A stretch of 64,000 bases of DNA, taken from assembly GCA_016929595.1 (NCBI GenBank), contig JAFGIN010000079.1:1-64000 (forward strand), read 5' to 3'. Of the stretch, positions 1 to 64,000 are shown in pieces. The notes under the pieces were generated by a model. It worked only from the letters and a program-made list of their open reading frames with translations, was not told where the DNA came from and did no database searches. A program made the translations under genes and the position numbers. Each line of letters starts with the position of its first letter. Within the stretch, counting starts at the first letter, position 1. This DNA comes from Chitinispirillaceae bacterium. Lineage in GTDB: Bacteria > Fibrobacterota > Chitinivibrionia > Chitinivibrionales > Chitinispirillaceae.

Positions 1-2
1 AT

Positions 3-48
3 CCCATCCTTCCCCCGTTAACGGGGGAAGGTGCCGAAGGCGGATGGG
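3..48. repeat. Nested palindromic repeat (REP-like)
   Basis: A perfect 24-bp palindrome (positions 8-31, half-site CCTTCCCCCGTT) is nested inside an outer pair of arms, CCCATCC at 3-9 and GGATGGG at 42-48. The GC-rich block stands out from its AT-rich surroundings and lies downstream of the 3' end of the propeller gene. It resembles the short dispersed palindromic elements common in environmental bacterial genomes; that family assignment is inference. There is no T-run to make it a classical terminator. Confidence 0.6.
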
Positions 49-146
49 GGAAAATCAGATATATTCGCGATATACTATGTCGCTATGAATACTTTCACAA
101 TGCACTCCTTAATATTTTTTACCATTTTACCATTCAGATTTTTGTT

Positions 147-1499
147 TTACTTGACAATGCAAGTAGTTTTATTGTAAATCTCATCACCAGAATTGATAAA
201 GATCCTGTATATTCCGCTTGCAATGGTACACATTTCAATCTCAACAGTATGCATCTTGTTATTAAGGTAATACCGCATCTGGGGATAAAAAAACCTTCCT
301 GCCAGATCAATCAACTGCACTGATGCTTTTTCAGAACCGGATGTTTGAAAATTGACAACCAGTTTTTGTGGTGATGAAATCATTGTAAGATCTATATTAG
401 AATTTTGCCATTTTCCGTTTCTGATAATGCCGGAATTTTTTCTGGAGACTTTTCGAATATACCCTTTATCATGCTCAGTAACAAGCACATTTCCCTGATA
501 ATCAACCACTACCGATCTCACTTCCCTCACTTTAAAACCGGGGGTACGAAAATTTTCTCCATCACCGGTATGACTCTCTTTTTTATCTTTCCCATCAAGA
601 AAGATGTGGGCGACTCCGCTTGTATCAACATACCACACCTGACAACCCTCATGGGTAGCCAGAAAATAGCCGTTATCTTCAAGAAACCAGACTCCCCTGA
701 CACCATAAAACGCAGTCTGTAAAGCGGCAACTCCATCACCACCCCCGCTTGTCGCACCAGTACCGGCAATTACGATTTTTTCAGTATCCGACACTATTCT
801 GTAAACAAGATTTGCGGAACGGTCGGTCGCGACAATCGCACCCTTACTGTCCTGTGTAATATTTCCCAGTCCACTGAAACCATTTGCGCACAGTACAGCT
901 CCCCCGCCAGCAGTCCATCGTTTCACCGAATTTACACCAGCATACCAGATAGTATCCTCATTTTTACTTACCCATAACGCCCGTCCGCCACCAAATCCAT
1001 CATCATCTTTAAACACGGTTGTCATCTGACCATTTTTATCAACTTTTCTTACTTTTTTATTACCCAGATCAAGAATATAAAGCACACCACCCCTGCTCAC
1101 CCATAAACCGTTGGGGGAACTCAGTGCCTGTTCATTAGCTTTTCCATCACTGCCATCTCCCGCGGTATTGATTCCGGCAGCAGTAGTAATAATACCATCT
1201 TTATCTACTTTACGAATAGAATGGGCGTCTTTATCGGCGATATAAACATTACCAGATGAATCTGCCATTGCAAAATGTGGGCTGGACAATACAGCATCGA
1301 CTGCTTTATTACCTTCAAACGAAGTATCCCACTCATTTACTACTCCATCACCGCTTCCACCTCTGCCTGCGATGGTAGAAAGAATATCAAACGATCTGAC
1401 AAGCGACTCGAATTGATCTGAAAAAACAGTGTATGCAAAAAACAACAGCAACAGAGCTGATGTAACCTTTGTTTTATATCTCTGCGTGTATATAGTCAT
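147..1499 (-). CDS. Secreted NHL-repeat beta-propeller protein with C-terminal sorting-like domain
   Basis: An exported protein of about 450 residues. After a signal peptide (hydrophobic ALLLLFFAYTVF stretch) come repeated NHL-type blades, recognisable from recurring 'GNVYIADKDAHSIRKVDKDG'-like units with 'I(T)TAAG' turns, typical of extracellular six-bladed propellers that bind proteins or glycans. The last ~80 residues (SSPQKLVVNF... SGIYRIFINSG) resemble the small beta-sandwich sorting domains at the ends of secreted Fibrobacterota/Bacteroidota proteins. I chose the ATG at 1499 over the in-frame one at 1565 because AGAAAGG lies about 8 nt upstream and the signal peptide then starts cleanly. 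No catalytic motif is visible, and the ligand is unknown. Confidence 0.75.
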   Translation of the reverse strand: MTIYTQRYKTKVTSALLLLFFAYTVFSDQFESLVRSFDILSTIAGRGGSGDGVVNEWDTSFEGNKAVDAVLSSPHFAMADSSGNVYIADKDAHSIRKVDKDGIITTAAGINTAGDGSDGKANEQALSSPNGLWVSRGGVLYILDLGNKKVRKVDKNGQMTTVFKDDDGFGGGRALWVSKNEDTIWYAGVNSVKRWTAGGGAVLCANGFSGLGNITQDSKGAIVATDRSANLVYRIVSDTEKIVIAGTGATSGGGDGVAALQTAFYGVRGVWFLEDNGYFLATHEGCQVWYVDTSGVAHIFLDGKDKKESHTGDGENFRTPGFKVREVRSVVVDYQGNVLVTEHDKGYIRKVSRKNSGIIRNGKWQNSNIDLTMISSPQKLVVNFQTSGSEKASVQLIDLAGRFFYPQMRYYLNNKMHTVEIEMCTIASGIYRIFINSGDEIYNKTTCIVK

Positions 1500-1757
1500 C
1501 GAAAAACCTTTCTGAATGATTTCATACCTCAAGGATTGTATCAATAAGCTCTTTTTGCTGAACATTCCATATACAGAAAATATACTTCAGATAGAATTAC
1601 TTCGCTTAAATTCATTCTATTCTGCCGGAAATGCATCTTTTTTTCAAAATTTTTCGTATATTACCATTATTGCTACATCCGGTGAAAGAATGCTGGGGAC
1701 AAATGAAATTCCACCGGGTAAAATGTAACATCTTTTTATTCCAGTTGCCAAATACCG

Positions 1758-2480
1758 ATGAATATAAAGCTTATCCTGCTTATTCTTTATATAGCGATTA
1801 TTCCGATGAGTGCTCTTAACTCATCCCGGTCTATACATTCGCTCTTTTTTGCCGGACTGAACTGTTCGTATAGTACTATTGAAAGTTTTTACTACCTGTC
1901 TGGAAAAACGTACCATTTACCAGATAATTCCCACTTATTTTCACCTGAAATCGTTATCGGAAAAAGATTCTCTTTTAACCGTTTTCTATTTCTGTCTGCC
2001 AGTGCCCATTGCAGCTACGGTCTCAATAAATACGATCTCACGTACCCTCTCGTTATCAATAATCAATTATCAGATTGCCATTTTTATAAAACGTATCTTC
2101 AGATTGGCACCACATCACTAATTCATCTGCAGTTACCCGGCGATTCAAAAACCTTTTTCTTTTCTGTTGCAGTCGGTGGAGGAATTCACTACTCTTTTTA
2201 CAAAGAGATAGAACGCGAAAAAAATGGAGAGAAAAAGTTTGTTATCGACGACTACCTTGTAAAGCATTCAAAACCTGCAGGAAGTCTCGATCTTGGAATA
2301 TATATGGACATACCACGATCAGCCGGTAAGTGCTGGTGCCTGAATTACAATGTGCGTGTCTGGCAAACAGTCAACTATCAGGTATCAAAAGACCTTTTTC
2401 CGGTAGAGCCTGTAAAATATCAGGAATTTTTTATAACACATAGACTGGGTATTACGTACCTTTTCAGACCCTTTCTATAA
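1758..2480 (+). CDS. Predicted outer-membrane beta-barrel protein
   Basis: A 240-residue protein with an N-terminal signal peptide (MNIKLILLILYIAIIPMSA) followed by alternating polar/aromatic strands without further hydrophobic helices. It ends in a short strand with aromatic residues (THRLGITYLFRPFL), the usual look of a small outer-membrane barrel whose last strand is read by BamA. I recognise no specific family. It stands alone on the plus strand between two minus-strand genes. The Shine-Dalgarno is weak, so the start is chosen from the signal peptide. The call rests on composition and terminal pattern only. Confidence 0.55.
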   Translation: MNIKLILLILYIAIIPMSALNSSRSIHSLFFAGLNCSYSTIESFYYLSGKTYHLPDNSHLFSPEIVIGKRFSFNRFLFLSASAHCSYGLNKYDLTYPLVINNQLSDCHFYKTYLQIGTTSLIHLQLPGDSKTFFFSVAVGGGIHYSFYKEIEREKNGEKKFVIDDYLVKHSKPAGSLDLGIYMDIPRSAGKCWCLNYNVRVWQTVNYQVSKDLFPVEPVKYQEFFITHRLGITYLFRPFL

Positions 2481-2696
2481 CAGCATTTTAAAATAATCTG
2501 TAATTAGTCAGATACATTGACATCAACGTTTACGGGACCGCTCGTGATCCAGTGACGGGCGTGAAAAACGCGTTTAAACATCGTTTATCAACTTTTTGAA
2601 GTGGGCTCACTATTACATTTGCTAAAATTACTGTTACCGCTCAGAAGTCAGGATACAGAATTCTGGATATATGAGTGGTTGTATTGTATAAGCTTA

Positions 2697-3473
2697 TCAC
2701 ATTTTCGCTACAACAAACATATTTTTCCAGTTTTTACCAGTAATATAAAATTGACCTTTCCCATCATAAGCAATACCATTCAAAACGTTCTGTTGATCCT
2801 GCGGTGCTTCTTTTGCTACAATTTCTGTACAATCAATAATCCTTTTCACAATCCCGGCAGCAGGATCTATTTCAAATATAAAATCACTGAACCAGACGTT
2901 TGCATACAGTTTATCTCCGACCAGTTCAAGCTCATTTATATTGATCAACGGCTTTCCCGCCATGGTAATCGGGATTGATCTGAGAACCTCAAGACGATTA
3001 TTACGAACAGTAATTACATCGGTACCATCACTCATATAAAGATACCTGCTGTCACTTGTTAACCCCCACCCTTCCCCCTCATACGTAAGAGTCCCTGCCA
3101 CTTCAAGAGAGGGGATTGTATAGGTAATACATACCTGTTCTTTCCATGTTATCTGGTAAAGCAACCCGTCCAGCACTGCACACCCTTCAGCGAAAACATC
3201 GGGAACATTGCGTGACTCAACGACAGTCCCGCTGGTATCGAGGATACGAATCGTTGACTTTCCGTTAATCCCGGTACTTTCATACAATGCCCCACCCATA
3301 AAGAATAACCCTTGTGTAAAAGCTGTCGTATCATGTGGGATTACTTTAAGAATAACCGGTTTCACTTTTGGAATCGACTCAAAATCCGGCCGTTGTTCAG
3401 TCTGCCTTTTACCACCGCAGGTAATCAGGCAAAAAGAGCATAGTACAATTGTCAAATACTCAAATATATGCAT
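2697..3473 (-). CDS. Glutaminyl-peptide cyclotransferase (bacterial/plant-type five-bladed propeller)
   Basis: Matches the bacterial/plant-type glutaminyl cyclase family, which converts N-terminal Gln to pyroglutamate in exported proteins. Family signatures are HDTTAFTQGL near the start of the mature protein, YESTG, 'EGWGLTSD..LYMSDGT', 'NELE...LYANVW' and the terminal 'LNGIAYD...YITGKNW'. The N-terminus is a signal or lipoprotein leader (MHIFEYLTIVLCSFCLITC; Thr before Cys makes the lipobox atypical). The start at 3473 gives AGGA about 11 nt upstream and a 19-nt gap from the preceding gene; the in-frame ATG at 3554 would overlap that gene by 62 nt. It probably forms an operon with the upstream surface protease. 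Confidence 0.85.
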   Translation of the reverse strand: MHIFEYLTIVLCSFCLITCGGKRQTEQRPDFESIPKVKPVILKVIPHDTTAFTQGLFFMGGALYESTGINGKSTIRILDTSGTVVESRNVPDVFAEGCAVLDGLLYQITWKEQVCITYTIPSLEVAGTLTYEGEGWGLTSDSRYLYMSDGTDVITVRNNRLEVLRSIPITMAGKPLININELELVGDKLYANVWFSDFIFEIDPAAGIVKRIIDCTEIVAKEAPQDQQNVLNGIAYDGKGQFYITGKNWKNMFVVAKM

Positions 3474-3492
3474 TATCGAAAAATCCTGTCGG

Positions 3493-6400
3493 TTAAATGC
3501 CCCAAAGCAGAGAAAACATCGCTTTTTTCTCAAGAAAATGGTAGTTAAAATCAAGTGTCAGTCCGGAATTGAACAGATAGGCTTTTGTTGCTCCACAAGT
3601 CAAAGAGATATTCAATATATGGTCTATATAGAGGTTGTCATTGAAAGAATACTTTTTGAATGCAGTGCTGTTAAAATCACTTTTTTTGACAAACTCTTCA
3701 TTGGTAACACACGAAAGTGTATATCCTACTTTTCCATAAAGAGCATCCCAGTAACGTGTCAGTTTCACATTGATATCTTTTACCAAAGGGTGCACATACG
3801 CCGCCGAGACGTTTGTCAGGTAGTATTTTCCGGACCCATCATCAAACTTTTTATCATACCCCGACAATACTACTGAAGTATCCATCGACTGAATAAAAAA
3901 GGTTCCAGACAATTGCAACGCGCTATACTTTGCAATCTGGATAGAATGCATCCCGCCGATTCCCGCAAAATAACCTTTACTCTGCAGATACTCAGTAGAT
4001 TCATTACCGTAAAAATCAATACTTGTATACGAGATCGGAATCCCCAGAGGTGTATAGGTAGCGCTCAAAACTGATACATCAGCCATGTTATAGGCGATAT
4101 CTGTATTCACATAACCATCACGTGTCCATCTTAAAGTAATCGGTATCTGATACTCATAATTCAACTGCAGAGGCATCCAGGAATAATCAACTCCAATTGA
4201 GCCGTAAAGATTTCTCAAGATCTGCTGATCGAGTGCAACGTTTGTTGTCAACATATATGGTACCGTAATATTCAACATTAAAAGTTGAACACTCATAGAG
4301 AAATCGACAGGACCGAGCTCCCTTCCGAATGTCAATCCTGGAGCAATAAGCGGCACCATCGGGGTGGTCGCAGTACCATCATCATTTCTTTGAGTAGAAG
4401 ATGAGTAACTCCTTATCTCATTGACTGATAATGATCGCAGTGATTTATCCACAGGCGTGAGATTTTTGTCATCTTCATTGAATGGTGAAAAAGAGTTGTC
4501 CTGTAAAAGAAGGCTCCCGTGCTCTTTTGAATAAAAATTATCTGTATTTTTAACTCTGGTAAAATTTTTAAAAATCCCAACGTCCATCACTAACCCGAAA
4601 AAGGACTTACCCAGAGGATCAGATTTTAATGACTGCAGCCGCGCGGTAATATTGAGCATAGATGTATCCTTATAAGGTATGTACTGCTTTGTCAGAAGAC
4701 TTCTGTTAGTCTGATATGTTCCCGAGAGAAGCATCTCCCAGACTGGTCGCAGCAGTGTACTTTTATAAGGACGTGATTTAATAACCACATTTCCCTGAGG
4801 TACAGGTAATGAAGAAAAAGAGCATCGACAAAAAGTCGAATCCGGAGTATACGAATACGACATTGGAGAAATTTCTGTAATGGCAAACCCTGATGCGCCA
4901 TAACGTGATGCCAGAATTTTTCCATCAGGGGTTCTAAAAGGAGTAAAGTATCCGCCGACAGCATCCGTATGACGCTTAAGTTCTGCCCCTGATGAATCAA
5001 TCGAATAGATATTATAGATCCCGTCAAAGTCTGCACTGAAATAGATCCTGCCATCATCTGCAAACATGGGAGTCTCGATCTGAGCAAAGGAACTCAGCAA
5101 TGAACGCATCTGTGTTCCATCATGGATGAACAGTTGCGATTTACCGTTAATAAGTTTTGAAATCACCAGCTTATTTATATCGTTGCCGCATTGGGTGACA
5201 TGCATAACCGTTTCTCCGATGGGTTCTTTGCCAAGTGAAACAAACTTTCGATCTTTAAGAGAATACCTGTACGTTCCAAAAATTCCTTTCACATATCGCA
5301 CACAGATCAGACTGTTTCCATCAGGAGAGACTGCAAGATCATACACCCGCGCATCCCGACTTATCCGCTCTTTGCTGCCTGTTCCAAGGTCGATTGAAAA
5401 TACATCATTGAGGTATGATCCCCTGCGGTTAGGATTGCGGGATTTAACAAAGTAAATTTTCTTTCCATCAGGAGAAAATGCCAGGGCGGTATGTGCATGA
5501 TTTTCTTTGACAACAGTTTCTCCGCTCCTGAGATCCCGTACATAAAGGTCCGTTCTGCTACCATCATCTTTTCCACTTGAAAAATAAGCAAGATACCTCT
5601 TATCAGGTGAAACTTCCGGTGAAAAGTTGTACACTCCAGATGAAACAAGTACCTTCTCTTCAGTGCTCTTTCCAGAAATCATTTCTCTGTATTCATTTTT
5701 TAGTGAGTCACGCCAATGCGTATATAACCTGCTCAGTGAATAACCTGTAAATTCAGAAAAATAGATGTCAAAATTCAGACCGTAATTAGAACAATTCTTA
5801 AAAAATTGGGCAAGTTTTTCCTTTCCAATCTCCCGCTCTATATGCTTTGTAAAACTGAAACCGTGGTTGTACACCATCTCGTTTCCAAGACTGTTATGGT
5901 TGAAATGCCCCATCTCATCAAGAGTCAGTTCCTTACCGTTGAGAATCGCGCATCGCAGAACCATATCCCTGCGCGAATCCCAGCAGTCATTTCCCTGATG
6001 CTCTGTCTGGAGCTGAGCAATTCCTTCTGAAAGCCAGTTTGGAAACGTAGTAATTCTTGGAAACACCTCCCCCAGAGCAATCGTTTCATCAGGAGATTGC
6101 AAGTTAACACTTGCAGCTATATCGATCAGCTGAATCTGTTTATTGTTTTCCATTGTTAAAATGTGAGTTAATTCGTGCGTGATTACATTGCGCAGCCATG
6201 TATTGCAGGAGCGTAAATCAAACCTGGAGTCAGGAATCCAGACCATGATATTGGCTGATGTCCACTCTGCCCACCCATTGCTGTAATCGTCATAATCAGC
6301 TAAAGAAAGATTGATCTTTCCCTTGGGTTTGTACCCGTACACGCCACTTATTGCAGCATACACCTCTTCAGCGATTTTCCAGGCCGGATACACAGCCGCT

Positions 6401-6537
6401 TCAACATCATCATAATAATTTATTTTGAAATGCTCTGTTGAAACCGATTTCCATCTGATTTCCGGATGATTAAATGAAAATGCTGAGACACAAATCACAC
6501 TTGAGAGTATGACAAATTTTGCCAGAAAATTTCCCAT
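3493..6537 (-). CDS. Surface gluzincin metalloprotease with WD40-like propeller and C-terminal barrel region
   Basis: A 1014-residue exported protein. After a signal peptide (about 1-20) lies a peptidase-MA-like zinc protease domain with HELTH at 121-125 and the downstream glutamate in WLSEG (E171), the two zinc-binding elements of gluzincins. Residues ~300-560 carry repeated 'SPDGKKIYFV'/'SPDGNSLICV' blades of the PD40/TolB type. The remainder is strand-rich with aromatic girdle residues and ends 'FSLLWGI', suggesting an outer-membrane barrel or surface-antigen-like domain. Substrate is unknown. The glutaminyl cyclase gene follows 19 nt later, so processing and capping of exported proteins may be linked (inference). 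A weak AGAAGTGA lies just upstream of the start. Confidence 0.75.
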   Translation of the reverse strand: MGNFLAKFVILSSVICVSAFSFNHPEIRWKSVSTEHFKINYYDDVEAAVYPAWKIAEEVYAAISGVYGYKPKGKINLSLADYDDYSNGWAEWTSANIMVWIPDSRFDLRSCNTWLRNVITHELTHILTMENNKQIQLIDIAASVNLQSPDETIALGEVFPRITTFPNWLSEGIAQLQTEHQGNDCWDSRRDMVLRCAILNGKELTLDEMGHFNHNSLGNEMVYNHGFSFTKHIEREIGKEKLAQFFKNCSNYGLNFDIYFSEFTGYSLSRLYTHWRDSLKNEYREMISGKSTEEKVLVSSGVYNFSPEVSPDKRYLAYFSSGKDDGSRTDLYVRDLRSGETVVKENHAHTALAFSPDGKKIYFVKSRNPNRRGSYLNDVFSIDLGTGSKERISRDARVYDLAVSPDGNSLICVRYVKGIFGTYRYSLKDRKFVSLGKEPIGETVMHVTQCGNDINKLVISKLINGKSQLFIHDGTQMRSLLSSFAQIETPMFADDGRIYFSADFDGIYNIYSIDSSGAELKRHTDAVGGYFTPFRTPDGKILASRYGASGFAITEISPMSYSYTPDSTFCRCSFSSLPVPQGNVVIKSRPYKSTLLRPVWEMLLSGTYQTNRSLLTKQYIPYKDTSMLNITARLQSLKSDPLGKSFFGLVMDVGIFKNFTRVKNTDNFYSKEHGSLLLQDNSFSPFNEDDKNLTPVDKSLRSLSVNEIRSYSSSTQRNDDGTATTPMVPLIAPGLTFGRELGPVDFSMSVQLLMLNITVPYMLTTNVALDQQILRNLYGSIGVDYSWMPLQLNYEYQIPITLRWTRDGYVNTDIAYNMADVSVLSATYTPLGIPISYTSIDFYGNESTEYLQSKGYFAGIGGMHSIQIAKYSALQLSGTFFIQSMDTSVVLSGYDKKFDDGSGKYYLTNVSAAYVHPLVKDINVKLTRYWDALYGKVGYTLSCVTNEEFVKKSDFNSTAFKKYSFNDNLYIDHILNISLTCGATKAYLFNSGLTLDFNYHFLEKKAMFSLLWGI

Positions 6538-6813
6538 TGGATCACTTCTTTTTAATGGTGATATAATAATCCTGAAAAACAGATCAATCCGCTGCGGTTT
6601 TTAAGATTAAAATAGTACTCTAATATACAACCTTCAAATCGACAGGGAAAGAGATGCTATAATGTAGGCTTCTTCGAAATATCAGTAAAAAATTGTATTG
6701 TACCGGAAGATGCCGGTTTGTATTTTAATATGTAAAGACTTTTAAAAGAACTATAGGTGTTATCCAATATGTATGAAAATTACAGCATACAATTTCTAAG
6801 GATTGAATTTTTT

Positions 6814-8025
6814 ATGTGTTTTATTGGTCAGCATACCATCAGGCAATGTAATGTTTATTCCCTTATTATTCTAATAATATTGTTGGGGATTTCTTCTGTA
6901 TCATCAGATCCGATAGCAAGTGGGAAACAAAAATTTCTTGGAAATGTAACCGGCTCAAATCCGCCAGCTGACTTTTCTACTTACTGGAACCAGATAACCC
7001 CGGAAAATTCTGGAAAATGGGGTGTCGTCGAGCAGATTAGAAATGAGATGAAATGGGAAGCTGTTCAAAAAGCTTACGATTTTGCCAAACAGAATGGATA
7101 TCCTTTTAAACAACACACCTTTGTCTGGGGCCGACAGGAACCGCAATGGATTAAAGACCTCACACCCGAAGAACAGAAAGCTGAGATAGAAGAGTTTATT
7201 CGTCTCTATGCAGAAAAATTTCCTGAAACCGACTTTGTTGATGTTGTTAATGAGCCACTTAATGATCCGGCATCATATCGGGAAGCTCTCGGTGGTGCAG
7301 GAACCACAGGGTGGGATTGGGTGATATGGGCTTTTCAAAAGGCAAGAGAGTACCTTCCGAAAACGAAACTGTTGTTGAATGAATATAACATTATCAATGA
7401 CAATGCTATGACGGACAAGTATCTGGAGATAATAAATCTTCTAAAGGAACGTAACCTCATAGACGCCATAGGTGATCAGGCACATTGTTTCAATCTTCAG
7501 GAATCCAAACCGGAAATTCTTAAAGGAAATCTTGACAGACTTGCTGCAACTGGATTACCTCTTTACATTACTGAACTCGATCTTGAGGGGAATGATACAC
7601 TGCAACTACAGCGATATCAGAAGTATTTCCCCGTTTTATGGGAGCATCCTGCAGTAAAAGGGGTAACTCTGTGGGGATATCGGTACAAGCGTACCTGGAA
7701 AGAGACGACATGGCTTCTGGACTCAATTGGTGGAGAACGGCCGGCACTGACATGGCTGCGAGAGTATGTTGCAACACACAGTAGTGTTTTACCGAAAAAA
7801 ATTAGCAGAAAGCATACATCCTCTGAGATTTTTATCAATAATACAATGATACAGACCGCTGAAAAAAAACCTGTACTGATTGAAATATTTACCGTTAATG
7901 GAAAAAAGGCTGGCTCAGTAACTGTAACAGGCTCTGTTCCCGTTTCTTATTTCAACCTTTCAGGCGGGAGTTACATAATCCGGGCGAACCGTTTACATTT
8001 ATTAATGTTATATGTTGCAAACTGA
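6814..8025 (+). CDS. Secreted GH10 endo-beta-1,4-xylanase
   Basis: A glycoside hydrolase family 10 catalytic barrel. The acid/base glutamate sits in DVVNEPLND (E147 counted from this start) and the nucleophile in YITELDLEG (E254). Other GH10 landmarks are TPENSGKW, LLLNEYN and the late TLWGY. The usual 'VWH' strand motif reads HTFVWGRQEPQW, replacing the usual His with Gly, a variant I believe occurs in some GH10 branches. After the barrel, residues ~335-403 form a short beta-sandwich sorting-like domain (IEIFTVNGKKAG... GSYIIRA). I start at 6814 because TAAGGATT lies about 10 nt upstream; an in-frame ATG at 6757 would add 19 residues before the signal peptide. Role: extracellular xylan cleavage. 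Confidence 0.9.
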   Translation: MCFIGQHTIRQCNVYSLIILIILLGISSVSSDPIASGKQKFLGNVTGSNPPADFSTYWNQITPENSGKWGVVEQIRNEMKWEAVQKAYDFAKQNGYPFKQHTFVWGRQEPQWIKDLTPEEQKAEIEEFIRLYAEKFPETDFVDVVNEPLNDPASYREALGGAGTTGWDWVIWAFQKAREYLPKTKLLLNEYNIINDNAMTDKYLEIINLLKERNLIDAIGDQAHCFNLQESKPEILKGNLDRLAATGLPLYITELDLEGNDTLQLQRYQKYFPVLWEHPAVKGVTLWGYRYKRTWKETTWLLDSIGGERPALTWLREYVATHSSVLPKKISRKHTSSEIFINNTMIQTAEKKPVLIEIFTVNGKKAGSVTVTGSVPVSYFNLSGGSYIIRANRLHLLMLYVAN

Positions 8026-8220
8026 TTGTGTTTGTCACTTAGGAGAAATCCTTTTCTGATCAATTTCATATTAATGACGAATATATTTCCAGGCATTCAG
8101 TTATTGTCCTTGCTTTGATATGAAATTATTAGTATATACATTATCGGGTCGGTGTCATTATCATGTTTATTTTGATACTACCGTTTTATTGCAGGGAACA
8201 ATTAAAAAAAGGACGTACTG

Positions 8221-8553
8221 ATGGCCTTTGCATATGATCATGATAAGTTTGTCGCCAAGAATCGTTCGCTTGCCTCAGCGGAGGAGATGAACACCAAAGA
8301 TAAAAATCTTGAAAAAAAGGGGTACTCCCGAATACGGGAAAATCAGGAGGGATCCTGTTTTAAATGTAAGTTTAAAAACGGGTGTAGTGAATTCCGTGCT
8401 AAAAGAAGCGGAGGATCAACCGGTGTGGTTTCTTTTGGTGGAAATGAAACGTTTCTCTGTGACAAGTTCGTTCCTGCACCATCACAAACGAAAACGATGT
8501 CTGATCGGCAAATTAAATCTTTACTGAAAAACACCAGACGCACTCTTCATTGA
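8221..8553 (+). CDS. Small Cys-containing protein of unknown function
   Basis: A 110-residue, basic, apparently cytoplasmic protein with no signal peptide. Four cysteines are arranged as CFKCKFKNGC in the middle and FLCDKF about 35 residues later, with 'VVSFGGNETFLCDKF' between, so a small metal-binding (zinc or Fe-S) site is plausible but unproven. AAAAGGACG about 5 nt upstream of the ATG is a good ribosome-binding site, which argues for a real gene. It stands alone between GH10 and the membrane pair. I recognise no named family. Confidence 0.65.
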   Translation: MAFAYDHDKFVAKNRSLASAEEMNTKDKNLEKKGYSRIRENQEGSCFKCKFKNGCSEFRAKRSGGSTGVVSFGGNETFLCDKFVPAPSQTKTMSDRQIKSLLKNTRRTLH

Positions 8554-8877
8554 ATCCGGAAAACTCTTTCCCGATCAATGGAGTTGTAGTGTCAGCACTT
8601 TGGTACCTCTAATTTATGTGAATATAGTATGTTGTTGTTATTTTCTGATGTGTAGTCTGATGAACGCTTCTGTTTATTTAAATTATTGTTCCAATTACCA
8701 TTCTACGATCTTATTTTCTTGAGTGGAGACACATACGTCCAGTTTGAGATTTGAAATTTTACTATCAACATGTCGTAAAAATTATATTCCGGAATAGTCA
8801 CACTTTAAGGTTTCTACCTAACCTAAAAATCTGAATATCATGACTACCTTCTCAAGGTATTCAACTCAGGAGCAACA
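8554..8877. other. Intergenic region upstream of the membrane-protein pair
   Basis: This 324-nt AT-rich stretch holds no convincing reading frame, RNA gene or terminator hairpin. The promoter for the gene starting at 8878 must lie here, and CAGGAG just before that ATG is the ribosome-binding site. I could not place -35/-10 boxes with confidence. Confidence 0.4.
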
Positions 8878-9588
8878 ATGGAACAATCACCACTTGAACT
8901 ATACGAAACCGCATACAAACTTCATTACGTACAGAACCGGATTTCTGATGCTCTTTTACATTATCAGAAAATTATCGAGGTATTTCCGGACTCCAATGAG
9001 TGCGGATATGCCTCTATTCAAATTCAAAAAATTAAAGCTGAAAATCTTGCTAATGAGCTCAAAAAAGCCGGAAAGGTTCTACATCCGGCAGCAATGGTTG
9101 CTCTTATACTCGGAGCCATGTCACTGATTCTTGTTGCTACATTTGGTATCATTCTCAATGGAAAAGTAAACCTTGAAAGTAAAAAAACAACTCTCACCCT
9201 CAGAGCTTTGAGCAGAATGGAAAATGGTGACGATGAAGGTGCTCTCAAAATTCTTACTGAGTTGAAAATCCTTTCCAGTAAGAATATTCTTCCTTTCGAA
9301 CTTTCTGCAGACATTCTCGCTAAACAGAACAAATTTTCTGAAGCCCGTGAAGAGTTTTCGCTTTTTTATAAACTCAACCCCCACTATCAGCCATCAGAAG
9401 CCGAAAAAAAAGTTATTCAGAAACTTGATGAAAAAAAAGCTGGCAAAAAGAAGAAAACTCCCTCAAAAAAGTCAAACGATGTCTCGTTTAACAGTGAAAA
9501 AAAGGATCACGTACCTTCACCGGTCAGAAAAACTGTTGTAGAGAAAAATCAGTTAATTATACATTCCGACAGTGTATCATATTTTTAA
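8878..9588 (+). CDS. TPR-like protein with single membrane span
   Basis: A 236-residue protein. Residues ~5-50 form a TPR-like helical pair (SPLELYETAYKLHYVQN..DALLHYQKIIEVFPDS), followed by one membrane helix (~68-95, AMVALILGAMSLILVATFGIIL). A second TPR-like segment lies at ~105-170 (DDEGALKILTELKIL...NKFSEAREEFSLFYKLNP), then a Lys-rich tail. TPRs usually scaffold protein complexes; here they flank the membrane. A good CAGGAG precedes the start. The next gene begins 5 nt after the stop, so the two are almost certainly cotranscribed. No specific family is recognised. Confidence 0.7.
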   Translation: MEQSPLELYETAYKLHYVQNRISDALLHYQKIIEVFPDSNECGYASIQIQKIKAENLANELKKAGKVLHPAAMVALILGAMSLILVATFGIILNGKVNLESKKTTLTLRALSRMENGDDEGALKILTELKILSSKNILPFELSADILAKQNKFSEAREEFSLFYKLNPHYQPSEAEKKVIQKLDEKKAGKKKKTPSKKSNDVSFNSEKKDHVPSPVRKTVVEKNQLIIHSDSVSYF

Positions 9589-9593
9589 TTATT

Positions 9594-10304
9594 ATGGATA
9601 TTACCTTCAAAACTAAAAAAATGGTTGAAAATGGCTTTGTACTCGACGAAAGGGGTACATGGGTACCTCTTGTTGACAAATTAAACATGGAGCGTTTTTT
9701 TATCGAAAGACTCTCATCTGGTGAAGTCCTTTTCAATAAACGCTGGGCACCAATCGGTGAAGTAAAAGCCGCCATCTCTTCAAAAGAAACCTCAACAACG
9801 ACAGAGGAGAATAGTTTAGAACCGGAGAAAAAAGAGCAGGCCCCAGCTCAGGAATCCACAAAATCTACAGACTCTTTTATGTTTAACGATTTTCTCAATG
9901 AGGACCGGGCTGACGGAACAGAATTTGACGAAACCAGCCATTCTGTAACCATTCCTGCACGAGCTGAAAAAGTACATATCGAACCAATGGATGTAAAGGC
10001 CCCATCTGCAGATTCAATCCTGCTCGATCATAGCGAATACGAAACCGTAATGCTCGCTGCCGGTAAAGTTGAAGAACTCGCAAATGTTGATGACAGCATA
10101 ATTACCGTTAAAAAAGCCAGCATGACTCAGAAAATTCCTGCAGTATCTTTCCACGAAAATATCGACGAAATACTTGAATCGATTGAAGAGTTTGATGAAT
10201 GGGAGAAGAATACAAAAAAACGTCAGGCACTCCTCTTCGCTATTGTCAGCGGTATCGCTGCAGTTATCGGTTCATCGGCAATTATAGCACTTCTCATGAT
10301 ATAG
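9594..10304 (+). CDS. Acidic C-terminally anchored membrane protein of unknown function
   Basis: A 236-residue protein with three parts. The N-terminal ~60 residues are a compact domain (GFVLDERGTWVPL...FFIERLSSGEVLFNKRWAPIGEV). A long acidic, Ser/Thr/Glu-rich low-complexity linker follows, then a single C-terminal hydrophobic helix (ALLFAIVSGIAAVIGSSAIIALLMI) ends the protein, a tail-anchor layout. It starts 5 nt after the TPR-protein stop with no clear Shine-Dalgarno, so translation is probably coupled. The two proteins together look like an inner-membrane complex, but the function is unknown. Confidence 0.65.
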   Translation: MDITFKTKKMVENGFVLDERGTWVPLVDKLNMERFFIERLSSGEVLFNKRWAPIGEVKAAISSKETSTTTEENSLEPEKKEQAPAQESTKSTDSFMFNDFLNEDRADGTEFDETSHSVTIPARAEKVHIEPMDVKAPSADSILLDHSEYETVMLAAGKVEELANVDDSIITVKKASMTQKIPAVSFHENIDEILESIEEFDEWEKNTKKRQALLFAIVSGIAAVIGSSAIIALLMI

Positions 10305-10342
10305 CACCATCGCTGTATACTCTGCATTTTTTTATTTCTGTC

Positions 10343-11083
10343 TTAAAAATAATAGAATAATGATTGCAGTTGCCTGAGCATGACACTATCAGCAAGTGGA
10401 TTATCTTTAAAACTGTTTCCGGAATAAAATAGAACTTTCGGTTCTTTTAGATCCAGCAGTGCCATTGACATCGATGATATTCCTTTTTTATGATATACAA
10501 ATGTTCCCATACCAAATCCTGTAGCTGCAATTCCCCCGACCAGTGTAGCAGTAGAAATAATTGTCGTTATTGCTTCAGTTGCTTCCAACATTGAAAGATA
10601 TTCCTCAGAATAATGATACCCGTTCTGTGATATCAACAGAACATATCTGTTGTTTATATTTGAAAATAGTCGGGTTATCTCTTCTCCCAATCTATACTGC
10701 TCTACTTTTTTCAAAAATTTTAGTTCCTGAAACATAGCATTAATACTTGCTCTTTGCTTTGTATCATATTTAACGCTCTGACAAGCGACAAGTGACTGTT
10801 TTTTTGAATAACCAAAATATCTGTGAGCATAACTATCGATAACGGATAAGGCATATTTATTCGCCATTTCAGAGGGTTCAAGCTTCCATTTTGACCATTC
10901 ACCCCCTATCTCATCAATAACTATATGAAAATCTATATCAGCGATACACAGAACTTCTTTTATCTCTTTTTTAATATTCCTGTAATTATCAATTCGAAGA
11001 ATGTTTTTTGTACACAAAACATTCTGACAGATTAAAACACAAACCGAAACATACTTTATAAAAATTTTGCATTTTTTATGCAT
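10343..11083 (-). CDS. Exported or membrane-associated protein of unknown function
   Basis: About 246 residues starting at the ATG at 11083, chosen because AAGAGGTAAAG directly precedes it; an upstream in-frame ATG at 11155 lacks such a site. The N-terminus (MHKKCKIFIKYVSVCVLICQNVLC) is a signal peptide or possible lipoprotein leader. A second hydrophobic glycine-rich stretch (TTIISTATLVGGIAATGFGMGTF) lies at about two-thirds, and the protein ends LRQLQSLFYYF. A segment RYVLLISQNGYHYSEEY could be a ligand-binding strand pair, but I recognise no family. It converges with the preceding membrane-protein operon. Confidence 0.5.
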   Translation of the reverse strand: MHKKCKIFIKYVSVCVLICQNVLCTKNILRIDNYRNIKKEIKEVLCIADIDFHIVIDEIGGEWSKWKLEPSEMANKYALSVIDSYAHRYFGYSKKQSLVACQSVKYDTKQRASINAMFQELKFLKKVEQYRLGEEITRLFSNINNRYVLLISQNGYHYSEEYLSMLEATEAITTIISTATLVGGIAATGFGMGTFVYHKKGISSMSMALLDLKEPKVLFYSGNSFKDNPLADSVMLRQLQSLFYYF

Positions 11084-11223
11084 CTTTACCTCTTGTTGAA
11101 TACACCTTCTTACAATAATCCGCTTCTTTAATTCTATATTGTTAGAATTACACACCGGCCTCCGATCCCGAGCTCAGGATCAATGATCGGGTGATGCTAT
11201 TTTGGTATTCTAACGATGTAGAA

Positions 11224-11997
11224 TTAATGTATACTATCAAATCTCATCTTCCTCATAACAGCCATCCTGACACCGGTTTCATCAACAAACCGTTCTTCGA
11301 TCTCATAGCCGTTTTTCCTGTAAAAGTTCACATTATCGACACTGATCTCAGCTGTAAAAAGCTCAAACTTCGTAACTTCAGGGAACTTGTTCTCGAGAGC
11401 TTCAAGAGCTATAGTCCCGTAACCATTTCTCTGAAAAACCGGCTCTACAATCACTCTCCCTATATAACAAACTCCATCTTTCACCATTGCTCTTGCTGAA
11501 CCGACAATTCTCTTCATACTGACGACTTTTAGATACGCAAATTCTTTAAACTCTTTTCTAAACTGCTCCAGTGTCTGTAACAATGGGATTATCAGATAGT
11601 TAGTGTTATTTTTTTCAGCTTCCTGAACGAATGCTCTTTTTTGCAAAAAGTAGATTTCTTCTATATCGTTATCATCTGCATCCGATACAACAGGACCATT
11701 GTCGTTACTTTTTTCCCAATGTACAATCTCAGAATGAATAAAAAAATTGACAATATTTTTAAATAGCTGTTCTGCAAAATCCGGATCTATATTGTTATCA
11801 AGTGCCCAGGCTCTTCTCTCGGCCATCATTCTTTTCACCCGTTCTGAAGCCTGCACATCACTTTTTGACTTCTTAAATGATGATGCCGCCATTACATATT
11901 CAGAACGTTTTGCGAGCAGGCCAATAATTTGTTTATCAATATAATCAATATTCTTACGGATATCCTCTATGGATTCACACACTGAGGCATCTTTCAT
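11224..11997 (-). CDS. PchB-like chorismate mutase fused to a GNAT acetyltransferase
   Basis: A 257-residue two-domain protein. Residues ~1-95 align well with AroQ-type PchB (chorismate mutase/isochorismate-pyruvate lyase): R14 in DIRKNID, R31 in AKRSEYV, K42 in SSFKK, then 'ERV..MMAERRAWALDN.ID..F.E.LF..I...I'. The family glutamine near position 90 is glutamate (FIHSEIVHW). Residues ~110-257 are a GNAT domain: 'IGRVIVEPVFQRNGYGTIAL' is the acetyl-CoA loop and 'FYRKNGYEI' the usual late motif. The start at 11997 is set by GGGAGG about 6 nt upstream, preferred over the ATG at 12009. The partner for acetylation is unknown. It is divergent from ptsI. Confidence 0.8.
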   Translation of the reverse strand: MKDASVCESIEDIRKNIDYIDKQIIGLLAKRSEYVMAASSFKKSKSDVQASERVKRMMAERRAWALDNNIDPDFAEQLFKNIVNFFIHSEIVHWEKSNDNGPVVSDADDNDIEEIYFLQKRAFVQEAEKNNTNYLIIPLLQTLEQFRKEFKEFAYLKVVSMKRIVGSARAMVKDGVCYIGRVIVEPVFQRNGYGTIALEALENKFPEVTKFELFTAEISVDNVNFYRKNGYEIEERFVDETGVRMAVMRKMRFDSIH

Positions 11998-12126
11998 GTA
12001 TCCTCCCATTTTGCAAAATGACTAATCTTTTTAAACGTTTCTTTTCAATTCAAAATAATTTACCCGTTCGTATCCCGTAGTTTCTATAAAGGGTTGAGTC
12101 TACACCCATATTCAGGAATTCCGGCT

Positions 12127-13866
12127 ATGTATCACTCTGAAAACAGGCCAAAACATTTTACCCTTACGGGTACACCAATTTCAGCCGGAATCGCTGTGGG
12201 GAAAGTGTACCTTTTCAGACAAATTGATCTTGAATCTTTGAAAAATAATTCATTTCCCATTGAAGATGTGATCGTTGAACTCGACAGACTCAGTAACTCA
12301 ATAAAAAAAAGTAAAGAACAACTCGCAAGCCTTCAAAGATCTGGTGCCGAACGGCACAAAAATGATGTAGCAGATATTTTTGCATCACATATTCAGCTTC
12401 TTGAAGACGAAACCTTTCTTGAAAATATCAGGGAAGGTATAAAAATTGAGAGGCTTAATGTTGAACATGTTATTTCCGTTAGAATTGATGATATTGAAAA
12501 GAGTTTCCAGGCGATAAGCAATGAGACTGTTCGAACACGGCTTTTTGATGTGCAGGATGTGTATCATCGTCTTTTACGAAACCTTCTTGAAATTGAACAT
12601 GTAAGAGTTTCTCCCCTTATCAGAAGTTCAGCCCCACCTATCCTTGTTTCTCAACATCTATTGCCTTCAGACATAGCACTGCTTGAATTCAGAGACATTT
12701 CCGGCATTATCATCGAAGAAGCATCAGCGCTCTCTCATATAGCCATCATCTCCCGTTCTTTTGAAATTCCTGCAATAATCAATATTCCAGACATCACCCT
12801 CATCCTGCATCAGGACACCACTATTATCCTTGATTGTAATGAGGGAAAGATCATAGTAAATCCCAGTAGTTCAGAAATTATTCAGTATACAAAAAAGATG
12901 CAGGCTCATTCGAAGCCTGAGCGTTTTCCACATGAATCCTCAACCTCACGGTGTATGACTCGTGATGGTGTGCGTATTTTCCTTGAGAGTAACGCAGGAA
13001 GTGTCGTTGATGTCGCGAAAGCATTTGACAGTGGTGCCGAAGGTATAGGACTGCTGCGCTCTGAATTTTTCTATTTAGGAAAGAGTGAACTTCCATCGAG
13101 TACTGAGGAGCTGCTCTTCTATAAAGAGATCTTCAAACTCGCTGAAGGACGACCGGTAACTATCCGTTTAGCAGACATTGGAGCTGATAAAACGCCCTTA
13201 TTTCTAAGCTTTCCGCAAGAAGAAAATCCTCAACTGGGTATCAGAGGGATTCGTTACCTTCTTCATAACAGAGACCTTCTTATCACACACCTTTCCCGCA
13301 TCCTTCGTGCTTCACGGTTTGGTATCGTTAACGTTTTAGTTCCTTTTATCTCAATACCCAAAGAATTTAACAGCATACGAAGTATCATAAATTCCATTAT
13401 TGTTGATGAGCATCTCGATTTTTCGCGTGTTCGCGTTGGAATGATGATTGAAACACCCTCAGCTATGATGACCATACGTCAGTTCAGAAACGTCGATTTT
13501 TTCAGTATCGGCACCAATGATCTGACACAATTTCTTTTTGCCGCAGACAGAGAGAACACCCACCTTGACACATATAGAGAAGCCTCACTTCCGCTGATTG
13601 TTTATTGTATTAAAAATTTAGTCGTTCAATGCAGCTCTTTAAATATAGATATTACAGTCTGTGGTGAAATTGCAGCTGTTCCGGAAGCAGTACCCTTACT
13701 TATTGGAGCTGGAATACGGGCTCTATCTGTTCAACCATCAATGATTCAAAAAGTTAAAAAAATTATAGAGTCAAAAACTATAGATCAGGTTACCAAGGAA
13801 ACAAACGACTATTTGAATCAGTTTAATTTTTTTCAGGATGACAGTAGTAGAAATCGATTATTCTGA
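12127..13866 (+). CDS. ptsI: Phosphoenolpyruvate-protein phosphotransferase (PTS enzyme I)
   Basis: A 579-residue enzyme I, which takes phosphate from PEP and passes it to HPr. The N-terminal half carries the phospho-histidine in ASALSHIAIISR (H204); the usual GG(R/K)TSH lead-in is degenerate (EEASALSH). The PEP-binding TIM-barrel half is canonical: EGIGLLRSEFFYL, IRLADIGADKTP, SIGTNDLTQFLFAADR, and CGEIAA where CGEMAGD is usual. The ATG at 12127 has AGGA about 9 nt upstream; an in-frame TTG at 12094 is an alternative. No HPr or EII gene lies in the window, so the role (sugar uptake or regulatory PTS) is open. A strong terminator follows. Confidence 0.9.
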   Translation: MYHSENRPKHFTLTGTPISAGIAVGKVYLFRQIDLESLKNNSFPIEDVIVELDRLSNSIKKSKEQLASLQRSGAERHKNDVADIFASHIQLLEDETFLENIREGIKIERLNVEHVISVRIDDIEKSFQAISNETVRTRLFDVQDVYHRLLRNLLEIEHVRVSPLIRSSAPPILVSQHLLPSDIALLEFRDISGIIIEEASALSHIAIISRSFEIPAIINIPDITLILHQDTTIILDCNEGKIIVNPSSSEIIQYTKKMQAHSKPERFPHESSTSRCMTRDGVRIFLESNAGSVVDVAKAFDSGAEGIGLLRSEFFYLGKSELPSSTEELLFYKEIFKLAEGRPVTIRLADIGADKTPLFLSFPQEENPQLGIRGIRYLLHNRDLLITHLSRILRASRFGIVNVLVPFISIPKEFNSIRSIINSIIVDEHLDFSRVRVGMMIETPSAMMTIRQFRNVDFFSIGTNDLTQFLFAADRENTHLDTYREASLPLIVYCIKNLVVQCSSLNIDITVCGEIAAVPEAVPLLIGAGIRALSVQPSMIQKVKKIIESKTIDQVTKETNDYLNQFNFFQDDSSRNRLF

Positions 13867-13953
13867 AATAATAACGTCACCCTTCTCCATCAATTCGGAA
13901 TCAGAATGAGTGAAAAACGAAATTTTTGTAGTATTCAAAAAAAATTCCACTAT

Positions 13954-13988
13954 AAAAAAAAAGGCGCATTTAAAGCGCCTTTTTTTTT
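13954..13988. terminator. Bidirectional intrinsic terminator
   Basis: The hairpin AGGCGC-ATTTAAA-GCGCCT is flanked by nine A on the left and nine T on the right, so it works as an intrinsic terminator on both strands. It sits between the convergent ptsI (plus) and the large beta-helix gene (minus). Confidence 0.92.
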
Positions 13989-14010
13989 ATCCGCTAAAGA
14001 CACTTTATTT

Positions 14011-17000
14011 CTAACGTTTAATGTTCTTAACAGCTATCATCCGGGTCTTCTCTTTTGTAACTGTTTTAGCAACCTTGTCTATTGCTTCGATATACAGTGC
14101 ATAGCTTCCCGTACCTACAAGTCTACCCTTCAAATTTGTTCCATTCCACCCGATTTCAACCTTTTCATCTGAAGTAAGATTCTTTTCGTTTTTATGAACG
14201 CAGTTACCTAAATTATCCAGGATAATAATCTTGACAACCATATCAACTTTTTTATCTTTGGTTGTATTTGGTTGAATGAAAATCCTGATGCTGTTTTCTC
14301 CATTAATTTCTAATGGAGAAGGACCAACATTGAAGGACAAATTTACAGGCTGCTCTTTAACCTTTAAAAATGCTTTACGGTTGGCCGGATTTTTCTGAAC
14401 ATTTTCAACATTATCCGAAAAAGAGCTACTGCCATTTTCAACATTAATAATCACTCGATCACCACTTATCGCACCTGCAACATCTACAGTAAGCATCTCA
14501 GGACTATGTTTGATAACTTTGAACTCACACTGTGCATCCTTCTGGCTCATCTTTTCAAGAACCATTTTGTACTCCTGTCCACTACCGGTGTAGAATACAA
14601 ATGGGGGAAATGCCTCAAGTTCCCGATTTAGTAAATTTTCCGAGAATTTTACACGCAATGTATCAAAAGCTTGAGTTCGGTCTTCAAGCAACCGTCCCTG
14701 GTAATACCAAACAGTATCCAGAATTACAGGTGCCGCACTGTCTGCAACACGGTTTTTTACCGGCTCCAGATAGCGTTTATTCTCGATTCTAATAACCATT
14801 GAAACACTGGTTTTATTTTTCGCAACATCTGATAACTTATCGGAAAGATAGATTCCAACATTTTGACTGTCATTCCCGGTATAGGAGGCTGCATCACTGG
14901 CTATGCTTATCGGATTTTCATTGTCTCCTATCAGCACTCCATATTCCTGTTCGCCAAGCTTCACCCTTTTATTAAAAGTTAAAGCGACTGAATCAATCAA
15001 GCCATCAGCGTTTTTATCGTAATAAGCGGCGAAGTTAATTGATGGTGGAATTTCCTGAATAAATAATTCAACAGGCCGGTTATCTTTATGAGCAAAATTT
15101 CCTTCTCCGTCCACAACTATTGATTCACCGGATTCATCGACAAAGATTTTCATAAAATCACCCTCTTTGGGGCTGGTTTCCTCGCCTTTGTTTTCGATTA
15201 CGATTTTAAATGTATTGTTACCCATTGGTAATATTGTGTCCACATCAAGCTTGACGCCATCTCCCTTTGTTAAAAGGAATGCTTCACCTGAAATTTTACC
15301 ACCCTGTACATGTTCAGTGAACTCAACAACGAGAGTATCATTGAGACCTTGCTGCAAACGTTCAATAAGGATAGCTTTCTTGATCAACGGTCCGACTTTA
15401 TCGGAAATTTTAATATCGGCTACTATCTGATCAACTAAAGCTGGATTTTTCCAGTAAGACTTGCCAAGATCCTGCACATCACTGGCAGTTATTTCCTCAG
15501 GGAAAGGCTCCGGCAAAGTAACAATAAGATGAGTTGCATCATCGGCATCAATTTGCATATTGGCTTTTAGCACTACTTTCCGTGTGTCAGATTTTGTCGG
15601 CCAGAAAAGTTCCATAGAATCGGGAATCTCTGCATCCTTCAGTTCCTTCAAATAATAAATATCAAGCCGATCAACCGCTCCATTGCCATTGTTTGCGCTA
15701 TATTCGGCTTTCTTGATTGTCGCAACACACGAAGAGAAATTAATTCCTGAACGCATTTTCATCTGAACTTTTGGTACAGAACCTGGTGCATCTGAAATTG
15801 TAATCGCAGCATCACGTATTGATGAACCAGCACCAACAGTCTGTATGTATATCTTTCCAATTCCATTGGTAAGCTTGCTCTGCGTAATTTTGGCCGTATC
15901 GCTCTCTGAATCGGTCGCATAAGCTGCTAACTGAGGTGAATTGAATTCTATTAAAAACGTGTTGTTGACATCTTTCAAAGTGTCAAAATTGTTGGTGGTA
16001 GCCCGAATCTGAACAGGTACTCTCGTACCGGAGCAGGTAATTTCAGGTATTATGGTTGAAGGATTATACAGCGAGGTATCACCGTAATAAATACCATAGC
16101 GGTTTCTCGGTTTTCCAATAACCAGTTTTGAATTGTCTTTAAAGCTATTTACTTCGAGCGTTCCGACAATGGGAATGGAATCCCCCAGCTCGGCATCATC
16201 GGAGGCGTTCATTTTATTGACAGCAACACCATTGGTATCTGATTCAACTGCACCTTTATTTTCAAAATCACCTGTTCCCGGCCTTGAACTCTCGAACAAT
16301 ACATTAGCTTTAGTATTAACCTTATTATCGTATTTATCATATACCTGAATCGTGACATCATAGGGAGTACCCTGGTAAATATGTGCCCAGCTGCCTGATG
16401 GCGGATCCTGGAACAGGATTTTTGCTGGCGGTCCCGGATTGATACTTATCTGAGCGGATGTACCCATGATTGCACGACCAGACTCAGTTGCAGCTGGTAG
16501 GTAAATACCATTCACCGTAATGATATCCCACCTCTGATCGGGAATTTTCGTGAACATAACCGGTATTGCAAGCCCTGTCAGAGGCACAGAGGTTATAACG
16601 ATATCTTTCCCATCAGGATCAAGTAGCGGATAGGGAGAAACCATACTTAATTCAGTTTCCTTCACTTCACCACTTTTCAGAGCAGCACCCTTTACATCAA
16701 GAGGTATAATCTGAAGTCTGTAAGGTTCACCGACCTGTACTTTAGTCAGTTCTGTTGACGGACTCATATCTCCAGTTGGCGGATACAATTTTACACTAAA
16801 TATATTCTGGAGCTTACGATAAGGTAAAAATCCGACAGCACTCGAAACAGTCTGACCATTTGAACCTTTACCTTCAACAACAATCTCGAAGAATGCATAC
16901 TCACCGGTCTGTTGAACTGAAAATGTCAAATTGTTCAAACCAATCTTCAATGGAGTTGTTGGAGCTTTTACTTCCACAACTGTACCCGGTTTAGTGACAT

Positions 17001-18765
17001 CAAGTACTGTACCCTTATTTGCATTATTTCCCCATGCCGTTGTATCGCGGGGAAGGTCCTTAAGCCAGCGGATATATTTTATAACCGGATCAGTAATAGT
17101 CCCTGATTGAGTGGACAGATTAAAACTGACAGTAGCAGTACCACTATTTATAATTACGGGCTTGGTAGGTTTGATAAATATCAGATCTTTTTTGGTTTGT
17201 ACTGGTGAAAATGGAATCGCGCCTATATCTGCAATGCTGCCGTCATCATCCCGAATACCAGCATCTTCCCATCCTTTATCAACAATAAACTTAGTCATTA
17301 CTGAATCATCCCAATCGGGAACAAGGAAGTCTGCACTTTTTGGATCGGTAGATTTGAACTTCACCTCAAGCCATCTGTTTTCAGCACCCCTTGGAAAAGG
17401 TTTTGTTTGTGCACCCAAAATTAGTGCCCCGGGTTGAACAGTCCATTCCACATTAATTGTTTTGTAAACAGTATCATAGGAAAGTGGAATAGCAAGAACT
17501 ACTCTTTCCCCCTCTTTTTCAACATTCTCGAGACCATTATAGATTACTACCCGATCAACACCAGTTACAACTTTCCTGACCTCTACATTTTTGTTGAGCG
17601 CAGTATCCTGTTCGTTAGCCTGGTAGTCCTGACTTCTTGTTGAAGGCTTTTCCTGCATGGCAGCGTACAAATTGTGCTTTGTTCTGTTCATGAGTGCTAT
17701 ATCCAGAGCGAACATGAATGGATTGTCAAAGCCGGTTATATCCTTCCACATTGTTATTGGTCCACCAAAAATATTATTGAACATAAGATGTGAAGCACCT
17801 GCCTGCCACTGCCCGCCGACATTCATTGTATTGTGCCAGAAAGTATTGTTGTAAATGGCAGTTGGCGAGAGAGCAACATCCTTGAACATAATCGCACCGC
17901 CGCACTGATGTGGGCCTTCAGTACCCATTCCCTTCACTGCTGTTGCAATTGCATTTGTCTGATGATGATTCAGGTAAAAGAGATTGTACCTGATAACCGA
18001 CCCAAGATCCCAGGCCGACTCAAAAAACATGCCAAAAGAGTTGTTGTGAATTCTGTTATTCTCAAATACGTGATTACCAGTTTTTCCGAAACCTGAAAGT
18101 GGTACAATGTTCTGCCGTGCAATATCTGAAGGGTTTGGACTGGCAAAAATACCACGGATATTTCTATCTTTTATGTTAATTCCAAAATAAGCATTCTGCA
18201 CATCACAATTTCTTATCGTAATATCACCAGCAATCCACAAGTCGATTGCAGCATTTCCATGAAACAGGTCGTACATTGGCGCACCACAGTTAGGACCGCC
18301 CCACACACTTTTATTGAAAAAAGGATAAGCCCCTCCTCCGTCAACAATAATACCATCAATGATAACACTCCGTGCTCTTAGAACACGTAGAGCTCCACAT
18401 TGATCAAAATAGGTCCCTGCTTTTTCAAATTCGGCAGACTTGGCTTCATCCTGTGCATCAGCGCAGGTTTTCGGGTTTACTGCCAGCTTATCCTGCCACT
18501 TGATTGTAGGCCGGGTTTTCGATGTGGGATTCTCAGATCTCAGTACCAGCCCACTTTTTGTACTGTCGATGGTGACCTGTTCCGCATACACCTCTTCATC
18601 CATAATAGTTACGGAGTCGCCAGGCTTTGCAGCATTAATAGCATCCATGATTTTGGTATAGGGACCTTCAGCCTGGGAAACACGTAAATTTGCGGCATTG
18701 ATCGAGCATGCTGCTATAAACAGTAATAAGGCAGCAATCACTTTTCCGTTTTTGATCGAAATCAT
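14011..18765 (-). CDS. Giant secreted beta-helix/Ig-like surface protein, copy A
   Basis: A 1584-residue exported protein (signal peptide 1-24, cleavage near SINAANL). Residues ~25-500 are a right-handed parallel beta-helix with pectate-lyase-like rungs (VIIDGIIVDGGG, ITIRNCDVQNAYFGI, NHVFENNRIHNNSFGMFF, AIYNNTFWHN), ending at a DDDGSIADIGAIPF motif. The middle is a string of Ig/invasin-like strands (VTIQVYDKYDNKVNTKANVLF) and cadherin/'SWIM'-like segments (LIDSVALTFNKRV). The last ~70 residues are a FlgD-type Ig domain (VKIIILDNLGNCV... IGWNGTN) that is common at the ends of secreted Fibrobacterota proteins. AAAGGAGAG lies 8 nt before the ATG. No lyase catalytic set was identified, so adhesion or substrate binding is as likely as catalysis. 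Confidence 0.8.
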   Translation of the reverse strand: MISIKNGKVIAALLLFIAACSINAANLRVSQAEGPYTKIMDAINAAKPGDSVTIMDEEVYAEQVTIDSTKSGLVLRSENPTSKTRPTIKWQDKLAVNPKTCADAQDEAKSAEFEKAGTYFDQCGALRVLRARSVIIDGIIVDGGGAYPFFNKSVWGGPNCGAPMYDLFHGNAAIDLWIAGDITIRNCDVQNAYFGINIKDRNIRGIFASPNPSDIARQNIVPLSGFGKTGNHVFENNRIHNNSFGMFFESAWDLGSVIRYNLFYLNHHQTNAIATAVKGMGTEGPHQCGGAIMFKDVALSPTAIYNNTFWHNTMNVGGQWQAGASHLMFNNIFGGPITMWKDITGFDNPFMFALDIALMNRTKHNLYAAMQEKPSTRSQDYQANEQDTALNKNVEVRKVVTGVDRVVIYNGLENVEKEGERVVLAIPLSYDTVYKTINVEWTVQPGALILGAQTKPFPRGAENRWLEVKFKSTDPKSADFLVPDWDDSVMTKFIVDKGWEDAGIRDDDGSIADIGAIPFSPVQTKKDLIFIKPTKPVIINSGTATVSFNLSTQSGTITDPVIKYIRWLKDLPRDTTAWGNNANKGTVLDVTKPGTVVEVKAPTTPLKIGLNNLTFSVQQTGEYAFFEIVVEGKGSNGQTVSSAVGFLPYRKLQNIFSVKLYPPTGDMSPSTELTKVQVGEPYRLQIIPLDVKGAALKSGEVKETELSMVSPYPLLDPDGKDIVITSVPLTGLAIPVMFTKIPDQRWDIITVNGIYLPAATESGRAIMGTSAQISINPGPPAKILFQDPPSGSWAHIYQGTPYDVTIQVYDKYDNKVNTKANVLFESSRPGTGDFENKGAVESDTNGVAVNKMNASDDAELGDSIPIVGTLEVNSFKDNSKLVIGKPRNRYGIYYGDTSLYNPSTIIPEITCSGTRVPVQIRATTNNFDTLKDVNNTFLIEFNSPQLAAYATDSESDTAKITQSKLTNGIGKIYIQTVGAGSSIRDAAITISDAPGSVPKVQMKMRSGINFSSCVATIKKAEYSANNGNGAVDRLDIYYLKELKDAEIPDSMELFWPTKSDTRKVVLKANMQIDADDATHLIVTLPEPFPEEITASDVQDLGKSYWKNPALVDQIVADIKISDKVGPLIKKAILIERLQQGLNDTLVVEFTEHVQGGKISGEAFLLTKGDGVKLDVDTILPMGNNTFKIVIENKGEETSPKEGDFMKIFVDESGESIVVDGEGNFAHKDNRPVELFIQEIPPSINFAAYYDKNADGLIDSVALTFNKRVKLGEQEYGVLIGDNENPISIASDAASYTGNDSQNVGIYLSDKLSDVAKNKTSVSMVIRIENKRYLEPVKNRVADSAAPVILDTVWYYQGRLLEDRTQAFDTLRVKFSENLLNRELEAFPPFVFYTGSGQEYKMVLEKMSQKDAQCEFKVIKHSPEMLTVDVAGAISGDRVIINVENGSSSFSDNVENVQKNPANRKAFLKVKEQPVNLSFNVGPSPLEINGENSIRIFIQPNTTKDKKVDMVVKIIILDNLGNCVHKNEKNLTSDEKVEIGWNGTNLKGRLVGTGSYALYIEAIDKVAKTVTKEKTRMIAVKNIKR

Positions 18766-19132
18766 ACGGATTCTCTCCTTTAATTGTTCCAGATTTTTAG
18801 TACCGTATTGGGTAATTAATTATTAAATATTAGTGGCCCGGTATTTTTAAACGTTCATGATTAGTGTATTCCATCTGGATACGCACCAAAGTGAATCACA
18901 AAAATCAATTTAAGCGCTTTAAAAACCCCTGAACCTGTTGCTATAGAACTACAAATATAATGATTTGAAATTGGAATTGCTTTTAATTTTTTTTAAAAAA
19001 TTGAGCTGGTAAGAATACAATATAGATTACAGACTCTATAAAATCGTATGTATCGTAAAAAAGGACCCTGCCTGAAACGCTCTCTCCCGAATAACAGGAC
19101 AAAGAAATCTTCTGGCAAGGTTTTAACAATTG
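18766..19132. other. Intergenic spacer between the two giant paralogs
   Basis: A 367-nt AT-rich stretch without a supported gene. It contains the ribosome-binding site of copy A (AAAGGAGAG) and long A/T tracts near 18981-19003. I see no GC-rich terminator hairpin after copy B, so read-through from copy B into copy A is possible. Confidence 0.4.
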
Positions 19133-22100
19133 CTATGGATTGGTTCTTTTTACTGCCAGCTTCCTGAGCTGTGGTTTAATAACCCTGTGATGTTCAGTTT
19201 TATCTGTTGCCTTAATATAGACAGCATAGGTTCCTGTTCCCACATAACGGCCAGCCTTGTTTGTACCATCCCATTCTATTTCCAGCGAGGTATCATCCTT
19301 AACGGAATCAACCGCTGAAAATACACAGTTTCCAAGATTATCCAGAATAGTAACATTCGTATGAACGTTTACCTCCTGCTGACGCAGAACTTCCGGTTTA
19401 ACGATTATTTTAACTTTTGATCCACTCTTTGGAACAAAGGGATTTGGTCCCATTCTGATATCCAGACCTACAGGTATCTCATGCACGGTAAGTTTCACCC
19501 TCCGGTTGGTCTTTATCAACTGATAATTCCCTAAAACATCAGCAAATGGCCCGGTCACTCCATCGGTATGGATACGAACAGAGTCTCCTGTACTAGACCA
19601 CTGAACCTCCTGAGTCAACATATCTTTTGACAAAGGGATAACTTTAAACATGTAAAGATTATTCACCAGGCTGTGTTTAAGTAATGAAACGTAATAAACA
19701 GAGCCTGTTGAGGTCTGTAAAAATTCGAATGGATCGCCCGAAGAAAGATCATCATTTTTGAGGTTTTCGGAAAACGTAACTTTTAGAGTGTCGTGAAGCT
19801 GTGTTTTATCTTCAAGCACACGTCCCTGATAATAATCGGCGGTTTGTATCACTGGCGCCGCTGAATCATCAACAGATCTGCGGATTTGAACCCCGTTGAA
19901 CTGAGCATCATACACAACTACATTCATCGGCCCGTCGGTGACCCCTGTTCCGGAAGAACTGATCGCACCATTAAGATCCAACGCAACCCTCATACTGTCG
20001 TATAAGCTGTCAACGACATAAACTGCCCTCGAATTTTGCAGAGTTTCAGTAGAAACGCCTCTGAAATCTACTAAAAATGATAAATTGCCCATCTTTACTT
20101 TTTTATTGAATTTCATCAGAACAGAATCGACGGTGCCATCTCCATTTCCATCGATATAATAAGCATTGGTAAGAGATGGTGCAATTTCCTTCATTGTTAT
20201 TACTACAGGCCGGTTCTCCGGATGAGCACTGTTATTGTCGCCGTCAACAACGAGTGAAATACTCTCTGAATTCACAAATATTTTTATTGAATCTCCCGCT
20301 TTTGGACTGGCATCCTCACCGTTATTGGCAATCGCAATCTTAAGCAATGTACTGGTCACCTGCTGAGCTTCAAGCACTGAAAGCACGGTATTACCCCGCA
20401 GCAGTGTAAATGCATCACCTTTAATTGACTGCGCCTGAACAAATTCACTAAAGGCAATATTCAATGTATCCGCTTTACCAGACTCAAGTCTTTCAATAAG
20501 TTCAGCACTGGTGATTAGAGGTCCGACCTTCTCGACAATACTGAATGGAAAAGCCTCCACGTTTGTCAAAGTTGGATTCCTCCAGTACGAGGTACCAAGC
20601 TGCTTTTGTGAGGAAAAGGTGATACCGTCCGGAAACGGCTCAGGCAGACGCACAATAACATGTGACGAATCCAGAGAGTCCAGCGACATCGATTCCCGCC
20701 TTACAACTTTCTGATTATCTCCTTTATCAGGCCAATACAGTGTTAACGAATCGGGAATTTCGTCTGGTTTCAACCTTTTCGGGTAAAAAAGATCCAATCT
20801 GTCAACTCTCCCATATCCGTTATCAGCACGGTATTCGGCTGAACTGATATTGGTTACACAGGAAGTAAAATTTATACCGTCACGTGAAGCCTCATGTATT
20901 TTGGCTGGCGTAGCTTTCTCAAAAGCAGTTATTTTGCCATCAAGCACAGATCCTCTTGTCGCCTGAACCCACAATGATGCAACACCGTTCACCAGAGTAA
21001 CAGAGCTGATCGCCTGATCACTGGTCTCATCAGCGAAAGCAGACAGATTATCAGAATTTAATTCAATGCCAACCTCTGCGTTGATATCGGTAAGTGTCAC
21101 ATAGGTGCCATTATCCAATCGTGTTGCACGTACCTGCATTTTTACTCTGGTTCCGGAGCATGTCTCTTTTGGTATTTCAACTTCCGGATTATATTCCAGA
21201 GTATCACTAAACATTATTATCAATCTTGGCCGAGCTTTACCCACAATCATATAAGTCGTGTCAGTATTTCCATTACGGGAAAGTGTTCCGACCAGTGGAA
21301 ACATCTCATTGAGATCGCCGTCAGTAACCTGAACCTTAAATGATGCGACCCCGCTTGCATCCGACAAGGTATCTGTAACTCCGGCAACATCTCCGATTGC
21401 GGGTTTAAGACTTTTAAGATTAACTGATTCAGCATGTTTAACCTTGTTTCCGAATTTATCAGTCAATTGAAGCCTGATATCATATAATACACCGGGATCC
21501 AGCATGGTATTGGTTTTCGAACCTGGCGAGACGAACACAATGTTATCTGCCAGCCCGGGATTGACTTTAATATCACCCGAAACTCCCCATATCGCCATCC
21601 GGATATGCTGAGCTGCATTGACAAATTCACCGCTCGCAATCACCGCCTCATACCCACTCTCGGGAACGATGGTAAACATTATATCTTTATCAACTTTTCC
21701 AGCTCCGCTTGCTATTCCTCCATTAATTTTCAGTGTATCCCACTGCGGAGTGAAGGCTGTAACATGTGAACGTAGCGCGATCTCGACGGTATCAATCTTT
21801 CTGTCAAACGCGACATTACTGTTACCGCCGATTTTCATTGGAATTAATCTCAGAACATAGGGTTCCCCTGCAGTAACTTCATTGAGAGTATCTTTGAGAT
21901 CCTTACTCAATACAAGCACCCTGAACATATAATCCAGCTGGCGATATGACAAAAAGCCCATCGTCGACTGTACCTTATTTCCCAGTTCATCGGTACCTTC
22001 AACTACAATTTCAAAAAAAGCATACATCTTATTTTTACTCTGTGCCGGAATGGTAATGATAATTGAATCATTGGTGCCGACCTTTAGTTTTTTCGATGGA

Positions 22101-23875
22101 ATAGCAACGTCAATTATTGATGAAGAAGGGATAGGTTTACGATTGTCACCGAATGAATTTGTATCAACTGGTATATTATCAATCCATTTCAGATATTTTA
22201 TAACCGGATTATTGAACTCACCACTTTCAACCTTAATAGTAAAGCTAACCATAGCTTCCGTTGTTTTATCCGGGTTGATAAGTACAGGCATATTGGGCAC
22301 AATTTTTACCAGATTCTGTTTTTTCCCGCCAAAAGGAATCGCCCCAAGATCTGCCCTCGATCCATCATCATCCAGTATCCCGGCCTCTTCCCATCCTTTA
22401 TCTTTTATATACTTATCTACAAGTTCGTTATCCCAGTCGGGAACGAGGAAGTCTGCACTTGCAGGATCTGTCGATTTGAATTTTGTTTCCAGCCAGCGAA
22501 TATCTGCAGATGCCGGAAAGCCTCTTGCATTAGCGCCTGTGCCAGACTGTACAAGACGATTCCCTGGAACTTTTACATTCTGCAGAATTCCTGTTACAGT
22601 GTCATAGGAAAGCGGTATCGGCACCGTCAAATTGATCGCTTCCACTTCTCCCAGATTATTCATTATCCGTGGTTCATAAACAGTCACCGGTACTCTTACC
22701 TGCTCATTTGTCGCAGTATCTGTGGCCTGTACATCCTGCGTCCGTTTTGATGCAGCCTGCTGTTGACAGGCATAGACACAGTTGTGCATTCTGTTACTGA
22801 AAATACCATCGACAGCAGTTGAACCTCCACCGGAAAAGACATCCTCCTGTGACCAGTACAAATAGGGTTCAGCGTATATATTATTGAAAATGGTAAACTG
22901 GTTTCCCGGTCGCCATAGCCCTGCAAAAATCAGATAATTGTGCCAGAATGTGTTGTTGTAGATCGCCAGAGGACTGAACAGATGATCCTTGAACATCAAA
23001 GCACCACCAGCGTAATTTCCACCATCCCCGGTAAGATCTTTTACTGTTTTTGCCAGGTTTGTTGAGGCATGATGGTTTTCATAGATAAGATTATAACGGA
23101 TAACCGAGCCAAGATCCCAGGTTGACTCAAAAAACATTCCGATGGAATTATTATGTATCCGGTTGTGTTCAAATACATGGTTTCCGGTTTTTCCAAATCC
23201 CGACAGTGCAACAACTCTCTCTTTTTCGATATCAGAGGGGTTAGGATTGGCATTGATTCCACCCTCATTGCGATCCTTGACATTTATGCCGAAAAATCCG
23301 TTGGAAATATCACAATTGCGTATCGTTACATCACCGGTTATCCACAATGAAATGGCTGCATTGCCATGCTGCATGGGACAGGGAGATCCGTTACATCCAC
23401 CTTTGGTGCAACCGCCGTCTTCATCTGTGGACCAGATTCCATTTTTGCCAAAAGGGAAAGCTCCATCGCCATCGACCGCTATACCATCAATGGTAACACC
23501 GCGCACTCTCATGATCTGTAATGCACCATTTTGATCAAAGGTAATCTTTTCTTCTATTTTGGCATCAGCGCAGGATGTCGGCCCGATATTTACCTTATCC
23601 TGCCAGACGATTTTTGGTTTACGTTGTGAAGTTGGATTTCTTGAACAGAGCACCAGGCCTGTTTTGGTACTATCAATAGTCACCTGCTCCTCATACACAC
23701 CCTCATCGACAATTATAACTGTATCACCCGCTTTAGCAGCCCGGACAGCCGACATTATCGTATTGTACGCACCCACCCCATCAGGTTTGGAAACCAGCAA
23801 CTGTGCTGCATTGATCGCATGTGACATGAGAAATACAACTAATACGCAGCATAATCCGAACTTTTGTACGACCAT
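19133..23875 (-). CDS. Giant secreted beta-helix/Ig-like surface protein, copy B
   Basis: Paralog of the downstream neighbour, about 1580 residues with the same order of parts: signal peptide (ending HAINAAQ), beta-helix with matching rungs (VTIDGIAVDGDGAFPF, VTIRNCDISNGFFGI, NHVFEHNRIHNNSIGMFF, AIYNNTFWHN), DDDGSRADLGAIPF, long Ig-like middle, and a FlgD-type end (VTILDNLGNCVFSAV... IEWDGTN). It carries an extra Cys/Gly-rich insertion in the helix (GGCTKGGCNGSPCP) that copy A lacks. The ATG at 23875 has AAGGAGTG about 7 nt upstream; an in-frame ATG at 23932 is less likely because it precedes the signal peptide by 19 residues. Probable role: cell-surface binding or polysaccharide interaction. 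Confidence 0.8.
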   Translation of the reverse strand: MVVQKFGLCCVLVVFLMSHAINAAQLLVSKPDGVGAYNTIMSAVRAAKAGDTVIIVDEGVYEEQVTIDSTKTGLVLCSRNPTSQRKPKIVWQDKVNIGPTSCADAKIEEKITFDQNGALQIMRVRGVTIDGIAVDGDGAFPFGKNGIWSTDEDGGCTKGGCNGSPCPMQHGNAAISLWITGDVTIRNCDISNGFFGINVKDRNEGGINANPNPSDIEKERVVALSGFGKTGNHVFEHNRIHNNSIGMFFESTWDLGSVIRYNLIYENHHASTNLAKTVKDLTGDGGNYAGGALMFKDHLFSPLAIYNNTFWHNYLIFAGLWRPGNQFTIFNNIYAEPYLYWSQEDVFSGGGSTAVDGIFSNRMHNCVYACQQQAASKRTQDVQATDTATNEQVRVPVTVYEPRIMNNLGEVEAINLTVPIPLSYDTVTGILQNVKVPGNRLVQSGTGANARGFPASADIRWLETKFKSTDPASADFLVPDWDNELVDKYIKDKGWEEAGILDDDGSRADLGAIPFGGKKQNLVKIVPNMPVLINPDKTTEAMVSFTIKVESGEFNNPVIKYLKWIDNIPVDTNSFGDNRKPIPSSSIIDVAIPSKKLKVGTNDSIIITIPAQSKNKMYAFFEIVVEGTDELGNKVQSTMGFLSYRQLDYMFRVLVLSKDLKDTLNEVTAGEPYVLRLIPMKIGGNSNVAFDRKIDTVEIALRSHVTAFTPQWDTLKINGGIASGAGKVDKDIMFTIVPESGYEAVIASGEFVNAAQHIRMAIWGVSGDIKVNPGLADNIVFVSPGSKTNTMLDPGVLYDIRLQLTDKFGNKVKHAESVNLKSLKPAIGDVAGVTDTLSDASGVASFKVQVTDGDLNEMFPLVGTLSRNGNTDTTYMIVGKARPRLIIMFSDTLEYNPEVEIPKETCSGTRVKMQVRATRLDNGTYVTLTDINAEVGIELNSDNLSAFADETSDQAISSVTLVNGVASLWVQATRGSVLDGKITAFEKATPAKIHEASRDGINFTSCVTNISSAEYRADNGYGRVDRLDLFYPKRLKPDEIPDSLTLYWPDKGDNQKVVRRESMSLDSLDSSHVIVRLPEPFPDGITFSSQKQLGTSYWRNPTLTNVEAFPFSIVEKVGPLITSAELIERLESGKADTLNIAFSEFVQAQSIKGDAFTLLRGNTVLSVLEAQQVTSTLLKIAIANNGEDASPKAGDSIKIFVNSESISLVVDGDNNSAHPENRPVVITMKEIAPSLTNAYYIDGNGDGTVDSVLMKFNKKVKMGNLSFLVDFRGVSTETLQNSRAVYVVDSLYDSMRVALDLNGAISSSGTGVTDGPMNVVVYDAQFNGVQIRRSVDDSAAPVIQTADYYQGRVLEDKTQLHDTLKVTFSENLKNDDLSSGDPFEFLQTSTGSVYYVSLLKHSLVNNLYMFKVIPLSKDMLTQEVQWSSTGDSVRIHTDGVTGPFADVLGNYQLIKTNRRVKLTVHEIPVGLDIRMGPNPFVPKSGSKVKIIVKPEVLRQQEVNVHTNVTILDNLGNCVFSAVDSVKDDTSLEIEWDGTNKAGRYVGTGTYAVYIKATDKTEHHRVIKPQLRKLAVKRTNP

Positions 23876-24209
23876 GTGTCCACTCCTTATCCTTTTCAGG
23901 CAGAAATTTATATCCAATCCACTTTTAAACAAATTTTATCCTCTTACAAGGAACCTGAATACTCAGGCTTCAACTAACAATGTACACTTTTATTTTCGCA
24001 CAAAACCCAAATGAGGATTTTTGAACAGCAAGTACCGTATTCCCTGAGAATACAACTATCCAGTAAATTAATCAACTATCTGTAATTAAATATAAAGATA
24101 CAGTCATGATTTTGCTCTCTTATTTTTCTATATGAATACAAAGCTTAACTGAAAACGAATCGATTACCGCTTGGAAAAAAGAGACGATATTCGAGTACAA
24201 AAAAGAACC

Positions 24210-24228
24210 GCCGGGAATAAATCCCGGC
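24210..24228. terminator. GC-rich hairpin, terminator-like or dispersed palindrome
   Basis: Perfect 7-bp arms GCCGGGA/TCCCGGC around an ATAAA loop. On the minus strand the hairpin is followed within a few bases by TTCTTTTTT, so it could stop minus-strand transcripts. The same hairpin type also occurs as a dispersed element in other genomes, which I cannot distinguish here. Confidence 0.55.
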
Positions 24229-24324
24229 GCTTCCGCTTCACCCAAATTGTAGTGCAAGGTAGAGGATCCTTGCTTAAAAAAAAGAGGTACTTTTAATATA
24301 CAATGGTTCATACAAGAAAACAAC

Positions 24325-24353
24325 TTTTTTTTACTTTTTTTTTACCTTTTTTT
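24325..24353. promoter_or_regulatory. Phased T-tracts (predicted curved DNA)
   Basis: Three uninterrupted T runs of 8, 9 and 7 bases at 24325-24332, 24335-24343 and 24347-24353, with centres 10.5 and 11 bp apart. That spacing matches one helical turn and predicts intrinsic curvature, as found near promoters or nucleoid-protein sites. Confidence 0.6.
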
Positions 24354-24654
24354 AATAACTCTTTAATTTCAATTCAAACACTACCACGGCAGCAAAAGAA
24401 GTGCATTTTAGAAATAACTTTTCTTCTATTATTTTTTTAAAGTACAGTGGCAGATTTTTTGCACTCCTTTAGATTGGTATCACCAGGCATTTTAAGTGAT
24501 ACTCACCCACTTACAGGAAGGTAGCATTAACCCAATACCAGTTTGTTGGTTTTTCACTCAGGATACCTCTCAACAATATAAATAGACGTTCCAGATAAAA
24601 GCCGGTTTTCGGTAATAATAATGGACACTCTCACTTTCAAAATGGAGGACTACT

Positions 24655-25383
24655 TTGAAATGTCAAGTAAAAAGTACCCTGTTAATAGCGTTCTTTCCGT
24701 TACTGCTTCTTGCTGCTGACCAGAACAGCAATCCACTGGTTCTGAACGATTACTTTGACAGTTTGAGTTACGTTCTGGGACGCGATATCGGCAGCCAGCT
24801 CAAAGATATTGGCACAACAGTTAAATTACCCGCATTTAATGAGGGAATTCGTCAGGCATTACATGGCGATTCTGCTATGCTCGACTCGTCAACAATTGAT
24901 ACCATCCGAAGGAGATTTGCTGATTACATTAAAGAACAGATGGCTCAAAAAGAGCAGGAACAGGCCACTGCAAATCGCGCCGCATCTCAAAAATTTCTGG
25001 AAGACAATAAAAAATCGGATGGTGTTAAGACTACCTCAAGCGGATTACAATATAAAGTTATTCAAAAAGGAAAAGGTATCTCACCAAATGCTACCGATTC
25101 TGTCACCGTTCAATATAGAGGAAGTTTGATTGATGGTGTTGTTATTGACAGTACCTCACCAGGCCAGCCGGCCACACTTGACCTCTCAAAAACAATACCC
25201 GGCCTGACTGAAGGAATACAGCTTATGTCAGTTGGTTCAAAATACCGGTTTTTTCTCCCTCCGGAACTCGCTTATGGTTCAATGGGTGCTCCGCCAGCAA
25301 TCCCCCCTGAATCTGTTCTGATTTTTGACATTGAATTAATTGATGTTCCCGGACAAAAGTCTAATACAGGTACACTGTATTGA
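24655..25383 (+). CDS. Exported FKBP-type peptidyl-prolyl cis-trans isomerase
   Basis: A 242-residue Mip/FkpA-like protein that speeds proline isomerisation in exported proteins. Signal peptide (MKCQVKSTLLIAFFPLLLLA), an N-terminal helical dimerisation domain (~30-115: 'DSLSYVLGRDIG', 'FNEGIRQAL', 'NRAASQKFLEDNKK'), and a C-terminal FKBP domain (~125-235: SGLQYKVIQKG, VTVQYRGSLIDGVVIDST, IPGLTEGIQLM.VGSKYRFFLPPELAYG, LIFDIELIDV). The start codon is TTG, supported by GGAGG 6 nt upstream and by the signal peptide. It is followed by an unusual repeat hairpin. Confidence 0.92.
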   Translation: MKCQVKSTLLIAFFPLLLLAADQNSNPLVLNDYFDSLSYVLGRDIGSQLKDIGTTVKLPAFNEGIRQALHGDSAMLDSSTIDTIRRRFADYIKEQMAQKEQEQATANRAASQKFLEDNKKSDGVKTTSSGLQYKVIQKGKGISPNATDSVTVQYRGSLIDGVVIDSTSPGQPATLDLSKTIPGLTEGIQLMSVGSKYRFFLPPELAYGSMGAPPAIPPESVLIFDIELIDVPGQKSNTGTLY

Positions 25384-25441
25384 TCTGCTCGTGTTTATTA
25401 ATTGTATCATAATACAATGGCACAGGTTTTCATTTCTGAGT

Positions 25442-25519
25442 CGGGGTCGCAATCGGTATCGGTATCGAAAAGCACAGCAATTGAGGATCGATACCGATAC
25501 CGATACCGACAGCGACCCC
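25442..25519. repeat. Long inverted repeat built on TATCGG hexamers
   Basis: The left arm (25442-25468) and right arm (25488-25519) are near-complementary. Each has a GGGGTCGC block and runs of the hexamer GGTATC, two copies on the left and three on the right, around a 19-nt loop. It lies between the convergent FKBP and rhomboid genes. No T-run follows, so termination is not obvious. Its resemblance to dispersed hexamer-repeat hairpins is inference. Confidence 0.8.
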
Positions 25520-25614
25520 AATAACAACTATCAAAAAAAAGTGCCGATAGTTCGGCATGAATCGCTGTCATAGTTTTCTGTATGGACACTCGCAGCAATT
25601 CATGCATCAGTACT

Positions 25615-26163
25615 TCAGCGGGCACCTCTGAAACCGAAAACACTCCCGCATATACCGCCAGCAATATGTGCAAACTGAGAGATGGAATCCTTCTGAAACG
25701 CATCAGTAAATTCTTTTGTCAGAAACATTACTACTACCAGAATAAATGTAACTGGTATCTCTCCAGCTTTGATATTAGTGAATGATCCCAGAATGATAAA
25801 CATAAAAACAATGCCGCTTGCACCTAACAGGCCGGTCGAAAAAAACAATGTATTTAGAACACCTGTAATCCCCGCAGCTATAACAATCATCAGGAGAAGA
25901 CGTTTTGATCCATATTTTTCTTCCAGTACCGGCCCGACCAACAGAATGAAAGTAAAATTACCAAGTAGATGTACCCATGAACCGTGACCAATTGCATGTG
26001 AAAATATTCTCAGATAGGTTAGTGGCTCAGTAAAAGACATATCAGGATAACACACGAAAAAAGCTTTTATTAAAGAGCCCCCGATCGCATTACTGATAAT
26101 CAACACAGTAACACAAATCAGAGAAAAAGTCAGTATGACAGGTGCATTATACCGAATCTTCAT
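25615..26163 (-). CDS. Rhomboid-family intramembrane serine protease
   Basis: A 182-residue polytopic membrane protein with the rhomboid core: HLLGNFTF in the second helix (H65, N69), GLLGASGIVF with catalytic serine S116, and FAHIAGGICGSVFG with catalytic histidine H166. This is a minimal six-helix rhomboid, which cleaves transmembrane substrates within the bilayer. The ATG at 26163 is preferred because the upstream in-frame extension to 26298 adds a polar 45-residue leader; GAGGAG lies about 12 nt before it, slightly far. Substrates are unknown. It is divergent from the mutarotase-like gene. Confidence 0.9.
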   Translation of the reverse strand: MKIRYNAPVILTFSLICVTVLIISNAIGGSLIKAFFVCYPDMSFTEPLTYLRIFSHAIGHGSWVHLLGNFTFILLVGPVLEEKYGSKRLLLMIVIAAGITGVLNTLFFSTGLLGASGIVFMFIILGSFTNIKAGEIPVTFILVVVMFLTKEFTDAFQKDSISQFAHIAGGICGSVFGFRGAR

Positions 26164-26314
26164 TGTACTAATCAACTCCTCAAAACAGATGTAACTTATC
26201 TTACCATATCCGGGTCTACGTGCAGTCTCACCTGATAATAATAAGTATATTATAACATGATCAATTTGATTGGTAAAATAATTATCACCACAGATCATTC
26301 ATAAGGAATCATTC

Positions 26315-27172
26315 ATGTACCTGTTGACAAATGATTTACTGTCAGTTTCAATCCTCGATCCGGCAACCGATATGCATCTTTTTGGTTCAAGGTATTGTAC
26401 CGGAGGATACATCTGGCAGATTTTTCACAAAAAGATTTGCGAACTGATGAGGGGGCCGTGCTATCCTCAAAAAGAGCCTCCGGTTTTTGATGGACAGGGC
26501 GCTCCTGAAGTTTTTGAATCACCAGCCCCGGATGCAGATCTTCAGCCCGTCGGATCACCAGTACTTGTACCCGGAGTTGGACTGGTCAAAAAAGCCTCTT
26601 CACTAATTCCATTTCACCCCCGGAACAATCCCGAAGTAATAAACTTCTGCACCTGGAAGGTAACATCAACCCCAGATTCCATTACTATGACCACAATTCA
26701 ACAACAGAATGCCTTTAAATGCTCAATTTCCCGCGAAATCACACTTGATGGTTCAACGGTTATTTCCAGTACATCATTCATGTTTACCGGACCTGATTAC
26801 TTCCCGCTGTCCTGGTTTGCACACCCATTTTTCCCACTAAATCCAGATTTCAGATGCTGCAGATTTTTCAATCCCGTAAAATTACCTCCAAATGATGCTT
26901 TTACTCTTAATGAAGAGAATGGTGAACTGGCTATTCGTCCTTCATTTGATTATACTAAAAGCAGTTTTACACTTCTCGATATCCCTCCAGATAATAAATT
27001 TACAATCAATCAATTTCATCCTGATACCGGCAACATTTTTATTTCAACTGATTTTCCAGTATCGAAAATGCCAGTATGGACAAATCAAAACACATTTTCT
27101 TTTGAACCATATTTTCAGCCAGTTCTCAGGAACTCTGAAAAAGTAATCTGGTCAATGATTTACCAGTTTTAA
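26315..27172 (+). CDS. Aldose-1-epimerase/galactose-mutarotase-like protein
   Basis: A 285-residue cytoplasmic beta-sandwich protein. Features that recall the mutarotase-like superfamily are 'SILDPATDMHLFGSRYCTGGYIWQI', 'FDGQGAPEVFE', 'REITLDGSTVISSTSFMFTG' and 'LSWFAHPFFP'. The standard GalM catalytic His/Glu set is not obvious, so substrate and activity are uncertain; sugar binding is the safest reading. AAGGAATC about 7 nt before the ATG supports the start. It precedes the surface-glycan genes on the same strand, but a 123-nt gap separates them. Confidence 0.55.
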   Translation: MYLLTNDLLSVSILDPATDMHLFGSRYCTGGYIWQIFHKKICELMRGPCYPQKEPPVFDGQGAPEVFESPAPDADLQPVGSPVLVPGVGLVKKASSLIPFHPRNNPEVINFCTWKVTSTPDSITMTTIQQQNAFKCSISREITLDGSTVISSTSFMFTGPDYFPLSWFAHPFFPLNPDFRCCRFFNPVKLPPNDAFTLNEENGELAIRPSFDYTKSSFTLLDIPPDNKFTINQFHPDTGNIFISTDFPVSKMPVWTNQNTFSFEPYFQPVLRNSEKVIWSMIYQF

Positions 27173-27295
27173 GCTCCGGTCTTTTTCTGTAAAATGTAAT
27201 GACTGAATAACCGGTGTAATGTATAATTTCTTCTGTATTCCTGATCCAATCTTACTATCAGGGTGGCTATTAACGATTCTTAGTATCTCAATGCT

Positions 27296-28792
27296 ATGGT
27301 TACCAACATTCTTGTTTCTTTAAAAACATTAAAAGCAGGTACGATTCTGCTTTTTTTAGCCATAGTCCTGGCAGGGCATTTTTTGGCCTACAAAATAGTA
27401 CATATACCAGCCCAGCTTGAAGTTGTAATGCTTTTTACCGCCTTTACATTCTATCCGATAGTACGGATTCCCCATTTAGGAGTACTCTTACTATTTACGA
27501 TCATGCCATTTATCCCTTTTTTACGTAAACTTTACTATCTTCAATATGCCCGCCCGGCCGCTGATCCACTGATTATCATCGGTGATCTTCTCATTTTTTT
27601 AATGATGGCCGGTTTATTTTTTGAATTCAGAGATAAATTAAATGAACCCCGAAGTAAAATCATGTATCTGATCATAATTTACATTATATACGCTCTTATC
27701 CGTACCTTTTTTTTTAATATTTCCCCTTTTTCTTCAGCGATTTTGCGATTTCGAATGTATGGCCCTCCGGTCTTTCTGTTTTTTGTCGGCTCGGTTTTTG
27801 CCCTTAACAAAAAACTGATTAACCATGTATTACTGAGTACCACATGTATAGGAATCATTGCCGCATTGTATGGGTTTAAACAGCTTGCGTTTGGCTATTC
27901 GCAGGCAGAGCGGATCTGGTTCTCCTCCATATCGTTTACAACACTCTTTATTAAAGGCCTTGCCCGACCGTTTTCCCTGTTTCAATCCCCTGCAGCTTTT
28001 GCCGATTATATGCAGCTTTCAACGATTGCCTGTATAATTCTTATCAACAATTCTCAGCGTATTTTTTTTAAGCTGACTCTTCTCTTACTTATCCCCATTT
28101 ACTTTTATGCTACACTTATCACATCGGTGCGCTCGAACTGGATTGGTCTTATCGTATCACTTTTTTTATATTTGTTTTTCAGCATTCTGAAAAACAAACG
28201 TATCAGGATGATTTTTTTTGTACTTACTATTGCAGTCTTCACCGGATCTCAATTCATCGATTTTAACAACAACCCTCTTTTACCACTAAATTCCATAGTG
28301 AAAAAACCACTTAACGATACATACCTTGAAATGCTTGTAACCGATAGAGCTGATGCTATAACAAATCCATTTAAGGAACACTCTCTTCTATCACGAATAA
28401 GTTTATGGAGAATGATTTTTGACCTGTCATTTGACCCGATCATGGGCATTCTAGGCAGAGGAATCGGAACATTTAACGCTGATTCTCTTTACTTTACTTA
28501 CCTTGCGGAACTCGGGTATCCAGGTCTAATATTTATCACAGGTCTAACACTTATTTTTATTCTCAGAGGTTTTTCTCTCGCTGAACGCACAAGCGGAACG
28601 TTGAGCACACTTGCTCAGGGAATAACAATCATGAACATCACCTTTGCCATTATCAACATTACCGGCACACATATTCATTCTTTTCCCGGAGATGCATTTT
28701 TCTGGTTTTTCAATGGAATTTTAATAAGGTTGGAATATTTAACCCGCAAATCATCTCTCCGGAACTTATATGAAGTTGTTGATAACAATTGA
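27296..28792 (+). CDS. O-antigen ligase/polymerase-like membrane protein
   Basis: A 498-residue integral membrane protein with about ten to twelve hydrophobic helices. The architecture fits the Wzy/WaaL superfamily: a large periplasmic loop between ~315 and 385 contains the 'SLLSRISLWRMIFDL...PIMGILGRGIGTF' stretch, and 'SVRSNWIGLIVSL' matches the family's conserved Arg-containing segment. These proteins polymerise or transfer lipid-linked glycans at the inner membrane. The next glycosyltransferase gene begins 23 nt before this stop, so the three plus-strand genes form a coupled unit. The Shine-Dalgarno is weak. Confidence 0.75.
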   Translation: MVTNILVSLKTLKAGTILLFLAIVLAGHFLAYKIVHIPAQLEVVMLFTAFTFYPIVRIPHLGVLLLFTIMPFIPFLRKLYYLQYARPAADPLIIIGDLLIFLMMAGLFFEFRDKLNEPRSKIMYLIIIYIIYALIRTFFFNISPFSSAILRFRMYGPPVFLFFVGSVFALNKKLINHVLLSTTCIGIIAALYGFKQLAFGYSQAERIWFSSISFTTLFIKGLARPFSLFQSPAAFADYMQLSTIACIILINNSQRIFFKLTLLLLIPIYFYATLITSVRSNWIGLIVSLFLYLFFSILKNKRIRMIFFVLTIAVFTGSQFIDFNNNPLLPLNSIVKKPLNDTYLEMLVTDRADAITNPFKEHSLLSRISLWRMIFDLSFDPIMGILGRGIGTFNADSLYFTYLAELGYPGLIFITGLTLIFILRGFSLAERTSGTLSTLAQGITIMNITFAIINITGTHIHSFPGDAFFWFFNGILIRLEYLTRKSSLRNLYEVVDNN

Positions 28793-29843
28793 CTTTCCTC
28801 CGGAAAACGGTGGGATCCAGAGTTACCTCCTCGATCGCGTACTACATCTTTACGATAGCGACGACATTGTAATTTCGGGAAGCTACGGAAAATTCACAGG
28901 TCAACTTCCCTGTAGAATTATTCAACACCAGGCATTCTCTTTTTTCAACAAAAAATGCAACCTGATACTAATGTTCTTTTCTCTATTTGCACTACTGTGT
29001 AAATACCGTGCTGCTGCGATCGAAGCCGGGAATATCTATGGAGCGATTCCGTTATTTTTTTTGTCATTTATATTCAGACATTGCAGATATTCTGTCATTT
29101 GTCATGGGACGGAACTTCTTCAACTTCAGAAAACCTCTGTTAAATGCATCCTTCTCAGAGCTGTGCTAAAAAGATCCAGCCAATACCTTGTTGTCTCGAA
29201 ATTTACTCTGTCTCTTCTGGAAAGAGCCGGTATTTCCGGAAAATATTGTTTTGTTCCACCCAGAATCGATCTTTCCAACTACGATACGCACAGAAACCAG
29301 ATTAAAAAGAGATCTTTCCATATTTTGTCCATTGGAAGATTTGTTCCACATAAAGGCCATGCAATGCTTCTTAGAGCTGCGGCTATGCTCCCCCAATCCA
29401 TTCAGTATAAATTAACAATTGCAGGCTCAGGTCCACTCTATACGTCTCTGAAGCAACAGTGCAGTAATCTGTCGCTTACTGAGAGAGTCTTTATTTTCAA
29501 CCAACCAACATTTGATCAAATACAGACGCTTTATCGGGATGCAGACCTGTTCATATTCCCATCACTTAATCTTCCTGACGGAGTTGAAGGGTTTGGAATT
29601 GTCCTGCTTGAAGCAATGACGTTCCGAATTCCTGTTATTGCATCTGATACAGGTGGTATTCCGGAAGTCGTTACTCCTGAGTGTGCTATACTGCTGCCTC
29701 CGGGTAATCCGCAATCCATTTGTAAGTCTATCATAATGCTGTATGAACATCCGGTTCTGAGAAAACAACTTGCCCGGAAAGCATATGAACGATTAAAAAA
29801 CAATTTTTCCTGGAAACGTCCGCATGCGAATCCTGTTCTTTAA
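28770..29843 (+). CDS. GT4-family glycosyltransferase
   Basis: A 357-residue GT-B glycosyltransferase. The N-terminal half begins with the usual 'MKLLITIDFPPENGGIQSYLL' lead; the C-terminal half has 'ILSIGRFVPHKGHAMLLRA', 'LTIAGSGPLY' and the donor-binding EGFGIVLLEAM (E-x7-E motif), then 'PVIASDTGGIPEVV'. It transfers an activated sugar during surface-glycan assembly; donor and acceptor cannot be read from the sequence. It overlaps both neighbours (23 nt and 20 nt). Confidence 0.88.
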   Translation: MKLLITIDFPPENGGIQSYLLDRVLHLYDSDDIVISGSYGKFTGQLPCRIIQHQAFSFFNKKCNLILMFFSLFALLCKYRAAAIEAGNIYGAIPLFFLSFIFRHCRYSVICHGTELLQLQKTSVKCILLRAVLKRSSQYLVVSKFTLSLLERAGISGKYCFVPPRIDLSNYDTHRNQIKKRSFHILSIGRFVPHKGHAMLLRAAAMLPQSIQYKLTIAGSGPLYTSLKQQCSNLSLTERVFIFNQPTFDQIQTLYRDADLFIFPSLNLPDGVEGFGIVLLEAMTFRIPVIASDTGGIPEVVTPECAILLPPGNPQSICKSIIMLYEHPVLRKQLARKAYERLKNNFSWKRPHANPVL

Positions 29844-30960
29844 CTTCTGGGCATCAAGACCCGGTGGCGCAGAGATCTCTCTGATTGACATAATCAGTGA
29901 AATTTCAAGAAACCACCAAACCCGGCTCATCACCTCAGAATCAGGCTATCTCACTGAGAATGTATCAACGTGCGGTTGTGAGTGTTCAATAATCCCCTGC
30001 GACATCGACCTTTCTGCGTTTCATAGAAACCGCCTCTTTTTCAACAGTATCCTGCATATGCTCACCCTGCTTAAATTCATCAGATATTGCTTTAACGTAA
30101 GGAAATTCGTTTTTTCAGATATGCCCGACATTATTCATGCAAACGTACCTAAATCACATATGCTTCTTCAATTCCTTCTCTTTACAGGTTTTACTGGAAA
30201 AGCAGTTTTTCATATGCGTGAACTGTTTAAGCGGTATTCTGCTGTTCACATTTTTTACTCTTTTCTGTTCCGATTTCACCCGGCGTCAGTAATCGCAATC
30301 TCACATGCTGTTCTCGATTCACTACCAGAATCAATGAAAAAATTCGCTACGGTAATTTATAATGGAGTTGATGTTCCGGATTCTGTTCCTTCTAAAAAGC
30401 CATCAGGGAATTATCCGCATTTTCTCTATCTTGGACGTATCGTACCCTGGAAGGGTTGCGATCTGCTTGTCGAAGCTTTTAAACTATTAGTCAACAAATA
30501 CCAGGATAAGTCAGGTACACTCACAATAATTGGTGGTACATTTTACTGGGCCGCATCATACCGTGAAGTACTTTTTAATAAAATATTCAGTCTTGGTCTT
30601 GAAAAACACATTACATTGCTGGAATTCAGCAATACTCCAGGAGAAATCTACATAAAGCATTCCATATTGTGTATGCCTTCAGATAAAGAACCATTTGGCA
30701 GAGTAGCTGCTGAGGCTATGGCATTTAGTTTACCTGTAATCGGATTCAATTCCGGAGGACTTTCTGAGGTTGTACAACATAACGAAACAGGCCTTCTGGG
30801 ACAGAACCGCACTCCTGAAGTATTATGTGCATTGATGGAATATTTTATAATTAACCCAGGTGAAATCGAGAGAATGGGTGCAAACGGGCGGGAACGCTGT
30901 ATTCGTTTTTTTGACAAAAGAAGACAACTGCCACAGATCGCACATACGATAATCAGCTGA
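29824..30960 (+). CDS. GT4-family glycosyltransferase, second
   Basis: A 378-residue GT-B enzyme: N-terminal 'RILFFNFWASRPGGAEISL', a C-terminal donor domain with 'FLYLGRIVPWKGCDLLVEAF', 'TIIGGTF' and KEPFGRVAAEAMAF (E-x7-E), then 'PVIGFNSGGLSEVV'. It starts within the end of the preceding glycosyltransferase and stops 4 nt from the convergent fkp gene. Together with the ligase-like protein it probably builds a surface polysaccharide. Linkage and sugars are unknown, though fucose is a candidate from the neighbours. Confidence 0.88.
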   Translation: MRILFFNFWASRPGGAEISLIDIISEISRNHQTRLITSESGYLTENVSTCGCECSIIPCDIDLSAFHRNRLFFNSILHMLTLLKFIRYCFNVRKFVFSDMPDIIHANVPKSHMLLQFLLFTGFTGKAVFHMRELFKRYSAVHIFYSFLFRFHPASVIAISHAVLDSLPESMKKFATVIYNGVDVPDSVPSKKPSGNYPHFLYLGRIVPWKGCDLLVEAFKLLVNKYQDKSGTLTIIGGTFYWAASYREVLFNKIFSLGLEKHITLLEFSNTPGEIYIKHSILCMPSDKEPFGRVAAEAMAFSLPVIGFNSGGLSEVVQHNETGLLGQNRTPEVLCALMEYFIINPGEIERMGANGRERCIRFFDKRRQLPQIAHTIIS

Positions 30961-30964
30961 ACGA

Positions 30965-33868
30965 TTACATAATAGTAACCGATATGCCCTGGGTGTTCAT
31001 TGCAAAATCCACCAGTTCAAGAGTACTCTCATCTGTTATTGAACGTCTGAGTTTCTCCGCCTGCTCCGGAGTATCTGAAACAAACAACACAAAACCACCA
31101 CCTCCGGCACCCGTAGCTTTCGCACCGGAATAGTTTCCTTTTAATGTTTCAAATAAATGGTCCATCTGACTATTTTTCAGAAACGGATGAATTTTTTCGT
31201 TTGTATGCTGAAATGTATTCAGAACAGATGCCAGACTACCAATATCAAAAGCCGCCACAGCTTCAGCAGCATCGAATGCCAGGTTCTTCAACTGCTTTAG
31301 CGAATATTCGTAAGATGGAATACTCTCATTCATCAAATCTGCTACAATCGTACTGATTGTTTGAGAGGTTCGCTTTATTCTGGTATTTGCCAGTGTAAAA
31401 CAGGACTTTCTGTATGAATCAGTCATAAAGTCTGCATTCAAACGGGATACTTTAATCTGTGGAAAATACCCGGGCGCACTTTGTAATAATTTCATACCAC
31501 CATAAATGCCACCTACAATATCCTGCCACCCGCTCCCAGCTCCCGAGAGCTGCTCTACCTGTATGGTATCATTAAGCAATAGTTCCCAGGAAACGGATCT
31601 GCCAAAGAGTGCATAGACAGAGGCGATCACCGACGCTGTCAGTATTGATGAACCTCCCAGCCCACTTCCCGGTGGTACCGCACACATGGTTGTTATCTCA
31701 ATTCCACCACCAGCATCAGCCAGCATCTTATCAAGCGATACATTCCGGTTATTATTGAACCCGCAGTAGCGTAATGCATTCAATATAAGATCAAACCCCG
31801 ATTGAGCAGATTCGAAATGATCAAAATTTGAACAGGTATAGCTGCACCCTTTGTCAATTGAATGGACTCTGATCACCAATTCATCGATTCTCCTGGTAAA
31901 AACATTTACCGGTTCGATCCCTTTGAGATTGACGGCCATATTAAGTACCGCTCCGCCATATTTTAATGTAAATGGCGGAACATCACTCCATCCTCCCGCG
32001 ATGTCAACACGCACAGGACATCTGATAACAACAGTCTGGTCCGGATTCACTACGTACGTTGCACCAGGGAGGTTAGAAACGATTTTTTTCTGATAGAACC
32101 CCACACCACTTGAATGTGACCTGGTGCCCCGCAAAACGTCCAGCACACGCCCCCGGTATTTTCTGGTCAGGATGTCACTGGTGTTTTCATATATTGTGTC
32201 AATATCTGTATTACTAGCGTCTTCTGAAAAAGCTTCTCTGAAATCATTGGCCCCTGCACTAACCCATCCTTTGCCATCGATAATTAACGAATGCAGCATT
32301 GACGAGCGAAGTTTCTGGCGGTTTTTATCACGTTCAATTGCAATTTCAGGAATAGAACATTGTGATAACGATAACCGTTTCGAAGAACAGAATTTCTCTT
32401 TCCATTGAGTACCCGAAGGAGGATTCCAAAAACCACTCAGAAAATCATCTGAGGCGTCTGCTCTGAACAATTTTGCCTCACTTAACCTGAAAGGCTCCTG
32501 ATCAATCCCGATATCTGCAAGTGTCAGAAATCGTTGTGTCAGCCATTTTTCAAGTAATGTCCCGCAAAACGTAAGTGTATCTGCAGTTCCGGCTTTGGAA
32601 AAATTATCTGATGTGTTGTATACAAGAAACACTCTGTCACTACCTGCAGTCCTGCAGTCAATACATATTCCGGCAGGAATTGAAATATCGGTCTGCCAAT
32701 CCTGTATCCCCGAAAACAGGTTGTCACCCAATGCATTCTCAATGGTACAGGAGGAAACCCCTTCAGCAATAGAAACACTCCCCCTGCGTACCGGTGTACG
32801 CACCTTATTGCAATTGAAGGTTATCCAGCCAGATTTATGTGTTACCCGAAGCTCTGCGAATTGCCCGGAATACCATACTATCACCTGCTTAGCCTGAAGA
32901 CCTTTACACAAATCAAAATAGCCTCTTATAGTATCGACATGAAAGAATTGTGCGTTTTTCAGCAGTGATGCGGTCAAAGTAAAAGACTTGACATGTTCAT
33001 ATATCAAAGCAAATAATTCATGTTGATGGCCATACAAAGAGATCGTTTCATGGTCTGATTCCCACTTTTCTCTCCCCAGCGCAGCAGTTATCAACTCCTG
33101 ATACAGGTCAAATGATACATCTCCGGACTTAAGCGTATCTATCAATTTTTTCCCATTAAATTGCTCTCTTGCAAGGCCTAATAAAGCTGCAACAAATGAT
33201 GGACTGAGCGAGAGAATTCCTGTATCTACCGCACACGTATCGGTACCTTCAATTGAAACATTCTTTTTGAGAAAAATCGGATCCGACTTCTGAAAATATC
33301 CGGTTACAGCGTGCATATAGGAATCGAATCTGAAAACACCATGAGAAGAACCCGTATCGAATGATGCTGGAAAAGTGAATCCATGAAAATCCCCCCGCTC
33401 TGCCGGTATGTACTCAGGAGCACAATCCACGTACACATCTGCAGGAGCAACAACTACTTCATCCTCACGCCACGGATATTTCAGAAAGAAATCGATTTGC
33501 AGATCAAGCATGACAGGAGGAAGAGTACTACTGCTGTCAACCGGAACGGGTGTAAATACAATTCCCTCTGATGAAAATGTGGTTAAAGCATCGCCACTCC
33601 CCCCCGCATTGAGTATAAGTATCTTTCCAGAAACGGGATTTATATCATCAGATTCATTCAACCCGCTCTTTCTGTCAAGAAAGTGCTGTAAGGCCAGAAG
33701 CACTGCTCCTCCACTACCAACCTTTCCATTCCCGGGATCGCTGAGTACCTTAAAATCTATCTCTGATGGGTAAAGGCCATGATTTATTCGCCGTTCGATA
33801 AGCTTTCTGTATTCCTGTGCCCGCGATTCGGTTGAAACGGTGATTATACAGGTTGTAAACAGCGACAT
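30965..33868 (-). CDS. fkp: Bifunctional L-fucokinase/GDP-L-fucose pyrophosphorylase
   Basis: A 967-residue two-domain enzyme of the Bacteroides Fkp type, which phosphorylates free L-fucose and joins it to GMP to make GDP-L-fucose. The N-terminal half is the pyrophosphorylase domain (VLSDPGNGKVGSGGAVLLAL). The C-terminal third is a GHMP kinase: 'VRVDIAGGWSDVPPF', the ATP loop PPGSGLGGSSILTAS (around residue 730) and 'GAKATGAGGGGFVLF'. GGAGG lies about 6 nt upstream of the ATG. The length fits the family. It precedes fcl's 3' end by 123 nt on the same strand, so salvage and de novo enzymes sit together. Confidence 0.92.
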   Translation of the reverse strand: MSLFTTCIITVSTESRAQEYRKLIERRINHGLYPSEIDFKVLSDPGNGKVGSGGAVLLALQHFLDRKSGLNESDDINPVSGKILILNAGGSGDALTTFSSEGIVFTPVPVDSSSTLPPVMLDLQIDFFLKYPWREDEVVVAPADVYVDCAPEYIPAERGDFHGFTFPASFDTGSSHGVFRFDSYMHAVTGYFQKSDPIFLKKNVSIEGTDTCAVDTGILSLSPSFVAALLGLAREQFNGKKLIDTLKSGDVSFDLYQELITAALGREKWESDHETISLYGHQHELFALIYEHVKSFTLTASLLKNAQFFHVDTIRGYFDLCKGLQAKQVIVWYSGQFAELRVTHKSGWITFNCNKVRTPVRRGSVSIAEGVSSCTIENALGDNLFSGIQDWQTDISIPAGICIDCRTAGSDRVFLVYNTSDNFSKAGTADTLTFCGTLLEKWLTQRFLTLADIGIDQEPFRLSEAKLFRADASDDFLSGFWNPPSGTQWKEKFCSSKRLSLSQCSIPEIAIERDKNRQKLRSSMLHSLIIDGKGWVSAGANDFREAFSEDASNTDIDTIYENTSDILTRKYRGRVLDVLRGTRSHSSGVGFYQKKIVSNLPGATYVVNPDQTVVIRCPVRVDIAGGWSDVPPFTLKYGGAVLNMAVNLKGIEPVNVFTRRIDELVIRVHSIDKGCSYTCSNFDHFESAQSGFDLILNALRYCGFNNNRNVSLDKMLADAGGGIEITTMCAVPPGSGLGGSSILTASVIASVYALFGRSVSWELLLNDTIQVEQLSGAGSGWQDIVGGIYGGMKLLQSAPGYFPQIKVSRLNADFMTDSYRKSCFTLANTRIKRTSQTISTIVADLMNESIPSYEYSLKQLKNLAFDAAEAVAAFDIGSLASVLNTFQHTNEKIHPFLKNSQMDHLFETLKGNYSGAKATGAGGGGFVLFVSDTPEQAEKLRRSITDESTLELVDFAMNTQGISVTIM

Positions 33869-33991
33869 TATGTGCCTCCGGATTTTTTATTTAATTATAA
33901 ATTAAAAAACATTGTTACTACTCAGCAGGATACAGAACTCAGTATTCGGTATTTTGAATAAAAAACGTATGGGTCTTCTTATTCAGAAAAA

Positions 33992-34936
33992 TTATTTAAT
34001 TTCTCCGGCATCCCACCGTTTTACGAAATCACTGTATGCCATTGTTAACCCTTCACGCATGGAAATACGATGTTTCCATCCAAGACCGTGTATCTTTGAG
34101 CAATCCAGAAGTTTGCGTGGAGTTCCATCGGGCTTTGATGTATCAAACGTTATATCGCCAGTAAAACCTACCGCTTCTTTAACGAAGTATGCAAGATTTT
34201 TAATAGAGATCTCATCGCCCGAACCAATGTTAACTATCTCACTGTCATCGTAATGTTGCATTAAATAGATACAGGCATCTGCCAGATCATCAGAATACAG
34301 AAATTCACGAAAAGCTGATCCTGTTCCCCATATCGCTACCTCAGAAGCATTGTTAATTTTTGCTTCATGAAATCTTCTGATCAAGGCTGGAAGAACATGT
34401 GAATTCTGCCCATGATAATTATCTGCAGGGCCATACAGATTTGTAGGCATTACACTGATAAAATTAGTTTCATATTGGCGATTATAACTCTGGCACATTA
34501 TAATTCCTGCAATTTTTGCAAGCGCATAGGCCTTATTGGTTTCCTCAAGTGGTCCGCTAAGCAGCGAACTTTCATTCATAGGCTGAGGGGCAAATTTTGG
34601 ATAAATACACGACGATCCAAGAAAGAGCAGCTTTTTAACCTTGTGTTTATAAGAACTATGTACTACGTTACACTGAATCTGCATATTACTGTAAGCGAAA
34701 TCGGCCGGATATGTGTTATTAGCATAAATCCCGCCAACTTTTGCCGCAGATAGAAAAACATAATCCGGCTTTTCTTTTTTAAAAAACGCTTCTACCGCCG
34801 CCTGATTTTCCAGATCAAGTTCAGAGCGGTTCCTTGTGATAACATTTGTAAAACCTTGATATTTTAACGTCCTGACCAGCGCGGACCCCACCAGACCACG
34901 GTGCCCCGCAACAAAAATTGATGAATCCTTCTGCAT
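33992..34936 (-). CDS. fcl: GDP-L-fucose synthase (GDP-4-keto-6-deoxymannose epimerase/reductase)
   Basis: A 314-residue short-chain dehydrogenase of the Fcl/WcaG type, which makes GDP-L-fucose from GDP-4-keto-6-deoxy-D-mannose. Visible are the nucleotide loop [10 protein letters not shown], the [10 protein letters not shown] serine segment, the YALAK catalytic Tyr/Lys, '[11 protein letters not shown]' and '[19 protein letters not shown]', all typical. GGAG lies 5 nt before the ATG. The preceding enzyme GMD is not in the window. It is probably cotranscribed with fkp downstream. Confidence 0.93.
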
Positions 34937-35349
34937 AGTACTCCACTATCTTTCAAGTTTAAATATAGCAAAATATAGTTTTCCCCACTCCATATGTCAC
35001 TATTGCAGCATACTCCTGAAAATTTCACCTGCAGAAAACAACCTTTCAAAAAAACCGATAAAAGAAACGATTGTAATGTGCATTACGGAAAGGCTGGCAA
35101 AATACTGATCGGCCCGGGCATGGGCCTACTGAAGACATTAAACCGACTTGCCCTGAATCTGGAACAAACCTCAGGAGTCAGTAAGAGGATCTGTTATAGT
35201 ACTCAGATGCTTCTGATATATTTACAATACCGGCCGTGCGTTGATCCCGATTTGCATGAGAAAGATAAACGTTTTTACGCATTACGACAACCCTTCTCCC
35301 GCAAAGCGATTTCAGAATGAATTGAAACCTGGCTTTAATCGAGTAACTA
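34937..35349. other. Intergenic region between fcl and the caspase operon
   Basis: This 413-nt stretch contains no gene I can support. A plus-strand frame of 108 codons (34994-35320) is basic, low in family-like motifs and lacks a good ribosome-binding site. A small GC hairpin (GGCCC/GGGCC, 35111-35126) is the only structure noted. It holds fcl's promoter and the 3' end of the caspase operon. Confidence 0.4.
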
Positions 35350-36114
35350 TTATTGTAACAAATATTTTTTAAGAGTGTACGTCGTAATAAGTTTCCCATT
35401 CCTGTACTTCAAATACCCAAGACAACCAATAGCTGGATGATAGTAGTAGTAGGTCTCTGTCGATGCATCACTTTCCTTATACAGATAGCATGAATCCCTG
35501 AAATAAACCGGTGATGCGCCATGCCTGTTTTCAATTGGTGCATAAAATTTTGTTGCAGTCTCCATTACCTGCATTACTAGAGTTTCTGATGAATCCCTCC
35601 CTGGTAATGCGACCTGATACACAGTACCTTTTGTTGATGGATACGAAAGCCATAATACAGCATCTTCGTAAAGTACTTTATTTTGATGAGCATATTCACC
35701 AACAATGTATAATCCCCGTTTGTTGAGATCACCGCTTCCAATATGCATCAGAAGCAACCCGCTGTCAAGATTTTCCCATTCATATTTGTACACATACTGA
35801 TATGATTTTTGACTATAGGATGAACTATTTCTGAAATTTTCTGGTGAAATGAGTGTATCATCATTAAAAAGCAGATACCCCCCGGGAATGCTCCTGAACA
35901 ATGTCCTGTCACTTAATTGAATTTTTATCCCATTGGTATCATACCATGTACTCCAGTATTCCCAGTGATTTCCAATGATTAGTGGACAAATACTTTCAGT
36001 CGATGGCAGCGGTGGATCATCGATACCACATAGAGCATCACCGGGAGAATTTAATGAGCAACCAATCAAAAAATATGATCCCAATAAAATTACGTATACT
36101 ACAAGTCTTCTCAT
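35350..36114 (-). CDS. Lipoprotein of unknown function, last gene of the caspase operon
   Basis: A 254-residue protein with a clear lipoprotein leader (lipobox LIGC, residues ~16-19) and no further membrane helix. The mature part is rich in aromatic strands ('CPLIIGNHWEYWSTWYDTNG', 'YYYYHPAIGCLGYLKYRNG'), a layout common in exported Fibrobacterota lipoproteins. No enzymatic motif is seen. Its start overlaps the stop of the caspase gene by 4 nt (ATGA), so it is translated from the same message and probably works at the envelope with the caspase-barrel protein. Confidence 0.75.
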   Translation of the reverse strand: MRRLVVYVILLGSYFLIGCSLNSPGDALCGIDDPPLPSTESICPLIIGNHWEYWSTWYDTNGIKIQLSDRTLFRSIPGGYLLFNDDTLISPENFRNSSSYSQKSYQYVYKYEWENLDSGLLLMHIGSGDLNKRGLYIVGEYAHQNKVLYEDAVLWLSYPSTKGTVYQVALPGRDSSETLVMQVMETATKFYAPIENRHGASPVYFRDSCYLYKESDASTETYYYYHPAIGCLGYLKYRNGKLITTYTLKKYLLQ

Positions 36115-37877
36115 CCCTTTACCTCCTTCAGTCTCAATGTAAACAGAAGGTTAATATGAAACTCAATACCTCTTAATTTAAATCTGAAATCTTCATCATC
36201 AATGGATTCCTGATCTTCTGGTGTATTGAATTGTGGCAGTGTCATACCATAATAGAAACGCTCTGGTTTTTTCTGATATCGGAAACGTGTCTGAGCACCC
36301 AAGACAATAAACGGCGTAAGCTGATACATATAAGCCAATGCCGCATATGGTAAAATCTTCACCCCTTCATCTTTTAATTTTTTCTTTTCCACTATATCAA
36401 AAAGGGTATCGGTAAAATCTGTGGTAATATGATAGTTTCCGCGAATAAATGATACTCCGGCAGTCCCGGATACTCCCCGCAAAATACCTCTGGAGATCCT
36501 GTATCCAGTTCCAATGTCAAACGTAGAAAGTTCAAGAGACCTCTTCAATATGAGTGATACACCATTGTTGTTTGTATTATCAATCAGAGAATTTCTTCCA
36601 GCATGCGACTGATCCTCTTCCCATTTTGATTTTTCATAGGACAGATTAACGAGATACTGCCCCCGCAATACTAATTCTCCCATTACCCCTGCGGAAAAGG
36701 CTTCATAGGGAAAATTAAATGTCGGATTCATACCAAACATTCGGTATCCATCAAATCGCTTCATCATCTGTTGGTTGAGGTCCTTCATTACCATCCTCCG
36801 GACCCCTCCTGAAAATCCGAAATTCAAACTCGTATAACGCGAACCACTCCCTTTTTTTCTTGACTTCTGTCCCTTTGTCAGCATAAAATCGTTCTCTCCA
36901 ACCTGGACCGTTGACGATCCAACCTTTACTCCAGATTTCCACATTTTCCCATTTTCATTCCTGAAAACGCTGTATGTACCCGGGTCAAGTGCTATCATAA
37001 TCGTTGCCTGCCGCTCTTTGTCAAGATCCGCAACAACATTTGCCCTCTCATCCTGAATAGTAATTGCTCCACTCAACCCGCTTTGGAGTAAAATTCCCTG
37101 AGACCTGATATTGAGATCAGCAAGAACAATATCGCCTTCACCCTGAATCTGGAACTGATAACCCGGATGCTGTGTTCCTCCCCACGATGATGCCGTTGAA
37201 GAAACGGTGCGGTTATATGAATACTGGTATGCTTCAGCAAGGGTTACTTTACGGTCACCTGACATATCAGCACTTCCCCGCAAGGCATTAACAAAATGAA
37301 ATGTAAATACTGAGTTTTTTAACCTGTCAGATTCCTGTGCATTTTCCGTAGCAGAGGATGAACTCAATATCACCTGTCCCTTTATTTTACTATCCTCTTT
37401 GAACAAAAACGGTTCAGACAAGGCACCACCTTTAAGACGGGTAAAACTACCACTCTGACACGCATCAAAAACTCCTATTCGAATCGATACCGGAAACGCC
37501 GAAAAACTGTCTTTTAGCGACTGAAGCGGATATCGTCCGGCACCCATCTTCAGATTACTCTGATCTGCATGTCCGGTGTAGTAGAAAAGCAGCAGATTAT
37601 CTTCACCGGCGGGAAGCTTTGACTTAAGATCTTCAAGAGCTACTTCAAGATCCTGCGGCGATTTATCCTGAAGTAAAAGGATGTGCTGGTTATCGAAACC
37701 ACAGTACTCTTTTAGAATTGTCCAGAGTGACTGAATATCGTTATTAACATACCGCAACTCGCTCACATCACTCCCCCCTCTGCTGTTACCAACAAGCAAC
37801 GCAAATCTTGCAGCATCACCTGATTGTGCAATTACAAGCAAAAAAAAGACTGTTAATAGTAAATATTTTACTCTCAT
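36111..37877 (-). CDS. Exported caspase-like (C14) protease with predicted C-terminal outer-membrane barrel
   Basis: A 588-residue protein with a signal peptide (1-22, ending GDAA). Residues ~23-255 are a caspase/metacaspase-fold domain: catalytic histidine in LLLFYYTGHAD (H103) and catalytic cysteine in IGVFDACQSG (C140). A short PEGA-like strand region follows (~265-340). Residues ~350-588 are strand-rich with alternating aromatic residues and end in strands 'FHINLLFTLRL', consistent with an outer-membrane barrel (inference). The gene overlaps the anti-sigma gene upstream and the lipoprotein downstream by ATGA each. A caspase dyad outside the cytoplasm under an ECF sigma factor is unusual. 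Substrate unknown. Confidence 0.8.
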   Translation of the reverse strand: MRVKYLLLTVFFLLVIAQSGDAARFALLVGNSRGGSDVSELRYVNNDIQSLWTILKEYCGFDNQHILLLQDKSPQDLEVALEDLKSKLPAGEDNLLLFYYTGHADQSNLKMGAGRYPLQSLKDSFSAFPVSIRIGVFDACQSGSFTRLKGGALSEPFLFKEDSKIKGQVILSSSSATENAQESDRLKNSVFTFHFVNALRGSADMSGDRKVTLAEAYQYSYNRTVSSTASSWGGTQHPGYQFQIQGEGDIVLADLNIRSQGILLQSGLSGAITIQDERANVVADLDKERQATIMIALDPGTYSVFRNENGKMWKSGVKVGSSTVQVGENDFMLTKGQKSRKKGSGSRYTSLNFGFSGGVRRMVMKDLNQQMMKRFDGYRMFGMNPTFNFPYEAFSAGVMGELVLRGQYLVNLSYEKSKWEEDQSHAGRNSLIDNTNNNGVSLILKRSLELSTFDIGTGYRISRGILRGVSGTAGVSFIRGNYHITTDFTDTLFDIVEKKKLKDEGVKILPYAALAYMYQLTPFIVLGAQTRFRYQKKPERFYYGMTLPQFNTPEDQESIDDEDFRFKLRGIEFHINLLFTLRLKEVKG

Positions 37878-38620
37878 TGCGCATGCTCCTTCTTCTCTAC
37901 AACGATACTCTGAATGACAGCATTTTCAATATTAAAACGCAAATCTCTCAAACTGCCACTACTGTTAAGTGCTTTTGAAAATTTTGCTGTAATATGGGTG
38001 GCGTGAAGCGGAAACGCCGAAAACACTGCAAGATAAAGCTCCGGACCAAGATACTTATCCAGTGTAATACTGTTTGGTAAAGGAAGATCACGACCTGGCT
38101 CAAGCGCAATCGAACTGTCCCCATCAGAAGGGTAGTACACTGTTATTGATTTATTGCTATCTGCACTAAGCAGCATGAAATAATGCCTTTCCCCACAGGA
38201 ATAGGTGAACTGTATTTTTTCTCCAGGGTAATAAATGCTGTTATCACGCTTTACAGGACTTCCATTCTCATCCTGAACAAACAGGCTGACCTGAGTTGTA
38301 CCTTTTATCCGGTATCCATCAATACTCGTATTTGTATATACCAGGTAAGCGCCTGAAACAACAAGAACTAATGATGCCGCCAGAGCAAGCAAGGGACCAT
38401 GCCTGAAATGGTGTACCCTGCCCGCTGTATGTTCCGGTACCTTTTCCGGTTTTGGGTATTGCTTCAAAAAATTACTTCTTTCCTGCTTAATCTCTTTAAT
38501 CATAGCATCACAAAGTGTACACTCTTTCAGGTGTTCATCTATCGATCTGGCCGTAAATGTATCAAGATCTCCTGCTACAAACGATAGCATTGTCAGTCTG
38601 TCAAATTTGTCGCACCGCAT
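37874..38620 (-). CDS. Anti-sigma factor with zinc-finger N-terminus and DUF4384-like C-terminal domain
   Basis: A 248-residue single-span membrane protein. The N-terminal ~45 residues form a zf-HC2-type anti-sigma domain (IDEHLKECTLCDAM, His/Cys/Cys pattern) that should bind the ECF sigma factor encoded just before. One membrane helix follows (~74-95, LLALAASLVLVVSGAYLVY). The exported C-terminal part (GTTQVSLFVQDENG...YYPGEKIQFTYS...YYPSDGD) looks like DUF4384, a domain often paired with caspase-like proteases. It overlaps the sigma gene through TAATG and the caspase gene through ATGA. It should hold the sigma factor at the membrane until an envelope signal arrives. Confidence 0.82.
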   Translation of the reverse strand: MRCDKFDRLTMLSFVAGDLDTFTARSIDEHLKECTLCDAMIKEIKQERSNFLKQYPKPEKVPEHTAGRVHHFRHGPLLALAASLVLVVSGAYLVYTNTSIDGYRIKGTTQVSLFVQDENGSPVKRDNSIYYPGEKIQFTYSCGERHYFMLLSADSNKSITVYYPSDGDSSIALEPGRDLPLPNSITLDKYLGPELYLAVFSAFPLHATHITAKFSKALNSSGSLRDLRFNIENAVIQSIVVEKKEHAQ

Positions 38621-39108
38621 TATATCCCCAACTCCCTTCTTGCTGACGGCAGAAGATCTCTGAAGCGCTTGAGATTCCGCCGTATTGTCGCCGGTGATTG
38701 ACCGGTAAGCTTTTCAATTGCCCGCTGATCCAGCTCTTCTATATAGGTATAGTGCACCGCATCTCTAACTTTTTTACTGATACGACCCATGATCAATCTC
38801 AGTATCTGTTTCTTCTGAAGCCTCTCCTCAATTTCGTCAACTTCGCCCACCTCATCTGCATCAACAGCCAGCTCAATATTCTTTCTGCTTCGTAACACAT
38901 TGAAACAATGGTTTTGAGCCGTGCGAAAGATCCATGATACTACCTGTGTTTTATCCCGTATCGTATCATATTTATCGATCAACTGCATAAATACCACCTG
39001 CATCGCATCCCGGGCATCCTCTTGAGACCCCAGCATCCGCAAACACCGTCCATGGATCATAAATCCATACTTTTCATATAGTTGCTGTATCTCTTGTTCG
39101 TTTATCAT
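38620..39108 (-). CDS. ECF (group 4) RNA polymerase sigma factor
   Basis: A 162-residue sigma-70 family protein with only regions 2 and 4. Region 2 spans 'LYEKYGFMIHGRCLRMLGSQEDARDAMQVVFMQL' to 'VVSWIFRTAQNHCFNVLRSRK'; region 4 is 'ISKKVRDAVHYTYIEELDQRAIEKLTGQSPATIRRNLKR', a helix-turn-helix for the -35 element. It heads a four-gene unit and is followed by its likely anti-sigma factor through a TAATG overlap. Upstream sequence includes TGTAACG (on the minus strand near 39133), which could be an ECF-type -35 box, but I could not confirm a full promoter. Confidence 0.92.
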   Translation of the reverse strand: MINEQEIQQLYEKYGFMIHGRCLRMLGSQEDARDAMQVVFMQLIDKYDTIRDKTQVVSWIFRTAQNHCFNVLRSRKNIELAVDADEVGEVDEIEERLQKKQILRLIMGRISKKVRDAVHYTYIEELDQRAIEKLTGQSPATIRRNLKRFRDLLPSARRELGI

Positions 39109-39339
39109 AGTCTGTTCAGTTATTAAGACACACGTTACAATGTCGATCGCTCATATTTTTTTTCTTTAAAATAAAACCCTGCTATGCGTCTTTTTGAAAT
39201 TGTTTGAAATATGTTTTTTTGTGGACCGGCGGGCGAACGAGCGTGAGCTTAACAGATATTGCATCATCCATCCACTCTTAGAGGTCTTTAAGTGAATCCC
39301 TGACATAGTAAATACGCGATAAAAATGTCGAAATGTACT

Positions 39340-40608
39340 TTATTTTATTAAATACGATATGCGCCTTGATCGTTTATTAATTACCGCTTTTATCCGCCCT
39401 ATCACTGGTTGATCTCCATACATTTCCCGGAATTTTCCAGATACGGATTCTATTCGTTCCGGCCATACAGATATCATAGTGCGGATCATATTCTGTAAGA
39501 ATGAATACCGGACACCAATCGCCTCTGCCATATCTTTCCAGTACTTTTCAGTCAATTGCCCTGTATCGAAGCACCCTCCAACAGACATGGCGATTCTCAA
39601 GTCAAGCCTGGGATATATCGCGGTACACACCAGATCATAAAATGGCGCAAGTGTTTTTGAGTTTTTGTCTCTATATACCAAAGAGAGGTTTTTAGCATGT
39701 CCATCAGCATTACCAACAAGTACATTGAAAATATGCCAACGGATTAACGCTTCAGTATCTGTAAGCGGATTGTCAGCTACTTCGGTAGCAAGTGAAAAGC
39801 AGTCACTAAATGAAGGACCACCTTCAATCTCGTACTTTCTCTGAGATGAGAAACCCAGTGCTTGACAAAAATCTTCCTGATGAATCCGTTTGATTATACC
39901 ATCATTTTCCGGGAGACGATCATATCGTCTTACCTTACAAACGCGGATATTACCTATTGAAATCAATTCAGCTGAAACGACAGGTAGACCCATTTCATTT
40001 GCAAACCATGTTGTAAAAACTTCATTTTCAGGAAGATATTTAAAATCGCGATTAGGAAATTTTAGTATATGTGAACTTGGAGAATTTCCAACAGGTATAT
40101 ATATCTTTCCATTTTTACACAGGACCGGCAGTTTGTCCTGTGCACCGGCAAGTGACAACCTGATTGGGCCATCATGTGCAAATACAGGATAAACAAGCCC
40201 TGTATGTTCAAGGTTTGCAAGTTCATCCGTTGATATCTCACGGTATCCACTTTTCTCTAACTCCGCTTCACCCCAGTCAATCGGAACGATTGCCAGCGCA
40301 CCGGCACATTCGCCCCCTATTGCTTTAAGCAACTCAAAATCATTTTCTTCTGATATCCCTAATCGTCTGCAAACGAGATAGCGAAGTCTGCCTTCAGGAA
40401 GCAGATTTGCAAAAAAACGTTGTACAAACTCATGTGAATTAGTTCCAGGACACATTGGTATCGTTCGGGATATTGGCCATGAGTCAGTGTCGATCAGCCA
40501 CTCATCGGAATAAGAAAAAGCCAACCGTCCATTTTCCAGAAGATAGATAGTTCCTACATGACGATTATAGTAAAGGACTTTCAGTAGATGATCGCTATCA
40601 GGTATCAT
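39340..40608 (-). CDS. hipA: HipA-type serine/threonine kinase toxin
   Basis: A full-length 422-residue HipA. The N-terminal couple_hipA-like domain ('SRTIPMC', 'FFANLLPEGRLR', 'LLKAIGGECAGALAI') is followed by the kinase core: the flexible loop serine in RLSLAGAQDK (S152), ATP-site 'SSHILKFP', catalytic VGNADGHAKNLS (D302) and metal-binding APFYDL (D325). The E. coli relative phosphorylates a glutamyl-tRNA synthetase and causes growth arrest; the target here is inferred. All key residues are present, so it looks active. The ATG overlaps the hipB stop by 4 nt. Confidence 0.93.
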   Translation of the reverse strand: MIPDSDHLLKVLYYNRHVGTIYLLENGRLAFSYSDEWLIDTDSWPISRTIPMCPGTNSHEFVQRFFANLLPEGRLRYLVCRRLGISEENDFELLKAIGGECAGALAIVPIDWGEAELEKSGYREISTDELANLEHTGLVYPVFAHDGPIRLSLAGAQDKLPVLCKNGKIYIPVGNSPSSHILKFPNRDFKYLPENEVFTTWFANEMGLPVVSAELISIGNIRVCKVRRYDRLPENDGIIKRIHQEDFCQALGFSSQRKYEIEGGPSFSDCFSLATEVADNPLTDTEALIRWHIFNVLVGNADGHAKNLSLVYRDKNSKTLAPFYDLVCTAIYPRLDLRIAMSVGGCFDTGQLTEKYWKDMAEAIGVRYSFLQNMIRTMISVWPERIESVSGKFREMYGDQPVIGRIKAVINKRSRRISYLIK

Positions 40609-40871
40609 CTTTTCCCCATAATCTTTTCACAAATTGAACCACGAGGCATAATACTCACATCAAGTCCTAACCGTTTTAATACCTGTAATGCTTTTCCTAA
40701 TTCAACAGTGGACTTTCCCCGCTCCAGTTCAGAAAGAAACCGCTCACCAACACCTGACATCCCCGCAACAACCGCCTGCGTTGATCTAATCTCCTTTCGT
40801 CTGAATCTTATTATCCTACCCACATCTTCTGCTGTTAAAATTTTCCCGTACGGGACTATTGGTGTACTCAT
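40605..40871 (-). CDS. hipB: HipB-type Xre-family antitoxin and autorepressor
   Basis: An 88-residue DNA-binding protein with an Xre helix-turn-helix (VGRIIRFRRKEIRSTQAVVAGMSGV..RFLSELERGK) and a short C-terminal strand (GLDVSIMPRG), matching HipB dimers. It should neutralise HipA and repress its own operon. GGAGGT lies 5 nt before the ATG. Three palindromes related to CCGTACGG sit within and upstream of the first codons (40844-40954) and are the likely operators. Confidence 0.92.
   Translation of the reverse strand: MSTPIVPYGKILTAEDVGRIIRFRRKEIRSTQAVVAGMSGVGERFLSELERGKSTVELGKALQVLKRLGLDVSIMPRGSICEKIMGKR
40844..40855. promoter_or_regulatory. Putative HipB operator O1 (inside hipB)
   Basis: Perfect 12-bp palindrome TCCCGTACGGGA within the first codons of hipB, 49 bp from the next site. 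Its position inside the coding start suits autorepression. Confidence 0.65.
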
Positions 40872-40892
40872 CAGACCTCCATATGGAATTTT

Positions 40893-40904
40893 TACCGTAC
40901 GGTA
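40893..40904. promoter_or_regulatory. Putative HipB operator O2
   Basis: Perfect 12-bp palindrome TACCGTACGGTA about 22 nt upstream of the hipB start codon. It is likely to overlap the promoter, since AT-rich sequence flanks it on both sides. Confidence 0.72.
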
Positions 40905-40942
40905 TAAATATATCTTTTTTTTTGATAAATTTCTATAATTAT

Positions 40943-40954
40943 TACCGTTCGGGA
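40943..40954. promoter_or_regulatory. Putative HipB operator O3
   Basis: Near-palindrome TACCGTTCGGGA, a hybrid of the two other sites, 50 bp from O2. The 49- and 50-bp spacings are close to five helical turns, so bound dimers would lie on roughly one face of the DNA. Confidence 0.65.
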
Positions 40955-41152
40955 TTTTTTTCAGATTCCTGGCTCTGACGACTTCAAAAAGTAAGACGCT
41001 TTTCAGCTGAAATTAAAAAGAGACCATGCGTAGTCTAAAACTGAAAATGTAATTGACTGGTTTGAGTGGCTCCTTTTTCAGAGTAAGATTGGTTGCATGG
41101 GAGCTTGAAGAAGGATCACTGATGAATCTGCGACCATCAATGGTAAATAATA

Positions 41153-42097
41153 CTATTTCACAACGGTTTTCCTGACTTCCCAGGCACACCCAAGTCTTCT
41201 GGTTTGAATATACCCTCTTTTTTCAGCATCCAGAGCAAGCCGTAAAAAACGTGGGTATCCATATTTTCTGTAATCAAAATTATTCGCAAGGCTGCTTAAA
41301 TTATACCATTCATCACTATTGGGTATTTTTGTCACAAGTAATCCAAACACTTCAGGAACGACCAGATTACCAGTGTCCTCAAGGGTAAGTATTCTTCGAT
41401 TTTCATCTAAAAACTTTACATTCGAATTTTTCATCGCATCAGCAATAAAATCATTCCAGGCTTTATATCCAAGTTTTTTTTCATCAAATCTGAAGTTTAA
41501 TAATTTCATTTTTATTTTAACAGATCCGGACTCAGGTTTTTTCTTTTCTGCAAGCATAATATTTACTGCTTCACTGAATAACTGAAACGCCTGCTCCTTG
41601 GTCACCGTATTCTGATCTGAATGAGAATCAACTCCCACATGTTCATTAACATCTTCGGAATCGATCATCTCTCTGTAATCAGTATACCTGTCTGCCATCT
41701 TCAGCAATTCCTCTGATGCGTTATTCTTAACATCACATACAATCCAGGTCCTTTTCCCATATTTTCTTAAAGATAAAATGAATGGTCGAAAATCTGCATC
41801 TCCGGAAATCAGAACAAAATGATCAATATGCGGGTAAAGAAATATCAGTTCTACACCACGTGTTACCAGTGTGATATCAGCACTGTTTTTTTTTGATTTA
41901 GGTATATGTATAAGCTCGAAATTAAATCTGGATAATTCAGATGCAATACTTCGTATTGAATCTTTGTTCCAATCCCCGAATGCCATCGCATACGAGATTT
42001 TCCCTTCCTCAGATATTCTATCAATTAAAGAAGCGATATCATCGGTGCCGGTGGGCGGGATAACATTTTCAATGTCCCATAAAATTGCAATACTCAT
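41153..42097 (-). CDS. NYN-domain RNase-like protein with C-terminal OST-HTH/LOTUS domains
   Basis: A 314-residue cytoplasmic protein. Residues 1-140 form a NYN (PIN-like) nuclease domain with acidic residues in AILWDIEN (D8), SADITL (D74) and ISGDADF (D100, D102), the expected metal-binding set. The C-terminal ~150 residues hold two LOTUS-like winged helices ('SGSVKIKMKLLNFRFDEKKLGYKAWNDFI', 'YNLSSLANNFDYRKYGYPRFLRL'), which bind RNA in related proteins. Bacterial NYN-LOTUS proteins are known but their targets are mostly unknown. It lies upstream of hipBA on the same strand with about 280 nt between, so a shared role in RNA-based stress is only suggestive. Confidence 0.82.
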   Translation of the reverse strand: MSIAILWDIENVIPPTGTDDIASLIDRISEEGKISYAMAFGDWNKDSIRSIASELSRFNFELIHIPKSKKNSADITLVTRGVELIFLYPHIDHFVLISGDADFRPFILSLRKYGKRTWIVCDVKNNASEELLKMADRYTDYREMIDSEDVNEHVGVDSHSDQNTVTKEQAFQLFSEAVNIMLAEKKKPESGSVKIKMKLLNFRFDEKKLGYKAWNDFIADAMKNSNVKFLDENRRILTLEDTGNLVVPEVFGLLVTKIPNSDEWYNLSSLANNFDYRKYGYPRFLRLALDAEKRGYIQTRRLGCAWEVRKTVVK

Positions 42098-42155
42098 AAC
42101 TAATCCTCAGTCATTGAATAATTTTCATTGAACCCGAAAATACAATATGAGCATT

Positions 42156-43316
42156 CTATTTATCAAAAACTATCACTGAAGCATTCTTCTTGAAATCTGC
42201 AAATGACGTGATCTTCATGCCAGGCCTGATATGCACTATCATACGGTCTTTCTTCTTATCACCCACCACAACAGAAATTGACTTATAGTTATAATTCGAA
42301 TGCAGGATTTTGATCATGGAATATACTCTCTCTTTAAGAACATCCGCATTGGCTTTATCCATATTGACATTCATGGTAAGTACACCAGCATCACTGATAT
42401 ACATATCTCCAACAGTACCAAACCTGCTAACCTGTGAAGAGACCTCCAGAACATCATTTCCGAAAAGCTCCTTCATCTGGTTAGCCGCCTGCTGATATTC
42501 AACACCCATTCCTGCAGATTTGTATGCTGCAAGCAATCCAAACCAGGCATCAAGATTATACTTATTAAAAGAAATTGCTATTTTGTAAAAATTTATCATT
42601 TTCGAAATATCTCTGCGAGAAGCATTTTTAGCGGAATCACACATTAAAGCCGACGTTTTCTTATCTGCCGTAGTCACACTTTTGCGTTTTGAAATCTGAG
42701 ATGATTGAGCACTTCCGTCTGAAGTGCTGTTTGAACGCCCAACAGCATGATTCGTATCTTGCCCTCCATGAATTCCCGAAACTACAATTTGCCTTTTTCC
42801 ACTATTTCCGGAAGAGAATAAAAACATCACCAGGGGAATGATTATGAACAGTACCAGAAATGAGATAAGTATCAACTGTTCATGTTTTCTCTTTTTTTCC
42901 TCATTTTCCCCGAGCTCATTAACCGATACACTTTCGGGAATTCCTGCTCTCAACTCTGTATCTTTCGGAAAAGCTACATATTTCATGGTTTTTGTAACAT
43001 TTTTTGAGACATCCGTTCTCTGCGGAGAATCAACTGGAGGTTCACTACCCGGGTGGAGAATGATTGGAGCTGCCGGAACAGGTTTAAGCGGATCCTGAGC
43101 AGGAACAGCTTTTAGCCGCACCCCATATTTTAGATATTGACCTGCCTGTTGCGCCATCGTCTGTTCATCCAGATCTCGAAACAGTGTTACGGGAAGTTTC
43201 CGAAGTTTCCCGAGCGCATCCTGAAACGAAACACCGGGATCCCTTGCCAGCTGGTGTGCCAGAATCTTGCGGGAATTATCGTTTTTTATCTCAGTAATCA
43301 GCAGATCATATCGCAT
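42156..43316 (-). CDS. Single-span membrane protein with L7/L12-like N-terminal domain
   Basis: A 386-residue protein of unknown function. Residues ~1-72 resemble the C-terminal fold of ribosomal L7/L12 ('ILAHQLARDPGVSFQDALG', 'LPVTLFRDLDEQTMAQQAGQ', 'YGVRLKAV'), a match by pattern only. A proline-rich linker leads to one membrane helix (~150-168, LILISFLVLFIIIPLVMFLF). A Ser-rich linker and a folded domain (~240-386) then follow, with a TPR-like pair (INFYKIAISFNKYNLDAWFGLLAAYKSAG) and an alpha/beta end ('YKSISVVVGDKKKDRMIVHIRPG'). The gene ends 58 nt before the NYN gene start, so the two may share a message. Confidence 0.6.
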   Translation of the reverse strand: MRYDLLITEIKNDNSRKILAHQLARDPGVSFQDALGKLRKLPVTLFRDLDEQTMAQQAGQYLKYGVRLKAVPAQDPLKPVPAAPIILHPGSEPPVDSPQRTDVSKNVTKTMKYVAFPKDTELRAGIPESVSVNELGENEEKKRKHEQLILISFLVLFIIIPLVMFLFSSGNSGKRQIVVSGIHGGQDTNHAVGRSNSTSDGSAQSSQISKRKSVTTADKKTSALMCDSAKNASRRDISKMINFYKIAISFNKYNLDAWFGLLAAYKSAGMGVEYQQAANQMKELFGNDVLEVSSQVSRFGTVGDMYISDAGVLTMNVNMDKANADVLKERVYSMIKILHSNYNYKSISVVVGDKKKDRMIVHIRPGMKITSFADFKKNASVIVFDK

Positions 43317-43657
43317 ATCTTTTAGTATACATTATCTGCTGAAATAAGTACATTCGAGGAAATTAATGCAAAAAATAATAAGGGACTAAAGGCATTAGTC
43401 TGGGCGATGCAGCTTGTCGAAAGGGTCATCCCGAGGGCGGGAGCAGCATCAGGTACAGGTCGGAACATATTCAGAGGGGACCCGCGCGGTGGATGGACCA
43501 CCCCATCAGACGATACCTGCCACCCCTCTACAGAGAAAATTTTCAAAAGATATTCCCCTCTGTGGAGAGATACCCGGAAGGTTTTGTAGACAAAAAGTCA
43601 TTTCTAACTTAACAAATTAATATTACATTTTCGTGGTCTGACTCGTGTCAAAAAAAC
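43317..43657. repeat. Intergenic GC-rich block with repeated CCCCTCT elements
   Basis: A 341-nt gap whose middle (about 43395-43530) is much richer in GC than its surroundings. It contains two quasi-palindromic CCCCTCT-(A/G)-type copies in the same orientation at 43523-43536 and 43555-43570, and a GGGTCATCCCGAGGGCGG segment. Short frames across it on both strands lack start-site support. It looks like a remnant of a dispersed repeat rather than a gene. Confidence 0.5.
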
Positions 43658-44758
43658 CTAAATACGGTAAGTATTCAATTTTGATAACTTTTTACCTAAT
43701 TTAAAAATGATAGATTTTTCCAGATTTTTAACATTTGAAAAATGTTTAGTATATATTTCATCAAAATCAACTGGTGAGAGACCAATATCATAAAAAAACT
43801 TTTCAGCAATACCGGGTATTTCTGTCTGCTCATTCTCTTTAACCCAGGCAAGTCCCTGATCTCGACTCATTTGTCCTGTGCGAACAAGAGAGCTTATTAA
43901 ACCAGTTTTCTCACTGCATCCCCATCTCTTAAAGTAGAGATAATCTTTTAAACCATCAAGCAAACAATCGCCGTGTTCTATGACTCCTTCAGGGTTTTTC
44001 CACCCCAACTCTTTTGACAGCTCCTCTGTCATTGTATTGATTTGTACCTCATAGAAATCGAAAATGTTTATAAGTTTAGGACCAGTCCTTAAAATTCTAC
44101 TAATCCCTTTTTTGAAATAGGATTCTTTCGAATAAAAAGCGATATCACGTTCAATAAATTCCCCGTTCAATACAGAAAAGTAATATTTCCTGTCATAGTA
44201 TTCAGAAATACTCACTCCTTTTATTCCAGATGAGAGGAATTCACTGCTACCAGAAAGAATAACGGGAATATTCAGCATTTTAGCGTAATTTTCAGTGATT
44301 GAATCAATACACATCAGGCATGGTGTACAAAATTCTCCGGTAGTAGTTAAAAATTTTTTAAATAAATTTGACAGGAGAATCTTATTGGGTTTTATTTTAA
44401 CAAAATCTACTCCTAAAGTATCTATTGTATTTTCTATGTTTCTTATTGCATCAATCGATTGATAGCCATTATCGAAGTTAATTGCCAATGGTTTTAAATT
44501 GAATTTTTTAACGGCCAGATAGAGAGCATAAGTGCTGTCTTTTCCACCGCTTAAACCTACAACACAATCATATAATTTATTTTTATTACTTTTAAAAATA
44601 GTGGCCAAATTAGATAAATTCGCAACTTTCCGTTTATTTCTCTTTTTAAAAAACGAATTACAGTAATTGCATATACCATCTTTATCTAAAGTAATGTTTG
44701 GCAGGTTTGTTGGGAGTATGCACATGCAACATTTGTCTGGTGGTGTAACAGGAACCAT
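43658..44758 (-). CDS. N-acetyl sugar amidotransferase, WbpG/PseA type
   Basis: A 366-residue ATP-pyrophosphatase-fold enzyme of the family that turns an N-acetyl group on a nucleotide sugar or surface glycan sugar into an acetamidino group. N-terminal Cys cluster (C10, C11, C13, C30, C33; 'CCMCILPTNLP...GICNYC'), the PP-loop VGLSGGKDST (70-75 SGGKDS), a second Cys set 'CTPCLMC' and the family end 'DGLKDYLYFKRWGC...LVRTGQMSRDQGL'. It normally works with a glutamine amidotransferase (HisH-like) and a HisF-like partner, neither of which is in this window. The gap of 175 nt to crtN leaves operon membership unclear. Confidence 0.85.
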   Translation of the reverse strand: MVPVTPPDKCCMCILPTNLPNITLDKDGICNYCNSFFKKRNKRKVANLSNLATIFKSNKNKLYDCVVGLSGGKDSTYALYLAVKKFNLKPLAINFDNGYQSIDAIRNIENTIDTLGVDFVKIKPNKILLSNLFKKFLTTTGEFCTPCLMCIDSITENYAKMLNIPVILSGSSEFLSSGIKGVSISEYYDRKYYFSVLNGEFIERDIAFYSKESYFKKGISRILRTGPKLINIFDFYEVQINTMTEELSKELGWKNPEGVIEHGDCLLDGLKDYLYFKRWGCSEKTGLISSLVRTGQMSRDQGLAWVKENEQTEIPGIAEKFFYDIGLSPVDFDEIYTKHFSNVKNLEKSIIFKLGKKLSKLNTYRI

Positions 44759-44933
44759 ATTTTAATCCTTTTACAATAGCAAAATTGTGGATCAAGATAC
44801 GCTCGGCAGGTGCCCGGAATGGGGCATAACCAGTCCAATAATCATCGCGAAATAATTTGCTTATTCAAATTTTCCACGTAATTACTCGGCAAATCCGATA
44901 TGCTTCGTGATAACTGTGTATTACCCTGACAAT

Positions 44934-46442
44934 TCAGCTCCACAAAAGAGAGTCCTTACTTATTAAATCGACGGTGATTCTTGCCGATTCGTAAATTGTC
45001 GGCAGACCGGAACCCGGATGCGTTCCACCACCTGCCAGGTAACATCGTTTACACTCCTGAAAACGATTATGAGGTCTGAAATAAAGCATTTGAAGCAGAT
45101 TGTGGGCTATATTGAACGTTGCGCCATTAAAAACATTAAAGTCGGCCCACCAGTTCTGGGGTGTTATGATGTGTTCGGCAACAATATGGCTACGCAAATC
45201 AGTCATAGATGTACGCTGCTCGATGAGAGTAAGCACCGTATCACGATAAAATGCGATCTTGTTTTCGTCCCATATTATCTCTGAAAGCAGATTTGGAACA
45301 GGTACCAGTACATATATCCCAGAGTGTCCTGCCGGTGCAAGAGTTTTGTCAAGAATGCTGCCATTTCTCATATACATTGACAAATCTTCTGAAAGTATAC
45401 CCTTATATGAAATTTCGGAGATGTTTTTACGGTAATCATGTGCAAAAATGATTTGATGGTGAGGTTCAGGATAGAGCGTGTCAACTGCAAGATAGAGCAT
45501 AAATGTTGAGCAGGAGTAATTCATCTTCGCAAGACGAGCTGGAGTATAGTTTCGAATGAATCCTGGTGCAAAGAGTGTTTGTACACCATGTCCGAAATCT
45601 GCATTGATGATGACGGCATCACTTTCAATAATTTCACCATTTTCAAGCACCACTCCACGAGCGGTCCGGGAGTGATCGGTAACGATCTTTTCTACCTTCT
45701 GTCCAGTATGAACAACAGCACCATGCTCTTGAGCCACCTGCCGCATTGCAAGGGATATCGAATGTAATCCGTTTTCAACATGATAAATACCATAGGCGTG
45801 TTCTACGTAAGGTATGATGGTAAACAATGCCGGGCAGGTCCATGGGGACATTCCCAGATATTTAGCCTGAAACGTAAATGATAATTTGCATAATTCATTA
45901 CGAAAATAGTTTCCGAGATTCTGGTAGAGAGATCTGCCTATCGACAAGTAAGGGAGGGCGGTAATCAGATCCGGATGCAGCATGGAGAAGATTGTAGAAT
46001 AGTCCTTACGAAGACAGGGATACATCTTAGAATATCGCTGCTGCTCATTTTGCAAAAAACGATCAAATCCCTTCTCGTTTCCCGGAAAAGTTTGCGCTAA
46101 TCGGGCACGCATCTCATCATGGTCGGAAACAACATTCAATTCTTTTTCAATAAAAGAGAGTTTATACATTGGATTCAGGGGAATCAGTTTGAGATACGAT
46201 TCAATATTTTTACCTGCGAGTGTAAATAATTCGCGTAAAAAGAAATCCATCATGAGGAAGGTTGGTCCGATATCGAATGTATAGTTACCAAGTCTCAGTG
46301 CACTATTTCTGCCACCGATAGACTTTTTCTGTTCAAAAACAGTAACTCTGAATCCACGATATGCCAGAATCATAGCGGCAGAAAGTCCGCCCGGACCTGC
46401 TCCGATAATAATAATGTGTTTCGTACTTTTTTTCATAAGCAT
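44934..46442 (-). CDS. crtN: CrtN-like carotenoid (diapophytoene-type) desaturase
   Basis: A ~502-residue FAD enzyme of the phytoene desaturase family. Features: Rossmann loop IIIIGAGPGGLSAAMIL, 'YTFDIGPTFLMM', 'MNYSCSTFMLYLAVD', 'LAPAGHSGIYVLVPVPNL' and the C-terminal 'CYLAGGGTHPGSGLPTIYESA' FAD motif. These segments resemble staphylococcal CrtN rather than CrtP, from memory of those sequences. It would desaturate a C30 (or C40) precursor stepwise to a coloured polyene. The start is uncertain: GTG at 46445, ATG at 46442 and ATG at 46436 are all close, without a strong Shine-Dalgarno. Confidence 0.85.
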   Translation of the reverse strand: MLMKKSTKHIIIIGAGPGGLSAAMILAYRGFRVTVFEQKKSIGGRNSALRLGNYTFDIGPTFLMMDFFLRELFTLAGKNIESYLKLIPLNPMYKLSFIEKELNVVSDHDEMRARLAQTFPGNEKGFDRFLQNEQQRYSKMYPCLRKDYSTIFSMLHPDLITALPYLSIGRSLYQNLGNYFRNELCKLSFTFQAKYLGMSPWTCPALFTIIPYVEHAYGIYHVENGLHSISLAMRQVAQEHGAVVHTGQKVEKIVTDHSRTARGVVLENGEIIESDAVIINADFGHGVQTLFAPGFIRNYTPARLAKMNYSCSTFMLYLAVDTLYPEPHHQIIFAHDYRKNISEISYKGILSEDLSMYMRNGSILDKTLAPAGHSGIYVLVPVPNLLSEIIWDENKIAFYRDTVLTLIEQRTSMTDLRSHIVAEHIITPQNWWADFNVFNGATFNIAHNLLQMLYFRPHNRFQECKRCYLAGGGTHPGSGLPTIYESARITVDLISKDSLLWS

Positions 46443-46542
46443 CACTTGTGGAGATGTTTACGTGATTTGCTTTTAATCGATTGTAACAATGACTGAAGAT
46501 GTGAAAGGTTGAATCGTCTAGTTACAATTGTGTGATTCTTGT

Positions 46543-47682
46543 TCATCGGTAAAATGCGCTTTTGCGTCCTTTCCATCCATACTTTCCGGTTATCATTTGG
46601 AATAACGATATACTGCATACTCCGGTGAAAAAAATTATATGTAAAGGATAGAAAATAGCGGTCCACACCTTGTATGAACCAAGTTTCCTAAGCAGACTGT
46701 AAAAAAAAACGGAATAAAAACCATAAGTCAATAGAGAGGATATACGTACCGTGAATGTATTTTTTCCGAATAATCCAAACGTGGATCCCAGTGCGCCGGA
46801 GATCCATGCTATTGATAATATTAATCCACTATGACTTCCGGACAACGCACCAGATACACTGATCCTGGACCATCCGCTGATCAGATTGCCAATCCCCCCG
46901 GGATAGGGTATTGTAGTCAGCGTTTTTTGCCCTGAAAAAACATGAAGAGGAATGGAATTTTTTTTAAATCTTTGAGCAAGTTTCAGATGTTCAACGGGTG
47001 ACCCTCGCACCGCTTCATGTCCACCAACAGTGAAATAATCTTCACGCGCGCATAATACACTTGGCCCGAACAGTCCATAATAAGTTTTTTTGACTTTTAA
47101 TACTCCGTTGATAACTCCTGCCAAAGTGACAATATTAAAAACTGATAAAAATTGCTGGTATACTTTTTCAACTCTGTTAAAAGGCAGGACTGAAAGCACA
47201 CCACGGTTATGGTAATATTCTGCAGCTATTCGTATAAGCCCCCATTTTTCGAAATGTACATCAGAATCGATGAAAAGAAAGTAGCCTCCGGATGCATAGT
47301 GTGCTCCAATACTGCATGCCCAGTTCTTCCCTGTCCAGCCATGCGGCAGCTCCGGTGTTTTCAGAACAACCGCTCCGAACTCTTTTGCTATATCCGAGGT
47401 ATTATCAGTAGAGTAATCATCGACGACAATTATTTCTTTAGGTTGCCAGGGTTGTTCTTTTAGCGATTTCAATAGTGTGCCAATGGTGCTTTCTTCATTA
47501 CGGGCAGGAATAATAACTGAAAGGTCATAAAGGATTTCGAGTGCACGCTCTGTTCTGAGACATTTGGGAATTTTAAATAATGAGTAGAATAGCGGTAAAC
47601 CAGACAACAATGCAAAGATATATTTACGATAAAAAGTGCAAGCGCTGATCTGGTACACAATTGCTCTTTCAATGGTTAACAT
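46543..47682 (-). CDS. crtQ: CrtQ-like carotenoid glycosyltransferase (GT2)
   Basis: A 379-residue membrane-attached GT2. The catalytic core has 'LSVIIPARNEESTIGTLLKSL', 'EIIVVDDYSTDNT', 'GWTGKNWAC' and the metal-binding FLFIDSDVHF; the region 'GVLSVLPFNRVEKVYQQFLSVFNIVTLAG' and 'GPSVLCAREDYFTVGGHEAVRG' match the CrtQ type. C-terminal membrane helices (~260-355) fit an enzyme acting on a lipid carotenoid acid. In staphyloxanthin synthesis this step adds glucose to diaponeurosporenoate. It lies 22 nt after crtP and 100 nt before crtN. Confidence 0.82.
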   Translation of the reverse strand: MLTIERAIVYQISACTFYRKYIFALLSGLPLFYSLFKIPKCLRTERALEILYDLSVIIPARNEESTIGTLLKSLKEQPWQPKEIIVVDDYSTDNTSDIAKEFGAVVLKTPELPHGWTGKNWACSIGAHYASGGYFLFIDSDVHFEKWGLIRIAAEYYHNRGVLSVLPFNRVEKVYQQFLSVFNIVTLAGVINGVLKVKKTYYGLFGPSVLCAREDYFTVGGHEAVRGSPVEHLKLAQRFKKNSIPLHVFSGQKTLTTIPYPGGIGNLISGWSRISVSGALSGSHSGLILSIAWISGALGSTFGLFGKNTFTVRISSLLTYGFYSVFFYSLLRKLGSYKVWTAIFYPLHIIFFTGVCSISLFQMITGKYGWKGRKSAFYR

Positions 47683-47704
47683 TGATTAATAGTACAATCA
47701 TCTT

Positions 47705-49192
47705 TTAAATCGGTAATTTTTTTTCAATCAAATGTCCAGTATGCATACCTCCCAGGATGACCATAGGCATTCCGCTTCCCGGATTTACACTGCCACCGGC
47801 AAAAAAAAGATTTGAATACAGATGACTTTGCTTAGGAGCTTTAAATCCATAATTTTTCCCTATATCAGAAACTACACCATAAATTGATCCCTTATAAGAG
47901 TTATACTTCTCTTTTATATCCACTGGTGTCATTACATCCTCAGTATATATGTGTTTTCGAAGATCATCTATCCCCATACGCTCTAATTTATCTATCAGAC
48001 GATCTTTAAATACCTCGTAATCAGAACGAGTGTAACAGTGAATGTCATTTTTATGAGGTATATGGGGTAATAATTTTAGTATATCACATCCCTCGGGGGC
48101 AAGTGTTGGATCAGTCCGTACCGGAGCGACAACATAAATAGTTGGATCGTCAGGTAATCGATACTCATTGTAGATTGCATTGAAGTTTTCTTTAAGGTTG
48201 GCAGAATAAAAGAAATTGTGATGCGCCAGCTTGTGATACGCTTTGTCAAGTCCAAGGTGCACAACCAACCCGGAACAGGAAGGTTCGAAACGGGCCAGGC
48301 GGCTTATTTGCTTTGCGGGTATGTGCAGGAGCGTTTCATATGCAGGAATCACTTCCATATTGGAAACGATGATTTCTGCAGGTATCTCTGTCCCATTATA
48401 TAATCGCACCCCTGTCACTCTATCACCTGAAACCAGTATTCGATTGACTTGAGTATTCAGATGGAGCTCAACATTCAGTTCTTTTAAAAGTCTGACCATT
48501 CCGTTTGAAAGATTGAACATACCATTTTTGATATACCATACACCATATCGATACTGAATCCATGGCAGCAGGTTGAGAAAACCTGGGGCATTATAAGGAG
48601 AAGAACCGATATACTTTGCGAAATAGGAAAAAATATCTCTTATAAAGGGGTTTTTGAAATGATCATTTATTCCTTTACGCATCGAACCGAATCCATCGGT
48701 GGAGAGGATTTTCCCAAAATGGATATGTTTCAATACATCGAATACTGTATCAGCACCTGAACGAAAATACATTTTATCAATGGATTGGAATTGGTTCTGT
48801 GAGTAGTTGAGGAATAGACGAAACTGTTCGGGAAGAAACGGTGAAATTGTTTTGAAAACTTGTTTCTGTTTATCGTAATCATCAACCAGATCGATAATTG
48901 TTCCATTCTCGAAAAAGTTTCTCCAGTGAGTGTCGATTTTGACAATCGAAACATAATCTTCGAACCGCTTTCCTGCCAGTGAAAATAGGTCTTGAATTAT
49001 ATATGGCATAGACAATATGGAAGGTCCGAGATCAAATCTGAACCCGTCTTTCTCAAGAAAATTCAGTTTCCCTCCTGCATGGGAGTTCTTTTCATAGATC
49101 CTGACAGAATATCCTCTTGCCGCCAGTATTATGGCCGATGCCATCCCGCCCAGCCCAGCACCTATTATTATTACCTGTTTTGTTCCTGCCAT
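47705..49192 (-). CDS. crtP: CrtP-like carotenoid oxygenase (diaponeurosporene-oxidase type)
   Basis: A 495-residue phytoene-desaturase-family flavoenzyme. It follows staphylococcal CrtP closely, from memory: 'GPSILSMPYI', 'HWRNFFENGTIIDL', 'KYIGSSPYNAPGFL', 'VSNMEVIPAYETLLH', 'LAHHNFFYS', 'LPDDPTIYVV', 'LRKHIYTEDVMTPVDI' and 'FFAGGSVNPGSGMPMV'. It would oxidise the terminal methyl group of a C30 carotenoid to an aldehyde or acid. The start is placed at 49192, where the Rossmann segment begins; a longer in-frame extension to 49354 lacks family sequence. It is first in the crtPQN order. Confidence 0.86.
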   Translation of the reverse strand: MAGTKQVIIIGAGLGGMASAIILAARGYSVRIYEKNSHAGGKLNFLEKDGFRFDLGPSILSMPYIIQDLFSLAGKRFEDYVSIVKIDTHWRNFFENGTIIDLVDDYDKQKQVFKTISPFLPEQFRLFLNYSQNQFQSIDKMYFRSGADTVFDVLKHIHFGKILSTDGFGSMRKGINDHFKNPFIRDIFSYFAKYIGSSPYNAPGFLNLLPWIQYRYGVWYIKNGMFNLSNGMVRLLKELNVELHLNTQVNRILVSGDRVTGVRLYNGTEIPAEIIVSNMEVIPAYETLLHIPAKQISRLARFEPSCSGLVVHLGLDKAYHKLAHHNFFYSANLKENFNAIYNEYRLPDDPTIYVVAPVRTDPTLAPEGCDILKLLPHIPHKNDIHCYTRSDYEVFKDRLIDKLERMGIDDLRKHIYTEDVMTPVDIKEKYNSYKGSIYGVVSDIGKNYGFKAPKQSHLYSNLFFAGGSVNPGSGMPMVILGGMHTGHLIEKKLPI

Positions 49193-49740
49193 ATCACGCG
49201 CCCAGAATATCAGCTTTGCGTTACTATTCAAAAGAATAAAAGAAATACTCAAGCACAAATCAGGCCGATTATAAGCATGATAATTTTTTTGAGAAACAGG
49301 CACTCTTTTTGCATCAGGTACAACGCAAAATATTACATGCGTAAACAGAATCAAGACGGCTTTAATCTATTTTTAAGAAAGGAGACTATCTGCTGCATAA
49401 CCTTCGTACTGATTTGGGTAAACCCAGCTATCGATGCATTCAACAGTGAAATAGCGATCGTTTCTGCAAAAGCTGATAGGTGTAATAATCCGATACATGT
49501 CCCATCACGATTAGTTGCTTGGCATTAGCGATCACTCTATTAGTAATGTTTATTTGTCTGGGGTTTGAGTGGAAATCTGAAAAAAAACCGGAGGAGTTCT
49601 GATAACAGTTCCAATTATCACAGATATTGCCCTACCCCTCCTGCCGCCAGGCAGGATATTGATTAACAATAAAAGAAGGGTACGGCCAAAACGGATGCTA
49701 ACCATTACAATAAAAATGAATGTTATTGTTGCTGATCCTA
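49193..49740. other. Intergenic region between crtP and the GH8 gene
   Basis: This 548-nt stretch contains the crtP promoter and the GH8 3' end. A plus-strand frame reaching 49528 is mostly antisense to crtP and is not supported. The only clear structure is a GC hairpin at 49639-49656. No terminator T-run is obvious after GH8. Confidence 0.4.
49639..49656. repeat. Short GC hairpin, dispersed-repeat type
   Basis: Perfect 7-bp arms TCCTGCC/GGCAGGA around GCCA, in AT-rich surroundings. The arms resemble a common dispersed palindrome in environmental genomes. No T-run follows on either strand. Confidence 0.55.
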
Positions 49741-51159
49741 TCAACGCACAAAAGATATACGCGAACTGTACTCTCCCGCACCTGTACTCATTTTCACCAG
49801 GTATGTCCCTGCAGAAATTGCAGATTTCAATGACACGGTATTATTACCGGATGGGAATGTTCCCTTAGCTACAACAGTCAACAATTTCCCGGTTAAACTG
49901 TACAACTGAATCTCAACTGCACTGCTGTGTGAGAGCGAAAAGGAGATAGCTGCATTAGCATCAAGAGAAACAGATTTTGACAAAAGTGCTGATTTCGCCT
50001 GCACACTTTTGGCATCCTCAACAGCGGTAGTTTGTGACCAGAAATCCGGCATATTCCCGGAAAGATAGAGCAAGGTAAGGATCTTTATGGAGACCTGATA
50101 ATATACTTTTTCAGGCATTGCTGCCAGATGTGTAAAAGATTTATCAACCCACTCCTGATGCGCGGCGTCAACCATACCGGCACAGGCAAAAGGTCCGACA
50201 AACGTTGCGTTGTTGTAGCCGCCAGTTTCAGTTCCATCAAGTTTATACCCATCGACAATACTATCCGGCTTATTTGCAGTCTTTGTTGAAATCCATGATG
50301 CGATCTTTGTGCAGATATCCTTCGCGTCCTGATGTCCGTACCAGGAATATGCCCATGCTATGCGCCATGGGGTGCGGGTGGCGTCGTAGGTGTAGTTTCC
50401 TCTGTTTTGATCGTAGGAAGTTGGTGCTATTGGATCACCATTTTCGTTGCACCAGTTTGGTACCAATCCGGTTGTAGCATTCTGGGACTTTTTTATAAGA
50501 GCATAGGAATTTGTGATTACTTTATCCCAGTCAAAAGTACTTGCTTTTTTAAAGAGCTGGAGTGCACCGGTACTAAAATAGGAAGGATTTTTCTGGGTGT
50601 CCCAGCTATCTCCCGGTGTGAGATAGCCATTCTTGTTGACTTCAAATTTAGCAATTGAATCAATCAATGCGCGGGCATCATTGAGATATTTCTCATCACC
50701 CCACTGTTTGTATGCCTGCAACAGACCGACAGCAGCATCAAGCTCTGCATCGGTAGCCGAGTTGGCACCTATAACAGTTGAAAAATTCCTGATTCTCCAG
50801 TTCATCAGACCATTTTTGTTAGAAAATTTTTTATAATAAGCCCACAATTTATCGAATTTTGCCTGTGTATTATTCTGCTCATTATCCATATACACTGTTA
50901 TCATCATTCCGTATGCAATTCCCTCACTCACAGTAGTATCAAGCTGATCATGTTTGATTCTAGCCATTTTACCATCTGAACTTTCTTCATAAAGTTTCAT
51001 GAAATCATCGTAAGCCTTCTGAACCTTAGCAGGATCTACGGCAGTTGGTGTGATCCCGTAAGGATATTTCGGGTTTTTCTGTGGAAACGGGTATTTTGGT
51101 GCCGCTGTTATGGATAAGGGAATAATGATTAAAGCGATTACCTTAACAAATGATTGCAT
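49741..51159 (-). CDS. Secreted GH8 endoglucanase
   Basis: A 472-residue exported glycoside hydrolase family 8 enzyme. Signal peptide (1-20). The general acid glutamate is in TTVSEGIAYGMM (E79), a conserved Asp in SATDAELDAA (D137), and the catalytic Asp region in 'NYTYDATRTPWRIAWA' (D259). The last ~75 residues ('SLSHSSAVEIQLYSLTGKLLTVVAKG' to 'GTYLVKMS') form a sorting-like beta domain as in the GH10 enzyme. AAAGGA lies about 7 nt before the ATG. Role: extracellular hydrolysis of cellulose or related beta-1,4-glucans. Confidence 0.93.
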   Translation of the reverse strand: MQSFVKVIALIIIPLSITAAPKYPFPQKNPKYPYGITPTAVDPAKVQKAYDDFMKLYEESSDGKMARIKHDQLDTTVSEGIAYGMMITVYMDNEQNNTQAKFDKLWAYYKKFSNKNGLMNWRIRNFSTVIGANSATDAELDAAVGLLQAYKQWGDEKYLNDARALIDSIAKFEVNKNGYLTPGDSWDTQKNPSYFSTGALQLFKKASTFDWDKVITNSYALIKKSQNATTGLVPNWCNENGDPIAPTSYDQNRGNYTYDATRTPWRIAWAYSWYGHQDAKDICTKIASWISTKTANKPDSIVDGYKLDGTETGGYNNATFVGPFACAGMVDAAHQEWVDKSFTHLAAMPEKVYYQVSIKILTLLYLSGNMPDFWSQTTAVEDAKSVQAKSALLSKSVSLDANAAISFSLSHSSAVEIQLYSLTGKLLTVVAKGTFPSGNNTVSLKSAISAGTYLVKMSTGAGEYSSRISFVR

Positions 51160-51355
51160 CTGAGGTCCTTTATTCGTTCAGTTTCTGGATTTTGGTACAC
51201 TATATTAGTTATATCAAAAAATCTGAATAGTTTCACAGAAAAGTTAAACATATAGCATTTCTTATATAACTGTATTGTTTATGGGATCTAAGTAATATTT
51301 TAAAACGGTCTTTGTTTTTACATTTCTGAATTGAACCATTACCGTTAATTTCTAA

Positions 51356-53839
51356 TTAATCTTTAATAAGCCGGACAGAAAACCCATAATGCTTGCGACC
51401 AAGGCCAACACCATTTCCAAAATCAGGTGAGTCATAGTAAATAGCACGAGCCTCTGCTACCGACGCCGTATATTCATCGGAACACCACCAATATCCGTTT
51501 AAACATCGGTCAAGAAACTCTAAACCCTCACGATAACCACCGGGAAGGGCTGTAAAGACAGTTTGGTTATTTTTAGAAAGATCATTCCCGACATCTCCTT
51601 CATCCTCAGAGACTGTCCAGTCAGTTTTTGCTGCTAAAGACTTCCCAACATTTAACCCATTAATTGTCAGGTAGTTTTCAAGTGTATCCCATTCTTCGTG
51701 AGTCGGCACGTGCCATCCAGATGGAGCCAGTTTACCTGTATTTACAACAGTCCAATTGTATAAAGCACCCCACTTTCGTTGTTCGATGAGCGAATTTGTA
51801 TTGTTATAATAGCAAAATCCCGGCGTGATTATGCTATTCCATACACTATCAGCTTCCACATGCGGAATACTGGTGCCATCATTAAATTTCGTTGTCCTTA
51901 GATTCTCTGCAGTCCAAACCTGATTCCCAATTACTACTATAGGATATTCGTTACTATCGGCATCCTTGAGAGTAGTTTTAACTGTTAGCTTTACCAAAGA
52001 ACTCAAAGTACTTCCACTTTCATTACTAACTTCACATTGGTAATAGCCGCTATCTGAAAATTTTACTTTTTTAATTGTAAATACAGCGTTTACAGCTCCC
52101 GGTAGCTTTGCACCATCCATTTGCCACTGGTAAGTCAATCCAATACCTTCTGCTGTAACTGAAAATGATATGGTATCAAGCGGGTAAACTGAAAAAGTTT
52201 GCGGCTGGGTAGTAATCGATGGTTTCGCAATATGCCAGTTTGCATAAAGCGTCCTTGAAACTGTAATTGGCATGAAGAAATCAAATGCAGTTGTGAGTGC
52301 CTGATTAGAAAACCACCCGGCAAAAACATACCCCGATTTTATCGGGGCAACAGGTTCAGTTACACAATTCTTATAAGCTACGACTTCTGATGCAACCTCA
52401 CTTCCGCCATTACAATTAAAGCTCACAGTAAAACTATCGATACGCCATTGGGCATATAACAGTACATTGTGCGTTCCCATTAAAAGTGAATCCGAAGGCT
52501 CGTATTTTTTACCAGTACCATTCTGGAGCTGATCCCAGCCACTGAATGTATATCCTGTTTTTGTCAGTAATCCAGTATTATCTTTTACTCTGACAATTTC
52601 ATTTTGTGAATACACCGCTGTATCTGAAGGCACTGTGCCGGATTCATTCCCATTCCCTATATAAGTAACATTGAAAACAACTGTCAACAGTGCAGCATTA
52701 CTCACAACTGAATCAGCGGAATTACTTACAACACAACGATATGCACTCCCACTAAGCTCTGAATTTACCGTTGGAATCGTATATGAAGATGTAGTAGCTC
52801 CGGGAATATCAACGGTTCCCTTCTGCCATCGATATTTAAGATCAGTTCCCGTTGCGGTAACCCCAAATGCAGCCATTTCCCCCACCTTAACTCTTACATC
52901 TGAGGGGTGTGCAGTGATTGCGGGTGGGGCCACACTCTTTGCAACTGTGAGTTTTGCAGCTCTACTCTTTGCAGTATCTGCTATATTACTTATGATACAA
53001 TGGTATTCTGCCCCATCATCAGCAAGTGTAACATTTTGCAATGTATATGTTGCAGAATTTGCCCCTGTTATTTCTGCTGCACCTCTTAACCATTGATACT
53101 TCAGCGATGTCCCGGTTACAATAACCGTAAACGTTGCGTTATTTCCTTCAGTAACAGCCTGATCCGTCGGCTCAACTGCAATTATGGGTGCAACCATGTT
53201 CTGTACAACAGTGAGCACAGCCCCATTGCTGACAACGGTGTCGCTGGAATTTTTAACAATACAGTTGAAAACAGCACCGTTATCGGAATTTGAAACAGAA
53301 GTTACAGTTAATGTTGGACCATTCGCATCGTGTATAGCAATCGATTTTTTCTGCCATTGGTATAGAAGATTCGTTCCATTAGCCACCATAGTAAAAGTAA
53401 CCGGTTGGCCCTCAGTAACGATCTGGTCAAGAGGTTCAAGTATGATAATTGGCCTGTTAATTTTGAAAAAAGAAAAAGAAGTATCTGTGAAATCATTATT
53501 ATTTGGATGATAACAGGATTGGAATGACACTGTATGTTTGCCAGTATCATTTCTCGTAAATACAAAACGCACTTCAGAACCACTGTTTTTTACATTTTTC
53601 CATTCACTCCAGTTTTTGTCATCAATTTTGTACCGATACTGGTTCCTGCTACCTAAACTCCCGTTGAAAGACCAGACAACTTCTTCTGTGGCAATAGTAT
53701 CTCCATCTTTAAAATTGTTTCCAGTAAATAATAATTTCGGAGGTATATACGTTTCATCATCCGGATCGACTGGATTATGTGGTACTATTTTGCAAGTCAA
53801 GATAAAAATCATTGGGAATATACATAGTACTCTTCTCAT
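51356..53839 (-). CDS. FISUMP-domain lipoprotein with Ig-like and InlB/Flg_new repeats
   Basis: An 827-residue mosaic surface lipoprotein (lipobox ILTC at about 13-16). Residues ~30-125 form a leader domain. Three Ig-like domains follow at ~130-212, 215-300 and 303-388, each with 'LLYQWQK', 'LKYQWLRG' or 'LKYRWQKG' and 'GAVFNC/GAEYHC/GSAYRC'. Two Flg_new/InlB-B repeats lie at ~390-537 (GYTFSGWDQL, GYVFAGWFSN). A fourth Ig domain (LTYQWQMDGA, GYYQCEVSN) precedes a C-terminal Fibrobacter major paralogous domain (IGNQVWTAENLRTTKFNDG, 'GALYNWTVV', 'GWHVPTHEEWDTLE', 'GYWWCSDEY', 'GFSVRLIKD'). GAGGAAT precedes the ATG. Likely adhesin or glycan-binding protein. Confidence 0.9.
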   Translation of the reverse strand: MRRVLCIFPMIFILTCKIVPHNPVDPDDETYIPPKLLFTGNNFKDGDTIATEEVVWSFNGSLGSRNQYRYKIDDKNWSEWKNVKNSGSEVRFVFTRNDTGKHTVSFQSCYHPNNNDFTDTSFSFFKINRPIIILEPLDQIVTEGQPVTFTMVANGTNLLYQWQKKSIAIHDANGPTLTVTSVSNSDNGAVFNCIVKNSSDTVVSNGAVLTVVQNMVAPIIAVEPTDQAVTEGNNATFTVIVTGTSLKYQWLRGAAEITGANSATYTLQNVTLADDGAEYHCIISNIADTAKSRAAKLTVAKSVAPPAITAHPSDVRVKVGEMAAFGVTATGTDLKYRWQKGTVDIPGATTSSYTIPTVNSELSGSAYRCVVSNSADSVVSNAALLTVVFNVTYIGNGNESGTVPSDTAVYSQNEIVRVKDNTGLLTKTGYTFSGWDQLQNGTGKKYEPSDSLLMGTHNVLLYAQWRIDSFTVSFNCNGGSEVASEVVAYKNCVTEPVAPIKSGYVFAGWFSNQALTTAFDFFMPITVSRTLYANWHIAKPSITTQPQTFSVYPLDTISFSVTAEGIGLTYQWQMDGAKLPGAVNAVFTIKKVKFSDSGYYQCEVSNESGSTLSSLVKLTVKTTLKDADSNEYPIVVIGNQVWTAENLRTTKFNDGTSIPHVEADSVWNSIITPGFCYYNNTNSLIEQRKWGALYNWTVVNTGKLAPSGWHVPTHEEWDTLENYLTINGLNVGKSLAAKTDWTVSEDEGDVGNDLSKNNQTVFTALPGGYREGLEFLDRCLNGYWWCSDEYTASVAEARAIYYDSPDFGNGVGLGRKHYGFSVRLIKD

Positions 53840-53848
53840 AAAAATTCC

Positions 53849-54721
53849 TCAAAATAATAGCTGTGCGATGATTCCTGGGCCCTCTTTATAAACAGGTAAA
53901 AATTGTACATTTTTTTGGTCTTCCGTATTTTTCTTCTTTTGAATCACCAAAGCCGCAGGAAGCAGGATAGCAGCTGCAGTACCTAGTGTAATTGTTCCTG
54001 CGAATGACACTTTAATGATTTTTTCATTATGTCGCAGTTTTTCGATGTCGTTAATTTTCGAATATGAATTCCTGTAATTGGAAAGTATTATACCGGAAGA
54101 AGCACTTCCAGCCCCACAGATTAGACCCGAAGCCATGCACACAAACGCCAGCTTTCCGATATTTGCAGTGCCCCTGTTATGCACATCAGAATGCTTTCCT
54201 TTCCCATATGAATAGGGGATGCCATCTGCAACAGGTTTTATATTATCATTGACCGTAAAATGAAACTGTCCATTATTTTTAAATGATCCGTTAGTTATGG
54301 TCAGTCCTTCTTTCATCGAACGAACACCATACACTGAATAGGCGAGAACAAAATTGACCAACTTTACATTGTTAGCTATTTCATTGATAAGTATTCCATT
54401 CCAGTCGAACGGGTTAGCGAAAACAGTGGACTTACTGTTGTAACTGCTGTCATTGACAGTTGTAAATACAACCGGATCTTTTAAGGTACCTTCCACTATC
54501 AGGCTTCCATCAACAACAATACCGGTGAATGATTTGAATAAAAGAATACAGCCTTTTTCGATTATTACCTGGTTATTGACCTTGACATGTAAGTTATTTT
54601 CAATAATATATGGACCTTTATCTGCAGTTAGTCTAAGGTTTTCCACTGCGCCTGATAATGGTGTCTGTGCGTAAATCACTACCCATGTAAATGCTATTAT
54701 AAGTAGTACTTTTTTAAACAT
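53849..54721 (-). CDS. Exported beta-helix-like membrane protein
   Basis: A 290-residue protein with a signal peptide (1-18, ending YAQ). Residues ~28-175 read as short right-handed beta-helix rungs ('LHVKVNNQVIIEKGCILLF', 'GIVVDGSLIVEGTLKDPVVF', 'NNVKLVNFVLAYSVYGV'). Further on are two hydrophobic stretches (LAFVCMASGLICGAGSASSGI and VSFAGTITLGTAAAILLPAALVI). I recognise no named family. It ends 9 nt before the FISUMP lipoprotein start, so the two genes are surely cotranscribed and may act together at the envelope. Confidence 0.6.
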   Translation of the reverse strand: MFKKVLLIIAFTWVVIYAQTPLSGAVENLRLTADKGPYIIENNLHVKVNNQVIIEKGCILLFKSFTGIVVDGSLIVEGTLKDPVVFTTVNDSSYNSKSTVFANPFDWNGILINEIANNVKLVNFVLAYSVYGVRSMKEGLTITNGSFKNNGQFHFTVNDNIKPVADGIPYSYGKGKHSDVHNRGTANIGKLAFVCMASGLICGAGSASSGIILSNYRNSYSKINDIEKLRHNEKIIKVSFAGTITLGTAAAILLPAALVIQKKKNTEDQKNVQFLPVYKEGPGIIAQLLF

Positions 54722-54870
54722 TCCTTATCTCTACTCAGTTTGAATCTGCATTTTTTCGAAAAAAAATCACAATCTCGTAAATACAAATTACAATTTATAC
54801 ACATAAAAGTTGATGTCTTGTCCTTTTACCTTTGATGATTTTCGTAGATTTCTCTTATACCACATTTCAC

Positions 54871-55017
54871 TTACGAAATAACAAAATTTGAAAATACACA
54901 GCCGTGAAATACTGTTGCAAACGGCTCGCTTGCTCCTTTTGCGTAATATGGGTTATGGTTTTCGCAGGTGAACAGTAGGATAGCAAATTTTAGAATGAAT
55001 ATTAGCACCTTTTTCAT
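54871..55017 (-). CDS. Possible 48-residue lipoprotein-like peptide
   Basis: An ATG 6 nt after the stop of the upstream lipoprotein gene opens a 48-codon frame. It begins with a signal-like sequence (MKKVLIFILKFAILLFTC) ending in a Cys, then a short tail with 'YYAKGASEPFATVFHGC'. No good Shine-Dalgarno is close, so translation would depend on coupling. Length and isolation make this tentative. The rest of the 302-nt gap holds nothing else I can support. Confidence 0.3.
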   Translation of the reverse strand: MKKVLIFILKFAILLFTCENHNPYYAKGASEPFATVFHGCVFSNFVIS

Positions 55018-55023
55018 AATGTT

Positions 55024-56199
55024 TTATTTATCATTACCTTCATTTCCAACTCCGAACCAATATTTTCTGTCCAGACTGGCCTGATTTTCCGAAACAGTCC
55101 CGTTCTTGTGAGTCTCTTTTATAATGACCTGATCGGTTCTGCCACTTTTGATATACCATTCCCGTTTACCACTTTGAAAAGTATCCCCTTCACTTTCACC
55201 GCTCATTCCATCATAACTGAACTTTATAATATAAAAGGAGCTCTTTATAAAAGTATCCGGAACAATCAGCAGGTCTTTATAAAATCCATCCCCATAAAGA
55301 TAATCAAGTTCAAGTACACACTCGCACAAACCGTTACCATCAATATCCGCTTGTTTATAGCCCATTATTTCAAATGGATAGTCTTCATCAAATCTGATTT
55401 TTACCACTGTATCATTTCCATAACAAAGCAGCAACGCAGAATTCTTATTAATCGAATAAATTGACTTTAAATGTACTTTTTTACTATCCCTGTGATGAAT
55501 AATACTATTAACCTCTTTGAGTGGCAGCCGGCTATTATCACCTGTTAGTAATTTACCGTTAAAGACACAGGATAAAGATTGTGATGAAGCTTTAATCTCA
55601 GCCAGAGAGTCGGTTACATGGTTTAGAAAAGGCGGCATAATTAATCCGCTATAGCCTGAAGCATCCAATATATCACGAGTGCCGGAAACAGAACAGGGAC
55701 AAAGGAGCCGCAGGTTACCTGCCTTAACATATCCACTCGCATCTTTATCGCTGATCATTAAAAATGGATAATAATGATCCTCATCCCACAATCGTATCTC
55801 TTCCATGTCAATTGAACGTCTTGTGCGGGAAGATCCGGCTATTGTATAAGGCCTCTTTAAAATAACTGTACTATCAATCAAATCCAGAAACTGCTCATCG
55901 TCAGGACTCATTACAAATACTTCGATAGAATCATTTTCAATCATGACGTTTCTAACTTTGGACGAATCTATGGCAACTCTGGCCGTCTTCCGGTTGGGTA
56001 AGAGTACATTATACAATTCTCTGCTATCAGTTTTATTACCTGGGAGAATAAGAAGCGGCGAATTCCAGATAGTATCTCCCGTTGCGGTCACCATACCATT
56101 CTGGTTTATAACCATTAATCTGTTACCAGTCACCGGTTGTTTTGTGCACAACGATACTACTGCCATGCACAAGATCAATAAATTAAACCTTTTGTTCAT
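55024..56199 (-). CDS. Lipoprotein of unknown function next to the M15 peptidase
   Basis: About 391 residues from the ATG at 56199. The leader ends in a lipobox-like VVSLC (about residues 14-18), suggesting an envelope lipoprotein. The body is beta-rich and charged, with a Cys pair 'LRLLCPCSVSG', an aspartate-rich turn 'IDGNGLCECVLELDYLYGDG' that could bind calcium, and no further membrane helix. I recognise no family. Starting at the upstream in-frame ATG (56223) would overlap the M15 gene by 20 nt; the 56199 start leaves a 4-nt gap and a cleaner leader. Its position right after a peptidoglycan-peptidase gene suggests a partner, inhibitor or immunity role (inference). Confidence 0.6.
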   Translation of the reverse strand: MNKRFNLLILCMAVVSLCTKQPVTGNRLMVINQNGMVTATGDTIWNSPLLILPGNKTDSRELYNVLLPNRKTARVAIDSSKVRNVMIENDSIEVFVMSPDDEQFLDLIDSTVILKRPYTIAGSSRTRRSIDMEEIRLWDEDHYYPFLMISDKDASGYVKAGNLRLLCPCSVSGTRDILDASGYSGLIMPPFLNHVTDSLAEIKASSQSLSCVFNGKLLTGDNSRLPLKEVNSIIHHRDSKKVHLKSIYSINKNSALLLCYGNDTVVKIRFDEDYPFEIMGYKQADIDGNGLCECVLELDYLYGDGFYKDLLIVPDTFIKSSFYIIKFSYDGMSGESEGDTFQSGKREWYIKSGRTDQVIIKETHKNGTVSENQASLDRKYWFGVGNEGNDK

Positions 56200-56203
56200 A
56201 TTT

Positions 56204-57253
56204 TCATCCAGGATTATGATCAAGTTGAGTCAGCGTATTCCAGCCAGCGTCCATAAGCTGTTTTTTGGTAATTCCAATCAGTTCCAATTCATCAAAAAAC
56301 GTTTTCTGTATATCAACATTATACTGAAAATGCCACCATTCCAACTTGTTCGATCGTGTTTGTTTATCTGGATCTGTATCCCATTTGTTTTGAGCATGAA
56401 TACGAACAAATTTACTGGTGCTTTGGATAAGGTCAGTAAGGTTTATCAAATAAGTATCTTTAGGTAACTTTCTCTCTTTTTCATCACCGGGATCATAATA
56501 GGTTAAAGTACTTTTTTTATAAAGAGTTCCTTGCGTCCCATCTTGTTTATCTGTGACACAATAAAGTTTCCAGTACATATCGGAACCAGAAGAGTCTTTC
56601 TGTATATAATATCGTCTGCCTTTGGGGTTGGCCAATGCCTGCTGTAGATCAACCGCACGCCCACAATAATGAAAACTGTAGGCACTAGTGCCTTTTTTGG
56701 AAGTTTTTCCCAAGGGACGTAACGTATCTCCATAAGGTCCGGATAGTGTTCCACCAGCTGCATTAACCAGCTTTATTATCTCCTCCCATGCTGTAGCAGC
56801 ATCACTGCGGAGTTTTCCAGATGTAGATAATTTTTCTATTGTGTATACACCTAACGGCGCAACCCATTTTCTATTGATCCATTTACGAATTTCTTTCGCG
56901 CAAGCAGTTGTCAAAATACCATCTTCAGGACCGGTGTACATGTCACTATCTTTTATCAATTCCATTTTTTTTGTATCATTGTTTTTTCGGATCAGTGTAG
57001 CAGCACGGCGCTGAAACCGTTTAACAGCCCAATCGGTTGCCCTACCATAATAGCCATCTTTATTATCCGCCTGGTCTTCAAGGTAACCTAATGCAATTAG
57101 ATCCAATTGAACCTGGTGAACATAATCCAATGGTGCAGTAGCAGTGCTTTTTGGGTGACTTTTTACCCAAACAGAATCAATACTACAATCTTTTGTATCT
57201 TTGAAGTACAAGTTTAAGGCTTTATGATCATAATATTTTTCCGGGTCAGCCAT
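56204..57253 (-). CDS. M15-family peptidase with peptidoglycan-binding-like N-terminus
   Basis: A 349-residue protein. Residues ~40-125 include a peptidoglycan-binding-like helical repeat (VQLDLIALGYL....DGYYGRATDWAVKRFQRRA). The C-terminal part is a zinc D,D-carboxypeptidase/VanY-type domain: 'AYSFHYCGRAVDLQ' supplies the SxHxxGxAxD motif (H185, D192) and 'LEWWHFQYN' the second ligand set (E295, H298). Such enzymes cut peptide stems of peptidoglycan. No signal peptide is visible, which is odd for a wall enzyme and could mean export by a dedicated secretion system (inference). It lies between the OmpA-like gene and the lipoprotein gene in one transcription direction. Confidence 0.75.
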   Translation of the reverse strand: MADPEKYYDHKALNLYFKDTKDCSIDSVWVKSHPKSTATAPLDYVHQVQLDLIALGYLEDQADNKDGYYGRATDWAVKRFQRRAATLIRKNNDTKKMELIKDSDMYTGPEDGILTTACAKEIRKWINRKWVAPLGVYTIEKLSTSGKLRSDAATAWEEIIKLVNAAGGTLSGPYGDTLRPLGKTSKKGTSAYSFHYCGRAVDLQQALANPKGRRYYIQKDSSGSDMYWKLYCVTDKQDGTQGTLYKKSTLTYYDPGDEKERKLPKDTYLINLTDLIQSTSKFVRIHAQNKWDTDPDKQTRSNKLEWWHFQYNVDIQKTFFDELELIGITKKQLMDAGWNTLTQLDHNPG

Positions 57254-57309
57254 TTATGTTCCTTTCATCAATCTGGTTTTAACAAGCTCTTCCTTTGGGT
57301 AAAGCTACA

Positions 57310-58431
57310 TTAAACTATATATTCATCCTCACCTTGAGGAATGGAATACCACTGGTCATACTCATAATTGTTGATTACCTCTTCCCCAGGATCAAAATCA
57401 GGCAATTCCTCATCATTCTCCTCCCCACCATCTTCGCCTTCTGGTATCGGGTACCACTGGTCGTACTCATAATCATTGATCACCTCTTCACCAGGATTAA
57501 AATCAGGCAACTCTTCACCCTCTTCATCACCAGATGCTCCATCTAAAGGAATGTATTCTTTTATGAATGCACCATCCTTGTAAACAGGGCAGTCATTTCG
57601 TTGACAAGAACCGTTTGAACAGGTACATTCAGGCAGCTCAGCTTCATCAAAGAAGAGTACTTCTACACGACGGTCTGTTTCACTCTTCATTTCAGAAGTT
57701 GTCGGCCACATTTCCCCACAGCCAACTCCTTTACAATCAAAAGCCCAGTTTATTGATTTTCTCATAGAGAGAGAATCTGTTTCACCAGCCATTATTCCAT
57801 TCAGGTATTCCTGGTAAACATCAAATATAGCTCCCCAGGTAAGTTTTCCTACGATGCCATCATCTTCAAGAGAAGACTTTTTTTGAAATTCCTTTATAGA
57901 TGCAATGGACTTCGAACCTATAATACCATCAATTTTTCCAGGATCACAATTCCATTTTTTATAAACTGCAATCCATTTCAAAATATGTTGTATATCTTCA
58001 TTTTTATTCTGATCAGTTACAATCTTTATCCAGCTGTCCCGATCAGCTTCTAACACCGAGATTACGACAAAGGCTCTTTTTCTGGAAAGTTCAAAATTAT
58101 ACTCCTCAGGACCAGAGCGGTCGGTATGTCCGGCAATTAATACTTTTTGTTCAGCATGACTTTTTACCTGTTTTAAAATTGAGCGAATTACATTTAACCC
58201 GTTAATACGTTCCTGGTCTCCTGTACCACCAGTATCATTCCCGCTGGTATCAGGCAGAAAAACAGCGCTGTCAAAATTAAACAGGCAATCCTCAATTTCA
58301 AGAACCCTGACTTTCATACATGATACAATTGTAAAATGGTATTCTGCCGCAGGTGATAACAAAAAAGGTTTTTCGAATTGTACTATACCATTTTTATCTA
58401 TGTGTAAAACATGTTCTTTTTGTTTAGTCAT
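57310..58431 (-). CDS. OmpA-like protein with peptidoglycan-binding domain and acidic tandem repeat tail
   Basis: A 373-residue protein without a clear signal peptide. Residues ~45-130 are an OmpA/MotB domain ('VLIAGHTDRSGPEEYNFELSRKRAFVV'). Residues ~145-205 are peptidoglycan-binding-like ('DIQHILKWIAVYKKWNCDPGKIDGIIG', 'IKEFQKK', 'DGIVGKLTWGAIF'). A Cys-rich segment (~265-282: ECTCSNGSCQRNDC) follows, then two acidic repeats (306-334 and 341-369). It precedes the M15 gene by 56 nt. OmpA/PG-binding proteins of this kind anchor to the wall and sit next to effector or wall-remodelling genes in other bacteria. Function here is unknown. Confidence 0.7.
   Translation of the reverse strand: MTKQKEHVLHIDKNGIVQFEKPFLLSPAAEYHFTIVSCMKVRVLEIEDCLFNFDSAVFLPDTSGNDTGGTGDQERINGLNVIRSILKQVKSHAEQKVLIAGHTDRSGPEEYNFELSRKRAFVVISVLEADRDSWIKIVTDQNKNEDIQHILKWIAVYKKWNCDPGKIDGIIGSKSIASIKEFQKKSSLEDDGIVGKLTWGAIFDVYQEYLNGIMAGETDSLSMRKSINWAFDCKGVGCGEMWPTTSEMKSETDRRVEVLFFDEAELPECTCSNGSCQRNDCPVYKDGAFIKEYIPLDGASGDEEGEELPDFNPGEEVINDYEYDQWYPIPEGEDGGEENDEELPDFDPGEEVINNYEYDQWYSIPQGEDEYIV
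57325..57516 (-). repeat. Tandem 35-codon acidic repeat in the OmpA-like gene
   Basis: Two in-frame copies (57430-57516 and 57325-57411, period 105 nt) encode EELPDF(N/D)PGEEVIN(D/N)YEYDQWY segments ending in IP(E/Q)GED. They differ at four residues, so the duplication is recent or conserved. Confidence 0.85.
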
Positions 58432-58934
58432 GTATAAGCCCCTTTTTTATGATACAATCGGATGCTGCTTTGAATATACTTAGAGATTTGTATTATTGCA
58501 ACCGCACATTACCATGGGATACGGTGATGAGATGGCAGCAATCATAGGTAACTTTGTAAAACACCGGTCAGTTCCCCTGCTCCACCAGCTTATAAACACA
58601 TCATTTCACTTGCCGTTATCTCCATTTCAGCTGCCGGAATTCTCAATTCCCTATCCCGAAAAAGTAAATCACCTGGTGAAAAATTTAAAACAGCGGGCAG
58701 AAAATCGCAATCAAAAGCTGTCAAAACGATTTCGTTAGGTTTACAATAAATAGTCACTCGAGGGTTTTCGCCAGCAAAGTAACAAAAACCATTTTAGCCG
58801 CCTCTTTTTTTCCCGGTAACAGTGTTTTCATCCAGTGCTGAGATTTTCAGGGCCAGTGGAGGTCAGTTTTTTCCAGTGATAGCGCAGAAGAAATGGTTTC
58901 ATCATCTTTTAAAAATCGGGCAAATAGATAGCGT
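58432..58934. other. Intergenic region between the OmpA-like gene and the DUF3226 pseudogene
   Basis: A 503-nt stretch without a supported gene. A plus-strand 80-codon frame (58496-58738) lacks a ribosome-binding site and family motifs. On the minus strand scattered short readable stretches (near 58750-58930) are broken by stops and may be decayed coding sequence, but I could not assign them. Confidence 0.35.
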
Positions 58935-59563
58935 TTATTGGAAAAGTGCTGTCAGGAATGATTTGATTGAATCAAAGCAGGGAAGCTCGAAATCCCACTA
59001 GCCTTTTTGTGCACCCAGCCCAAGCGAATTTACAATTGGAGCTCTGGTTGAAAGATACGCTTGTACACGCGCTTTTGAAGCATTAAAAATGGAAAATTCA
59101 TTTGGAACCTGGTGTTGTGAAAAACACATCAAAAAATTATCAATACACGATTTAACAGGCAGTAAATCGATTGTTGCAAGACAAAGGTCTTCGAGCATTC
59201 CACAACCTCATTATCAGGCATTATGAAAATACCTGTGCGAGGAATTCTTTCATTTGCAATTGTATTTGGCAGTAAAGGTCGGGGAAGTTCACATGCCTGT
59301 AAAGTATCGCAAATACTACGGAAAGCGGAATCTGCCAGGTTTGTTTCGGCATCCCGGATAAAACCCATACGTTCAACCTTATCAAACCCTTCAAGATTTG
59401 AAAATGCCATGAATTCCGCTTTGAATTGATCTTTACATCCAATATCGATCAACTGGATGTCTCCAATGTGCAGGTGTTGTAACAGTGGTTTGAAAAAATT
59501 ACACTCATCCTTGCCTTCAACAGCCAGTACCGAATTTGAAACTATCTTCGTGTTTTTGTCCAT
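58935..59563 (-). pseudogene. Frameshifted and nonsense-mutated DUF3226 (Toprim-like) gene
   Basis: The intact part (59563 down to about 59210) begins MDKNTKIVSNSVLAVEGKDECNFF and runs through 'IPRTGIFIMPDN', typical of DUF3226 proteins, a Toprim-like family often found beside AAA/OLD-type ATPases. Just after MPDNEVV the reading frame is lost. The expected continuation (GMLEDLCLATIDLLPV..., then KARVQAYLSTRAP and GAQKG) is encoded in another frame. It is interrupted by TAG at 58998-59000, where the family usually has Tyr (GAQKGYW), and continues (WDFELPCFDSIKSFL) to TAA at 58935. Two lesions make it a pseudogene. No ATPase partner is adjacent. Confidence 0.8.
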
Positions 59564-59902
59564 TAACGTACCTCAAACTCTTTTTCAATACCGGCTTTTA
59601 AAACTTCGGCGGAATAAGAATAAGCATTGTGTTTACTGAGGCATATATTTTAAAAGGAATTTTTATAATGTTTCCCCTACAGGGAAAAAGGGGTGTATTC
59701 TTTTTCACATTGCTACAAGAATGAAAGTTCTACAAACTTTCATAAAAACAATTATGCGCAACGTGTAAACATTAATTGTCATAATGCGTCTTTTATCTTA
59801 ATTCAGAACCCTGGCCTGTAGGGCGCCTGTATTATTGTAGTAAAGGTAACCACAATAAACCGCATTCCCTGGAGGGGGATCATTATCCAAAGCCATTCTA
59901 AA
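59564..59902. other. Non-coding stretch with small hairpin
   Basis: No gene or RNA is supported here. A perfect hairpin TTTCCC-CTACA-GGGAAA lies at 59671-59687, without a terminator T-run. The stretch separates two decayed coding segments. Confidence 0.35.
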
Positions 59903-60163
59903 TCATTCTATTTCAAGATCAACAAGCCAGGATGGATGAAAAACCTGAACAATACCCGGGTTGTGATCCCAGTAGGTTATGAGAAATCTCTTACCATTGA
60001 ATAAAATTTCGTTTGGTGAACCATACGGAAGTGCATAGTTCTGGTATTCAAGAGACACTGGATCTATTCTGGTGATTATCCCCGGGTCAGTTGCAAATAG
60101 AGCCCAGATCGTTCCGTTGAATTCCTGGACAGCATAAAGGTAAAATTCAAATCTTAAATCATA
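59903..60163 (-). pseudogene. Orphan C-terminal coding remnant without start codon
   Basis: A continuous 86-codon frame ends at TGA (59903-59905) and has protein-like composition, for example 'LYAVQEFNGTIWALFATD', 'YALPYGSPNEILFNGKRF' and 'LITYWDHNPGIVQVF', reminiscent of one or two propeller blades. The frame is closed upstream by a stop at 60164-60166 and contains no ATG near its beginning. It is best read as the tail of a decayed gene. Confidence 0.45.
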
Positions 60164-60228
60164 TCAAGTTAATCTTCCGGTTCAGAGAACTACTGTCCCA
60201 ACGCATAGTGGTTTAAAGACCTGTGTAT

Positions 60229-61770
60229 CTACCCTCGAAGTTCAAAAATAAAAATCCCAACACCTTTGAAATATTGTTTTCCTATAAAATTATACTGAGA
60301 ATCTAATTTTTGTGAAATCAACCCCTTGGGGTCTCTGTTTTGTGAAGCGATTATCCAGATGTGGTTATATTTTCCTATTACGCTGTCCAATTCATGGATA
60401 TTATTCTCATCAACCGAAAGGTTTACGCGTGTGGTTTTGGCCGGAAAAGGAATCTTTATCAGGTCATTTCTATTTGAATAATAATTATAGGCATTTTTCA
60501 GGTTAAAACCCGCATTAAAAATCATTACATCACCAGGTTGCGCATACGATTCAATATACCGTACAGCTTCCCGCCATTGGTCTTTATGTAAAGTTTTAAA
60601 ATATGTTTTTGTATTAAACACCGACAAGATAACAATTAAAATTGTCATTGAGACTTTTATCCATTTATTGGATATTGCCATAATCCCGCTTACCATTAAA
60701 AGTATAAATGGTAACAGCGCCGCAACTACATATTTAGTCCTGTAAATCGACATGACCGTTTTTGAAATTGTAAAGGGCAATAAAATTATCGTGCTTAACC
60801 AGAGTAATGAAAATGAAATCGCCAGCAAATCAAGATCATGCTGATTACGTATTGTTCCCATATTAAAAAGTTTTCGCGCAACCGGTATTTTCATTAGAAT
60901 TTTACGCGGAAATAATGCTATACCAAGCAGAACAAAAAATATAGTTTTTGAATAATAAGACCCTGCAAACTCCATAAACGTTTCAAGGAGGGTAGAACAG
61001 GATGGTATTGGAATCCATGCTTCCATTCGACCTATTAACTGTAATTTAACGACGAATAACCAGGGTAAAAAAGTTATTCCAACCAGAAACTGCAACACAA
61101 GAACACCTCGAAGGTTTTTCGGAGCTTTATTGTGTTTAACAAAAAACAGTAAAAGAGCCGCAAGGCCTTGTGCGCAAAGAACGAAAGAACCATGAATATG
61201 TGTATATAAAAGTAAAACGGTTGAGATAAACCAGGCTGCTTTTACTCGATATTTTCCACTATTTATAGTACGGATATAATAATAGAAGGAGATTAGTGAT
61301 AAACAAAAAAGAAGGCTGTACATTCTGGTCTCTTGCGAGATGGCGATCAGATAAGTATTCAATGCTATGAAAAGAGCGGTAACAAGCCCTGTAGTTTTAC
61401 AAAATAACTGTTTGCCTATAGCATAAGAGAACAGAATAGAAATACCACCTGCCAAAACAGAAAACGACCGGAGAGCAAATTCGGAATTACCAAAGAGTAA
61501 AGACCATATGTGCAAACAAAAGAAATATACCGGTGGATGAGCGTCAAGGAACAACTCGTGCATTATCTGCGTAAAACCTAACTGCGCAATACGCGCTGAG
61601 TGACCCTCGTCAACCCAAAGACTTTCTGTACCTAAATTATAAAATCGTAGACTGACCCCCAGCGTGCATATCAGAAATAATAAAAAATTTGCCCTTATGA
61701 AATCAAATGGCGTATTGCGATTCGGCGTATTCGGAATTTGTATTGTTTTCATTTTATCTGTTTTTTCCAT
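60229..61770 (-). CDS. GT39/ArnT-like polytopic glycosyltransferase
   Basis: A ~513-residue membrane protein with 10-12 hydrophobic helices. The first extracytoplasmic loop carries 'SLWVDEGHSARIAQLGF', matching the acidic DE motif of GT-C enzymes that use lipid-phosphate sugars (PMT/ArnT type); 'LDAHPPVYFFCLHIW' is the next family landmark. The C-terminal ~120 residues are a soluble periplasmic domain (QPGDVMIFNAGFNLKNAYNYYS...). It transfers a sugar from a polyprenyl carrier to lipid or protein; specificity is unknown. I start at the ATG at 61770; an in-frame TTG at 61779 is an alternative. Confidence 0.82.
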   Translation of the reverse strand: MEKTDKMKTIQIPNTPNRNTPFDFIRANFLLFLICTLGVSLRFYNLGTESLWVDEGHSARIAQLGFTQIMHELFLDAHPPVYFFCLHIWSLLFGNSEFALRSFSVLAGGISILFSYAIGKQLFCKTTGLVTALFIALNTYLIAISQETRMYSLLFCLSLISFYYYIRTINSGKYRVKAAWFISTVLLLYTHIHGSFVLCAQGLAALLLFFVKHNKAPKNLRGVLVLQFLVGITFLPWLFVVKLQLIGRMEAWIPIPSCSTLLETFMEFAGSYYSKTIFFVLLGIALFPRKILMKIPVARKLFNMGTIRNQHDLDLLAISFSLLWLSTIILLPFTISKTVMSIYRTKYVVAALLPFILLMVSGIMAISNKWIKVSMTILIVILSVFNTKTYFKTLHKDQWREAVRYIESYAQPGDVMIFNAGFNLKNAYNYYSNRNDLIKIPFPAKTTRVNLSVDENNIHELDSVIGKYNHIWIIASQNRDPKGLISQKLDSQYNFIGKQYFKGVGIFIFELRG

Positions 61771-62042
61771 GGAACTCAAGAGTCTCGTTTTTTAAATATC
61801 AATTCATCCAACGATTCATTGCCAATTTAATACGATATGTAAACAATCATGTATTAAAGTTTTTGAGCGCTTTTTTCTTAAAATAATTAAAAACAGTTTG
61901 AGCATTTGACTTTATATGAATTTTAGAATATCCTGAAAATGCTCTTCAGGGTTGTAGAGCTAATTTGATAACACGTTCTAATCGCAAGTACCTCTCTTTA
62001 TAAAACAAACTGGTTTCATCCTGTAAGGTACTCTGTTACTCA

Positions 62043-62898
62043 CTATCTCCCGGCCAATCCAATGGTAAAACCAATAGGAGCATTTGCTGCTTTTTTCTTC
62101 TCTAAATAGCTTATTGCGTCATCAATTATTGGCTTAGTCCACTTAATTTCATCTTCTAGGCGAATATCCTTTTCAGCCAATAATTGTTCTTTGCAATTGT
62201 ATAAAAACAAAATATGATCATACCTGTTGTATTCTTTCAACCCAAATACAGTAAAATACCGTATTAAACTCAACTTTTGTTGTTTACCTATTTGCCTGCT
62301 GATTATTGAATCAGTAGATGGCGATTTAAATCTTGTTTGCAGAGCCAAAAATCCATCTTCACAAAAACATTTCTTTAATTTGTTCACATTCTTTATTTGT
62401 TTATAAGTTCCGATGCTATTTGTTAAATTCAGTATGTTATTCCAGAAAGATGTATCACTTGTAGTTTCTAAAAAAACCAATCAACATGACAGGCATTCGA
62501 TTATTATACTCAAAGTGATTATCCCTTTTAATAAATGTGTGCTGGTTCCAGTTCAAGACTTTCCAATAATCAATACTTACAATAAGTTGCAAACCATTTT
62601 TTTTAAACCAGTTCAAAAAGGTCGTATCTTTTTGTTGTATAAAAAAGGGAAGTATCTCTTGACCGTAATACCTATTAGTTACCATAAATCTTATAAGTTC
62701 CAAAACGATTTGTTCATTCTTTGAACTATAAATAACGGGAATAAGCTCTCTAAGCTCACTTCTTCTTTCTCCTCCCACACCTCTGAATTGTTCGAAATGA
62801 GATGTAAAAAGAGTATCAGTAATTTTTGGGTTTTCAGCTTTACTTGAACAGCTGCTCCCGAGAAACAAAATCATCAATAACTTAAAAAAACTATACAT
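62043..62898 (-). pseudogene. Lipoprotein gene split by a frameshift at a seven-T run
   Basis: A lipoprotein-like leader (MYSFFKLLMILFLGSSCSSK) starts at 62898 and the frame ends at 62455. A second frame, 62480 down to 62043, continues with similar composition (SFWNNILNLTN, FGLKEYNRYDHILFLYNCKEQLL). They meet at a run of seven T on the minus strand (A at 62470-62476): one frame reads GFFRNYK-stop, the other VFLETTSDTSFW. A single-base slip would join them into one protein of about 280 residues. It could be a real inactivation, phase variation or a sequencing error. The gene begins 13 nt after the large partial gene upstream. Confidence 0.65.
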
Positions 62899-62911
62899 TT
62901 TTAAAATTCCT

Positions 62912-64000
62912 TTATCCTATGATAAATTCTGTCCAATGGACTAATAGTCTTTTTTGACTATTAAAATCTTCAGACAGATGGCTACTGATGCCCTCCATTT
63001 TATTACTTTTCAGGCACTTTACAAATTCATTTTTAAACATCCCATCCCCATCCTTATCCTCCAACTTCAACTCCTCTGCAGTCCCATGATACGGGCACCA
63101 TCCCCACGAAAGCAAAACAATATGCCCGCATGCCGGGCAAGTCACAAAAACCACATCGATATACCTGAGCAGATTTATTATCAGACTCAACTTTGCCGCT
63201 TCATCTTCAGAAAACGTTCCGCCTTTTACCTTTTTCTCAAGGACATCAAGGAATCTTTTCGATTTAAGCGACTCGGTGAATTTTTTGCTGACATTACCCT
63301 TTTCAAACATTTTCAGGAGATCATCACCGTTTCTGTTGCCCAATAATTTGTTCAGATAATCCCCGACACTGTCCTGCTTTTCCTCTCTTAATATACTTTG
63401 TAGCTTTGCCAGATTCTGCATGTACGCCGCCCGGAAACATGCTACAGAATCCGGCTGATTTGCATCTGCACGCTGCAGCAGGCCAGCTGTCGCCCCAAGT
63501 TGAATATTAAACGGCTGGTGATCATCACCGGTAAGTTCACGGTTCATGAAAATCTCTACCGTATCCGGTGTTTCCACCTTACTGTACTCAAGTGTTTTAC
63601 TATTCTGGTTCAGCTGAATGGTCATTACCGCCATCAGGTAAAGAGAATCCTTATCCCCCTTCCCGAAATCAACTCCCCGCAGAAACGAACTGCTTGTTTT
63701 TGCAACAGTGTCGAAATACCCTTTTAAAACCTGTTCAATTGTTGCAAGCACTACAAAAAAATCAAGCGCTTTCCCGGGACCTTTCCCCAACTCCTTAAAA
63801 TTGGGAAGTCCACTGCTTCTTGTGCCTGCTGCTGGAGTTGTCGCTTTCTGAAGGCACTCGAGAAACAGGTTCATCGCCTTTTTTGAAATAGTAATTTTTG
63901 TGGCATCATTGACAGGTTTACCCTCAAGCATCTCAACACCAATATCCCAGGCAGTTCCTGCAATATCACCAACATACGGTACAAAGCTGAGCAGAAACCC
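62912..64000 (-). CDS. Large protein with Cys4 zinc-ribbon-like motif, N-terminus outside the window
   Basis: The reading frame runs through the window end, so the protein is longer than the ~362 residues seen. The first visible part is hydrophobic and glycine-rich (PYVGDIAGTAWDIG), followed by 'MLEGKPVNDATK'. The middle is helical and charged. Near the C-terminus a Cys4 set (CPACGHIVLLSWGWCPYHG, with a fourth ligand uncertain) suggests a zinc ribbon, and 'DKDGDGMF' resembles a calcium-type loop. I recognise no family. The next gene, only 13 nt away, encodes a lipoprotein, an arrangement seen in some effector/immunity pairs (inference only). Confidence 0.6.
   Translation of the reverse strand, partial: GFLLSFVPYVGDIAGTAWDIGVEMLEGKPVNDATKITISKKAMNLFLECLQKATTPAAGTRSSGLPNFKELGKGPGKALDFFVVLATIEQVLKGYFDTVAKTSSSFLRGVDFGKGDKDSLYLMAVMTIQLNQNSKTLEYSKVETPDTVEIFMNRELTGDDHQPFNIQLGATAGLLQRADANQPDSVACFRAAYMQNLAKLQSILREEKQDSVGDYLNKLLGNRNGDDLLKMFEKGNVSKKFTESLKSKRFLDVLEKKVKGGTFSEDEAAKLSLIINLLRYIDVVFVTCPACGHIVLLSWGWCPYHGTAEELKLEDKDGDGMFKNEFVKCLKSNKMEGISSHLSEDFNSQKRLLVHWTEFIIG

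Follow-up and report, generated by a model that had tools for sequence, protein, structure and literature searches.

An Exported Caspase Encoded With an ECF Sigma Factor and Its Membrane Anti-Sigma Factor: A Predicted Envelope Signaling Module of Bacteria

Gene Organization and Conservation of the Operon

The window, i.e., the whole stretch of 64,000 nucleotides analyzed here, is from a contig of a Chitinispirillaceae bacterium (JAFGIN010000079.1, positions 1 to 64,000). Four of its minus-strand open reading frames encode, in order, an ECF sigma factor, an anti-sigma factor, a caspase and a lipoprotein (Table 1). Their junctions were TAATG, ATGA, and ATGA, respectively, and the genes overlap by 1–4 bases, in agreement with the four-gene overlapping operon of a preliminary description of this DNA. 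The neighboring genes scanned were hipBA-like, NYN and sugar-nucleotide genes.

Table 1. Positions of the features of the operon in the window.
Feature	Position	Strand	Basis
Predicted sigma-dependent promoter, TGAGCGA-N15-GTGTC	39127..39153	-	19–45 bases upstream of sigma start codon
ECF sigma factor, 162 aa	38620..39108	-	TIGR02937 75.2 bits, Sigma70_r2 42.6 bits
Membrane anti-sigma factor, 248 aa, single-pass	37874..38620	-	Profile search, alignment, AlphaFold model
Zinc-binding motif H30-x3-C34-x2-C37, anti-sigma domain	38510..38533	-	Sequence; weak zf-HC2 (14 bits)
Transmembrane helix, anti-sigma residues 75–99	38324..38398	-	AlphaFold model; hydropathy
Site c, R104-I105-K106-G107, predicted site-1 cut K106|G107	38300..38311	-	Anti-sigma linker just outside membrane
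Periplasmic beta domain, anti-sigma residues 110–243, DUF4384-like	37892..38293	-	Profile search, AlphaFold
Exported caspase with C-terminal barrel, 588 aa	36111..37877	-	Profile search, AlphaFold, Foldseek
Signal peptide, about caspase residues 1–23	37809..37877	-	Sequence; N-terminal helix in model
Caspase domain, residues 24–245	37143..37808	-	Peptidase_C14; invariant dyad; Foldseek MALT1
Caspase dyad codons, H103 and C140	37569-37571, 37458-37460	-	Invariant in relatives
Site a, R147-L148-K149-G150-G151, predicted maturation cut K149|G150	37425..37439	-	Loop after catalytic Cys
All-beta (sandwich-like) domain, about caspase residues 250–335	36873..37130	-	AlphaFold model
Site b, R340-K341-K342-G343, predicted release cut K342|G343	36849..36860	-	Between protease module and barrel
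Eight-stranded outer-membrane barrel, caspase residues 349–583	36129..36833	-	AlphaFold strands; Foldseek OmpA and Ail
Lipoprotein, 254 aa, type A specific	35350..36114	-	Invariant lipobox Cys; homologs in type-A loci

The loci of relatives were found by an alignment-based scan of genome contigs, whereas a single-sequence back-translated scan of genome contigs yielded no matches. Among the 80 top-ranking relatives of the caspase, with loci found by caspase similarity alone, 66 had the ordered triple of sigma, anti-sigma and caspase genes, and these were spread over about eight phyla. The anti-sigma gene of this type was directly upstream of 112 of the 150 Peptidase_C14 matches listed for the phylum. 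Moreover, the pairwise distances of the sigma, anti-sigma and caspase proteins correlated with one another at 0.86–0.91. The operon with its core order of sigma, anti-sigma and caspase genes is a widespread module, and the gene order, which the preliminary description had named as a point to check, is kept in related genomes. The preliminary description had also not known this exact arrangement as a described system. No description of the module was found in the literature searched on ECF sigma factors with caspases, DUF4384, C14 or orthocaspases. The module also occurs outside this genome and phylum. The lipoprotein, which had been counted as the fourth member of the unit, is in the operon here but belongs to one subtype (type A) only. 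It had no Pfam match, and it was rejected as an additional substrate, as no conserved Lys-Gly was seen.

The Caspase and Its Predicted Outer-Membrane Barrel

The caspase scored 47.9 bits with Peptidase_C14 against a cut-off of 21.4, and all 32 aligned relatives matched this profile. H103 and C140 were invariant across the aligned relatives, and the best Foldseek matches were the MALT1 paracaspase, caspases and metacaspases; the dyad noted earlier from the letters alone does lie in a caspase fold. By profile, dyad and three-dimensional fold this protein is a member of Peptidase C14, and its proteolytic activity is a prediction. In addition, D47 and D138 were invariant and match the S1 aspartates of metacaspases, where the S1-pocket aspartates confer Lys/Arg specificity (PMC4357240, PMC6426788). 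The sequence has a recognizable signal peptide, consistent with the earlier placement of the dyad outside the cytoplasm.

The C-terminal barrel that had been suggested to anchor the caspase is predicted by AlphaFold to have eight strands, and OmpA and Ail were among the Foldseek matches of this region. Two homologs from one genus (L046 and L048) are barrel-less: they stop 6–7 residues past the Arg of site b and are followed by a separate barrel gene.

The Sigma Factor, Its Promoter and the Anti-Sigma Factor

The profile search confirmed the assignment of the first gene to the ECF sigma factors, which have regions 2 and 4 only: TIGR02937 was over its cut-off and region 4 was just below its own. 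The predicted promoter before the sigma gene was conserved and its spacing was fixed. The strict pattern was present in 7 of 89 loci, compared to 0.00 expected in shuffles, and an exact copy of the longer pattern was found in this genome only before this operon. Besides the operon, the search for a regulon in this genome revealed only two one-mismatch sites. The reversed-pattern control gave just as many, and no further target of the sigma factor is claimed. Of the self-amplifying switch envisaged in the preliminary description, positive feedback is supported via the conserved promoter before the sigma gene, while its proteolytic part and any cell-fate role are hypothetical.

The anti-sigma factor has the features of zinc-binding (ZAS) anti-sigma factors, including an HxxxCxxC motif (H30/C34/C37), helices at residues 8–54 and then one transmembrane helix, which bears out the earlier reading despite the weak zf-HC2 score. 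zf-HC2 was matched by 15 of 42 anti-sigma relatives, and the zinc motif is lost in type C, in small genomes. The periplasmic domain had been described as DUF4384-like. A match was found, but only a distant one, with 25.3 bits by hmmscan against a cut-off of 27 (27.8 bits in the genome scan), and 23 of 42 relatives matched DUF4384 at E ≤ 0.01. The further suggestion that this domain was split off from a caspase is speculative: other proteins here also have DUF4384, and the version in the anti-sigma factor is divergent. A Foldseek search with the whole anti-sigma factor had no matches at E < 0.001; those seen were weak and to Ig-like beta domains.

Conserved Lys/Arg-Gly Sites in the Caspase and Anti-Sigma Factor

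Three candidate cut-sites of the type [K/R]-G were identified, two in the caspase and one in the anti-sigma factor, and in this organism all three are R-x-K-G. For site a, 99 of the 100 distinct caspases had [K/R]G[G/A] at exactly +9 from the Cys. At site b, all 98 caspases that reach it had [K/R]G, and the site was also found in type D. At site c, K106 and G107 were invariant in 42 of 42 anti-sigma factors, of which 86% also had R104. Where the caspase and anti-sigma genes are on different contigs, both still keep their sites. Site a was missing from seven readable non-operon caspases, and the DUF4384 proteins outside the operon were without site c. The pLDDT values were below 50 at residues 142–163 (site a) and 337–346 (site b) of the caspase and 99–105 (site c) of the anti-sigma factor, in models built from shallow alignments of 32 and 42 rows, and the three segments are probably disordered.

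These shared sites lend independent support to the earlier idea that the protease could act on its own regulator, a cleavage that is itself predicted. Conservation of the Lys-Gly pairs might also have a different cause, e.g., a structural turn. Moreover, operon membership goes together with site a in what may be a single caspase clade, and their association does not represent many independent events. Outside one clade, the residue before the Lys/Arg did not covary between the partners; P2 coevolution of caspase and anti-sigma factor (overall p = 0.013) was due to that clade (p = 0.28 without it) and was not used.

A Proposed Role in Envelope Signaling

From the computed operon, protein anatomy, dyad, S1 positions, sites and promoter, we infer a set of cleavages, their order, the involvement of an S2P protease and a signal. 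We consider it likely that the operon encodes a self-contained envelope signaling module, with the caspase as the dedicated site-1 protease of the anti-sigma factor. The anti-sigma factor would hold the sigma factor at the inner membrane, with its beta domain in the periplasm, while the exported caspase would be anchored in the outer membrane through its barrel and face the periplasm. Upon an envelope cue, the caspase would cut itself at site a for maturation and at site b for release from the barrel, after which the soluble caspase would cut the anti-sigma factor at site c, close to the outer side of the membrane. The breakdown of the anti-sigma factor would then be completed by an S2P protease, and the freed sigma factor would drive its own operon in a positive loop. 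Peptidase_M50 (the S2P family) was matched at three places in the genome (best, 224.6 bits); given that S2P was present in all 14 control genomes, its presence says little.

The broader proposal is a proteolytic relay across the envelope in at least seven phyla, in which an outer-membrane-tethered caspase zymogen frees itself at the [K/R]-G site beside its barrel, diffuses through the periplasm as a messenger and fires the inner-membrane anti-sigma factor at a site of this kind; we give it about even chances. If true, bacteria would have one more type of protease, and one more path (a protease set free at the outer membrane and acting at the inner one), for reporting the state of the envelope to gene expression. 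Bacterial caspases would then also have a dedicated and ancient role in transcription that is separate from cell death and from CRISPR. For this widespread caspase family, a candidate substrate can now be named, along with a predicted cut-site, a promoter and a signaling logic.

The caspase could instead be an output. In this case, the sigma factor would control caspase and lipoprotein, the anti-sigma factor would be relieved by a different protease or by direct binding, and the substrates of the caspase would be other proteins of the envelope. Its gene shares an operon with the sigma gene and is predicted to be under sigma control. However, this explanation accounts neither for the near-invariant [K/R]-G that the anti-sigma linker has in common with two sites of the caspase nor for the tight pairing of caspase and anti-sigma factor, and we regard it as rather unlikely.

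FecI-FecR-FecA (PMC9249621) has the same order of sigma factor, anti-sigma factor and outer-membrane barrel with an N-terminal periplasmic domain. Signaling could similarly be non-proteolytic, with the periplasmic part of the barrel protein touching the anti-sigma factor and thereby altering its state, and the caspase fold serving mainly as a binding module. Different from FecA, however, the protein here combines a small eight-stranded barrel with a caspase; Peptidase_C14 was its sole match, the barrel is OmpA-like, and neither a TonB-dependent receptor nor an STN domain was found. Moreover, a mere binding module would not need the invariant dyad and S1 aspartates, which makes this explanation improbable.

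The caspase could also be a surface or secreted protease that leaves the cell, is freed at site b and acts outside, with the sigma pair regulating only its amount. This would be in line with an N-terminal protease that is followed by a predicted cut-site and then by a C-terminal barrel. However, OmpA-like barrels of eight strands normally have too little room inside for the export of a folded domain. This property, the lack of a match to any autotransporter-type barrel family and the unexplained site c leave that possibility little chance. Finally, although caspase homologs occur in proposed bacterial immunity or death systems, some near ECF sigma genes (PMC8195603), a role in phage defense or programmed cell death is very improbable, as the protein is exported and membrane-anchored, the correlated distances suit long joint inheritance rather than a patchy defense island, and the PADLOC search gave no credible defense match, only a weak one of 12.7 bits.

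Comparison With Other Regulatory Systems

In their logic, Craspase, DegS/RseA and FecIRA come nearest to the module. In Craspase/CASP (Cas7-11-Csx29, Csx30, and CASP-sigma; PMC10028731), an ECF sigma factor is relieved when its inhibitor is cut, within a flexible loop, by a caspase-like protease; the components are encoded together, and positive autoregulation was proposed, all of which resembles the module here. However, the Craspase protease is of the CHAT/TPR type, from a different protein family, is bound to a Cas7-11 effector and is activated by CRISPR RNA, and the profile search found no CHAT or Cas match to the operon proteins. Moreover, the description of Craspase includes no membrane anchor, barrel or DUF4384. 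CalpL/CalpT/CalpS, as described in PMC11229360, also differs, as its SAVED-Lon protease is switched on by a CRISPR second messenger and is neither an envelope protein nor a caspase. ECF54 sigma factors (reviewed in PMC8999054) have CHAT, carboxypeptidase or subtilase neighbors, i.e., a caspase-related protease nearby, and proteolytic regulation was proposed for them too, but without an anti-sigma factor, whereas a membrane anti-sigma factor is conserved here.

Similar to RseA of the sigma-E/RseA/DegS/RseP system, the anti-sigma factor is single-pass with a periplasmic domain, and its predicted site-1 cut is close outside the membrane, to be followed by S2P. DegS is an inner-membrane PDZ serine protease, whereas the predicted site-1 protease here is an outer-membrane-tethered caspase encoded in the operon. 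Orthocaspases and metacaspases (PMC6426788) share the C14 fold, the HC dyad and the acidic S1 positions for a basic P1. For them, neither an operon with a sigma/anti-sigma pair nor anchoring by a barrel was found described, and [K/R]GG nine residues after the Cys is a feature of the group identified here.

Operon Organization and Predicted Structures

The four overlapping genes of the preliminary description were found at their positions on the minus strand, with overlaps of TAATG, ATGA, and ATGA, respectively. In profile searches, the sigma factor matched ECF models and no family was matched by the lipoprotein. The anti-sigma factor had been proposed to possess a zinc finger and a DUF4384 domain, of which the zinc-finger match was obtained but weak and the DUF4384 match was sub-threshold. 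The proposed caspase-fold protein, a polypeptide of 588 residues, matched Peptidase_C14 well over the cut-off. The same-strand neighbors identified by profile search, a hipBA-like pair upstream and sugar-nucleotide genes downstream, look unrelated to the operon.

The AlphaFold2 model of the anti-sigma factor (mean pLDDT 90) began with a helical N-terminal domain and a membrane helix (residues 75–99), after which a linker of low confidence led to a beta domain starting at residue 110. In the AlphaFold2 model of the caspase (pLDDT 82.7), confidence collapsed in loop 142–163 past the catalytic Cys, and the protease was followed by an all-beta domain, a low-confidence linker (337–346) and eight strands over 349–583. 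Foldseek matched the model to MALT1 paracaspase, caspases and metacaspases, and its C-terminal part to OmpA and Ail, so that the barrel suggested previously was also predicted here. Eight-stranded barrels have both termini on the periplasmic side, which by default topology places the caspase in the periplasm.

Shared Lys/Arg-Gly Sites

Each of the three low-confidence segments (caspase loop, caspase linker and anti-sigma linker) contained a near-invariant Lys/Arg-Gly. Of 100 distinct caspases, 99 had site a (RLKG in the window) at exactly +9 from the catalytic Cys; the sole exception was a caspase outside the operon. Site a was not found in 7/7 readable non-operon caspases. Caspase-3 matures by cleavage in the equivalent loop. 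Site b (RKKG), in the linker ahead of the barrel, was Lys/Arg then Gly in all 98 caspases reaching that position, and also in type D (types A–D are labels coined in this analysis). In two type-B loci from two genomes of one genus (L046 and L048), the caspase terminated 6 or 7 residues past the site-b Arg, and a distinct barrel gene was downstream of the shortened caspase. Site c (RIKG), immediately outside the membrane, was Lys-Gly in 42/42 aligned anti-sigma factors, 86% of which had Arg two residues ahead of the Lys. No Lys-Gly was found ahead of the first strand in DUF4384 proteins outside the operon.

The metacaspase aspartates accept Lys or Arg at P1 (PMC4357240, PMC6426788), and their counterparts, D47 and D138, were invariant in these caspases. 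Given the shared conserved Lys/Arg-Gly and these aspartates, sites a, b, and c are read as predicted substrates of the caspase itself. Partners agreed in the residue preceding Lys/Arg at the level of one clade only. The operon caspases may be one single clade, and site a and operon membership thus need not have arisen together repeatedly.

Proposed Mechanism and Comparison With Known Systems

Under the proposed mechanism, the caspase zymogen would be tethered by its barrel until some envelope state triggers its maturation by a cut at site a. The caspase would then release itself from the barrel via site b and cleave the anti-sigma factor at site c, after which S2P would liberate the sigma factor to amplify the operon. 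We infer each cut, and build the mechanism, from anatomy, conservation and the shared motif. Self-release would let an outer-membrane protease reach an inner-membrane target, resolving the geometry problem.

No description of the sigma/anti-sigma/caspase module was found in the literature searched, most subscription papers being outside its scope. Craspase follows the same logic but with a CHAT protease and CRISPR RNA (PMC10028731), and CalpL/T/S also shares it with another protease (PMC11229360). DegS/RseA resembles the module in membrane logic and FecIRA in gene order. An envelope caspase and a membrane anti-sigma factor are combined in none of these four systems.

Distribution and Shared Inheritance

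Caspase relatives were identified in 19 of 24 genomes of the source genome's taxonomic family, and sigma, anti-sigma and caspase genes were consecutive in most loci fetched from this family. For 112 of the 150 Peptidase_C14 matches listed in the phylum, the anti-sigma gene was directly upstream on the same strand. Species genomes were also scanned by caspase similarity alone. Among the best 80 loci, the anti-sigma gene adjoined the caspase gene in 71 and the complete triple was present in 66, some of the others ending at a contig edge; the gene order is thus kept across relatives. Sources of these loci included Fibrobacterota, Acidobacteriota, Myxococcota, Spirochaetota, Gemmatimonadota, Gammaproteobacteria, one Pseudobacteriovorax genome and Eisenbacteria. 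When the three proteins were compared, their pairwise distances correlated at 0.86 to 0.91 (equally high in 0/500 permutations), indicating that they were largely co-inherited. In termite-gut relatives (loci L168, L170, L173, and L200), the caspase gene was on a different contig from the sigma/anti-sigma pair, and the Lys/Arg-Gly sites were retained in both caspase and anti-sigma factor despite this separation.

Subtypes and Paralogs

The extra gene of type A, to which the window operon belongs, encodes the lipoprotein. Type B, also present as a paralog in the window's genome, has downstream genes for a small barrel, for a lipoprotein of the LpoB family (134.9 bits) and for further exported proteins. 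Type C, with a longer caspase, was found in the small genomes of the family, where its anti-sigma factor is without the zinc cysteines, and in Fibrobacter. In three long type-C caspases (L052, L060, and L062), tandem G-x-VNIA-type repeats separated the protease from the C-terminal part. Type D is divergent, and the loci of this type that were read retained the gene order. The third caspase of the window's genome (L054) is on a short contig, where neither a sigma nor an anti-sigma gene was detected.

Positions of the operon, its neighbors and compared loci
Feature	Sequence	Position	Strand	Observation
Four-gene operon	Window	35350–39108	−	
hipBA-type pair	Window	39340–40871	−	Overlapping hipA-like and small HTH genes, immediately upstream of operon
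NYN-domain protein	Window	41153–42097	−	Weak OST-HTH match
Type-A relative	L034	701–2269	−	von Willebrand/YfbK-type exported protein after lipoprotein gene
Type-B paralog	L042	1316–5723	−	Small downstream barrel resembles barrel part of caspase profile
Third caspase of window's genome	L054	80–2357	−	Without [K/R]GG loop; adjoins exported DUF4384 protein

Predicted Promoter Motif

The regions upstream of the sigma genes contained a bipartite motif with fixed spacing. The type-A motif, TGAGCGA-N15-GTGTC, was found by strict pattern at 7 loci, some of which represent one genome twice, vs. 0.00 expected, and the type-B motif, TGAGC...CGTC, at 16 loci vs. 0.76 expected. By eye, GTAACAC...GGTGTT was upstream of the sigma genes of Fibrobacter and several others. 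The predicted promoter site of the window was the only exact match to the longer pattern in its genome, and the type-A sigma factor may therefore chiefly regulate its own operon. Some type-B loci had a second copy of the motif ahead of the downstream barrel gene. In the type-B paralog of the window's genome, a sigma-type site was in front of the last gene.
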